DNA of 33,688 nucleotides from Acidobacteriota bacterium (GTDB lineage: Bacteria > Acidobacteriota > Blastocatellia > Pyrinomonadales > Pyrinomonadaceae), in contig JAKQII010000203.1 in assembly GCA_029557535.1 (NCBI GenBank), positions 1 to 33,688 on the forward strand, in the 5' to 3' direction. Position 1 is the first letter of the stretch; every line of letters begins with the position of its first letter. A program made the position numbers and the translations under genes. Below the pieces are notes generated by a model. The model was not told where the DNA came from. It searched no databases and saw nothing but the letters and a program-made list of their open reading frames with translations. Shown one piece after another: positions 1 through 33,688 of the stretch.

Positions 1-59
1 AAATATTTGACACTACCGGTTGCGGAGGTTTGGAAGACGTCATAACGCTCGTTGGCCGC

Positions 60-165
60 GCTATTCCCCTTTTTCACTTTTGCCCTTTTCCCCTTTTTCA
101 CTTTCCCCCTTTTTCACTTTCCCCCTTTTTCCCTTTTCCCCTTTTCCCCTTTTTCCCCTTTAGAA
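60..165. repeat. CT-rich tandem repeat at the 3' end of the radical SAM gene
   Basis: This stretch is almost pure pyrimidine on the + strand, so purine in the transcript of the minus-strand gene. Runs of four or five C alternate with runs of three to five T, giving a period close to 8. A longer unit containing CACTTT recurs at 75, 99 and 115. The array begins immediately after the TAA stop of the radical SAM gene (160-162). Unlike most repeats in the window it has no inverted second arm here, although one could lie beyond the window edge. The first 59 bases hold nothing I recognise. Confidence 0.85.
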
Positions 166-1173
166 CAACCTTCCCTGCACCGGTCGGTCATGAACCGCCG
201 GCGCTTCGGGGGCATCGCTTTTGCCGCGCCCCTGAAAACCCAATCGCCGCGAGTGCAGATCGAAGAGCTTTTGCGCGATGGCCCATTTCTCCGTCTGACC
301 CCGGTCGCGTTCCGCATACGATCCGTGCCGGAGCGTTCCTCCCCGTTCCCTTCTGATCTGCTTGAGGATCCGTTCGGCCCTTGCAAGCGGGAGTTTCTCG
401 TAGAGCCTCTTGACGAAATATGCCTCGATCGAATCGGTGTCGAAATGAACCATCGACATGAACGCACGGGTCGCGCCGCACTCCCGGGCCTTCTCCAAGA
501 GCTGCGGGATGTCGTCCTCGTTATAGCCGGGTATGATCGGCGCGATCGCGATGCCGACACTGATCCCGGCCTCGTGCAGCCGTTTCATCGCCGCGAACCG
601 CACCTCCGGGATCGGCGTGTAGAGTTCGAACGCGTTGGATTTCTCTTTCGTCAGGAACGGGATCGAAAAGAACACCGTGCATTTGAGGGATTGAAGAACG
701 TCGATGTCGCGCGTCACAAGCGGCGACTTGGTGATCACCGCAACCGGAAACTTGAACTCGGCGCAGACCTGAAGACACCTGCGCGTCAGTTCGTAACTCG
801 CCTCGAGCGGGAGGTAGGGATCGGTCGCGAACGAGAAATCGAGATGATGAACGTCGCTCTTGATCGTCCGCATCTCGCGCCGCAGGATCTCAGGGGCGTT
901 GACCTTGACGACGATCTTGGTCTCGAAATCCGTTCCCGCTCCGTATCCCAGATATTCGTGATACTGACGCGCGAAACAATAGGTACAGGCGTGGATGCAG
1001 CCGCGGTAACAGTTGACCGTGTAGCGGTGCCCGAAATCGGACGAATACGCTTTGGTGATGACCTTTCGTGTCGCCGTCTCCTCAAATATCTCAAGTTTCG
1101 CCGGCGGCGGCTCACCGATGTACTCGGCCGAATACTTGAGATACGGATTCGGGGGATTCGCGACGTGTTTCAT
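160..1173 (-). CDS. Radical SAM protein, SPL/PA0069-like family
   Basis: Predicted radical SAM enzyme of 337 residues. The iron-sulfur motif C-x3-C-x2-C is at Cys59, Cys63 and Cys66, within GCIHACTYCFAR, and would coordinate the 4Fe-4S cluster that cleaves S-adenosylmethionine. The surrounding YTVNCYRGCIHACTYC pattern and the following FETKIVVKVN segment are typical of the short Rv2578c/PA0069-type proteins distantly related to spore photoproduct lyase. The substrate of that family is unknown to me, so no reaction is assigned. The start at 1173 gives a normal N-terminus (MKHVANPPNPYLKY). The gene stands alone on the minus strand, divergent from the lipoprotein gene, and its stop codon abuts a polypurine repeat. 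Confidence 0.85.
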   Translation of the reverse strand: MKHVANPPNPYLKYSAEYIGEPPPAKLEIFEETATRKVITKAYSSDFGHRYTVNCYRGCIHACTYCFARQYHEYLGYGAGTDFETKIVVKVNAPEILRREMRTIKSDVHHLDFSFATDPYLPLEASYELTRRCLQVCAEFKFPVAVITKSPLVTRDIDVLQSLKCTVFFSIPFLTKEKSNAFELYTPIPEVRFAAMKRLHEAGISVGIAIAPIIPGYNEDDIPQLLEKARECGATRAFMSMVHFDTDSIEAYFVKRLYEKLPLARAERILKQIRRERGGTLRHGSYAERDRGQTEKWAIAQKLFDLHSRRLGFQGRGKSDAPEAPAVHDRPVQGRLF

Positions 1174-1335
1174 AGATGAAACAGTAACGAATTATGTTGT
1201 GATTGGCAACCGTGACCCTTTTCGTTCACGAAATGCGTTTCCATGTTGAACGCGCCTCCGGGCCCGGGATTCTCAACTCCGGGGCTTGATCATGCGATGG
1301 AAATACAACCTGCGCGAAACTCGACGGTTCAAGTT

Positions 1336-1363
1336 TTGGAAATGGAAGCCGACAGGGTAGTAT
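1336..1363 (+). promoter_or_regulatory. Possible sigma70-type promoter for the lipoprotein gene
   Basis: TTGGAA (1336-1341) and TAGTAT (1358-1363) are separated by 16 bases. Each matches the sigma70 consensus hexamers at four of six positions. They lie about 90 bases before the start codon, in the 279-base divergent spacer. This is a weak sequence-only guess. The rest of 1174-1452 shows nothing else recognisable. Confidence 0.22.
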
Positions 1364-1452
1364 TCGTTATTCCCAAACTGATATGACTGCGCGGTCGAAC
1401 ATCGTAGCGCGCGTAACGGAAAACTGAAAAACAAAAGAAGAAGGAGAAAAAC

Positions 1453-2019
1453 ATGAAGTCAATTTACAAGGGTATCGCTGTTTCGGTGATCGCTGCGGTT
1501 GTCCTGCTTGGAATCGGCTGCGACGCCGCGATGAACGACGCGAACAAGCTCGTTGACGAGGCCAACGTGTCGATAAAGAAAGCGAACGAGACATCCGCCA
1601 AAGGCGCCGACATCGTCAAGGCCGTTTTTGGAAAGTTGTCAGACATCGAGGATTTTGATGCATATAAGACCGAGAACAAGACCAAAATCGATGAGTTGAC
1701 GAAGTTCTTGGAATCGTCGTCGAAGGACTTTGCGGACGCCGGGTCGAAATTCGAAGCAGCGTCAAAACTTGACGTTTCCGCCAAATTCAAGGAATACCTC
1801 GGATTGAAGGGTCAAGAAATCAAAAAGCGCAGCGAGCACGAGAAGGCTACTCTCGACTTCGTCAAGGCCTTTCAGGGCGAAAGCGAAGCGGAGAAGATCG
1901 ATAAGCTGGTCGGCGATTACAACAAGAAGTCAGCTGATATCGTCAAAGAGGCGGATGACCTGGCCAAAAAGGCGGAGCAAATCGTGAAGGACAACCCAAA
2001 CGACTTCAAGGCCAACTGA
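1453..2019 (+). CDS. Small lysine-rich helical protein, possible lipoprotein
   Basis: A 188-residue protein with an N-terminal hydrophobic segment (residues 8-22) ending in Gly-Ile-Gly-Cys at Cys23, which suggests a lipoprotein signal peptide. The box is not canonical because -3 is Gly rather than Leu. The mature part is rich in Ala, Lys, Asp and Glu, with long stretches lacking Pro and Gly, and is probably alpha-helical or coiled coil. I do not recognise a family. Translation is well supported by an AAGGAG ribosome site six bases before the ATG. A convincing hairpin terminator follows the stop codon, so this is probably a monocistronic transcript. It would sit in the periplasm or be anchored to a membrane. 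Confidence 0.7.
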   Translation: MKSIYKGIAVSVIAAVVLLGIGCDAAMNDANKLVDEANVSIKKANETSAKGADIVKAVFGKLSDIEDFDAYKTENKTKIDELTKFLESSSKDFADAGSKFEAASKLDVSAKFKEYLGLKGQEIKKRSEHEKATLDFVKAFQGESEAEKIDKLVGDYNKKSADIVKEADDLAKKAEQIVKDNPNDFKAN

Positions 2020-2041
2020 CCTCGGTTTCAACGATCAACGG

Positions 2042-2069
2042 AAGACGGGCCCGCGGGACCGTCTTTTTT
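2042..2069 (+). terminator. Rho-independent terminator after the lipoprotein gene
   Basis: A perfect 7-bp stem AAGACGG / CCGTCTT (2042-2048 with 2059-2065) encloses a 10-base GC-rich loop and runs directly into a T tract ending at 2069. It lies 22 bases after the stop codon, a typical intrinsic terminator position. Confidence 0.85.
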
Positions 2070-2149
2070 GTCAGAGTTCGAATCGGGACCTGCCGGCCAT
2101 TTTGTTTCAGGTCCGGCCGATGAACTAGGATAACTTCGTCGAACATTAA

Positions 2150-4837
2150 GTGACGAAGTTCGTTTCATCAATATTGATCGAATCACTCTCGAAATACAGG
2201 CTTCTGAAACAGATCGGCTCCGGCGGAATGGGCGAAGTCTTTCTTGCGGAAGATCTTGAGCTCGGCCGCAAGGTCGCGCTTAAGATCTTGAAACCGGAGC
2301 TCGCCGCCGATCGGAAACGCCTGAACCGGTTTCTGCAGGAGGCGCGGCTAGCCGCCAATCTGAACCATCCGCACATCTGCACGATCTTCGAGATCGACGC
2401 GGTTTCGGATCCGCCTTTTATTGCGATGGAACTGGTCGAGGGGGGTACTCTCGCCGAACGGATCGCCGAACGCAGCCTCACGACCGACGACATCATCAAC
2501 GTTTCGCTGCAGATTGCGGACGCGCTCGATGAAGCACATCGTGCGGGAATCATCCACCGCGACATCAAAGCCTCGAACATCATCGTGAACCGCCGCGGAC
2601 AGGTCAAGATACTCGACTTCGGACTAGCAAAAAGTCTGGACGACGAAGTTTCGGATGAAGACGTCACTAGGGCGAAAACCGAGGACGGGATGCTGGTCGG
2701 GACGGTCCAGTACATGTCGCCCGAACAGGCGCTGGGCCGAAACCTCGACGGCCGGACCGATCTCTGGAGCCTCGGCGTGCTGATCTACGAAATGGTCACC
2801 GGCGATCTGCCGTTCCTGGCGGCGACCCAAGCCGGAACCTTTGACATGATCCTCAACCGCGAACCGGCGGCGATCGGGTCTGAGGTCCCCGCACCGCTCG
2901 TTTCGATCATCGAAAAGCTGCTTGAGAAAGATCGCGACCTTCGCTACCAAACCGCGTCGGATCTCGTCGCGGATCTGCGCCGGCTGAGGCGTTCGCGGGG
3001 AGACGAATCCGCTTCGGTCGACGCGTTTCGGATCTCGACCACTGAGGTTCAAAAGAGCACCGGGTTCCTTCCGCGACCGACGCGCGAAGCGACTGCGATC
3101 AGCCGAAGGAGCAGCCGCTTCCTTTGGCCGTCGTTGGCGGTTTTGCTGATCGGCGCATCACTGTTCTTTGCATGGCGGTATTTTGGAGCATCGGAATCCG
3201 CTCCGATAAACCTTCGGGAGTCATCCCGCCAGACAAATCTCGGAAAGGTCGTGGATGCCGTGATCTCTCCGCGCGGCGATCACGTTGCTTACGTCACTGA
3301 CGACGGCGCGACGCAATCGCTGTGGATCAAGCAGACGTCAGGCGGGAGCGCGATCCAGATCGTCGGCCCCTCGCAAAACGTTTATCAGGGACTTGCTATC
3401 TCGCCTGACAACAAATGGGTTTATTACGACGTCTGGGACCGCGTCTCGGTCGGTGAGATCTTCCGCATACCGACGCTTGGCGGAACTCCGCAGAAGATCG
3501 TCCATGACTGCATGCCAGGCGTCTCGGTTTCGCCGGACGGCGAATCGATCACGTACGTGCGTTCCGATGATCGCGGGAATCGGTTCGTTCTGCTGAAGAT
3601 GCCGTCCGGGGGCGGCGACGAGCGCGAACTGCTGAGTTCACCCGCCGGCTTTCTTTATCGGCCGGCCTGGTCACCCGACGGACGCTCGATCGCCGTCGGC
3701 ATGTTCGGCGGCGGAACCGATTCCCGGTATCCGGTCCTCGCGGAAGTCGCGGCCGAAGGCGGCGAGCCGAAAACGATCTGGAGCGATACCGAGAACCGCT
3801 TCCAACCCGGTCGCTTCGTCTGGCTACCGGAAAAGAAGGGTCTGCTGCTGACGCTCGCAAATTCACGTGAGTTCCGGACGCAGATCTGGTTCGCGGACTA
3901 CAAGACGGGAAGGATGCAACAGGTGACCAAGGATATCAATAGTTACGGTTCGATCAGCATCTCTGCCGACGGCAAAAGCCTGCTGGCCGTTCAGGACGAC
4001 TTCCTGCTCAGTGTTTGGAACGTACCCGCCGACAAACCGAACGATGCCCGACGGATCACGGACGGCAAGACCGAGGGGATCGGACTCGACTGGACGCCCG
4101 ACGATCGTATCGTCTATTCGTCGAACATCAGCGGCAACGCGGAGATCTGGTCGATGAACTCCGACGGATCCGACAAGCGGCAACTCACGTCCGATGCAAC
4201 GCCGAAGCTGTCGCCCTGCGTCCCCGGCGACGGGAAATACATTTTCTATTCGGTCGTTGGTTACGAACGAGGCAGTCTCGCGCGCTCGGACATCGACGGT
4301 CGCAACACGATCAAGCTCGACGGCCGCTGGGGAGCATCGTGTTCCGCGAAATCGAACCAGATTCTTTATTTTTCCAATCTGGACGGAACCGAAACGGGGC
4401 TTTCCCGTGACAGCTCGGCGGTCGATTCGCGAGTCGCCGTCAAGACCAAGATGATCGTCAATCTGGCGTATTCTCCCGACGGTGACCGCATCGCTTACGT
4501 TTACTGGGACGACGCGTCGCGGCGCCATGGCTTTGAGGTATTGAACCTCAAGGACGGCTCGACCAGAAGTTACGAACTGCCATCGACCGCCGTCCAGAAG
4601 AACAGCGAAACGCAGTTCGTGCTGCGCTGGACACCTGACGGAAAAAATATCTCATTCGTCAACGATGAAAACGGCTTTGCGAACATCTGGCTGCTGCCGC
4701 TCAACGGCGAAAAGCCACGCCGCGTGACCTCTTTCAATGACAACCTTATCTTCAGTTTTGCGTGGTCGCGCGACGGAAAACAGCTCGCGGTCACTCGCGG
4801 CACCCTGACGAGCGACGCAATACTCTTTCGATTTTGA
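2150..4837 (+). CDS. Membrane-anchored Ser/Thr protein kinase with TolB-like propeller
   Basis: An 895-residue Hanks-type kinase. The kinase domain spans about residues 16-280: glycine loop GSGGMG (23-28), Lys45 in VALK, HRDIKASN with catalytic Asp138 and Asn143, DFG at 156-158, and SPE at 190-192. A Ser/Thr/Arg-rich juxtamembrane segment leads to one membrane helix (about 324-345). The remaining roughly 550 residues contain many S-P/A-D-G-K and W-S-P-D-G motifs (for example ISPDNKW, WSPDGRS, WTPDGK), the signature of PD40/TolB beta-propeller blades. The propeller is predicted to be extracytoplasmic and may sense a ligand or the envelope. The start is a GTG at 2150; a later start would cut into the kinase fold. 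This architecture is common in Acidobacteriota. The substrate is unknown; FHA proteins in the window are possible partners by inference only. Confidence 0.9.
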   Translation: MTKFVSSILIESLSKYRLLKQIGSGGMGEVFLAEDLELGRKVALKILKPELAADRKRLNRFLQEARLAANLNHPHICTIFEIDAVSDPPFIAMELVEGGTLAERIAERSLTTDDIINVSLQIADALDEAHRAGIIHRDIKASNIIVNRRGQVKILDFGLAKSLDDEVSDEDVTRAKTEDGMLVGTVQYMSPEQALGRNLDGRTDLWSLGVLIYEMVTGDLPFLAATQAGTFDMILNREPAAIGSEVPAPLVSIIEKLLEKDRDLRYQTASDLVADLRRLRRSRGDESASVDAFRISTTEVQKSTGFLPRPTREATAISRRSSRFLWPSLAVLLIGASLFFAWRYFGASESAPINLRESSRQTNLGKVVDAVISPRGDHVAYVTDDGATQSLWIKQTSGGSAIQIVGPSQNVYQGLAISPDNKWVYYDVWDRVSVGEIFRIPTLGGTPQKIVHDCMPGVSVSPDGESITYVRSDDRGNRFVLLKMPSGGGDERELLSSPAGFLYRPAWSPDGRSIAVGMFGGGTDSRYPVLAEVAAEGGEPKTIWSDTENRFQPGRFVWLPEKKGLLLTLANSREFRTQIWFADYKTGRMQQVTKDINSYGSISISADGKSLLAVQDDFLLSVWNVPADKPNDARRITDGKTEGIGLDWTPDDRIVYSSNISGNAEIWSMNSDGSDKRQLTSDATPKLSPCVPGDGKYIFYSVVGYERGSLARSDIDGRNTIKLDGRWGASCSAKSNQILYFSNLDGTETGLSRDSSAVDSRVAVKTKMIVNLAYSPDGDRIAYVYWDDASRRHGFEVLNLKDGSTRSYELPSTAVQKNSETQFVLRWTPDGKNISFVNDENGFANIWLLPLNGEKPRRVTSFNDNLIFSFAWSRDGKQLAVTRGTLTSDAILFRF

Positions 4838-4993
4838 ATTTCCACCATGAACTCGCTCGGTCGCCGGGGTGCTCAGTCGACACGGGCAGACGTTGTCACG
4901 TCATCGATCAGAAAATCACTGCGGCCCAGTGGCTCGGCGGCTGAACTGGGGCGCGATCGGGCTTAAACTCTGAATCCACGATCGCAAATTCAA

Positions 4994-5029
4994 ACGCCGT
5001 CCGCTCGAGTCACTTCGAACGGACGGCGT
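4994..5029. terminator. Bidirectional hairpin terminator between convergent genes
   Basis: A perfect 10-bp inverted repeat, ACGCCGTCCG (4994-5003) with CGGACGGCGT (5020-5029), encloses a 16-base loop. On the + strand a T run follows at 5032-5036. On the minus strand the stem is followed by TTGAATTTG. It lies between the kinase gene and the convergent secreted-protein gene and could end both transcripts. Nothing else is recognisable in 4838-5062. Confidence 0.75.
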
Positions 5030-5062
5030 CGTTTTTGACCTGATTCTGCAACGGTCAAAATG

Positions 5063-5512
5063 CTAACGCGCAAGATTCACGGCGATCCGCTCGCGCTTTC
5101 GATCTGCACCGGCATACTTGTCGTCACCCCGGCGCACCTCGCGTTCCGCGGAACTTTCGCCCAAATCGACTCCCGAAGCTCCACGGGCGCTGAAGATCTC
5201 ACGAAGGAAATAGCGGTTACCGTAGCGGTTGAAAACCACCTTCTCGACGGTCGCCGTCGTGTTTCCCGTCTGGCCGATACCGACGAGGATCTGCCCTCCC
5301 GATTTTCCGATGGCGCGCAGGACGAATCTGCCTCTCGCCGACGCCACCAACTCGTAACTTCCGGCACTGAAAGTCTCTCCGCCGACCTGAAATTCGAAAG
5401 GCGCGCTGAACGTCATTTTGCTTTGAGCCGATGTCCGGACCGTGGATCCGAACAGAACCGCCGTACCAAGAACAATTGCGGTTGCGAATAATTTGAAAGA
5501 TTGCTTTGTCAT
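5063..5512 (-). CDS. Small secreted protein of unknown function
   Basis: A 149-residue protein starting at the ATG at 5510-5512, chosen because AAGGAG lies six bases upstream. A longer reading to 5626 would bury the signal peptide. Residues 1-29 form a classical Sec signal peptide: Lys7, then a hydrophobic core, then a likely cleavage after TSA before Gln30. The mature part opens with a beta-rich repeat-like stretch (FSAPFEFQVGGETFSAGSYEL) and continues with alternating hydrophobic residues. The C-terminal 40 residues are highly charged and probably disordered. Small signal-peptide proteins with this FxVGxxxFxAGxYxV pattern are, as far as I know, frequent in Acidobacteriota, but no function is established. 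Confidence 0.8.
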   Translation of the reverse strand: MTKQSFKLFATAIVLGTAVLFGSTVRTSAQSKMTFSAPFEFQVGGETFSAGSYELVASARGRFVLRAIGKSGGQILVGIGQTGNTTATVEKVVFNRYGNRYFLREIFSARGASGVDLGESSAEREVRRGDDKYAGADRKRERIAVNLAR

Positions 5513-5544
5513 AATCTGCTCCTTATGAAAGAATTCGGACCACT

Positions 5545-5569
5545 TGGTCGCCGATGTATATTGCGACCA
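5545..5569. promoter_or_regulatory. Inverted repeat in the divergent promoter region, possible operator or leader hairpin
   Basis: TGGTCGC (5545-5551) and GCGACCA (5563-5569) form a perfect 7-bp inverted repeat around an 11-base AT-rich centre. It lies just upstream of the ribosome site of the secreted-protein gene, in the 267-base spacer shared with the sigma54 activator gene. It could be an operator or an mRNA leader hairpin. I see no clear sigma54 (GG-N10-GC) promoter in the spacer. Confidence 0.35.
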
Positions 5570-5779
5570 CCGTGCCACGCCTTCAAAAAAGACCCTAAAC
5601 CTTGTAAAGACGGACTTTACTGTCATGTCAGCGTGGCTTGAATTCGATCGGGGGCCACCAAAATCTCTCCGAACGGATAGAGTCTGTGTCCGATTGGTTA
5701 GGCTCGGTGCAAAGCGTCACGGCAGGTACCGATTGCGCGCGTTCCTCACCCTTTCAAAACCAATCGATTCGGTCTAAAC

Positions 5780-7630
5780 TTGTTTTCCGTGAGAGCGAAC
5801 CTGACGATAATCGACGGTCCGCGTGAGGGCGAGATCTTCGAGATCGGCGGCGATCCGGTTTCGATCGGACGCGAGGCCGGCAATGCGATCGTGCTGCGCG
5901 ACGCATCTGTATCGCGTCGGCATTGCATTATCGAGTCGCGGGACGGTTCGGTCTTCATCAGCGACCTCGGCAGCCTCAACGGAACCCTGATCAACGGCGC
6001 AAAATCATCGGGTACGGCACTGCAGAACGGCGACGTCGTAAAAATCGGAGACTTCACGCTTCGGTATTCGAACGGCCTTCCGACCGACCGCGAGAGTTCA
6101 ATCGCGATTGACGAAACGGAATTCCGCCTTCCGGCCAATTCACTTCAAATCAAGATCGAGGATGTGTTCGGCGCGATGGCCCGCGATCTCGCGGCAATCC
6201 TCAAGATATCGGAGACCGTGATCTCGATCCGTGATCCGGCGAAACTCGAGCCGGCATTGCTCGATCTGATAATGGAAGTCGTTCCGGCGGATTCCGGTGC
6301 GATAGTGATCGTCGACGACCGACTCGAGATCGTGAGAAGTGTCGTCCGCGATCGCCGGAACCCGGCCGCCGATGTGACGGTCTCGAAGACCGTCGTCGCG
6401 CAGGTACTCAGAGATCGCCGCGTTCTTGTAATTCCTGACACGTCGCCGGTCGGGTCCGAAAGCCTGCTCGGGTCGCGCGCGCGGTCGCTGATCGCCGTTC
6501 CGATTGTCGTTTTCGAACGGCCGATCGCAGCCATTTATTTGATGTCGGCAACGATCAGCTTTGAAGAATCGCATGCGGGATTCCTGACCGCGGTGGCCGG
6601 AATCGGCGGACTGGCGCTCGAGAACGCGAACTCCTGGGCGGCGCTTGAGAGCGAAAATAGCCGGCTTCGCGCTGAAGCATTCTCAAAATCGATGCTTGGT
6701 GAGAGCGATGCGATGCGCCGCGTCTTTGAAGTGATTCGCAAAGTCGCGACGGTCGATTCGACGGTTCTCATCGACGGCGAAAGCGGAACGGGAAAGGAAC
6801 TTGCGGCACAGTCGATCCATCTCAACGGCAAGCGGCGCGACATGCCCTTCGTCGCGGTCAATTGCGCGGCCCTGACCGAATCGCTGATTGAATCCGAACT
6901 GTTCGGACACGAGAAGGGAGCATTCACCGGCGCTGTTTCCCAAAAGAAAGGCAAGATCGAACTGGCGTCGGGCGGAACGCTTTTTTTGGATGAGATCGGC
7001 GAGTTGAACGTCGGCGTTCAGGCAAAGCTGCTGCGCGTCCTTCAGGAACGCGAGTTTGAACGGGTCGGCGGAACGCGTCCGATCCGGGCCGACATCCGGC
7101 TCGTCGCCGCCACAAACCGCGACCTCCAGACCGAGGTCAAGTCCGGACGATTCCGCGAGGATCTTTTCTACCGACTGAATGTAGTGCGGTTGACCATGCC
7201 CGCCCTGCGCGAACGGGCCGACGATATTCCCCTGCTCGCCGAATATTTCACGGCAAAGTACGCCGCGCAAATGAACAGGCGGCTTCGGGGGATCTCAGCC
7301 GCGGCGATGCGCCTGTTAACTAAATACGATTTTCCGGGAAACGTCCGGGAGTTGGAAAATGCCATCGAGCGCGCGGTCGTGCTCGGCGCCGGTGAGTGGA
7401 TTCTGCCCGAGGATCTGCCCGAAGACCTGGTTGAGGGCCGGCGAAACGGGGACGAGCCCGCTTCGAACTATCACGACGCCATCCTCGAATTAAAACGAAA
7501 GCTGATCGTCGAGGCCGTCGCGAAGGCTAAAGGGAGCATCGTCGACGCTGCGAAACTGCTTGGCGTCCACCCGAACTATTTGCATCGATTGATTCGAAAT
7601 CTCGAAATCAGGAGCGAAATCGACGGGTGA
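5780..7630 (+). CDS. Sigma54-dependent transcriptional activator with N-terminal FHA domain
   Basis: A 616-residue enhancer-binding protein of the NtrC class. Residues 5-98 form an FHA domain with the phosphothreonine-binding elements SIGR (28-31), SRRH (45-48) and LNGT. Residues about 130-285 look like a GAF domain. The AAA+ domain has Walker A GESGTGKE (333-340), the sigma54-contacting GAFTGA loop (380-385) and Walker [12 protein letters not shown] (398-408). The C-terminus has a Fis-type helix-turn-helix (about 586-608). All catalytic motifs are intact, so it should remodel sigma54 RNA polymerase. The FHA domain replaces the usual receiver, suggesting control by threonine phosphorylation rather than by a histidine kinase. 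The start may be the TTG at 5780 or the GTG at 5789; neither has a strong ribosome site. No target operon is evident nearby. Confidence 0.9.
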
Positions 7631-7688
7631 TAATCGGGTCGATGTGAGAACCTGCCGCAGGCGTTGCTGAACTGATTCTGCCAATGAA

Positions 7689-7715
7689 CACGGATCTTCA
7701 GAGTCTTGATCCGTG
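7689..7715. terminator. Hairpin between convergent genes, possible terminator
   Basis: CACGGATC (7689-7696) pairs perfectly with GATCCGTG (7708-7715) around an 11-base loop. It lies in the spacer between the sigma54 activator and the convergent moaE gene. There is no T tract on either side, so intrinsic termination is uncertain. Confidence 0.4.
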
Positions 7716-7743
7716 CCAGGCACCGGCTATGGGATTAATCCGA

Positions 7744-8175
7744 TCACGAGGCGAATGACGAATCGCCCTCGATCCAGACTTCCCCGTCCGCATAAACCTC
7801 CTTCTTCCAGATCGGAACGCGCCGCTTCAGTTCCTTGATCAGCCATTCGCACGCTTCGAACGCTGCCCGTCGATGCGGCGACGCGACCGCGATCACGACG
7901 CTCGTTTCGCCGATCTCAAGTCGCCCGACGCGATGCACGATCGTGACGTGCTCGATCGGGAATTCCGCCAGCGCCTCGTTGGCGATCTTCGTCATTTCCT
8001 TGAGCGCCATTGGCTCGTAGGCTTCGTATACGAGATATTGCGTCTCGCGGCCCTTTGTGAACTGCCGGACGAATCCGTCGAGCGTCACGATCGCACCGCA
8101 GCTCGCCGGTACTATCCGCCGCGCGATTGCGCCGACGTCAAGCGGTTCGGTTGTGAGTTCGATTGAATGGTTCAT
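7744..8175 (-). CDS. moaE: Molybdopterin synthase catalytic subunit MoaE
   Basis: A 143-residue MoaE, the large subunit that converts cyclic pyranopterin monophosphate to molybdopterin using sulfur carried by MoaD. Family features visible are GAIVTLDGFVRQFTKGR near the N-terminus, YEAYEPMALKEM, VTIVHRVGRLEIGE, the HRRAAFEACEWLIKELKRRVPIWKKE segment, and a final ADGEVWIEGD. The C-terminal region includes the conserved lysines expected at the active site. Length is normal. It is the last gene of the minus-strand run and lies 65 bases downstream of moaD, with a short heptad repeat between them. Cytoplasmic. Confidence 0.93.
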   Translation of the reverse strand: MNHSIELTTEPLDVGAIARRIVPASCGAIVTLDGFVRQFTKGRETQYLVYEAYEPMALKEMTKIANEALAEFPIEHVTIVHRVGRLEIGETSVVIAVASPHRRAAFEACEWLIKELKRRVPIWKKEVYADGEVWIEGDSSFAS

Positions 8176-8211
8176 CTCGTCGTCAGCTTAATTGGTGAAG
8201 TAAACAAATAA

Positions 8212-8239
8212 TTGATAGTTGAAAGTTAATACTTGATAT
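8212..8239. repeat. Direct heptad repeat between moaD and moaE
   Basis: Four consecutive 7-base units, TTGATAG, TTGAAAG, TTAATAC and TTGATAT, fill the spacer up to one base before the moaD stop codon (8241-8243). No clear inverted partner is visible. It is a degenerate member of the heptad family in this window. Confidence 0.6.
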
Positions 8240-8240
8240 T

Positions 8241-8483
8241 TTAGCCGCCGCTTACCGCCGTAAAGATCGCCAGCTCGTCGCCGTCGCGCAGCTGCGTCTC
8301 CGCCGGCAGGTAGTCTTCATTCACCGCAAAGAGCAGTTTATGTCTCGCCAACGCCGGAACCCGCTCGACGACGAAATCAAGCGCCGCACCCGCCGTCGCC
8401 TCGTTCGGCACGTCAAACGCGATCTCGCGTGCACCAGCCGTATCGGCCGTCGCCCCAAAGAACTTTACGTTAATTGATATCAC
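8241..8483 (-). CDS. moaD: Molybdopterin synthase sulfur carrier subunit MoaD
   Basis: An 80-residue ubiquitin-fold protein ending in Gly-Gly, the C-terminus that is adenylated and thiocarboxylated to donate sulfur to MoaE. The family pattern is clear: VKFFGATADTAG near the N-terminus, FAVNEDYL in the middle, and LRDGDELAIFTAVSGG at the end. The start is a GTG at 8481-8483, with no strong ribosome site. It is adjacent to moaE in the usual D-E order and 84 bases downstream of the acyl-CoA synthetase gene, from which it is separated by an inverted heptad repeat. Confidence 0.92.
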   Translation of the reverse strand: MISINVKFFGATADTAGAREIAFDVPNEATAGAALDFVVERVPALARHKLLFAVNEDYLPAETQLRDGDELAIFTAVSGG

Positions 8484-8498
8484 CGTTCCGAGTACCGC

Positions 8499-8568
8499 AA
8501 TTCCAAATTCCAGATTCCAGATTCCAGGTCGAGTCGTGCTGGAATCCTTGAATTTGGAATCTTGGAAT
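8499..8568. repeat. Inverted heptad element (ATTCCAG type) between fadD-like gene and moaD
   Basis: The left arm (8499-8527) is four tandem copies of AATTCCA/GATTCCA. The right arm (about 8539-8568) is the reverse-complementary series with TGGAATC/TTGGAAT units. The two are separated by about 11 unrelated bases. The outer edge of the right arm shares its last base with the TGA stop of the acyl-CoA synthetase gene (8568-8570). The transcript could fold into a long imperfect hairpin. Confidence 0.9.
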
Positions 8569-10163
8569 CAAGCTTTCTCTTCCTCCTTCAACGCGCGCTT
8601 CAGGATCTTGCCCGTTCCGCCGATCGGCAGGGATTCGCGGAATTCGACGTGGCGCGGATACTTGTAGGCCGCGAACTGCGTCTTGCACCATTCGAGAAAC
8701 TCCAGTTCCGACAAGGAGAATCCCTGTTTTTTGACGATGTACGCTTTCACCTCTTCACCCATCCGGTCGCAAGGGATGCCGATCACGGCGACCATCGACA
8801 CGGCTTCGTGGCTCATGATGACCTCTTCGAGTTCGCGCGGGTAGATGTTGTAGCCTCCGCGGAGGATCATCTCCTTCTTCCGGTCGACGATCGTCAGGAA
8901 GCCCTCGTCGTCCATCGTGCCGATGTCGCCCGTGTGGAACCAGCCGTTGCGGAACGACTCGGCAGTCTCGGTCGGCCGATTGTAATATCCCTTCATAACG
9001 CAATGGCCGCGGATAACGATCTCGCCGCGTTCGCCCCGTGCGACCTCGACGTCATTCTCGTCGACACACCGGACCTGAACTCCAAATAGCGGCTGGCCGA
9101 CGGTTCCGGGTTTCGACGGAACGCCCGGGTGATTGAACGTCGCAACCGGCGATGTCTCTGAAAGTCCATAGCCCTCGAGGATACGAACATCGAAAGCATT
9201 CTCGAAAGCCCGCATCAGTTCGACAGGCATCGGAGCGCCGCCGGAACTCAAGATCGTCAGCGACTCGGCATACGGTGCCGGATCGATCCCGTTCTCATCG
9301 ACGTACTTCAGGATTCCCCAATACATCGTCGGAACACCCGTCCAGAAATTCACTTTCTCCTTCTTGATCGCTTCAAGCGCAGTATGAGGCTCGAATCGCG
9401 GCAACAGGACAACGCGGTGGCCGGCGAACATTTGGGCGTTCATCTGCGCGGTTTGTCCGGTTGTATGAAAAAGCGGGAGTGTGATCAGACAGGTCTTCTG
9501 GACGCCGTCCGTGTAATCGAGACCCGCAACATGAAGGTTGAAACAGGCGATCGCGTTAAAGTAGATGTTCGAGTGCGTCAGTTCCGCGCCCTTCGGCTGC
9601 CCGGTCGTGCCGGAAGTGTAGAGGATCGCGCAGGTGTCGCCGCCGCGCGTCGGGTAAGATTCGAAAGTGTCGGATTTATCGTAGATGAGCTGAGTCAAGG
9701 TCGGACGACCCTCGATCGGGCTCGGCGCGAGTTTGTCCGCGGTCATCACCACCAAATGCTCGCACGAATCGACCTGATCGAAGCCTTCCTTGACCGACTC
9801 GGCCATTTTCAGCTCGGGAGTGCCCTCAAATACAAAGACAGCCTTCGCTTCGGAATCCTTCAAGTGGTAAGCGATCTCGCGCGGCCGGAACAAAACGTTG
9901 AGCGGAACGACCGCCGCCCCGGCCTTCATGATCCCGTAATAGACGATCGGAAAATACGGCAGGTTGGGACATACCAGCGCGACCTTGTCGCCGTAACCGA
10001 TCCCGAGCGAAACGAGAGCGTTCGCGACGCGGTTCGCCGCCGCGTTAAGCTGCCCGAAAGTAAGCCTGACGTCGTTCCAGACGATCGCTTCCTTGTCCGG
10101 CGTCAACCGCGCGTGATGTTCGATGATCGACGAAAGATTCAGCGATGTTGCATGAAAGTTCAT
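8568..10163 (-). CDS. Long-chain acyl-CoA synthetase (AMP-forming, FadD-like)
   Basis: A 531-residue member of the adenylate-forming ANL superfamily, which activates carboxylic acids to acyl-AMP and then to CoA thioesters. The AMP-binding P-loop motif YTSGTTGQPKG is at residues 182-192. GYGLSETSP is the A5 motif. The hinge and A8 region reads WFHTGDIGTMDDEGFLTIVDRKKEMILRGG in pieces typical of fatty acyl ligases. The C-terminal GGTGKILKRAL carries the catalytic lysine. Length is normal for FadD. Chain length cannot be read from the sequence. It lies in the minus-strand run with a short-chain dehydrogenase upstream, which suggests a lipid or beta-oxidation context. Inverted heptad elements occupy both flanking spacers. 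Confidence 0.9.
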   Translation of the reverse strand: MNFHATSLNLSSIIEHHARLTPDKEAIVWNDVRLTFGQLNAAANRVANALVSLGIGYGDKVALVCPNLPYFPIVYYGIMKAGAAVVPLNVLFRPREIAYHLKDSEAKAVFVFEGTPELKMAESVKEGFDQVDSCEHLVVMTADKLAPSPIEGRPTLTQLIYDKSDTFESYPTRGGDTCAILYTSGTTGQPKGAELTHSNIYFNAIACFNLHVAGLDYTDGVQKTCLITLPLFHTTGQTAQMNAQMFAGHRVVLLPRFEPHTALEAIKKEKVNFWTGVPTMYWGILKYVDENGIDPAPYAESLTILSSGGAPMPVELMRAFENAFDVRILEGYGLSETSPVATFNHPGVPSKPGTVGQPLFGVQVRCVDENDVEVARGERGEIVIRGHCVMKGYYNRPTETAESFRNGWFHTGDIGTMDDEGFLTIVDRKKEMILRGGYNIYPRELEEVIMSHEAVSMVAVIGIPCDRMGEEVKAYIVKKQGFSLSELEFLEWCKTQFAAYKYPRHVEFRESLPIGGTGKILKRALKEEEKA

Positions 10164-10183
10164 TTGTGTTGTACCCCCCTTGA

Positions 10184-10286
10184 TATTTCGGAATTCGGAT
10201 TTGGGATTTGGGATTTGCTTTCGGCGTTCCCAATTGCGGCCGCAACCAAGAACAATCCCAAATCAGAAATCCCAATTCCCAAATGC
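10184..10286. repeat. Inverted heptad element (TTTGGGA type) between SDR gene and fadD-like gene
   Basis: The left arm (10184-10219) runs TTTCGGA, ATTCGGA, TTTGGGA, TTTGGGA, TTTGC. The right arm (10253-10286) is its approximate reverse complement, built from AATCCCA-type heptads and ending AAATGC. The end abuts the TAA stop of the dehydrogenase gene (10287-10289) with no gap. The centre contains the palindrome GCGGCCGC. Confidence 0.9.
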
Positions 10287-11060
10287 TTAAACGGTCATTC
10301 CCCCGTCGACCGCGATCGTCTGTCCGGTCACGTAACTCGATGCGTCCGAGGCGAGAAAAACCGCGATCCCCTTTAGTTCACCTTCATTCCCGACACGCGG
10401 TATGACGTTCGTTTCCTGAATCGACCGTTCGTAGATATCGATTACCTTGTCGGCCAGGCGCGAGTGGAAAAATCCCGGCGCGATCGCGTTCACGCGAATT
10501 CCCTTTCGGCCCCAGCTTGCCGCCAGTTCGCGAGTGAGCCCGATCAGTCCCGCCTTGCTGGCGACGTATCCGGCGTAATACGGCCCGTTCGCCGACGACG
10601 TCAGACCGGCGATCGACGCGATGTTGATGATCGATCCCTTCTCCTGCGTGAGCATATGCCGCCCGGCGGCGCGCGCCATCAAAAAACAGCCGGTCAGATT
10701 GACATCGATCACCTTCTGCCACTGGCCAAGAGTCATTTGCTCGGGCATTGCTCCCCACGATATTCCGGCGTTGTTGATCAGTACGTCAACCGCGCCGAAG
10801 GCCTCGACGGTCGCGGTTACTACCCGTTCGACGTCTTCCTCGATCGAAACATCGCCAACCACGCCGGCGACGCGAAATCCCTTTTTCCGAAACTCGGCGA
10901 CCGTTTCATTAAGCCATTCCGCGCGCCGGGCGCAGAGTACGAGATTCGCCCCGGCCTCGCCGAGCGCCTCGGCCATTTCCTTTCCGATGCCGCGGCTGCC
11001 GCCGGTGACGATCGCCGTGCGTCCGGTCAGATCGAACAAATCGCTGATGTGTGCCGTCAT
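10287..11060 (-). CDS. Short-chain dehydrogenase/reductase (SDR family)
   Basis: A 257-residue classical SDR oxidoreductase using NAD(P)H. From the ATG at 11058-11060, the cofactor motif TGGSRGIG is at residues 19-26, NNAG at 96-99, catalytic Ser149 in NIAS, and Tyr165/Lys169 in YVASK. It ends with the typical YVTGQTIAVDGGMTV. Ala-Arg-Arg after beta-2 favours NADP(H). The closest general type is FabG or gluconate 5-dehydrogenase-like; the substrate is not decidable. An upstream GTG at 11084 would add eight atypical residues and is less likely. Neither start has a clear ribosome site. It is first in the minus-strand run with the acyl-CoA synthetase, compatible with lipid metabolism. Confidence 0.88.
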   Translation of the reverse strand: MTAHISDLFDLTGRTAIVTGGSRGIGKEMAEALGEAGANLVLCARRAEWLNETVAEFRKKGFRVAGVVGDVSIEEDVERVVTATVEAFGAVDVLINNAGISWGAMPEQMTLGQWQKVIDVNLTGCFLMARAAGRHMLTQEKGSIINIASIAGLTSSANGPYYAGYVASKAGLIGLTRELAASWGRKGIRVNAIAPGFFHSRLADKVIDIYERSIQETNVIPRVGNEGELKGIAVFLASDASSYVTGQTIAVDGGMTV

Positions 11061-11143
11061 TTGTGTCAATAAAATAACACACACGGCACGAGTCGAAAAA
11101 ACCTGCTTTGCCTCGCCGCAGCCGGATGGAGTTTAATTAGTGT

Positions 11144-11941
11144 ATGCCCAAATCAGCCAAAGAACTGGCGTACCTGCGCGACCTGTACGTCGATTCCGAA
11201 TGGACCCGACGCTTCACCGAACTGTCGGACAAGCATTTCGGATATGCGGACGACAAAAGCCTGCTTTACATCAACGCCGGAACCGGCAACCATGCGCTTG
11301 AGATCGGATCGAAAGCGGGGCCCGACGCGCGGATCTGCGCCGTGTGCGAGGACCTCCACCTGCTGGCGATCGCGCGTGAGAAGGCGATCGCGACGAATTC
11401 ACAGGTGGACTTTTCGGATCTGGACGAACTAGAGACAGAGAGCTTCGATTCGGTGATCGCGGACGCCAGTTTTGTCTCGCCGGCGGACCTTGCATCGTTG
11501 CTCGACGATTCCGCAAGGTTCGTCGAGATCGGTGGCACGATCGCCGCGTTTGTCGTCGCGTCCGGCAGTTTCGGCGAGATCTTTTCGCTGCTTTGGGAAG
11601 TGATGCTTGAGGAACACGCGGACGAGATCAATTCACTTGCCGAGCGGCTGATCACCGCGTTGCCGACGGTTTCGTCGATCGAGGATTCGCTTGGTTGGGC
11701 AGGGTTGGAAGACGTCGAAACATACGTCTCGAACGAAGTCTTCGAATTCGAGAACGGCTCGGCGTTCGCTGAATCGCCGTTGATTGCCGATTTTCTGATG
11801 CCGGGTTGGTTCGCGGATCTAAGTACCGAGGAAATCGGGCGGATTCGGGAGCGGCTCGTTCAACTCATCGACGCCGAAGACGGGAGCCTGACGTTCAGGT
11901 TTTCGGTGAAAGCGGTCCTTGTGACGGGACGGAAATCCTAG
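11144..11941 (+). CDS. SAM-dependent methyltransferase-like protein
   Basis: A 265-residue protein with a class I methyltransferase fold in its first half. LLYINAGTGNHALEIG (about residues 40-55) matches the glycine-rich SAM-binding motif I, with Asn-Ala-Gly-Thr-Gly replacing the common DxGxG. FDSVIADASFV is a motif II/IV-like segment, and an IGGTIAAFVV strand follows. The C-terminal half (EIFSLLWEVMLEEHADEIN...) is acidic and helical and I do not recognise it. The first acidic residue of motif I is missing, so activity is not certain. The stop codon is followed within three bases by an inverted heptad element. It is convergent with tatA. Confidence 0.75.
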   Translation: MPKSAKELAYLRDLYVDSEWTRRFTELSDKHFGYADDKSLLYINAGTGNHALEIGSKAGPDARICAVCEDLHLLAIAREKAIATNSQVDFSDLDELETESFDSVIADASFVSPADLASLLDDSARFVEIGGTIAAFVVASGSFGEIFSLLWEVMLEEHADEINSLAERLITALPTVSSIEDSLGWAGLEDVETYVSNEVFEFENGSAFAESPLIADFLMPGWFADLSTEEIGRIRERLVQLIDAEDGSLTFRFSVKAVLVTGRKS

Positions 11942-11943
11942 GG

Positions 11944-12038
11944 AAATTCCAAGATTCCAAGTTTCACATTCCAAAATTCCAGATGCTGAATTGACGTCTG
12001 ACCCGATTGGGATCTTGGAATATTGAAATTTTTGGAAT
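11944..12038. repeat. Inverted heptad element (ATTCCAA type) between methyltransferase gene and tatA
   Basis: The left arm (11944-11983) has ATTCCAA, GATTCCA and related units. The right arm (12011-12038) carries the reverse-complementary TTGGAAT units, with the phase partly decayed. It begins two bases after the methyltransferase TAG stop and runs into the hairpin at the tatA stop, so it fills the spacer between two convergent genes. Confidence 0.8.
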
Positions 12039-12060
12039 AGGCGATCAGCGATCGCCTATT
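12036..12060. terminator. Perfect 11-bp hairpin overlapping the tatA stop codon
   Basis: AATAGGCGATC (12036-12046) pairs with GATCGCCTATT (12050-12060) around a 3-base loop. The tatA stop codon (12056-12058) lies inside the stem. The position between convergent genes suggests a terminator, although T tracts on both sides are short. Confidence 0.5.
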
Positions 12061-12319
12061 GTTCTTTCGCCTCGGCGCGGCGCTGCAGTTCGGCCAGAAG
12101 ATCTTCGTCGCTCAACCCGGACACCTTCGGAGTATCGGGCGAGGAGATCTTTTTCTGCCGGTCGGACTCAAATTCCTCCTCCGCTTCGCGCATGCCTTCC
12201 TTGAACGCCTTGCGCGACTGCCCAAGAGATTTCGCCAACTGCGGCAAACGGCTCGCTCCGAAGAGCAGGAAGAGAGCCAAAACGATCAACAGAATTTCAG
12301 TAGTACCTAGTCCAGCCAT
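12056..12319 (-). CDS. tatA: Twin-arginine translocase subunit TatA
   Basis: An 87-residue Tat pore subunit, which assembles with TatC to export folded proteins. It begins MAGLGTTEILLIVLALFLLFG, a short N-terminal membrane helix followed by the conserved Phe-Gly hinge and the amphipathic helix ASRLPQLAKSLGQSRKAFKEG. A charged tail follows. The start at 12317-12319 is chosen because AAGGA lies eight bases upstream; an upstream reading would add eight residues. The size and hinge sequence fit TatA/TatE better than TatB. It is a lone gene with no tatC nearby. Confidence 0.9.
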   Translation of the reverse strand: MAGLGTTEILLIVLALFLLFGASRLPQLAKSLGQSRKAFKEGMREAEEEFESDRQKKISSPDTPKVSGLSDEDLLAELQRRAEAKEQ

Positions 12320-12412
12320 AATTACGATCCTTAGACGCCGCAATCTCGTTCGCGGCCGTTTTATGATTCGCTAATCATACTCCGATTCAGCGAATCTTTC
12401 CACGCAACGCGC

Positions 12413-13369
12413 TCAGAACGCGGCCGAATCGCGAAAACGATCCATCGCATCGACCAGCGCCGATGTGATCCCTTTTTCGCTCACTGAATGCCCGGCGTCA
12501 GGGATGACGATGAATTCCGCTTCCGGATACGCGTTGTGCAAATCCCACGCGCTCGTGATCGGACACACGACGTCATAGCGGCCCTGGACGATGACCGCCG
12601 GTATGTGCCGAATCTTTTCGACGTTTTCGAGCAGATAGTTGTCCGAGGGAAAGAATGAGCCGTTCATGAAATAGTGGCATTCTATCCGGGCCAGCGAGAG
12701 CGCTTCGTGAGCGCCTTCCCAGTGTTGCATCAGATCGGAATCGGGATAAAGCTTTGACGTCGAGCCTTCCCAAACCGACCATGCGCGGGCCGCCGACAAA
12801 CGAACTTTTTCGTCGTCGCTGGTAAGGCGATTGTGATAGGCCGTCATGAAATCGCCGTGTTCTTCGACCGGGATCTCATCGCGGTAACGCTGCCAAAAGT
12901 CCGGGAAGATCTCTGAGGCGCCGTATTGATAGAACCAGTCGAGCTCCTTGCGCCGCGTCAAAAAGATCCCGCGGAGGATCAGGCCGAGACAACGGTCCGG
13001 ATGCGAGATCGCATACGCCAGACTCAAAGTGCTCCCCCACGAACCTCCGAAAACGAACCATTTGCCGATCCCGGACTTGTCGCGGAGTTTCTCGATGTCG
13101 TTGATCAGGTCCCAAGTCGTATTCTCGCGCAGCTCCGCGTGCGGCGTCGATTTCCCGGAACCGCGCTGATCGAAGAGCACGATGTGATACGCTTCCGGGT
13201 CGAAATACTGCCGGTACATTGGCAGAAGTCCGCCGCCCGGTCCTCCGTGCAAAAAGACGACTGGGATGCCGTCGGGATTGCCGCAGCGTTCGTAATAAAC
13301 GGTGTGAAGGTCGGAAACTTCAAGCATTCCCGAATCAAACGGTTCGATTTCCGGATAAAGAGTTTTCAT
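12413..13369 (-). CDS. pip: Proline iminopeptidase (alpha/beta hydrolase, S33)
   Basis: A 318-residue cytoplasmic peptidase that releases N-terminal proline. The oxyanion-hole motif HGGPGGG (41-47), DQRGSGKS (67-74) and the nucleophile motif GGSWGS with Ser110 are all family hallmarks. The acid lies in the RYDVVCP segment and the base in DAGHSV near the C-terminus. Length matches the family. The ATG at 13369 gives the standard N-terminus MKTLYPEIEPF. It is divergent from the response regulator gene. The intergenic spacer has a short heptad-like remnant (around 13385-13398). Confidence 0.93.
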   Translation of the reverse strand: MKTLYPEIEPFDSGMLEVSDLHTVYYERCGNPDGIPVVFLHGGPGGGLLPMYRQYFDPEAYHIVLFDQRGSGKSTPHAELRENTTWDLINDIEKLRDKSGIGKWFVFGGSWGSTLSLAYAISHPDRCLGLILRGIFLTRRKELDWFYQYGASEIFPDFWQRYRDEIPVEEHGDFMTAYHNRLTSDDEKVRLSAARAWSVWEGSTSKLYPDSDLMQHWEGAHEALSLARIECHYFMNGSFFPSDNYLLENVEKIRHIPAVIVQGRYDVVCPITSAWDLHNAYPEAEFIVIPDAGHSVSEKGITSALVDAMDRFRDSAAF

Positions 13370-13480
13370 AGGTTGGATAATACAGGAATTGGGATTTGGC
13401 GTTCAAACTGATCGGCTCTGGCATCGTGTTTGCTGAGTGGTGTTGCGCGGGGAGAATCTGTATTGATTCAGTCCAGGTTT

Positions 13481-13843
13481 ATGAGTTCGAAGATACTGAT
13501 CGTGGAAGATTACGACGACAGCCGCGAAGTGCTGCGTTATCTGCTCGAGAGTTCCGGATATTCCGTGATCGAGGCAACGGACGGGATCGAAGCGGTCGAC
13601 AAGGTGAAGCAATATCATCCTGACCTCATCCTGATGGACATATCGTTGCCGGTCGTCGATGGTTTGACGGCGACACGTGCGATCCGCGAGGTCAGCGGCG
13701 AGCGTATGCCGATCATCGCCGTGACTGCCTTTGGGAGCGACTACGAAGGAGCCGCCAAAGCGGCCGGATGCGACGAATTGCTGGACAAGCCGCTTGATTA
13801 CCGCATTTTGAAACCGATGCTCAGAGAGTATTTGGAGCGGTGA
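13481..13843 (+). CDS. Single-domain response regulator (CheY-like)
   Basis: A 120-residue stand-alone receiver domain, taking the ATG at 13481 (MSSKILIVEDYDD) as the start. A longer reading from 13430 would place 17 unrelated residues before the first beta strand. The phosphorylation pocket is intact: Glu9/Asp10, phosphoacceptor Asp53 in LILMDISLP, Thr82 in AVTAFG and Lys103 in LDKPLD. There is no output domain, so it should act by protein contact or as a phosphorelay intermediate. No histidine kinase lies nearby, so its partner is unknown. Confidence 0.88.
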   Translation: MSSKILIVEDYDDSREVLRYLLESSGYSVIEATDGIEAVDKVKQYHPDLILMDISLPVVDGLTATRAIREVSGERMPIIAVTAFGSDYEGAAKAAGCDELLDKPLDYRILKPMLREYLER

Positions 13844-13859
13844 ACCGTCACGGCTGACG

Positions 13860-13932
13860 AATCAAAATTCAAAAATCAAGACTCAAGATCCAATGGCTGA
13901 GTGGTTTCGATCGATTCTTGAATTTTGAATCC
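13860..13932. repeat. Inverted heptad element (ATTCAAA type) after the response regulator gene
   Basis: The left arm is AATCAAA (13860), ATTCAAA (13867), AATCAAG (13874) and ACTCAAG (13881), in perfect 7-base register. The right arm (13912-13932) has the reverse-complementary TTGAATT/TTGAATC units. It lies between the convergent regulator and glycosylase genes. Confidence 0.85.
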
Positions 13933-13935
13933 TGT

Positions 13936-13966
13936 TTTTTACCTTTGACTTTTTACCTTTGACTTT
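13936..13966. repeat. Alternating heptad repeat that encodes the C-terminus of the glycosylase
   Basis: TTTTTAC and CTTTGAC alternate twice in exact 7-base register (13936-13963), with a further TTT. The TAA stop of the glycosylase gene (13939-13941) lies inside this array. The last residues of the protein (KSKVKSQR) are therefore encoded by repeat sequence. Confidence 0.85.
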
Positions 13967-14577
13967 GTCGCCGACACATTCCGATTACCTCCCAGCCAGA
14001 ACCGCCACGGCTTTGTCGCGAATTCGCCGGCGTAATCTATCCCAATCCGAGGGCCGCAAGCGATCTCGTCCGGCAACGGTGTACGAAAATCTTCCAGCCA
14101 GATGCGATCTCCGGAAAGGTCCGCGCCGTTGAAAGCGCGGTCGATACCAAACGCAATGCACAATTTCCCCGGTCCCGACGTCAGATTGCGATCATTCTTC
14201 GTGTTCCGCCGTTCGCGCATGATTCCGATCCCTTCAACCGGCTCGACCGCGCGGATCAGACAGACGTGAGGTGAGTCTTCCGGGCCGCAGACGAAGTTGA
14301 GCTGAAAATACATCCCGTAGATGAAGAAGACGTAGACATGTCCGCCTGAAGCGTACGTGATCTCGTTGCGCGCCGTCCGCCGCCCGCCGAAAGAGTGCGC
14401 CGCACGATCGATCTCGCCGAGATACGCCTCGGTTTCGACGATCATCGCCGACAAGCGATTCCCGGCTTCGTCAGGTACGACAAGGAGTTTGCCAATGAGG
14501 TCCCGCGCGATCGCGAGCGTGTCGGCGCGCAGGAAAAAATCGGTCGCCAGTTTTGCGGGCTGATCACCAGTTTTCAT
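13939..14577 (-). CDS. mpg: DNA-3-methyladenine glycosylase (AAG/MPG family)
   Basis: A 212-residue base-excision repair enzyme that removes alkylated purines. Family features include ARDLIGKLLV, the catalytic region VETEAYLGEIDRAAHSFGGRR, the wedge/base-flipping strand GHVYVFFIYGMYFQLNFVCG, and LTSGPGKLCIAFGID. The start at 14575-14577 (MKTGDQPAK) is preferred over 14628, whose extra residues do not fit the family. The N-terminal boundary is not supported by a strong ribosome site. The last eight or so residues derive from a tandem heptad array, so the tail is probably not part of the fold. It is convergent with the response regulator gene. Confidence 0.92.
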   Translation of the reverse strand: MKTGDQPAKLATDFFLRADTLAIARDLIGKLLVVPDEAGNRLSAMIVETEAYLGEIDRAAHSFGGRRTARNEITYASGGHVYVFFIYGMYFQLNFVCGPEDSPHVCLIRAVEPVEGIGIMRERRNTKNDRNLTSGPGKLCIAFGIDRAFNGADLSGDRIWLEDFRTPLPDEIACGPRIGIDYAGEFATKPWRFWLGGNRNVSATKSKVKSQR

Positions 14578-14686
14578 CGCAAAGCAATTCAATCGGCCTC
14601 CGCGGATGACGCAGATCGTGCGGATCAAGCAAACTTGGATCCCAGAATTTCCGCGTGATCAGCGGCCAGATTCAAATTCAGAATGA

Positions 14687-15034
14687 TCACGACTGATCGG
14701 GATACCAGATCATCTCGACGATCTGGCCGTCGACGCCCTTCGTGTAAAACGAACTCGTACCGTCACGGTGCGGTTTCACGGGCCGTCCCTCGCGTTTCGC
14801 GGCGGCTTCCAGTTCCTCGATGGTTTCGACCTTCAGTCCGAGATGCGGCGGGTGCTTCGAGGCCGGCGGGAGCAACGCGATCCCGAATCCTCTGGAATCG
14901 CGCAACATCGCCCAATCTTCGTACAACGTCTCGAGTTTGAATCCCAGACTTTCGTATTGCCTGACGGCATTCGCCAGATCACTGCACTTGATCGCAAGAT
15001 GATCGACCGTTGCCGTTTTAACTTCGTCGGACAT
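14687..15034 (-). CDS. Glyoxalase/bleomycin-resistance fold (VOC) protein
   Basis: A 115-residue single VOC-domain protein. The ATG at 15032-15034 is chosen because AGGAGG lies five bases upstream; the longer reading from 15094 is not needed. It opens with TATVDHLAIKCSDLANAVRQYESLGF, the usual first beta-alpha-beta unit with a metal-ligand His. It has HPPHLGLKVETIEELEAAA and ends with GVDGQIVEMIWYP, which carries the typical glutamate ligand. The substrate is unknown; the family includes lactoylglutathione lyase and methylmalonyl-CoA epimerase. The 109-base spacer to mpg contains only a short heptad-like trace near 14669-14682. Confidence 0.85.
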   Translation of the reverse strand: MSDEVKTATVDHLAIKCSDLANAVRQYESLGFKLETLYEDWAMLRDSRGFGIALLPPASKHPPHLGLKVETIEELEAAAKREGRPVKPHRDGTSSFYTKGVDGQIVEMIWYPDQS

Positions 15035-15171
15035 AAGAACCTCCTGATTGACGAACTTCAATGATAGCCAATCGTTCCGGGCATTGCATTGCAAGCCCCG
15101 AACCGTTGCGTTAAATTAAGTACTTCGACCGCCCGACATCTAATCTCGGAATAATCGAATCAAACCGGAGA

Positions 15172-16506
15172 ATGTTGAAACCGTTTCTATTTGCGCTTGT
15201 TCTCATCGCGGCCGCGACCATTGAGTTGATCGCACAAACCGATGATCAGGTGCTCGCCATTGCGGCCGGCGTGCGCATCACCGTCGGCGATTTGCCGCCG
15301 GAAACCAAATCCGCCTACCTGAATCTTTCGCAGATAATGGCCGAGCGGCGTAAGGAATTTCTCGAGGCACAGATCATCGACATGCTTGCCGACGAGGAGG
15401 CCAGGGCACGAAAGACGACGGTCGAAAAGCTGTTTGAGTCCGAGGTCGCCGACAAAGTGCCGGATCCTGCCGAGGCCCGGATCCAGGAGGTTTATGACGC
15501 CAATCGGGCGGCGCTCGGCGACAAACCGCTCGCCGAGGTCAGAGCGCGGATCGTCGCCTACCTTCGAGTCGAACCGGAACAGAAAGCATTTGCGAAATTC
15601 GTCACCGGGCTGAAAGCCAAATACAAGACGGTCAGCGGAAAGGACGTCAATTCCGCGACGTTGCGTCCGACCGACGTTCTGGCGACGGTCGCGGGCAAAC
15701 CGCTGACTTACGCGCTTTTCGAGTCGAAGAACAAAGTGGAACTGTTCGAGGCGAAGGCCAAGGTATTCGATCAGCTGCGTGATGAGGTTGACTCGCAGAT
15801 CCTCTCAAAGCTCGTCATTGCCGAAGCAAAATCGCTGGGTCTTGAACCGTATCAACTCGTTGCGCGCGAGATCACCGATAAGTTGAAGGAGTACTCGGAA
15901 TCCGAACGTGAGGAGCTCGAGTCGGCGTTCCGGCGCAGGCTCATCGCCAAATATCGTCCGCAGATCATGTACCGCGAACCGGCGCCGCTCGTTTTCAAGG
16001 TCGCGACCGAAGGCAATCCGTCGCGCGGTCTCGCAACCGCTCCGGTCACGGTTGTGATGTTCTCCGATTTCCAGTGTTCGGCATGTTCGGCAACTCATCC
16101 GATCCTGAAAAGGGTGCTCGCGGAATACGGAAACAAGGTTCGGCTGGTCGTCCGCGATTATCCGCTGACCGTCCTTCACAAGGACGCTTACCGTGCCGCG
16201 CTTGCCGCAAACGCCGCCGCGGCGCAGGGTAAGTTCTTCGAATATACGGAGTTGCTCTACGCCAACCAGTCCGCGCTCGATGACGAATCGCTCAAGAAAT
16301 ACGCCGCGGAGGTCGGTTTGAATCTTTCCCAATTTGGGCTAGACTTCAAAAGCGAAAAGATCGCCGCCGACGTCAAACGCGACATGGACGACGGCAAGTC
16401 GATTGGCATAACCGGAACGCCGACGATCTTCGTCAACGGCGTAAAAATCCGGGACATGAGTGCGGACGGTTTCCGTGATGCGATCGAACTCGCGCTTAAG
16501 AAATAG
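15172..16506 (+). CDS. Secreted DsbA-like thioredoxin-fold protein with helical N-terminal region
   Basis: A 444-residue exported protein. Residues 1-21 form a signal peptide ending ELIAQ. Residues about 28-270 are helical and contain two similar segments beginning LAIAAGVRITVGDL (28) and LATVAGKPLTYALF (170), which resemble the start of SurA/PpiC-type chaperone N-domains. Residues about 275-444 are a DsbA/DSBA-like thioredoxin fold with the redox motif Cys-Ser-Ala-Cys (302-305) in FSDFQCSACS and the cis-proline loop GTPTIFVNG. It is therefore likely a periplasmic disulfide oxidoreductase or isomerase with its own substrate-holding arm. Such fusions occur in Acidobacteriota as far as I know. 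It precedes the glutaminyl cyclase gene by six bases, so co-transcription is likely. Confidence 0.87.
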   Translation: MLKPFLFALVLIAAATIELIAQTDDQVLAIAAGVRITVGDLPPETKSAYLNLSQIMAERRKEFLEAQIIDMLADEEARARKTTVEKLFESEVADKVPDPAEARIQEVYDANRAALGDKPLAEVRARIVAYLRVEPEQKAFAKFVTGLKAKYKTVSGKDVNSATLRPTDVLATVAGKPLTYALFESKNKVELFEAKAKVFDQLRDEVDSQILSKLVIAEAKSLGLEPYQLVAREITDKLKEYSESEREELESAFRRRLIAKYRPQIMYREPAPLVFKVATEGNPSRGLATAPVTVVMFSDFQCSACSATHPILKRVLAEYGNKVRLVVRDYPLTVLHKDAYRAALAANAAAAQGKFFEYTELLYANQSALDDESLKKYAAEVGLNLSQFGLDFKSEKIAADVKRDMDDGKSIGITGTPTIFVNGVKIRDMSADGFRDAIELALKK

Positions 16507-16512
16507 GTCTCT

Positions 16513-17334
16513 ATGCGTATTTCCATATTGCTGTTATCTCTGATCGCGATGATCGGATGCAACGGTCCCACGGCCAACAAGAACGTAGCCAACGTGACCC
16601 CGAAGCAGGACAAGACCCCGATTCCCGTGTACACGTACGAGATCGTCAAAACTTACCCGCATGATCCTAATGCATTTACGCAAGGACTGATCTTCCACAA
16701 CGGCGTCTTCTATGAAAGCGATGGCGAGTATGACGAATCCAAGCTGCGAAAGGTCGAGGTCGAGACCGGCAAGACATTGCAAAAATACGACGTTCCGCGC
16801 GAGTATTTCGCGGAAGGACTGACGCTGTTCAACGACAAGTTATACCAGATCACCTGGAGGGAGAAAACGGCGTTCGTGTACGACCTGAACTTCAAGCTCT
16901 TGAAGGAATTGAAATACAACGGCGAAGGTTGGGGCCTGACGAACGACGGCACGCACCTGATCATGAGCGACGGAACGCATGTCATTCGGTTCGTTGATCC
17001 TGAGACGTTCGATACCGTCAAAACGCTCGTCGTCAAGGACGAGAATGGCCGGCCGATCTATAAACTGAACGAGCTTGAATACGTCAAAGGCGAGATCTGG
17101 GCGAACATCTGGCATTCGGAAGACATTGGAAAACCGAACTATGTTGCGCGCATCGATCCGAAAACAGGAGCGCTGCTCGGTTGGATCGATCTTGGAGGCA
17201 TTTCGCCCGGCGACGTCGCCGCGGACAGTGAAAACGTCCTCAACGGAATCGCGCATGATCCGGCGACCGACCGGATCTTCGTCACCGGCAAGCGATGGAA
17301 AAAACTCTTTGAGATCAAGCTGAAAGCCAAGTGA
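16513..17334 (+). CDS. Glutaminyl-peptide cyclotransferase, beta-propeller type, lipoprotein
   Basis: A 273-residue bacterial-type glutaminyl cyclase that converts N-terminal glutamine to pyroglutamate. It has an N-terminal hydrophobic segment ending Met-Ile-Gly-Cys16, a likely though imperfect lipobox, and an Asn/Lys/Thr-rich linker. Family motifs are HDPNAFTQGLIF, the LRKVEVETGK blade, YFAEGLTLF, NGEGWGLTNDG, LNELEYV and EIWANIW. These are the conserved blades of the five-bladed plant/bacterial enzyme. It lies six bases after the DsbA-like gene, with AGG before the ATG. The pair may act together on exported proteins (disulfide formation and N-terminal cyclisation). Confidence 0.9.
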   Translation: MRISILLLSLIAMIGCNGPTANKNVANVTPKQDKTPIPVYTYEIVKTYPHDPNAFTQGLIFHNGVFYESDGEYDESKLRKVEVETGKTLQKYDVPREYFAEGLTLFNDKLYQITWREKTAFVYDLNFKLLKELKYNGEGWGLTNDGTHLIMSDGTHVIRFVDPETFDTVKTLVVKDENGRPIYKLNELEYVKGEIWANIWHSEDIGKPNYVARIDPKTGALLGWIDLGGISPGDVAADSENVLNGIAHDPATDRIFVTGKRWKKLFEIKLKAK

Positions 17335-17379
17335 ACCGATATCTCAATTGATCAGTTGGATACCGACAACAAGGTCCTA

Positions 17380-17856
17380 ATGGAAAATCATCACGAAGAA
17401 TTCATGCGGCGGGCGATCGAGCTCGCGCAGAACGGGATCGACAGCAACAACGGCGGCCCGTTCGGCGCGATCGTCGTCAAGGACGGCAAGATCGTCGGCG
17501 AGGGTTGCAATCGGGTGACCTCGACGAATGACCCGACTGCCCACGCCGAGATCGTCGCGATCCGAAACGCGTGCCGTGAAATCAACGATTTTCAGCTTGA
17601 AGGCTGCGTGATCTATGCGAGTTGCGAACCTTGCCCGATGTGCCTTGGGGCGATCTATTGGGCCAGGCCGGCGCAGGTCTTCTTCGCCTGCACACGATCC
17701 GACGCGAAAAATGCCGGATTCGACGACGACATGATCTACGAAGAGATCGCACTGCCGTTCGACCTGCGCCGGATCCCGACGTCGACGTTCCTCCGTGAAG
17801 AAGGTCTTGAGGTTTTCAGGACGTGGATCGACAAACCGGACAAGATTGAATACTGA
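17380..17856 (+). CDS. guaD: Guanine deaminase (cytidine deaminase fold)
   Basis: A 158-residue zinc-dependent deaminase. The zinc motif is intact: HAEIVAIR supplies His and the catalytic Glu, and PCPMC supplies two Cys. The segment GGPFGAIVVKDGKIVGEG, the NRVTSTNDPTAHAE context and the C-terminal ALPFDLRRIPTS closely follow the Bacillus-type guanine deaminase, of similar length (about 156). It would convert guanine to xanthine. The ATG at 17380 follows AAGG and replaces a TTG start at 17356. XdhA lies two genes downstream, so a purine catabolic pathway (guanine to xanthine to urate) is plausible. A tRNA adenosine deaminase is the main alternative, but the C-terminal region fits GuaD. Confidence 0.82.
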   Translation: MENHHEEFMRRAIELAQNGIDSNNGGPFGAIVVKDGKIVGEGCNRVTSTNDPTAHAEIVAIRNACREINDFQLEGCVIYASCEPCPMCLGAIYWARPAQVFFACTRSDAKNAGFDDDMIYEEIALPFDLRRIPTSTFLREEGLEVFRTWIDKPDKIEY

Positions 17857-17861
17857 GATCA

Positions 17862-17988
17862 GATTCCAGGGATTCCAAATTCCAGATTCCAAAGATTAAT
17901 CGCCTGCAGATGTTTAATAGCCCACGGTTCTTGGAATTTTGGAATGAAGCTTCGGCTCCGACGTATTCGAATCGCTGGAATCTGGAAT
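17862..17988. repeat. Inverted heptad element (GATTCCA type) between guaD and the DMT gene
   Basis: The left arm (17862-17893) has GATTCCA, GATTCCA, AATTCCA, GATTCCA units. The right side has two blocks of the reverse complement, TTCTTGGAATTTTGGAAT (17929-17946) and a second block at about 17967-17988. Its left end begins five bases after the guaD stop and its right end stops about eight bases before the ATG of the next gene. Confidence 0.85.
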
Positions 17989-17996
17989 AACAGCAA

Positions 17997-18455
17997 ATGG
18001 TCTCGTTCCTTCAAAACAACTGGTTCATCTTCCTGGCGATCGCCGCCGGGATGATGATGCCCGCACAGGCTGCGATCAACAATCGCCTTTCGGGCTATGT
18101 CGAAAGTCCGATACTTTCGGCCTTTATTTCCCTGCTGGTCGGAACCGTCGCGCTTGGGATCTATATCGTGGCCGCCGGCGTTCCTGTATCGAACCTCGCG
18201 AACGCGCGCAATGCGCCCGCGATCGCGTGGGCCGGCGGCGTTTTCGGAGCGTTCTTCGTGGCGTCGGCGGTGATCCTCGTCCCCAAGATCGGCGTCGCCC
18301 TGACGTTCTCGCTGATCATCGCGGGACAGATGCTGATCACGCTCCTCATCGATCACTTCGGCTGGTTCGGCGCGGACGTCCGGCCGGTGAATCTTCCGCG
18401 AGCCATTGGCGCCGCAATGATCACGATCGGAGTGGTTTTGATCAGGAAATACTGA
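17997..18455 (+). CDS. DMT-superfamily membrane protein, YdcZ/DUF606 type
   Basis: A 152-residue integral membrane protein with about five hydrophobic segments. PAQAAINNRLSGYVESPILSAFISLLVGT, WAGGVFGAFFVASAVILVPKIG and ALTFSLIIAGQMLITLLIDHFGWFG are the characteristic DUF606/YdcZ segments. The length matches the family, which acts as a half-size drug/metabolite transporter and presumably dimerises. The substrate is unknown. Its position between guanine deaminase and XdhA suggests a purine or a related compound, as inference only. There is no strong ribosome site; the start ATG is at the edge of the upstream repeat element. Confidence 0.87.
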   Translation: MVSFLQNNWFIFLAIAAGMMMPAQAAINNRLSGYVESPILSAFISLLVGTVALGIYIVAAGVPVSNLANARNAPAIAWAGGVFGAFFVASAVILVPKIGVALTFSLIIAGQMLITLLIDHFGWFGADVRPVNLPRAIGAAMITIGVVLIRKY

Positions 18456-18456
18456 T

Positions 18457-18553
18457 CGATTTTCAATTTGAAATTTTCGATTTGCGAACGGGTGTCCGCC
18501 AAGCCTTTATCGCTCTCAAAGATCGCAAATTGCAAATCGCATGTCGCAAATGC
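18457..18553. repeat. Inverted heptad element (CGATTTG/ATCGCAA type) running into xdhA start
   Basis: The left arm is CGATTTT, CAATTTG, AAATTTT, CGATTTG in exact register (18457-18484). The right arm is ATCGCAA, ATTGCAA, ATCGCAT, GTCGCAA, ATGC (18522-18553). Both candidate start codons of xdhA (18541 and 18550) lie inside the right arm, and the left arm starts one base after the preceding TGA stop. Confidence 0.9.
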
Positions 18554-19971
18554 TTAGGTTCATCCTTAACAACCAGACCGTCGAAACCGACCTGCCGTCC
18601 GGCATGACGGTGCTCGATTTTGTCCGCTATCACAAGAACCTCAAGGGCACAAAAATCGGCTGCCGTGAAGGCGATTGCGGCGCATGCACGGTGCTCGTCG
18701 GAGAGCTGACGGACGGCGAGGTCGGGTATCGTTCGATGACGTCGTGCCTGATGCCGCTCGCGAACGCCGCGGGAAAACACATCGTGACGATCGAAGGCAT
18801 CAACCCGGCTGACGGCGGACTCACGCCGGCACAAACGGCGTTGGTCGATGAGTCAGGGACACAATGCGGATTCTGCACAGTTGGGTTCGTAATGTCACTT
18901 ACCGGATATTCGCTTTCGGGCGGCGAGCGTTCGGGCGAGACGGCGCTCTCCGCGATCGACGGCAACATCTGCCGCTGCACGGGTTACAAGTCCATCGAAA
19001 GAGCGGCAAAGCGGATTTGCGATTTGCAATTTGCGATTTGCAATTCGACGATTTCGGCCGCTGAAGTCGCTGGTTCCCAAATCGATCAGGCGATCAGCAC
19101 CGGCACGGTTCCTAATTACTTCGAGTCGATCGGTGAGCGTTTGAGAATGCTGTTCACCGAGGATTCAAATCGAAAATTGAAAATCGAAAATCGCAAATGG
19201 ATGGCCGGCGGAACAGATCTGTACGTCCAGAAGCACGAGGAGATGGTTCACGCAGGCGCCGTAAGTTTGTTTGATGATCCGTCACTGCGATTCATTAACG
19301 AGACCGCCGATTCGGTGGAGATCGGGCCATCGGTCGTCGTGACGGACCTGCTCGAATCCGAAGTCTTCAATCGACTGTTTCCCGATCTATACAGGCATTT
19401 GAAACTGGTTTCGTCGACGCCGATCCGGAACATGGCGACGCTTGCCGGGAATTTCGTAAACGCTTCGCCGATCGGCGACATGACCGCTTGGTTCATCGCT
19501 TTGGGAGCGCGGATCGAGCTTCGCGACCAGTTCAGCGGCGACGAACGAACGATCGCGCTGGCGGACCTTTATCTCGGTTACAAGACGCTCGACAGGCGCG
19601 ATTCGGAGATCATCTCGAAGATCACGTTCGGCAAGGATTTCACGCATTTCAATTTTGAAAAGGTATCGAAGCGGACCTATCTCGATATCGCGTCGGTCAA
19701 CACGGCGATCTCGCTGAAGGTTTCGGACGGCATGATCGAGCGGGCGCTTGTTTCGATGGGCGGCGTGGCGCCGACACCGCTGCTGCTTCGCAAGACTTCG
19801 GAATTCATGACCGGAAGGCCGTTCGGTCACGAAACATTCGCCGCCGCCGAGTTGTTGATCCAGGACGAGATCGTGCCCATCTCCGACGTCCGCGGCTCAG
19901 CCGAATACAAGCGACTCTTGGCGCGGCAGCTTTTCCGGGCGCATGGTTTGGCAGTGAGCAGTGAGCAGTGA
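18541..19971 (+). CDS. xdhA: Xanthine dehydrogenase small subunit (2Fe-2S and FAD domains)
   Basis: A 476-residue XdhA-type subunit. Cluster II cysteines are Cys41, Cys46 and Cys49 in GCREGDCGAC, with Cys69. Cluster I cysteines are Cys109/Cys112 in CGFC and Cys144/Cys146 in CRC. The FAD-binding domain follows with MAGGTDLYVQKHEEM and TPIRNMATLAGN, then a CO-dehydrogenase-type flavoprotein C-domain. It would carry electrons from the molybdenum subunit (XdhB) to NAD. No xdhB is in the window. The interdomain linker (residues about 158-219) contains two tandem heptad arrays in frame, read as RICDLQFAICN and SNRKLKIENRK. The start may be 18541 or 18550, both in repeat sequence. The last residues (AVSSEQ) and the TGA stop come from the following GCAGTGA array. 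Confidence 0.9.
   Translation: MSQMLRFILNNQTVETDLPSGMTVLDFVRYHKNLKGTKIGCREGDCGACTVLVGELTDGEVGYRSMTSCLMPLANAAGKHIVTIEGINPADGGLTPAQTALVDESGTQCGFCTVGFVMSLTGYSLSGGERSGETALSAIDGNICRCTGYKSIERAAKRICDLQFAICNSTISAAEVAGSQIDQAISTGTVPNYFESIGERLRMLFTEDSNRKLKIENRKWMAGGTDLYVQKHEEMVHAGAVSLFDDPSLRFINETADSVEIGPSVVVTDLLESEVFNRLFPDLYRHLKLVSSTPIRNMATLAGNFVNASPIGDMTAWFIALGARIELRDQFSGDERTIALADLYLGYKTLDRRDSEIISKITFGKDFTHFNFEKVSKRTYLDIASVNTAISLKVSDGMIERALVSMGGVAPTPLLLRKTSEFMTGRPFGHETFAAAELLIQDEIVPISDVRGSAEYKRLLARQLFRAHGLAVSSEQ
19014..19048. repeat. In-frame GATTTGC heptad array inside xdhA
   Basis: Five consecutive heptads: GATTTGC, GATTTGC, AATTTGC, GATTTGC, AATTCGA, in perfect register. They lie in the coding linker after the second 2Fe-2S domain and encode roughly DLQFAICN. 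The orientation is opposite to the array at 19163-19197, so the two behave like the left and right arms of the intergenic elements. Confidence 0.9.
19163..19197. repeat. In-frame TCGAAAA/TCGCAAA heptad array inside xdhA
   Basis: Five heptads in perfect register: ATTCAAA, TCGAAAA, TTGAAAA, TCGAAAA, TCGCAAA. They encode SNRKLKIENRK just before the FAD-domain motif MAGGTD. The last unit is complementary to the TTTGCGA register of the array at 19014. Confidence 0.9.
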
Positions 19972-20220
19972 GCAGTGAGCAGTGAGCACTGGGCACTGGG
20001 CACTGGGCAGTGGGCAGTGAGCGGTGAGCAGTGAGCGGTGAGCGGTGAGCAGTGAGCAGTGAGCAGTGAGCAGTGAGCGGTGAGCGGTGAGCAGTGAGCA
20101 GTGAGCAGTGAGCAGTGAGCAGTGAGCAGTGAGCAGGAGATTGGCGTCGGACGGTCGCAAATCGCAAATTGGAAATCGCAAGTATCTGATACTGCTCACC
20201 GCTCACTGCTCACTGCTCAC
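19951..20220. repeat. Long GCAGTGA heptad array with inverted TGCTCAC arm and a nested TCGCAAA array
   Basis: From 19951 to 20132 there are 26 uninterrupted heptads, mostly GCAGTGA, with GCGGTGA, GCAGTGG and three GCACTGG variants clustered at 19986-20006. A second array of another heptad (TCGCAAA, TCGCAAA, TTGGAAA, TCGCAAG; 20155-20182) follows. Then come four inverted units TGCTCAC, CGCTCAC, TGCTCAC, TGCTCAC (20193-20220). The first three units overlap the end of xdhA and supply its stop. The last unit ends nine bases before the HAD gene start. Confidence 0.95.
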
Positions 20221-20229
20221 CAAAAAGAA

Positions 20230-21090
20230 ATGATCAAACTTCTTGCACTCGATCTTGACGGAACTTTGCTCGATTCGCACGGCGCTATTTCAGCGGCGAA
20301 CATCGAGGCGATCCGTCATGCCGAAGAGAAAGGAGTGCTCGTCACGATCGCAACCGGAAGGCGTTTCCGCGACGCGCGGCCCGTCGCGCTTGAGATCGGG
20401 TTGAACGCGCCGATCGTGACGCACAACGGCGCGCTGGTAAAATTCGCCGATACGCTCGAGACCGTCGATTTCGCCCTTATCCCGACACCGACCGTGCGCG
20501 AAATACTCCGCGTCGGACGCTCGTTTGGCGGCGACGCACTCGTCTCGTCCGATCCCGACGGCAAGGGAACGATGCTCTACGATCTGATCTCCGACGAGAA
20601 CATCCCGCTCAAAAAATACATCGCGTGGTCGCGACGGCTCCATGGCGACGAAGCCGAGGATGCGATCCATCACGTTGCGCGCATCGACGATGAGCTCGAA
20701 ACGACAAAGGTCATTCACGTCTCGTTCTCCGGAACCTGCGCGCCAATGTACGATCTCCAGCGCGTTCTTGAGGACGAGCTTGGCGATACGGTGAACATTC
20801 TCGCGACGATCTATCCGCATCTCGACTTCACGCTCCTTGACGTTCTTCCGCCCAAAGCATCGAAAGCGTACGGACTGCACAATCTCGCTCGGATCCACGG
20901 TTTCTCGCACGAGGACGTGATGGTCTGCGGCGACAACTTCAACGATCTCGAGATGCTCGACTACGCCGGCACGGCCGTCGTGATGGCCAACGCCGCCGAA
21001 GAACTCAAGCAGCGCGAAAAGTTCTTCGTTACCGGGACGAACGAAGAAAGCGGTGTCGCGGCGGCGATCAGGCGTTTCATCCTCGATTAG
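20230..21090 (+). CDS. Cof-type HAD family hydrolase (sugar/nucleotide phosphatase)
   Basis: A 286-residue HAD-IIB phosphatase. The ATG at 20230 is chosen because the protein then starts MIKLLALDLDGTLLDS, the canonical motif I with nucleophile Asp and acid/base Asp. Upstream codons are repeat-derived. Motif II is in VTIATGRR, the motif III lysine is in LPPKASKAYGL, and motif IV is CGDNFNDLEML. The C2B-type cap lies between motifs II and III. Members dephosphorylate sugar phosphates, flavin or pyridoxal phosphates; the substrate is undetermined. The ribosome site is weak (AAAAAGAA). The only upstream spacer is the long heptad array. Confidence 0.9.
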   Translation: MIKLLALDLDGTLLDSHGAISAANIEAIRHAEEKGVLVTIATGRRFRDARPVALEIGLNAPIVTHNGALVKFADTLETVDFALIPTPTVREILRVGRSFGGDALVSSDPDGKGTMLYDLISDENIPLKKYIAWSRRLHGDEAEDAIHHVARIDDELETTKVIHVSFSGTCAPMYDLQRVLEDELGDTVNILATIYPHLDFTLLDVLPPKASKAYGLHNLARIHGFSHEDVMVCGDNFNDLEMLDYAGTAVVMANAAEELKQREKFFVTGTNEESGVAAAIRRFILD

Positions 21091-21186
21091 ATTTTTCTTC
21101 CCGCAGCGCCGAATCGGCGTTATACTTCACTAAAAATCGGTTCCCGTCAGGGGAATTCGCCGCCACAACTCAAGAATGGGGGAAAT

Positions 21187-22020
21187 ATGAAACTCGCTTC
21201 CCTTTTGCTTTTTTCGCTATTGATTGCCGGCATCGCGGTCAGGATTTCTGCCCAGGACCTTTTCGCACATCGTAAGATCGCCGTGGCGGACTTCAATTCG
21301 CCCGATTGCCGTGCTCAGAGTCTCGAGGCCGCGCTCGCGGCCGTTGAAAGGACGCGCTCAGAAATCGATCGAGAGAATGAGGACATCCGTAAGCGTCGAT
21401 TGAAGGCGTTGCAGGAAATGGGAAAATTGCGCGGGTCGTACCGCGATCACATGAAGGCCCGTGCCGAATTCGAGAATGCCGTAAGCCCAAAGCTCGCGAA
21501 GTTGGAACTGGCACTAATGCAACTGCTCAAAGATCAATCGGATCTGAAGCATCGGTTTTTGGAATTGGGAAAATCGATTGCGAATGCGCAGGATGTCGCA
21601 TTGCTCACGTACCGACCCAACAGGGAGTATTGGGACCCGGCGATCGACGTGACCCCGGGACTTTGCGTGGCGATTGATGATTTTGTCCGCAACGGGCGCA
21701 AGCTCGCATATCAATTCAATGTCCCCGACGCCAGGATCGCGTACTTCGACACCGTCCGTCTGCTTGGACCATCGACGACCGCGTCGCGACTCTCGCGGGC
21801 GTGGAACGCCGCCAGGCAACGAGGCGCGTCCAACGACGCAAAGGCAGCACTCGTTAGCGAACGCGCGGCTGTGGAGTCTGAGATGAGGCGTTTTGTCGAG
21901 GGGAAGGGCTGGACATACGTTTTCACCGTTGCGAGCTCATTCAACGACAACGTCGCATCAAATCGCGGGCGCGACCTTACAAACGACTTCGTTTCCTACT
22001 ATAATCAACGTTATCCTTAA
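21187..22020 (+). CDS. Secreted coiled-coil protein of unknown function
   Basis: A 277-residue exported protein. Residues 1-22 form a signal peptide (VRISAQ, cleavage probably just before Asp). Residues about 45-140 are highly charged and helical, with Glu/Arg/Lys heptad character and no Pro or Gly runs, and are probably coiled coil. The C-terminal half has AYFDTVRLLG and VFTVASSFNDNVASNRGRDLTNDFVSYYNQRYP. Those short pieces recall OmpH/Skp-like periplasmic chaperones, but the resemblance is weak, so I do not assign the family. A GGGGGA ribosome site precedes the ATG by three bases. It stands between the HAD phosphatase and cyclophilin genes. Confidence 0.7.
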   Translation: MKLASLLLFSLLIAGIAVRISAQDLFAHRKIAVADFNSPDCRAQSLEAALAAVERTRSEIDRENEDIRKRRLKALQEMGKLRGSYRDHMKARAEFENAVSPKLAKLELALMQLLKDQSDLKHRFLELGKSIANAQDVALLTYRPNREYWDPAIDVTPGLCVAIDDFVRNGRKLAYQFNVPDARIAYFDTVRLLGPSTTASRLSRAWNAARQRGASNDAKAALVSERAAVESEMRRFVEGKGWTYVFTVASSFNDNVASNRGRDLTNDFVSYYNQRYP

Positions 22021-22052
22021 TTACATTGGAATCATCAATTACAGGAGAATTA

Positions 22053-22538
22053 ATGGCTAACAGGACAGCAGTAATCGAAACGAACAAAGGCACGATCAAG
22101 TTTGAGTTGCTGGAGCAGGACGCTCCGAAGACGACCGAAAATTTCAGGCTTCTCGCCGAAAGGAACTACTACGACGGCGTCATCTTCCATCGTGTCATCA
22201 AGAACTTCATGATCCAGGGCGGCGATCCGCTCGGCGAAGGCTTCGGCGGCGAATCGGCCTGGGGCGGGCGGTTCGAGGACGAGATCAACCGCTCGTCGCC
22301 GCTTTATTCAGGACCGTACGAAAAAGGCACGGTCGCAATGGCGAACGCCGGGCCGAACACGAACGGCTCGCAGTTTTTCATCATGCACATCGACTACCCG
22401 CTCCCGCCGAGCTACACGAAATTCGGCAAGCTGATCGAAGGGCAGGACGTTGTCGACGCGATCGCCGAAGTCGAGACCAATCACCGTGACAAGCCCGCGA
22501 CGCCGGTCGTCATGGAGAAAGTCTATATCGTAGAGTGA
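22053..22538 (+). CDS. Peptidyl-prolyl cis-trans isomerase (cyclophilin type)
   Basis: A 161-residue cyclophilin. The ATG at 22053 is chosen for the AGGAGAA ribosome site just before it; the longer reading from 22026 has none. Cyclophilin motifs present are FHRVIKNFMIQGGDP, GTVAMANAGPNTNGSQFFI and FGKLIEG. The active-site Arg (HRV), Phe and Gln of FMIQGGD are present. It has no signal peptide, so it is likely cytoplasmic. It is co-directional with dtd and a second, exported cyclophilin gene, so two prolyl isomerases lie within 1.7 kb. Confidence 0.93.
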   Translation: MANRTAVIETNKGTIKFELLEQDAPKTTENFRLLAERNYYDGVIFHRVIKNFMIQGGDPLGEGFGGESAWGGRFEDEINRSSPLYSGPYEKGTVAMANAGPNTNGSQFFIMHIDYPLPPSYTKFGKLIEGQDVVDAIAEVETNHRDKPATPVVMEKVYIVE

Positions 22539-22540
22539 TT

Positions 22541-22623
22541 GCATTTCGGATTTCGGATTTGGGATGTCGGAATTTTTTGCTGGAGTCCAAGATCCGAAAT
22601 CACAAATCCCAATTCCCAAATGC
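22541..22623. repeat. Inverted heptad element (TTTCGGA/ATCCGAA type) between cyclophilin gene and dtd
   Basis: The left arm is GCA, then TTTCGGA, TTTCGGA, TTTGGGA, TGTCGGA (22544-22571). The right arm is ATCCGAA, ATCACAA, ATCCCAA, TTCCCAA, ATGC (22592-22623). Outer ends are perfectly complementary (GCATTT with AAATGC). The start ATG of dtd (22620-22622) is part of the final unit, and the left end begins two bases after the preceding stop codon. Confidence 0.92.
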
Positions 22624-23069
22624 GAGTGGTTTTGCAGCGGGTTTCACGCGCAAAGGTCAGTGTTGACGGTGAGGTCACCGGCGAGATTGGCCGCGGAATC
22701 CTTGTCCTGCTCGGCGTTTCGCGCTCAGATACGGAAGCCGAAGCGCGATCGATGCTCGAAAAGACGCTGAACCTGCGCATTTTCGATGACGAAGACGGCA
22801 AGATGAACCTGTCGCTGCTTGATATCGCCGGAGAGCTGCTCGTTGTATCGCAATTCACCCTTTACGGCGATGCCCGCAAAGGCCGGCGGCCTTCCTATAT
22901 CGATGCGGCGGGCCCTGAGGAAGCGAACCGTATTTACGAGTATTTTGTCGCCGAGGCGCGCAAACATGTCGCGAACGTCGGAACGGGCCGTTTTCAGGCG
23001 ATGATGGACGTCGAACTCGTCAATGACGGCCCGGTCACTATCCTGCTTGACAGCGATCGTGCGTTTTAG
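22620..23069 (+). CDS. dtd: D-aminoacyl-tRNA deacylase
   Basis: A 149-residue deacylase that hydrolyses D-amino acids (and glycine mischarged on tRNA-Ala) from tRNA. Family motifs are the N-terminus MRVVLQRVSRAKVSVDGEV, the SQFTLYGDARKGRRPSY segment, and the Gly-cisPro motif NDGPVTILLDS. Length is standard. The start ATG is embedded in the terminal heptad of the preceding repeat element. There is no conventional ribosome site: the upstream sequence is CCAATTCCCAA. Translation may depend on coupling or leaderless-like initiation, which is a guess. Confidence 0.95.
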   Translation: MRVVLQRVSRAKVSVDGEVTGEIGRGILVLLGVSRSDTEAEARSMLEKTLNLRIFDDEDGKMNLSLLDIAGELLVVSQFTLYGDARKGRRPSYIDAAGPEEANRIYEYFVAEARKHVANVGTGRFQAMMDVELVNDGPVTILLDSDRAF

Positions 23070-23084
23070 AAGAATTTGAACGTT

Positions 23085-23744
23085 ATGTTGAAGAAATCAT
23101 TGATCTTTGCGGCGCTGCTATCGCTAATCGCGCTCGCCGCTTGTGCGGACAAAACAACCAAGAAGACGTCGAACACGAACTCGAAGTCGAAGAACGCCAA
23201 CCAGACGACCGCCGATTACAAGAAGGGCGTGACGCCGATCGCGGATCCGGAAGTGGCCGTCTTCGAAATGGAAGGACCGGCCTTCGGGACGTTCAAGATC
23301 GAGCTTTATTCGAACGTCGCGCCGCAAATGGTCGCGCGGTTTAAAGAATTGATAAATTCGGGCTATTACAACGGGATCGCGTTTCACCGGATCACCGGCA
23401 CCGTCGTTCAGGCCGGGAATGCGTACACGAAACCCGGAGTGACTCCTGACCCGCAAAAAGGTGAAGGCGACTCGGGAAGACCAGACGTTCCGGCCGAATT
23501 CTCCGACATTCCGTACGACACCGGGATCGTCGGGGCCGCGCGGCTCGGACAGGACGTCAATTCGGCGAACGCGCAGTTCTTCATCATGCTCAAGCGCGAA
23601 TCACAGTTCGACAACAAATACACGGTTTTTGGGAGAGTGATCGACGGTATGAACAACATCCGGACAATGGCCGGCGTCCAGCGCAACGGCGAAAAGCCGG
23701 TCGATCCGGTGCGGATCAAGTCGGCGCGGATCGAGTCTAGGTAG
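23085..23744 (+). CDS. Cyclophilin-type peptidyl-prolyl isomerase, lipoprotein
   Basis: A 219-residue exported cyclophilin, taking the ATG at 23085 as the start (MLKKSLIF). The signal peptide ends in a lipobox Leu-Ala-Ala-Cys20, followed by an Asn/Lys/Thr-rich tether of about 30 residues. The cyclophilin core has ELYSNVAPQMVARF, the FHRITGTVVQAGN active-site strand, IVGAARLGQDVNSANAQFFIML and FGRVIDGMNNIR. Arg and Phe positions of the family's catalytic surface are partly changed: HRI is kept, and FMIQGG is replaced by TVVQAG. It is anchored to a membrane and may fold periplasmic proteins. It lies 15 bases after dtd, so co-transcription is likely. Confidence 0.9.
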   Translation: MLKKSLIFAALLSLIALAACADKTTKKTSNTNSKSKNANQTTADYKKGVTPIADPEVAVFEMEGPAFGTFKIELYSNVAPQMVARFKELINSGYYNGIAFHRITGTVVQAGNAYTKPGVTPDPQKGEGDSGRPDVPAEFSDIPYDTGIVGAARLGQDVNSANAQFFIMLKRESQFDNKYTVFGRVIDGMNNIRTMAGVQRNGEKPVDPVRIKSARIESR

Positions 23745-23752
23745 AACTATTT

Positions 23753-23809
23753 ACGAATGAGCGGGGGAAGGGGCGAAACGCTCCCGTTCCCTCATTCGCC
23801 CGTTCGCTT
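23753..23809. repeat. Imperfect inverted repeat after the cyclophilin lipoprotein gene, possible terminator
   Basis: ACGAATGAGCGGGGGAA... (from 23753) is mirrored by ...CCCTCATTCGCCCGTTCGC (to 23807), giving an imperfect GC-rich hairpin followed by TTTT. It may be a terminator or a more decayed member of the inverted-unit family, with units near GGGCGAA. It lies between the gene stop and the tRNA. Confidence 0.5.
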
Positions 23810-23844
23810 TTGAATGAGTCTTTGCTAGAATAACCACTTCGCAT

Positions 23845-23917
23845 GCTCGCGTAGCTCAGTGGATAGAGCGTTCGCCTCCGGAGCGAAAGGTCGCAAGTTC
23901 GATCCTTGCCGCGAGTA
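23845..23917 (+). tRNA. tRNA-Arg (anticodon CCG)
   Basis: A 73-base cloverleaf. The acceptor stem GCTCGCG pairs with CGCGAGT (one G-T at the end), with discriminator A at 23917. The D arm is GCTC...GAGC with AGTGGAT in the loop. The anticodon stem TTCGC/GCGAA encloses CTCCGGA, giving anticodon CCG for arginine codon CGG. The T arm is GCAAG TTCGATC CTTGC. No CCA is encoded. It lies on the + strand between a hairpin and an inverted repeat element. Confidence 0.95.
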
Positions 23918-23928
23918 ATTTCTTATTC

Positions 23929-24041
23929 CCGCCAAAAACGCGAAATACGCGAAAACGTTTCAAACAATTACATTGCGACAATCGCCGTGGACTTGCGAAA
24001 TGGATGTTTAGCTATTTCCTCGTTTCGCGTTTTCGCGGCGG
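23929..24041. repeat. Inverted element (CGCGAAAA type) between the tRNA and the RNA methyltransferase gene
   Basis: The left arm (23929-23957) is CCGCC followed by ACGCGAAAT/ACGCGAAAA units. The right arm (24021-24041) is the reverse complement type, TTTCGCG units ending GGCGG. The outer ends CCGCC/GGCGG match exactly. The units here are 8-9 bases rather than 7. It fills most of the spacer between the tRNA and the next start codon. Confidence 0.75.
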
Positions 24042-24056
24042 CAATCACCAACTGCG

Positions 24057-24812
24057 ATGATCGAGATCACGAGCCGAGACAATCCTAAGCTCAAGCAAAT
24101 CAGGAAGATTCGTGATGGCCATGATTCGGGATTCATTTTCGTCGAAGGCCTCAGACTCTCCCGCGAGGCGCTGCGGTCGCCCGTCACAATTGCGGTAGCG
24201 GTATTCGCAAGAAGTTTCGGGGAGAATTCGGAATTTGAATCGATCGCTGAAACGATCATTGTCCCAGACAAGATCTTCGGTTCGATCGCCGACACAAAAA
24301 ACCCGCAAGGCGTGATCCTCATCGCCGAACGCCCGGCGACCGACCGCAAAGCATTCGAGGAACGATTCGACGGTGGTACGTCGGTGTTGCTTCATCGCGT
24401 CAACAATCCGTCAAACCTCGGGGCAATACTTCGGACTTGCGAAGCCGCCGGGATCAATAACGTGATCGTCACCCGGGACTCGGCCGACGTATTTTCGCCG
24501 AAGGCTCTGCGGGCATCGATGGGGTCGGCGTTCAGGTTGAACATCGGCGAGCGGGCCGATTTCGGACTGACGGTCCGATGGGCGCGAAAGATCGGCCTGA
24601 GGACAACCGCCGCCGACATTTCAGGCGCGGTTGATTATCGGCAACTTGAGACCGGCAAGAGACTTATCGTGTTCGGATCCGAAGCGAACGGACTGACCGA
24701 AGAAGAATTGGCGGAAATGGACGATGTCGTCGTCATTCCGATGCGAAACGGCGTCGAGAGCCTCAACCTCGCCGTCTCGGCGGGAATCATATTGTTTGCA
24801 TTAAATGCTTGA
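24057..24812 (+). CDS. TrmH/SpoU-family RNA 2'-O-methyltransferase
   Basis: A 251-residue SPOUT methyltransferase. All three SpoU motifs are present: NNPSNLGAILRTCEAAG (motif 1, with the catalytic Asn and Arg), VFGSEANGL (motif 2) and VVIPMRNGVESLNLAVSAGIILF (motif 3). The N-terminal domain (ITSRDNPKLKQIRKIRDGHDSGFIFVEGLRLSREAL) is the L30e-like substrate-binding region seen in RlmB/TsnR-type rRNA methyltransferases. The trefoil knot lies at the C-terminus. The target nucleotide cannot be read from the sequence. The gene follows a tRNA-Arg gene and an inverted repeat, and is convergent with the PP2C gene. Confidence 0.92.
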   Translation: MIEITSRDNPKLKQIRKIRDGHDSGFIFVEGLRLSREALRSPVTIAVAVFARSFGENSEFESIAETIIVPDKIFGSIADTKNPQGVILIAERPATDRKAFEERFDGGTSVLLHRVNNPSNLGAILRTCEAAGINNVIVTRDSADVFSPKALRASMGSAFRLNIGERADFGLTVRWARKIGLRTTAADISGAVDYRQLETGKRLIVFGSEANGLTEEELAEMDDVVVIPMRNGVESLNLAVSAGIILFALNA

Positions 24813-24949
24813 TCAAAGGTTGGGTTTGACGTGGCCACGGCCCCCGGACCGAGGATTTGCGGAATATTGATCGCAGCTTTCAGCCAAATTCGGCTAAAGC
24901 CCGACATATTGATGAATCGACCCCACGACCTGATGGACGAGGCAACATC

Positions 24950-25106
24950 AAATCCGAAATCCGTTCATCGGATATCCGCAATCCCAAATCCGCAATCCCA
25001 AATCCGAAATCCGAAATCCGAAATCCCAAATCCGCAATCCCAAATTGGCGTGGCGGAACTCCAAACATCCCAAAATCCCCAATCCCAAATCCGAGTTCCC
25101 AAATGC
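24950..25106. repeat. Heptad array (AATCCCA/AATCCGA type) downstream of the PP2C gene
   Basis: About a dozen nearly contiguous heptads of AATCCGA, AATCCCA and AATCCGC type occupy 24950-25048. A second block follows at about 25064-25106, ending TTCCCAAATGCC one base before the TAA stop of the PP2C gene (25108-25110). All clear units run in one orientation. Only a short TCATCGGATATCC at 24965-24977 hints at an opposite arm. The remainder of the 295-base spacer (24813-24949) shows nothing recognisable. Confidence 0.85.
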
Positions 25107-25107
25107 C

Positions 25108-26703
25108 TTACGGTTCCCGCGATGTATTCGCGGTGTTCGAATTTGAATCGTTCGCCGGATTCTCGCTGAGTTTCAGTTCTTTTTCCAGAGCGGCCTGAGC
25201 TTCCTTGCTCTGCGCGAGCACCAAACCGTAGTTGATGTCCATCGCGAGCGCGGCCTTGTTCTCGGCATTCGTGACGTCCTTCAGTCGATTGCGCGCTTCG
25301 ATAAGCGCCTTTTTCGACTCGTCATAATTTTTCTGCGTCAGAAAAGCCCGGCCCAACACGTAAAAATCCGACGCGTCTTTCGGCGGGGCGGCCTCGTATT
25401 GCTTGATCACCTCGGCCGACTTCGTGACCGCGTCGTGCCGCAAGGAATCCACGGAGCTTTGCGGGATGTTGTTCGTTTTCGGGGTCAGCGCGGGAACTTC
25501 GGGAACCGGAGCGAAATAGTTCTGATAGGCGTAAAACGCGCCTGCGCCGATCGCGATCCCGATCGCCAGCATCAAGATCGACATCAAGACCGACGATCCG
25601 CCGCCGCTCCTGACCACCTCCTCGGACTCGTACATTGAGAACGGAACGCCGGCATCCGCGGGCGCATCGGCTTCGGCCACGGTGCCGTTCGCCGGAATCG
25701 AGATCACTTCAGGTTCGGAATCCTCGACCGCCTCCGGGACCTCAAATTGCTCGTACGCGAAGACCCGGCCGGGTTCTTCGGGCCCGTCGTCAATCAGATA
25801 CTGTTCGTCAGAATCTCCGACCGACACGGTTTCATCCGTGGCCGGTTCAGCGGTATCGAATTCAGGCGACTCATTCTCCGGTCTGGCCGCCGCGACCGTG
25901 ATCTCTTCGTAATCTTCAACCGCGGACGGTTGGGCCTGGTCCGTTTCGGCCTCAGCCGACGCTTCCTCGGCGCGAACGATGACCGCCGTCAGATTGTCTT
26001 CGGCGCCGCGATCGAAACAGATCGCCTTGATCCGGTCACAGATCATCCGGGGATTCGGACTGGACAGCAAAAGTTCTCTGATCTCGAAGTCGGTGATGTG
26101 ACGGGTGACGCCATCCGAGCAGATCAGAAATACGGTTTCGGGCTCGAACATGATGGTCTTGAGGTCAACCTCCACCGTTGGCTCCGCACCCAGCGCGCGC
26201 GAAATGACGTTCCGGCTCGGATGGTTCGCCGCTTGGGCAGCCGTCATCCGCCCGGCACGGACCTCCTCTTCGACCACCGAATGATCCTGCGTTTCACGGA
26301 AAAGGCTGCCGCGGCTGTCGAGCCTGTAAAGCCGCGAATCGCCGACGTGGCCGATCGTCGCGACGCCGTCCTTGAGATAGAGCGCGACGACCGTCGTCGC
26401 CATCATCGAAAGCTGCTCAAGATCGCCGGACATCTGGAAGATCGCTTCATTGGCGCGCTCGATCGCCATCTTCATCACGTCTTCCGCATCCGAGCCCGGC
26501 TGTAGATTGACGAAAGCCTCGCCGAGCAGTTCCATCGCCATTTGCGACGCGACCTCGCCCGCTTGGGCCCCGCCGACGCCGTCGGCAACAGCAAACAAAC
26601 CAAAGTCCGGAATCTCAAGATAAGAATCCTCGTTCTGCGGACGTTTTTCACTCAGTCCGCGGTCTGTGACGGACGCCGAATTGATGTGATAGTTTGAATC
26701 CAT
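25108..26703 (-). CDS. PP2C-type Ser/Thr phosphatase with membrane anchor (PstP-like)
   Basis: A 531-residue phosphatase. The PP2C domain (residues about 8-245) has the metal-binding motifs NEDSYLE (Asp26), VADGVGG (Asp41, Gly42), GHVGDSRLYRL, CSDGVTRH (Asp197) and EDNLTAV (Asp236). An acidic low-complexity linker (about 250-365) leads to one membrane helix (371-392) and a C-terminal part of about 130 residues that looks helical, TPR-like (FYVLGRAFLTQKNYDESKKALIEAR). This order (PP2C, linker, membrane helix, outer part) matches mycobacterial PstP. A GGAG site lies seven bases before the ATG. It is the last gene of the operon, 27 bases after ftsW/rodA. It should reverse Hanks-kinase phosphorylation. 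Confidence 0.93.
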   Translation of the reverse strand: MDSNYHINSASVTDRGLSEKRPQNEDSYLEIPDFGLFAVADGVGGAQAGEVASQMAMELLGEAFVNLQPGSDAEDVMKMAIERANEAIFQMSGDLEQLSMMATTVVALYLKDGVATIGHVGDSRLYRLDSRGSLFRETQDHSVVEEEVRAGRMTAAQAANHPSRNVISRALGAEPTVEVDLKTIMFEPETVFLICSDGVTRHITDFEIRELLLSSPNPRMICDRIKAICFDRGAEDNLTAVIVRAEEASAEAETDQAQPSAVEDYEEITVAAARPENESPEFDTAEPATDETVSVGDSDEQYLIDDGPEEPGRVFAYEQFEVPEAVEDSEPEVISIPANGTVAEADAPADAGVPFSMYESEEVVRSGGGSSVLMSILMLAIGIAIGAGAFYAYQNYFAPVPEVPALTPKTNNIPQSSVDSLRHDAVTKSAEVIKQYEAAPPKDASDFYVLGRAFLTQKNYDESKKALIEARNRLKDVTNAENKAALAMDINYGLVLAQSKEAQAALEKELKLSENPANDSNSNTANTSREP

Positions 26704-26730
26704 GTTGTTTCTCCAGGACGAAAAAATCGT

Positions 26731-28488
26731 CTACGCGCCGACGGGCTGCACTCCGGCGTTCCGGTCGACGGCGTTGCGGTGCGAAAAGGCGAGCAGCATT
26801 CCGAGCATCGCAAAACTCGTGATGAGGCTGAATCCGCCGTAACTGACAAAAGGAAGGGTGATTCCGGTCATCGGCAGCGCGCGCGTGATTCCGCCCATGT
26901 TGACCAGCGCCTGAAATCCGATGAACGCCGTCAGACCGACTGCGCAGAGTTTGCTGAACATATCGCGCGAATCGAGTGCCGTTCTCACGCCGGCGCTGAC
27001 AAGTACAATCAGCGCAAAGATTACCAATAAACCGCCGAAAAGTCCAAGTTCTTCCGAAAGCGCCGCGTACACGTAATCCGAGTCGGAAACAGGTATCAGT
27101 TCGACATACCCGAGACCGAGCCCGCGACCGGTCGTCCCGCCGGAAGCAAGCCCGAACGTTGCTTGGGCGGGTTGAAAGGCGAGCGCGTCGAACCACGCGT
27201 CGACGTTGATCGATTTCAGCATGTTTTCGTCTTCGGCAAGAACCTTCGGCAGATCCGGATTCTTCTTGACGAGGTCCTCATAGTAATCGTCGTAATCCTC
27301 TTTCCACCACGAAGTGTCGGGCGACGGCGGATTGAAACCGTCGAGCCAAAGATGGAATCGCTGCTGAATGCGATTCGGCAGGATGGTCTTGACCGGAGCC
27401 GCCAGCGTCGGAAGAAACGGAATCTTCTCCTGGGTCTTCTCGGGCAACGCGCCGACCACGAGGATGCTGACCATCAGAACCACGCTCCCGACAAGCACGA
27501 ACCGCTGCGAAAATCGTCGGACCGCGACCAGGAAAAGCGTCGCGTAAACGCCGCTGAAGACCATCATTTGGCCGAAATCCTTGAGCACGAAGAACGGAAC
27601 GAACGGCATCATCGCCATCACGACCAGCGGCACGACGTCCTTCGCCCGCGGAAGCCCCCAGTAGGTCCGGGCAAGATTCTTGTAAAGGACGGCGAGGACC
27701 GCCGCGAAACCTATCAGGAACGGGATCTTCGACGGTTCCCACGGCGTCATATTCCCGATCGATTTTCCCGCCCGCGAAGTGACCGCCGCAAGCAGCAGCG
27801 GACCGAGCGTCAACAGAACGATCAGAAATCCGTTGTTTTGGAGGAATCCGAGAAACGTCTCGTTGCGGAAAAGGACGATCGCGCCAAGACAGCAGAAGAT
27901 CGCGAACAACGGGATCAGCGTCTTCCCGGAAGTGAGCGTCGCCATCAGCGAGTCGCCGGCTGGACGCGGCGTCTCCTTCGAAAGATCGACCGGACCGGGT
28001 TCGGTCGGTGCTAAGCCCATCATCTGCTTCTTTTCGGGACTATAGTTTTCCTGAATGTAATGAAGCTGCGCGGTCTTGATCTTCGCCTTCCGTTCCTCGA
28101 CCATCGCCCGCAGTTTCGCCCGTGTCATCTCACGCGACTTTTCCTTTTCGGAGAGATCGGAATTCTGGATCCGGTCGCGTTCCGCACGCGGTATGTCGAC
28201 CGCGTATTCGCCGTCGTTGAACAGCCTGTACTGGACAGTCAGACCGATCGAGAAAAGGAGGACGGAAGTCGTATATAGCGTCCAGTTTCCCTTGAATTTG
28301 AAAACCACCGAAACAAAGATCGGCAGGAACGCCAGAAATAGCACGAGGCCGAGGTTCCGGTAGGCGGAGTAGGACGAGGTCTCGTATCCGCGCAACAGCG
28401 CGCCGTAGTGGATCGAGTAATGCGAGATCGCCGTCAAAACGAAGATCAGGAGCAGGATCAGTACGTGCGTCGAAGCGCGGCTCTTCAT
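26731..28488 (-). CDS. FtsW/RodA-type SEDS glycosyltransferase, enlarged loops
   Basis: A 585-residue SEDS protein, which polymerises lipid II glycan chains together with a class B PBP. The signature C-terminal part is clear: DSDYVYAALSEELGLFGG and ALPMTGITLPFVSYGG, plus the upstream FGLASGGTTGRGLGLG. It is longer than the usual 380-420 residues. A charged insertion of roughly 90 residues (after the third membrane helix, around residues 92-185) and an expanded, acidic and Trp/Tyr-rich loop before the FGLASGG motif account for this. Start and stop overlap: its ATG overlaps the PBP stop by four bases (ATGA), so translation is coupled. RodA or FtsW identity cannot be decided from this sequence, but pairing with a PbpA-like PBP favours a RodA-like role. 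Confidence 0.92.
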   Translation of the reverse strand: MKSRASTHVLILLLIFVLTAISHYSIHYGALLRGYETSSYSAYRNLGLVLFLAFLPIFVSVVFKFKGNWTLYTTSVLLFSIGLTVQYRLFNDGEYAVDIPRAERDRIQNSDLSEKEKSREMTRAKLRAMVEERKAKIKTAQLHYIQENYSPEKKQMMGLAPTEPGPVDLSKETPRPAGDSLMATLTSGKTLIPLFAIFCCLGAIVLFRNETFLGFLQNNGFLIVLLTLGPLLLAAVTSRAGKSIGNMTPWEPSKIPFLIGFAAVLAVLYKNLARTYWGLPRAKDVVPLVVMAMMPFVPFFVLKDFGQMMVFSGVYATLFLVAVRRFSQRFVLVGSVVLMVSILVVGALPEKTQEKIPFLPTLAAPVKTILPNRIQQRFHLWLDGFNPPSPDTSWWKEDYDDYYEDLVKKNPDLPKVLAEDENMLKSINVDAWFDALAFQPAQATFGLASGGTTGRGLGLGYVELIPVSDSDYVYAALSEELGLFGGLLVIFALIVLVSAGVRTALDSRDMFSKLCAVGLTAFIGFQALVNMGGITRALPMTGITLPFVSYGGFSLITSFAMLGMLLAFSHRNAVDRNAGVQPVGA

Positions 28489-30377
28489 TTGCCCCCCTTT
28501 TTCTTCTGCTTGGTCGTCGTCTGCGTCTTCGGCTTGTACTTGTCGCCAAGCAGTCCGAGTTCGCGGGCTTTAAGGATCATGTCCGCCGCGATCGGAGCGG
28601 CTGTCGTCCCGCCATACGCGCCGCCGCCGATGTCTTCGACAACGACCGCGATCGCGATCTGCGGATTCTCAAGCGGCGCGATCGCCAGAAACCATCCGTC
28701 CCAACGCGTATAGGTGTCCGGAACATCGACCTCGACGATCTGTCCGTCGGCGTTCTTGCGGCGGACCTTGTGGGTCTTCTTTGTGCCGTCCTTGTTGTAG
28801 ACGATCACGCCGTCCTTGTCGGCCGTGCCGGTTTTGCCGCCCGTGACGATGCCGGTTCCCGCAAGCTTGGCGCGGACCACGCCGCCCGTGCCGCCGGCCT
28901 CTTCGGTAACCGTCGACATGATCTCGCGGATCTGCGCCGCCTGATTCGGCGTCAGGACCTGCGCGTACATTTGCGGTTGAATGTCGGCCTCGATCTTCGG
29001 CTTCATCAGTTTGCCCTGCAGATTGCCCGCCGCCGAAGCGATCAGCGCCATCTGGAGCGGAGTCATCTGACCGGCAAGGCCTTGACCCATGCCCTCGACG
29101 CCAAAGTCGTAAAGCGTCAGTTTGTCGCCGGTCACGATCGTTGCCTTGGCCGGCGCCAGCGAGTTCGCGATCCGCTTGTTGCTCGCGTTCCAAATATCCG
29201 GGTCGAAGCCCTGGACCAGCGCGTCCTTGGGCGTTTCGACCGGTTCGATCCCGACGAGCCTCGCGGTCGACGCCATCTGGTCACGACCGAGATAATTCGC
29301 CATTTGAGCGAAATACTGGTTGCTCGATATCTTGAATGCTTCCCGAATCTCGATCGGGCCGCACGCGTGGCAACTGCCGCCGGCATCACAGATCGGTTTC
29401 GATCCGCGGAACGGCGTGTAGCAGTCCGGCGCGGGATTGCCCTCGAGGATCGTCCCTTCCTTGCCGGCCCGGAATGCGGAGATCATCGTGAACGTCTTGA
29501 ACGTCGAACCCGGAATGTAAAACTCGCGCGTCGCGCGGTTCAGCAATGGTTGATCGCGCTTGTCGGATTCAAGTTTCAGGAAACCGTCGAGCGACTCGGC
29601 CTCGGACAAACTGTAAGACGGGTTCGAGTAGATCGCGAGTACGTCACCGGACTGGGGATTGAGCACGACGACCGCGCCACGTTTGCCTTCAAGTCTCTTT
29701 GCCGCATAGGTTTGAAGCTCGCGATCGATGGTGATCCGAACGTCGCGGTTTTCAGGTTCGGCCTTCTTGTACTTCGTCAGGATCTCCCAGCTTTCGGGTA
29801 ACGGATCAGCGTCGCGTTTGAAAATCGTGCGTTCAAGTCCGGGCGTTCCGCGTTCGGTACCAAGAAGATGCGCCATTTCGCGTTCGAGCGGATAACTGCG
29901 GTCGATCGACTTGTCGCTCCCGATCTTGTAATACGCGAGTGCGTTGTCGAGTTTTCCGGTCCGGTCGAGCATCCATCCGCGCAGGGTCGAAGCGTTCGTC
30001 CGCCGCGTCCGCAGATCCTTGTAACTCAGCGCCTGAAACTGCTCGTTGTAGTCGTCCGCATAGTAGGTCCAGTAAACATGGAAGCCGTAAACCGTGAAAG
30101 CGAGAATGATGAACACGAGTTGCCAAACCCGAAGGCTGCGGTTCGTCAGCGTCGAGGTCAGCCGTTTTCTGACGTCCTTGTCCAGATTCAGTTCAAAAGG
30201 AAGCTTCGGAATATTGAAATTCCCCCAGAACGACATGATCAGGAACACGACCAAAACCGCGATCCCGATCAAATAAACGATGCTCAGACCAGCCGGCGTG
30301 CGCTCGAGAACCTGACCGCCGAAAAGGTTCTCCGGCTTCAGTTTCTCGAGCTGAAAAAGGAACAGAAGAAAACTCAT
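28485..30377 (-). CDS. Class B penicillin-binding protein (PbpA-like transpeptidase)
   Basis: A 630-residue peptidoglycan transpeptidase. Active-site motifs are STFK (Ser291/Lys294), SSN (351-353) and KTGT (515-518). The region LDRTGKLDNALAYY...RSYPLEREMAHLLGTERGTPGLE matches the PbpA/FtsI N-terminal part. Two hydrophobic segments precede it (about residues 31-51 and 84-106), whereas class B PBPs normally have one membrane anchor. Four cysteines (319, 330, 336, 339) cluster before the SSN motif and could form disulfides. It overlaps fhaA and ftsW/rodA by four bases at each end, a tightly coupled cell-wall operon. A lysine-rich C-terminal tail ends at the stop. Confidence 0.93.
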   Translation of the reverse strand: MSFLLFLFQLEKLKPENLFGGQVLERTPAGLSIVYLIGIAVLVVFLIMSFWGNFNIPKLPFELNLDKDVRKRLTSTLTNRSLRVWQLVFIILAFTVYGFHVYWTYYADDYNEQFQALSYKDLRTRRTNASTLRGWMLDRTGKLDNALAYYKIGSDKSIDRSYPLEREMAHLLGTERGTPGLERTIFKRDADPLPESWEILTKYKKAEPENRDVRITIDRELQTYAAKRLEGKRGAVVVLNPQSGDVLAIYSNPSYSLSEAESLDGFLKLESDKRDQPLLNRATREFYIPGSTFKTFTMISAFRAGKEGTILEGNPAPDCYTPFRGSKPICDAGGSCHACGPIEIREAFKISSNQYFAQMANYLGRDQMASTARLVGIEPVETPKDALVQGFDPDIWNASNKRIANSLAPAKATIVTGDKLTLYDFGVEGMGQGLAGQMTPLQMALIASAAGNLQGKLMKPKIEADIQPQMYAQVLTPNQAAQIREIMSTVTEEAGGTGGVVRAKLAGTGIVTGGKTGTADKDGVIVYNKDGTKKTHKVRRKNADGQIVEVDVPDTYTRWDGWFLAIAPLENPQIAIAVVVEDIGGGAYGGTTAAPIAADMILKARELGLLGDKYKPKTQTTTKQKKKGGK

Positions 30378-31471
30378 TTTTCGTCAAAATCGAACACTAT
30401 CCGATCCGCCGTCGGGTCGGCGGATTCCTCGTCTCGGGTCGTTCGAGAAGCACCGAGCGGATCGGGTCCGGGATCGGCACCGATCGACGACTCGTCTGGC
30501 CGCGGCGCCGTTTCGCCGATTCCGTCCGACACGGCCGGCCGCGGAACCGGGTCTTCGCCGATCGGCTTCACAATTATCTCTTCGGCCCGGAAACTCAACA
30601 CTTCGGTAGCCGCGGCCTGCGGAATTTCAGGCACGGGCTCCGGTTCGGGCTCGTCCGTCGACTCGAACCGAACCTCGATCGTTCCAAACCTGATCACGCC
30701 GTCCGCGCCGATCTCAACCGCCTTTCCGTAAGCAATACGGTTGCCCGCAACGAATGTTCCGTTCGTCGAGCCGGTGTCTGCGACCGCGAGATTGCCCGCG
30801 GCGTTTACCACCAGCGAGGCGTGCATCTTTGAAACGCTGGCATCGTCAATGACCAGGTCGTTTTCGGGTCCGCGCCCGACGCTCAGACGGCGGTGTCCCG
30901 CGATCTCGAGTTCGATCGCACGGCTTTTCCCTTTGACCGTGAACGCCGCCGTAAAATGCCGCGGTCTCGGCTCAGCCGGTGCTTCCGCGTCGACCTCGGG
31001 AACGTAATCCCCAACCTGAACCTGAGGAACGGTAACGTTGAGGGCGACCTCGCGTTCTTCCTCGTCGAACTTGTCAAAACTGACAAGAAGTTTCACGCCA
31101 TCGGTGAAATAGTCCGGCTTGACCTGGAGCCGGATCGGAGCGTAGGTGTGATAGCGACGGTCATTGATGTGATCGATAATGGCGATCTTCAGCTCATTCT
31201 CAAGGCGCTGCAGCGCATCGTCCGAATCGGTCGAGAACTTGTCCCACTGCATTTTCAATTTGATGTTGTGCGGGACGAACTTGCCGTCGCGAACCTCGTG
31301 GTCGAGCAGTTTCTTGAGTTTTTCGATGAGTTCGGAAGTGGCGAGGCTGCTCGAGGGACGATAGCCGCGACCGGTGAGGCGGTCAAACGCGTCCCCGACC
31401 TTGGTCAGGACGCCCCGCATCAGCCAGTCGGTGGAAAACTTCTTATCGGTGTTGGAATCTCGATCGGCCAT
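30374..31471 (-). CDS. FhaA-like protein (DUF3662 N-terminal plus FHA domain)
   Basis: A 365-residue protein, taking the ATG at 31469-31471 (MADRDSNTDKKF) as the start. Residues about 15-125 resemble the FhaA N-terminal DUF3662 domain, with VPHNIKLKMQWDKF, ELKIAIIDHINDRRYHTYAPI and QVKPDYFTDG. Residues about 190-272 are an FHA domain with GRG (199-201), SKMH (214-217) and STNGT (235-239). A Pro/Glu/Asp-rich tail follows and is probably disordered. In mycobacteria FhaA binds phosphorylated partners and modulates peptidoglycan synthesis. Here it is the first gene of the operon with PBP, SEDS and PP2C genes. A GTG start further upstream (31552) is less likely. Confidence 0.87.
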   Translation of the reverse strand: MADRDSNTDKKFSTDWLMRGVLTKVGDAFDRLTGRGYRPSSSLATSELIEKLKKLLDHEVRDGKFVPHNIKLKMQWDKFSTDSDDALQRLENELKIAIIDHINDRRYHTYAPIRLQVKPDYFTDGVKLLVSFDKFDEEEREVALNVTVPQVQVGDYVPEVDAEAPAEPRPRHFTAAFTVKGKSRAIELEIAGHRRLSVGRGPENDLVIDDASVSKMHASLVVNAAGNLAVADTGSTNGTFVAGNRIAYGKAVEIGADGVIRFGTIEVRFESTDEPEPEPVPEIPQAAATEVLSFRAEEIIVKPIGEDPVPRPAVSDGIGETAPRPDESSIGADPGPDPLGASRTTRDEESADPTADRIVFDFDEK

Positions 31472-31722
31472 TCTTTGGATCGCAGCAGCCGCGTACACGC
31501 TTGCCGTAATTCTATCCGAAATGCCTTTGAACTCGAAGTTTACGAAGCACACGACCGATTCTTTTTTGATAGTGACAAACTTTTTCTGGAAATGTACAAC
31601 ATTGTTGATTTATATGAAGTATGTCAGTGTGACGACTTTTCGTTCACTGGATCGTTCAAATTGACCGCCTCGCAAACGAATCGCCTCAAGTGTTTTTTGT
31701 TGAAAGTGTATCGGAGATGCCT
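31472..31722. promoter_or_regulatory. AT-rich divergent spacer holding promoters for the fhaA and pilin operons
   Basis: This 251-base spacer is visibly richer in A and T than its flanks, especially 31550-31700 (for example CTTTTTCTGGAAATGTAC, TTGTTGATTTATATGAAG). Both flanking operons start here on opposite strands, so both promoters should lie in it. I cannot place -35/-10 elements reliably. No heptad repeats occur in it. Confidence 0.5.
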
Positions 31723-32403
31723 ATGTCACGCGGTTTTTCGGTTGTGGAACTTCTCGTTGTACTCGTCGTGATCGGAGTCCTCAGCGCGGCTTCGACCTTC
31801 TATATTCTTGGACATCGCCGTTTGTTCCGGCCGGATGAGCAGGCGATGCGTATCGTCGACGCACTCCAGGAGGCCCGGCAGCGCTCGCTGACCCAGCGGG
31901 AAACGATGCGTGTCGAGATCGACTTGACCGACCGCATGGTCAGGATCATCGACGAGAACTCCCCGACGACCGCCGACGACGATGTACTCGTGCGTGCCTC
32001 CGTACTCTATCCGTCGGCCGAGGTCAGGACCGGGACCCGCCCGCCGGACATTCTGACGAATCCCGAAGAATCGATGCCGGTTCCGATCGCCGATTTCCGG
32101 CCCAGCATTTATCCGCCGAGCGCAACCCACACCGTTTGTACGCTTCGCTTCTTGCGAAACGGAGCGGTCGTCGATCAAGGCGCCGACGCGCTTGGTTCGA
32201 ACGCAACGACCATCGGAGCAACCCTATACCTGTGGACTCCAAAATCGCAATCGGAGAACGAAACCGAGATCGCGAGGGCGATCACCGTAATCGGCGCGAC
32301 CGGCGCCATCCGTTCATGGGAATACGACCGGGCGCTTGAAAGCACCAACAAGTGGAAAGATTCCCGACGTTCCGGAACATACGGCGGCCAGGGCGGCAAC
32401 TAG
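31723..32403 (+). CDS. Type IV pilin-like minor pseudopilin (GspH/FimT type)
   Basis: A 226-residue prepilin. The ATG at 31723 is chosen because GGAG lies eight bases upstream. The short leader MSRG is cut before Phe, and Glu is at +5 of the mature protein (GFSVVELLVVLVVIGVLSA), as in type IV pilins and pseudopilins. The soluble part (after about residue 30) has AMRIVDALQEARQRSLTQRETMRVEID, typical of the FimT/GspH family, which contains a beta-rich domain with a mobile loop. It is followed by two other prepilin genes. As a minor pilin it would help start or cap the pilus or the secretion pseudopilus. Confidence 0.88.
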   Translation: MSRGFSVVELLVVLVVIGVLSAASTFYILGHRRLFRPDEQAMRIVDALQEARQRSLTQRETMRVEIDLTDRMVRIIDENSPTTADDDVLVRASVLYPSAEVRTGTRPPDILTNPEESMPVPIADFRPSIYPPSATHTVCTLRFLRNGAVVDQGADALGSNATTIGATLYLWTPKSQSENETEIARAITVIGATGAIRSWEYDRALESTNKWKDSRRSGTYGGQGGN

Positions 32404-32423
32404 GAATTGCCAAGGAAAAAAGA

Positions 32424-33002
32424 ATGAAACCGCAAAGGAATGAAGACGGATTCTCGTACATCGATGTGATCTTTGCGCTTGTGATCCTCCTCGTCGGACT
32501 TCTCGCTTCGGCGTCGGCACTGACAGCGAATCTGCTCCGCTCGTATGAGAGCGAGAAGCAGGTGATCGCCAAGCAGATCGCGCTTTCGACGATCGAGTCG
32601 ATCTTCTCGGCCCGTGATCTGGCTCGCGACGGGGCTCTGAGCGGGTGGGAGACGATCGGAAACGAAGGATCGAATCCGGTTGACGGCGTTCCCCAAGGCA
32701 TTTTTGTGAACGGTCTGAGTCCGGTCCGTGAGGATATGGGATCGGACGGTCTGGCCGGAACTGCAGACGACGCCTGTCCGGGCGACCAGCCATGCACGGT
32801 TCCCGGACACGCAACAAACGACAGCCCGCTGGTCACCGGATTCCGCCGTCAGGTCGTCATCACGGATCTGCCCGATCCGGAGCGCCCTTCGCCGCCGCAT
32901 GCGATCGCACGGCGACGTATCGACGTCACGGTCCGCTACCAGATCAATCAGCTTGAACGTGAACAGGTCGTCTCGACAATAATCTCGAATTATCAGGAGT
33001 AA
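32424..33002 (+). CDS. Minor pilin, PilV/GspI-like
   Basis: A 192-residue prepilin. The ATG at 32424 follows AAGGAAAAAAGA, a good ribosome site; the longer reading from 32352 runs through the preceding gene. The leader MKPQRNEDG is followed by FSYIDVIFALVILLVGLLASAS, the pilin hydrophobic helix. Position +5 is Asp rather than Glu. The soluble part has QIALSTIESIFSARDL and a C-terminal RRRIDVTVRYQ strand, consistent with PilV or GspI. Two cysteines (in ACPGDQPC) may form a disulfide. It lies 20 bases after the GspH/FimT-like gene and two bases before the next gene. Confidence 0.88.
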   Translation: MKPQRNEDGFSYIDVIFALVILLVGLLASASALTANLLRSYESEKQVIAKQIALSTIESIFSARDLARDGALSGWETIGNEGSNPVDGVPQGIFVNGLSPVREDMGSDGLAGTADDACPGDQPCTVPGHATNDSPLVTGFRRQVVITDLPDPERPSPPHAIARRRIDVTVRYQINQLEREQVVSTIISNYQE

Positions 33003-33004
33003 CC

Positions 33005-33688
33005 ATGAAGTCATCCGATCAGCGCGGCTTTTCGATCATTGAAGTGATGGTCTCGATGGTCATTTTTCTCGTCGTCGTCGGAACGATCTACGGATTGCTT
33101 CAGGTCGGGTTAATCGACCGCAATCGGGCCAGCCGGCGCTCGGACGTGCTGAAGAATGCACGCTCGGCGCTTCACATCATCGGACGCGATGCGCTGAACG
33201 CCGGTCTCAGCTACAACAGCAACGGCGCAGTCGTTCCCGACGATTTCGTCGCCTCCAAACTTGGCACCCACGCCGATTCGGACACCGACCGCGATGTGTT
33301 GCCGGCAGTTTTCGGCGGCGATAACATCTACGCGAATTTGCTTGCCGCCGACCCGACAGCCCGAACTGACGTCATTTCCTTTGCCTTCCGAGACACGCCC
33401 TTTAACGGAACGAACTCGATTGCGCTGACAAACGCCGCCGCGGCTCCCGGATCGCCGTCGATCGTACGCCTTCAAACTCAGCCGAACAACGCCCGGAACA
33501 CTTCTCGAAACGACTTGTACCTCGTCGAATCCGACAGCTCTCAAGTCGCCGTGGTGGCGACCGGACGGCCGTCGTCGAACGAGATAGATATCGCTCCGGG
33601 AGACGCGCTCGGTTTGAATCAGCCTCTCGACGGAGCCGGGACCGGCGTCAGCCTGCTTCGCAAGTGCACAAGTGTGGTCACCGAGAAC
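33005..33688 (+). CDS. Minor pilin, PilW/GspJ-like (cut by the window end)
   Basis: The frame starts at the ATG at 33005, six bases after AGGAG, and is open to the last base of the window (228 codons so far). The leader MKSSDQRG precedes FSIIEVMVSMVIFLVVVGTIYGLL, a standard type IV pilin N-terminus with Glu+5. The following NRASRRSDVLKNARSALHIIGRDALNAG and the ensuing SNGAVVPDDF region resemble PilW minor pilins. The soluble domain shows alternating Asn/Asp/Thr-rich loops with no further recognisable motif. The true C-terminus is outside the window. It is the third gene of the minor-pilin operon. Confidence 0.88.
   Translation, partial: MKSSDQRGFSIIEVMVSMVIFLVVVGTIYGLLQVGLIDRNRASRRSDVLKNARSALHIIGRDALNAGLSYNSNGAVVPDDFVASKLGTHADSDTDRDVLPAVFGGDNIYANLLAADPTARTDVISFAFRDTPFNGTNSIALTNAAAAPGSPSIVRLQTQPNNARNTSRNDLYLVESDSSQVAVVATGRPSSNEIDIAPGDALGLNQPLDGAGTGVSLLRKCTSVVTEN

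Follow-up and report, generated by a model that had tools for sequence, protein, structure and literature searches.

Within the gene xdhA, two arrays of 7-nt repeats face each other in the coding sequence, which raises the question of whether a repeat element has entered a working protein or whether these residues are ordinary linker. The gene lies in a window of 33,688 nt (the whole stretch of DNA analysed) from an Acidobacteriota bacterium of the Pyrinomonadaceae, and a sequence-only reading of this window had proposed that a repeat element entered, or expanded in, the linker between the 2Fe-2S and FAD domains. The features concerned are, in window coordinates:

18541-19971, forward strand: xdhA, an XdhA-type [2Fe-2S]/FAD subunit of 476 aa (open reading frame; Fer2, Fer2_2, FAD_binding_5 and CO_deh_flav_C; PDB match)
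19014-19045, forward strand: left, GT-rich arm, four GATTTGC/AATTTGC heptads plus 4 nt, residues ~158-168 (TRF, array list, model)
19046-19166, forward strand: host sequence between the arms, including VPNYFESIGERLRML at 19108-19152 (alignments)
19167-19198, forward strand: right, AC-rich arm, AAATCGA/AAATTGA/AAATCGC heptads, residues ~209-220 (TRF, inverted repeat, model)

The two oppositely oriented, in-frame arrays are real. TRF called period-7 arrays at 19014-19054 (GATTTGC) and 19167-19198 (AAATCGA) inside the open reading frame, and a repeat search of the window returned an inverted repeat of 34 nt in which 19015-19048 pairs with 19165-19198, 79% complementary at a spacing of 116 nt. The first count of five heptads in each array was slightly generous, as the clean arrays (19014-19045 and 19167-19198) contain 4.6 units each and the left array has a degenerate fifth unit, AATTCGA. 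The argument that such units encode one circular heptapeptide in every frame, free of stops, holds for GATTTGC, which gives DLRFAIC, and for TCGAAAA, which gives SKIENRK, but not for other families, since CACTGAC contains TGA. The best PDB match of XdhA is a bacterial xanthine dehydrogenase, 2w3r_A (E 4.7e-63). Fer2 and Fer2_2 precede the left array, with Fer2_2 ending at residue 157, and FAD_binding_5 and CO_deh_flav_C come after it, the FAD_binding_5 match running from residue 216 (profile position 22). An AlphaFold model (mean pLDDT 77) shows helix 149-168, the last of the 2Fe-2S domain, extended by the left array; confidence is low over the residues that follow, 169-178. The right array covers low-confidence residues 209-214, between helix 192-209 and strand 218-221, the first strand of the FAD domain, and part of its residues (~210-215) falls in a gap of the alignment to 2w3r_A. 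Both arrays had been assigned to the linker; the left one does lie at the domain boundary, but Pfam and the model place the right one in a predicted loop at the N-terminal edge of the FAD domain, outside the linker proper.

We aligned XdhA orthologues taken from the family and from GTDB genomes, 34 distinct ingroup sequences (Pyrinomonadaceae) and 50 outgroup sequences, nearly all from Bacteroidota. The left segment, from the end of SIERAA to VPxYF, is 24 aa long in all 50 outgroup sequences and varies from 14 to 55 aa in the ingroup. At lag 7 the identity is 0.37 and 0.38 at the two ingroup sites, and at most other lags it is ~0.25; the 50 outgroup orthologues show no lag-7 peak there. Ordinary linker would have been indicated by the same residues in repeat-free orthologues; the outgroup residues are unrelated and their length is fixed, and this explanation was rejected. 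Close relatives had been expected to lack the array residues, but their sites are mostly not empty and hold other repeats instead. Both sites are hypervariable within the Pyrinomonadaceae, carrying GATTTGC, GTCAGTG, GTCAGTT, GTGAGCA or AAATCCA heptads or a REP-like palindrome. GTCGGTGGTCAGCGGTCAGTGGTCAG faces CCGACCACTGACCACTGACCACCGACCACTG in L098, GTCAGTT arms occur in L105 and L015, GTGAGCA arms in L029, and the REP-like TGTCAGAACCGCCTGCGTCAGCGGGCGG with its reverse complement in L020, L030 and others; L018 has no clear array at either site. The presence of different repeats in different lineages over a repeat-free outgroup shows that the XdhA arrays are derived relative to Bacteroidota, and that the two sites are occupied recurrently, with families turning over across the Pyrinomonadaceae. 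Array-encoded peptides such as ICDLQFAIC, NPKSKIQNPKS and SEPPALAGG are not to be taken for conserved protein motifs.

The arrays of xdhA belong to a class that is spread through the window's own genome (4.77 Mb in 404 contigs), where RATTTGCRATTTGC, with at most one mismatch, has 508 matches against 0 for a reversed-pattern control. A first sample of 407 kb held 78 period-7 arrays and, after block shuffling, none. A 706-kb sample, taken from contigs with pattern matches so that densities are biased upward and comparisons of period and polarity are internal to it, held 140 arrays of period 7, 18 of period 8, 10 of period 9 and 0-2 for periods 5, 6, 10, 11 and 12; 360 kb of outgroup loci held four period-7 arrays. 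Tandem 7-nt units, usually in 3-6 copies, occur at many loci per genome, and the heptads are highly diverse inside one genome, with many families. The length of the arrays had a mode of 30-33 nt (~31 nt) in three genomes, the samples from G011 and G041 being likewise placed around known matches. These properties bear on the possibility that each array grew in situ, by slippage from chance heptads in an ordinary linker. Bacterial tandem repeats are known to favour period 7 (PMC4692102), and loops are tolerant of length change, yet locally grown arrays should match neither genome-wide families nor each other. The same heptad families recur hundreds of times across the genome, the two XdhA sites match as inverted copies, and the lengths have a mode near 31 nt rather than a decaying distribution; local growth, already disfavoured, is to our minds highly improbable.

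Among 63 neighbouring arrays 10-160 bp apart in the 706-kb sample, the order was GT-AC in 48, AC-GT in 2, GT-GT in 4 and AC-AC in 9, which bears out the earlier impression that the xdhA arrays share the inverted orientation of intergenic elements. Intergenic arms show a tendency to lie at gene edges, the GT arm starting close to a stop codon and the AC arm finishing close to a start codon, with a strand polarity like that of published heptameric repeats. By crude ORF calls, in genomes that are mostly MAGs and with simple calls around the arrays, those within -40 to +20 nt of a stop numbered 34/64 in the GT sense and 13/62 in the opposite sense. In addition to XdhA, in-frame arrays were found in four other proteins of this genome (G000):

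L183 3325-4197 (contig C190): MqnA, an in-frame inverted heptad pair, SICDFQFAIGSDQSQIANRKSQIR
L068 10652-12766: PcrA/UvrD, a heptad pair (compared with L253, L254 and L265)
L185 243-2549: PurL, a single in-frame heptad array, residues 410-421
L069 15906-18710: AMP-ligase/acyltransferase, a single in-frame heptad array, residues 743-753

In orthologues the MqnA site carries other heptads or a REP-like peptide, with a lag-7 identity of 0.42 at the site and 0.24 elsewhere in the gene. The MqnA site looks empty, at 27 nt, in L244, L249 and L251. At the PcrA site the heptad pair of G000 is matched by REP-like inverted pairs in G030, G031 and G032, and the site is short (81 nt) in several g5 genomes; the period-7 signal there is limited to G000 and is not general. 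On these comparisons MqnA and PcrA each have one site that is recurrently occupied, and empty in some relatives. The GT-first order is also found inside XdhA, MqnA and PcrA, where there is no start or stop codon, so proximity to gene edges does not by itself account for the polarity.

The two arms of one xdhA gene match each other as inverted copies. In the 34 ingroup sequences, local complementarity of left and right sites averaged 12.9 within the same gene and 7.8 between different genes (z 8.5; 0 of 20,000 permutations, which ignore relatedness), and it stayed at z 6.1 without the REP rows. The direct orientation gave z 0.27, the outgroup z 0.74, a reverse-only control z 0.2 and shuffled sequences z 0.4, with a small z of 3.3 for complement only; pooled identity matching as the whole cause was rejected on the flat direct, reverse-only and shuffled controls, despite this small complement-only value. 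On account of relatedness we built a linker-free tree, on which the arm-type labels (ten classes read by eye from the sequences, with rows below a clear match set as unmatched) require 15 changes, the fewest possible being 9. The REP label alone needs 5, at least 3 of them forced by well-supported branches. Arms of one pair also mirror each other better than same-family arms from other pairs do (0.694 against 0.604; 15 of 10,000). Within XdhA the arms are unmatched in 18 of the 34 ingroup orthologues, and mirroring is thus not obligatory.

This joint turnover could also reflect a selected RNA structure. A hairpin in the mRNA would slow the ribosome where the two domains meet, or link the translation of one gene to that of the next, and compensatory change would keep the arms paired. 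A long stem is predicted for xdhA RNA (z -1.97, with 9 of 200 shuffles equally stable), and the intergenic placement of GT arms near stops and AC arms near starts also speaks for it. Matched arms, however, are missing in half of the orthologues, the structure is absent in Bacteroidota, L018 has no clear arrays, and the intergenic pair just upstream of xdhA (18457-18551) folds hardly better than its shuffles (z -0.78). We regard selection on the RNA as rather unlikely.

The loci L104 and L105, whose xdhA genes are 89% identical with flanks at ~92%, have right arms of different families at equal loop length, one arm of L104 having changed alone. The exchange at the right arm (L104 3587-3619 compared with L105) is from a CAGTTGT-type array to AAATCCA. 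Identity in this pair is 12% (aa) in the right loop, 56% in the interior and 92-96% in the flanks, so the whole island is divergent, as it would be had recombination with orthologues of other species replaced the linker island. This is a single pair, however, and at comparable flank identity the interior is little more divergent than it is in the outgroup (e.g. 0.51 against 0.60). We consider allele replacement very unlikely; that the interior was swapped along with the arms, an idea taken from the same two loci, is not supported by the outgroup baseline either.

The sequence between the XdhA arms belongs to the host protein. VPNYFESIGERLRML is kept in Bacteroidota too, and P191, F194 and L201 of the interior are invariant in A1; the interior is therefore not a mobile insert, and insertion of an element together with its interior was rejected for XdhA. 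Among the intergenic pairs, 38 interiors were compared and no common interior of the MITE type was found, one 12-nt match being the only similarity. The conserved protein inside the XdhA pair and the unrelated interiors of the intergenic pairs point to the arm as the part that propagates. The proposal of a repeat element that entered or expanded in a protein linker is supported in this modified form, in which the element replaces as well as adds.

Two inverted short repeats around a spacer, with hairpin potential, are also the layout of REPINs, and the arms could be the ends of non-autonomous elements moved by hairpin-recognising Y1 (TnpA-REP/RAYT) transposases. In some relatives the sites of the heptad arrays in XdhA and PcrA do hold inverted pairs of REP-like arms (TGTCAGAACCGCCTGCGTCAGCGGGCGG), and Y1_Tnp is present in 106 of 119 genomes of the family. 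The heptad arms, however, are not palindromic REPs, and in the flanks of those Y1 genes that were examined we found neither systematic heptad arrays nor a linked RAYT/Y1 transposase with the same repeat. G039 (83% complete) has 666 GTCAGT-type matches and G040 has 129, with no Y1 match in either genome, and, as noted, interiors are not shared. A Y1 transposase as the required mover was rejected on these grounds, namely the lack of regular flanking arrays and the abundance of repeats in G039 and G040. A RAYT route is possible for the REP-like arms; as an account of the arms as a whole, we think such transposition unlikely.

The explanation that we favour as probable is that the xdhA arrays together make up a single inverted pair, each being one of its arms, and belong to a genome-wide class of ~31-nt period-7 modules (GT-rich 5', AC-rich 3') that here occupy two tolerant loops and spread arm by arm. 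The spreading unit would be the arm and not the sequence between arms. An arm may reach a permissive site from other genomic copies, seeding in trans, and its mate would be newly made, or held to match, on the spot. The most likely means would be snap-back template switching between the arms as the DNA replicates, together with slippage by 7 nt at a time. Selection would retain only in-frame, stop-free versions that fit the surface loop, and the arms would require no function for XdhA. It is possible that the matching partly reflects a pool of families shared within each genome, and template switching alone leaves the seeding, the 31-nt length and the GT-first polarity unexplained. The route of spread is one that we infer, and no case of insertion at either XdhA site was seen between near-identical genomes. 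More doubtful is a broader proposal, that a process in Pyrinomonadaceae writes ~31-nt period-7 tracts of arbitrary sequence with fixed polarity, arranged as inverted pairs that flank host DNA, both at gene edges and in loops, conserving length, period and geometry but not sequence, with REP-like arms sharing the sites. If true, this writing process would be previously unrecognised.

Across these genes, repeats of a non-coding type repeatedly rewrite the loops of working proteins (XdhA, MqnA and PcrA, with single arrays in PurL and the acyltransferase), and two distant sites of one gene often change together. Orthologous genes then provide a natural record of heptad and REP-like element turnover, and a long-standing question, the manner in which heptad repeats spread, becomes testable, as densely sampled loops should show single events. 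Rickettsia palindromic elements are likewise in-frame repeat inserts tolerated inside proteins. The coding palindromes of Nematomorpha mitochondria have inverted arms that are both coding, as here (PMC6649704), and the fast-evolving tandem repeats of Borgs make disordered segments, repeat DNA being tolerated in proteins as here (PMC9879509); all three differ from the present arms in unit, host and presumably mechanism.

The closest published repeats are the paired, inverted GGGAATC heptameric repeats of Xanthomonas (Rehm et al. 2015, PMC4692102). They are dispersed genome-wide, and two genomes have 70 and 75 convergent pairs at close spacing. Arrays on the coding strand lie 0-50 bp from stop codons and those on the non-coding strand 0-50 bp upstream of ORFs, the same gene-edge polarity as here, and a relative has them at the same positions, varying in length and sequence (PMC4692102). 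As far as the accessible parts of that paper describe it, this is one G-rich family, discussed as quadruplex-forming and rarely intragenic, in contrast to the many families and in-frame pairs seen here; a matched in-frame pair, switching of families between orthologues and exchange with REPs are not reported there. GATTTGC has no G run, and a quadruplex-forming unit is a feature of the Xanthomonas and Nostoc families but not of the TAACTGA family. TAACTGA direct repeats occur in Beggiatoaceae, Cyanobacteria and Bacteroidetes in sets of 2-6 units just upstream of starts, with some in ORFs, mostly at protein ends, and mobility suspected (MacGregor 2015, PMC4679880). Unlike the arms here, they are direct repeats of one heptad with a single inverted case and, in the accessible text, no comparison of orthologous proteins. 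In REPINs a less conserved spacer separates two short repeats in inverted orientation; they form hairpins and occur in many copies (Bertels and Rainey 2011, PMC3116915). RAYT genes are linked to their arms, which are palindromic REPs, whereas our heptad arms are direct repeats, and the likeness lies in the REP-like pairs that occupy the same XdhA and PcrA sites in some relatives only. Heptad repeats, their gene-edge polarity and intergenic convergent pairs are thus already published (PMC4692102, PMC4679880); in-frame pairs, joint turnover, exchange with REP-like arms and a fixed arm length are new here. We found no description of heptads in Acidobacteria in the literature, and in the open-licence literature, a limited base for such a statement, no account of in-frame pairs whose families turn over jointly in orthologous proteins, of heptad and REP-like exchange at one site or of a ~31-nt length mode.

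Further arrays surround xdhA in the window:

18457-18551, forward strand: intergenic pair just upstream of xdhA, of a family shared with the xdhA arms (sequence, TRF 18522-18551, fold)
19951-20136, forward strand: GCAGTGA x26 array, overlapping the xdhA C-terminus (TRF, C-terminal alignment)
20155-20221, forward strand: AC arms opposing the GCAGTGA array, TCGCAAA at 20155-20176 and ACTGCTC at 20191-20220 (TRF, inverted repeats)

The AC arm of the upstream pair reaches into the xdhA start codon (ATCGCATGTCGCAAATG). The predicted start lies inside the heptad array 18522-18552, so either the array encodes the first residues, MSQM, or translation truly begins at the second ATG. At the other end, XdhA terminates in RAHGLAVSSEQ where relatives have TAHFVELF, the GCAGTGA array having replaced the usual end, and the TCGCAAA arm sits between that array and its facing ACTGCTC arm. 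We also observed long CTTTTTCCC-type arrays that mix 7- and 8-nt units, at 64-161 of the window, ~1-409 of L077 and 9093-9209 of L078, apparently a separate pyrimidine-rich family. A long AATCCGCAATCCCA array lies between convergent genes at 24950-25045 of the window, with no obvious GT-rich mate of equal length. Intergenic heptad pairs also occur in tandem duplicate, interior included, at L070 17175-17407 and L065 18737-18938.
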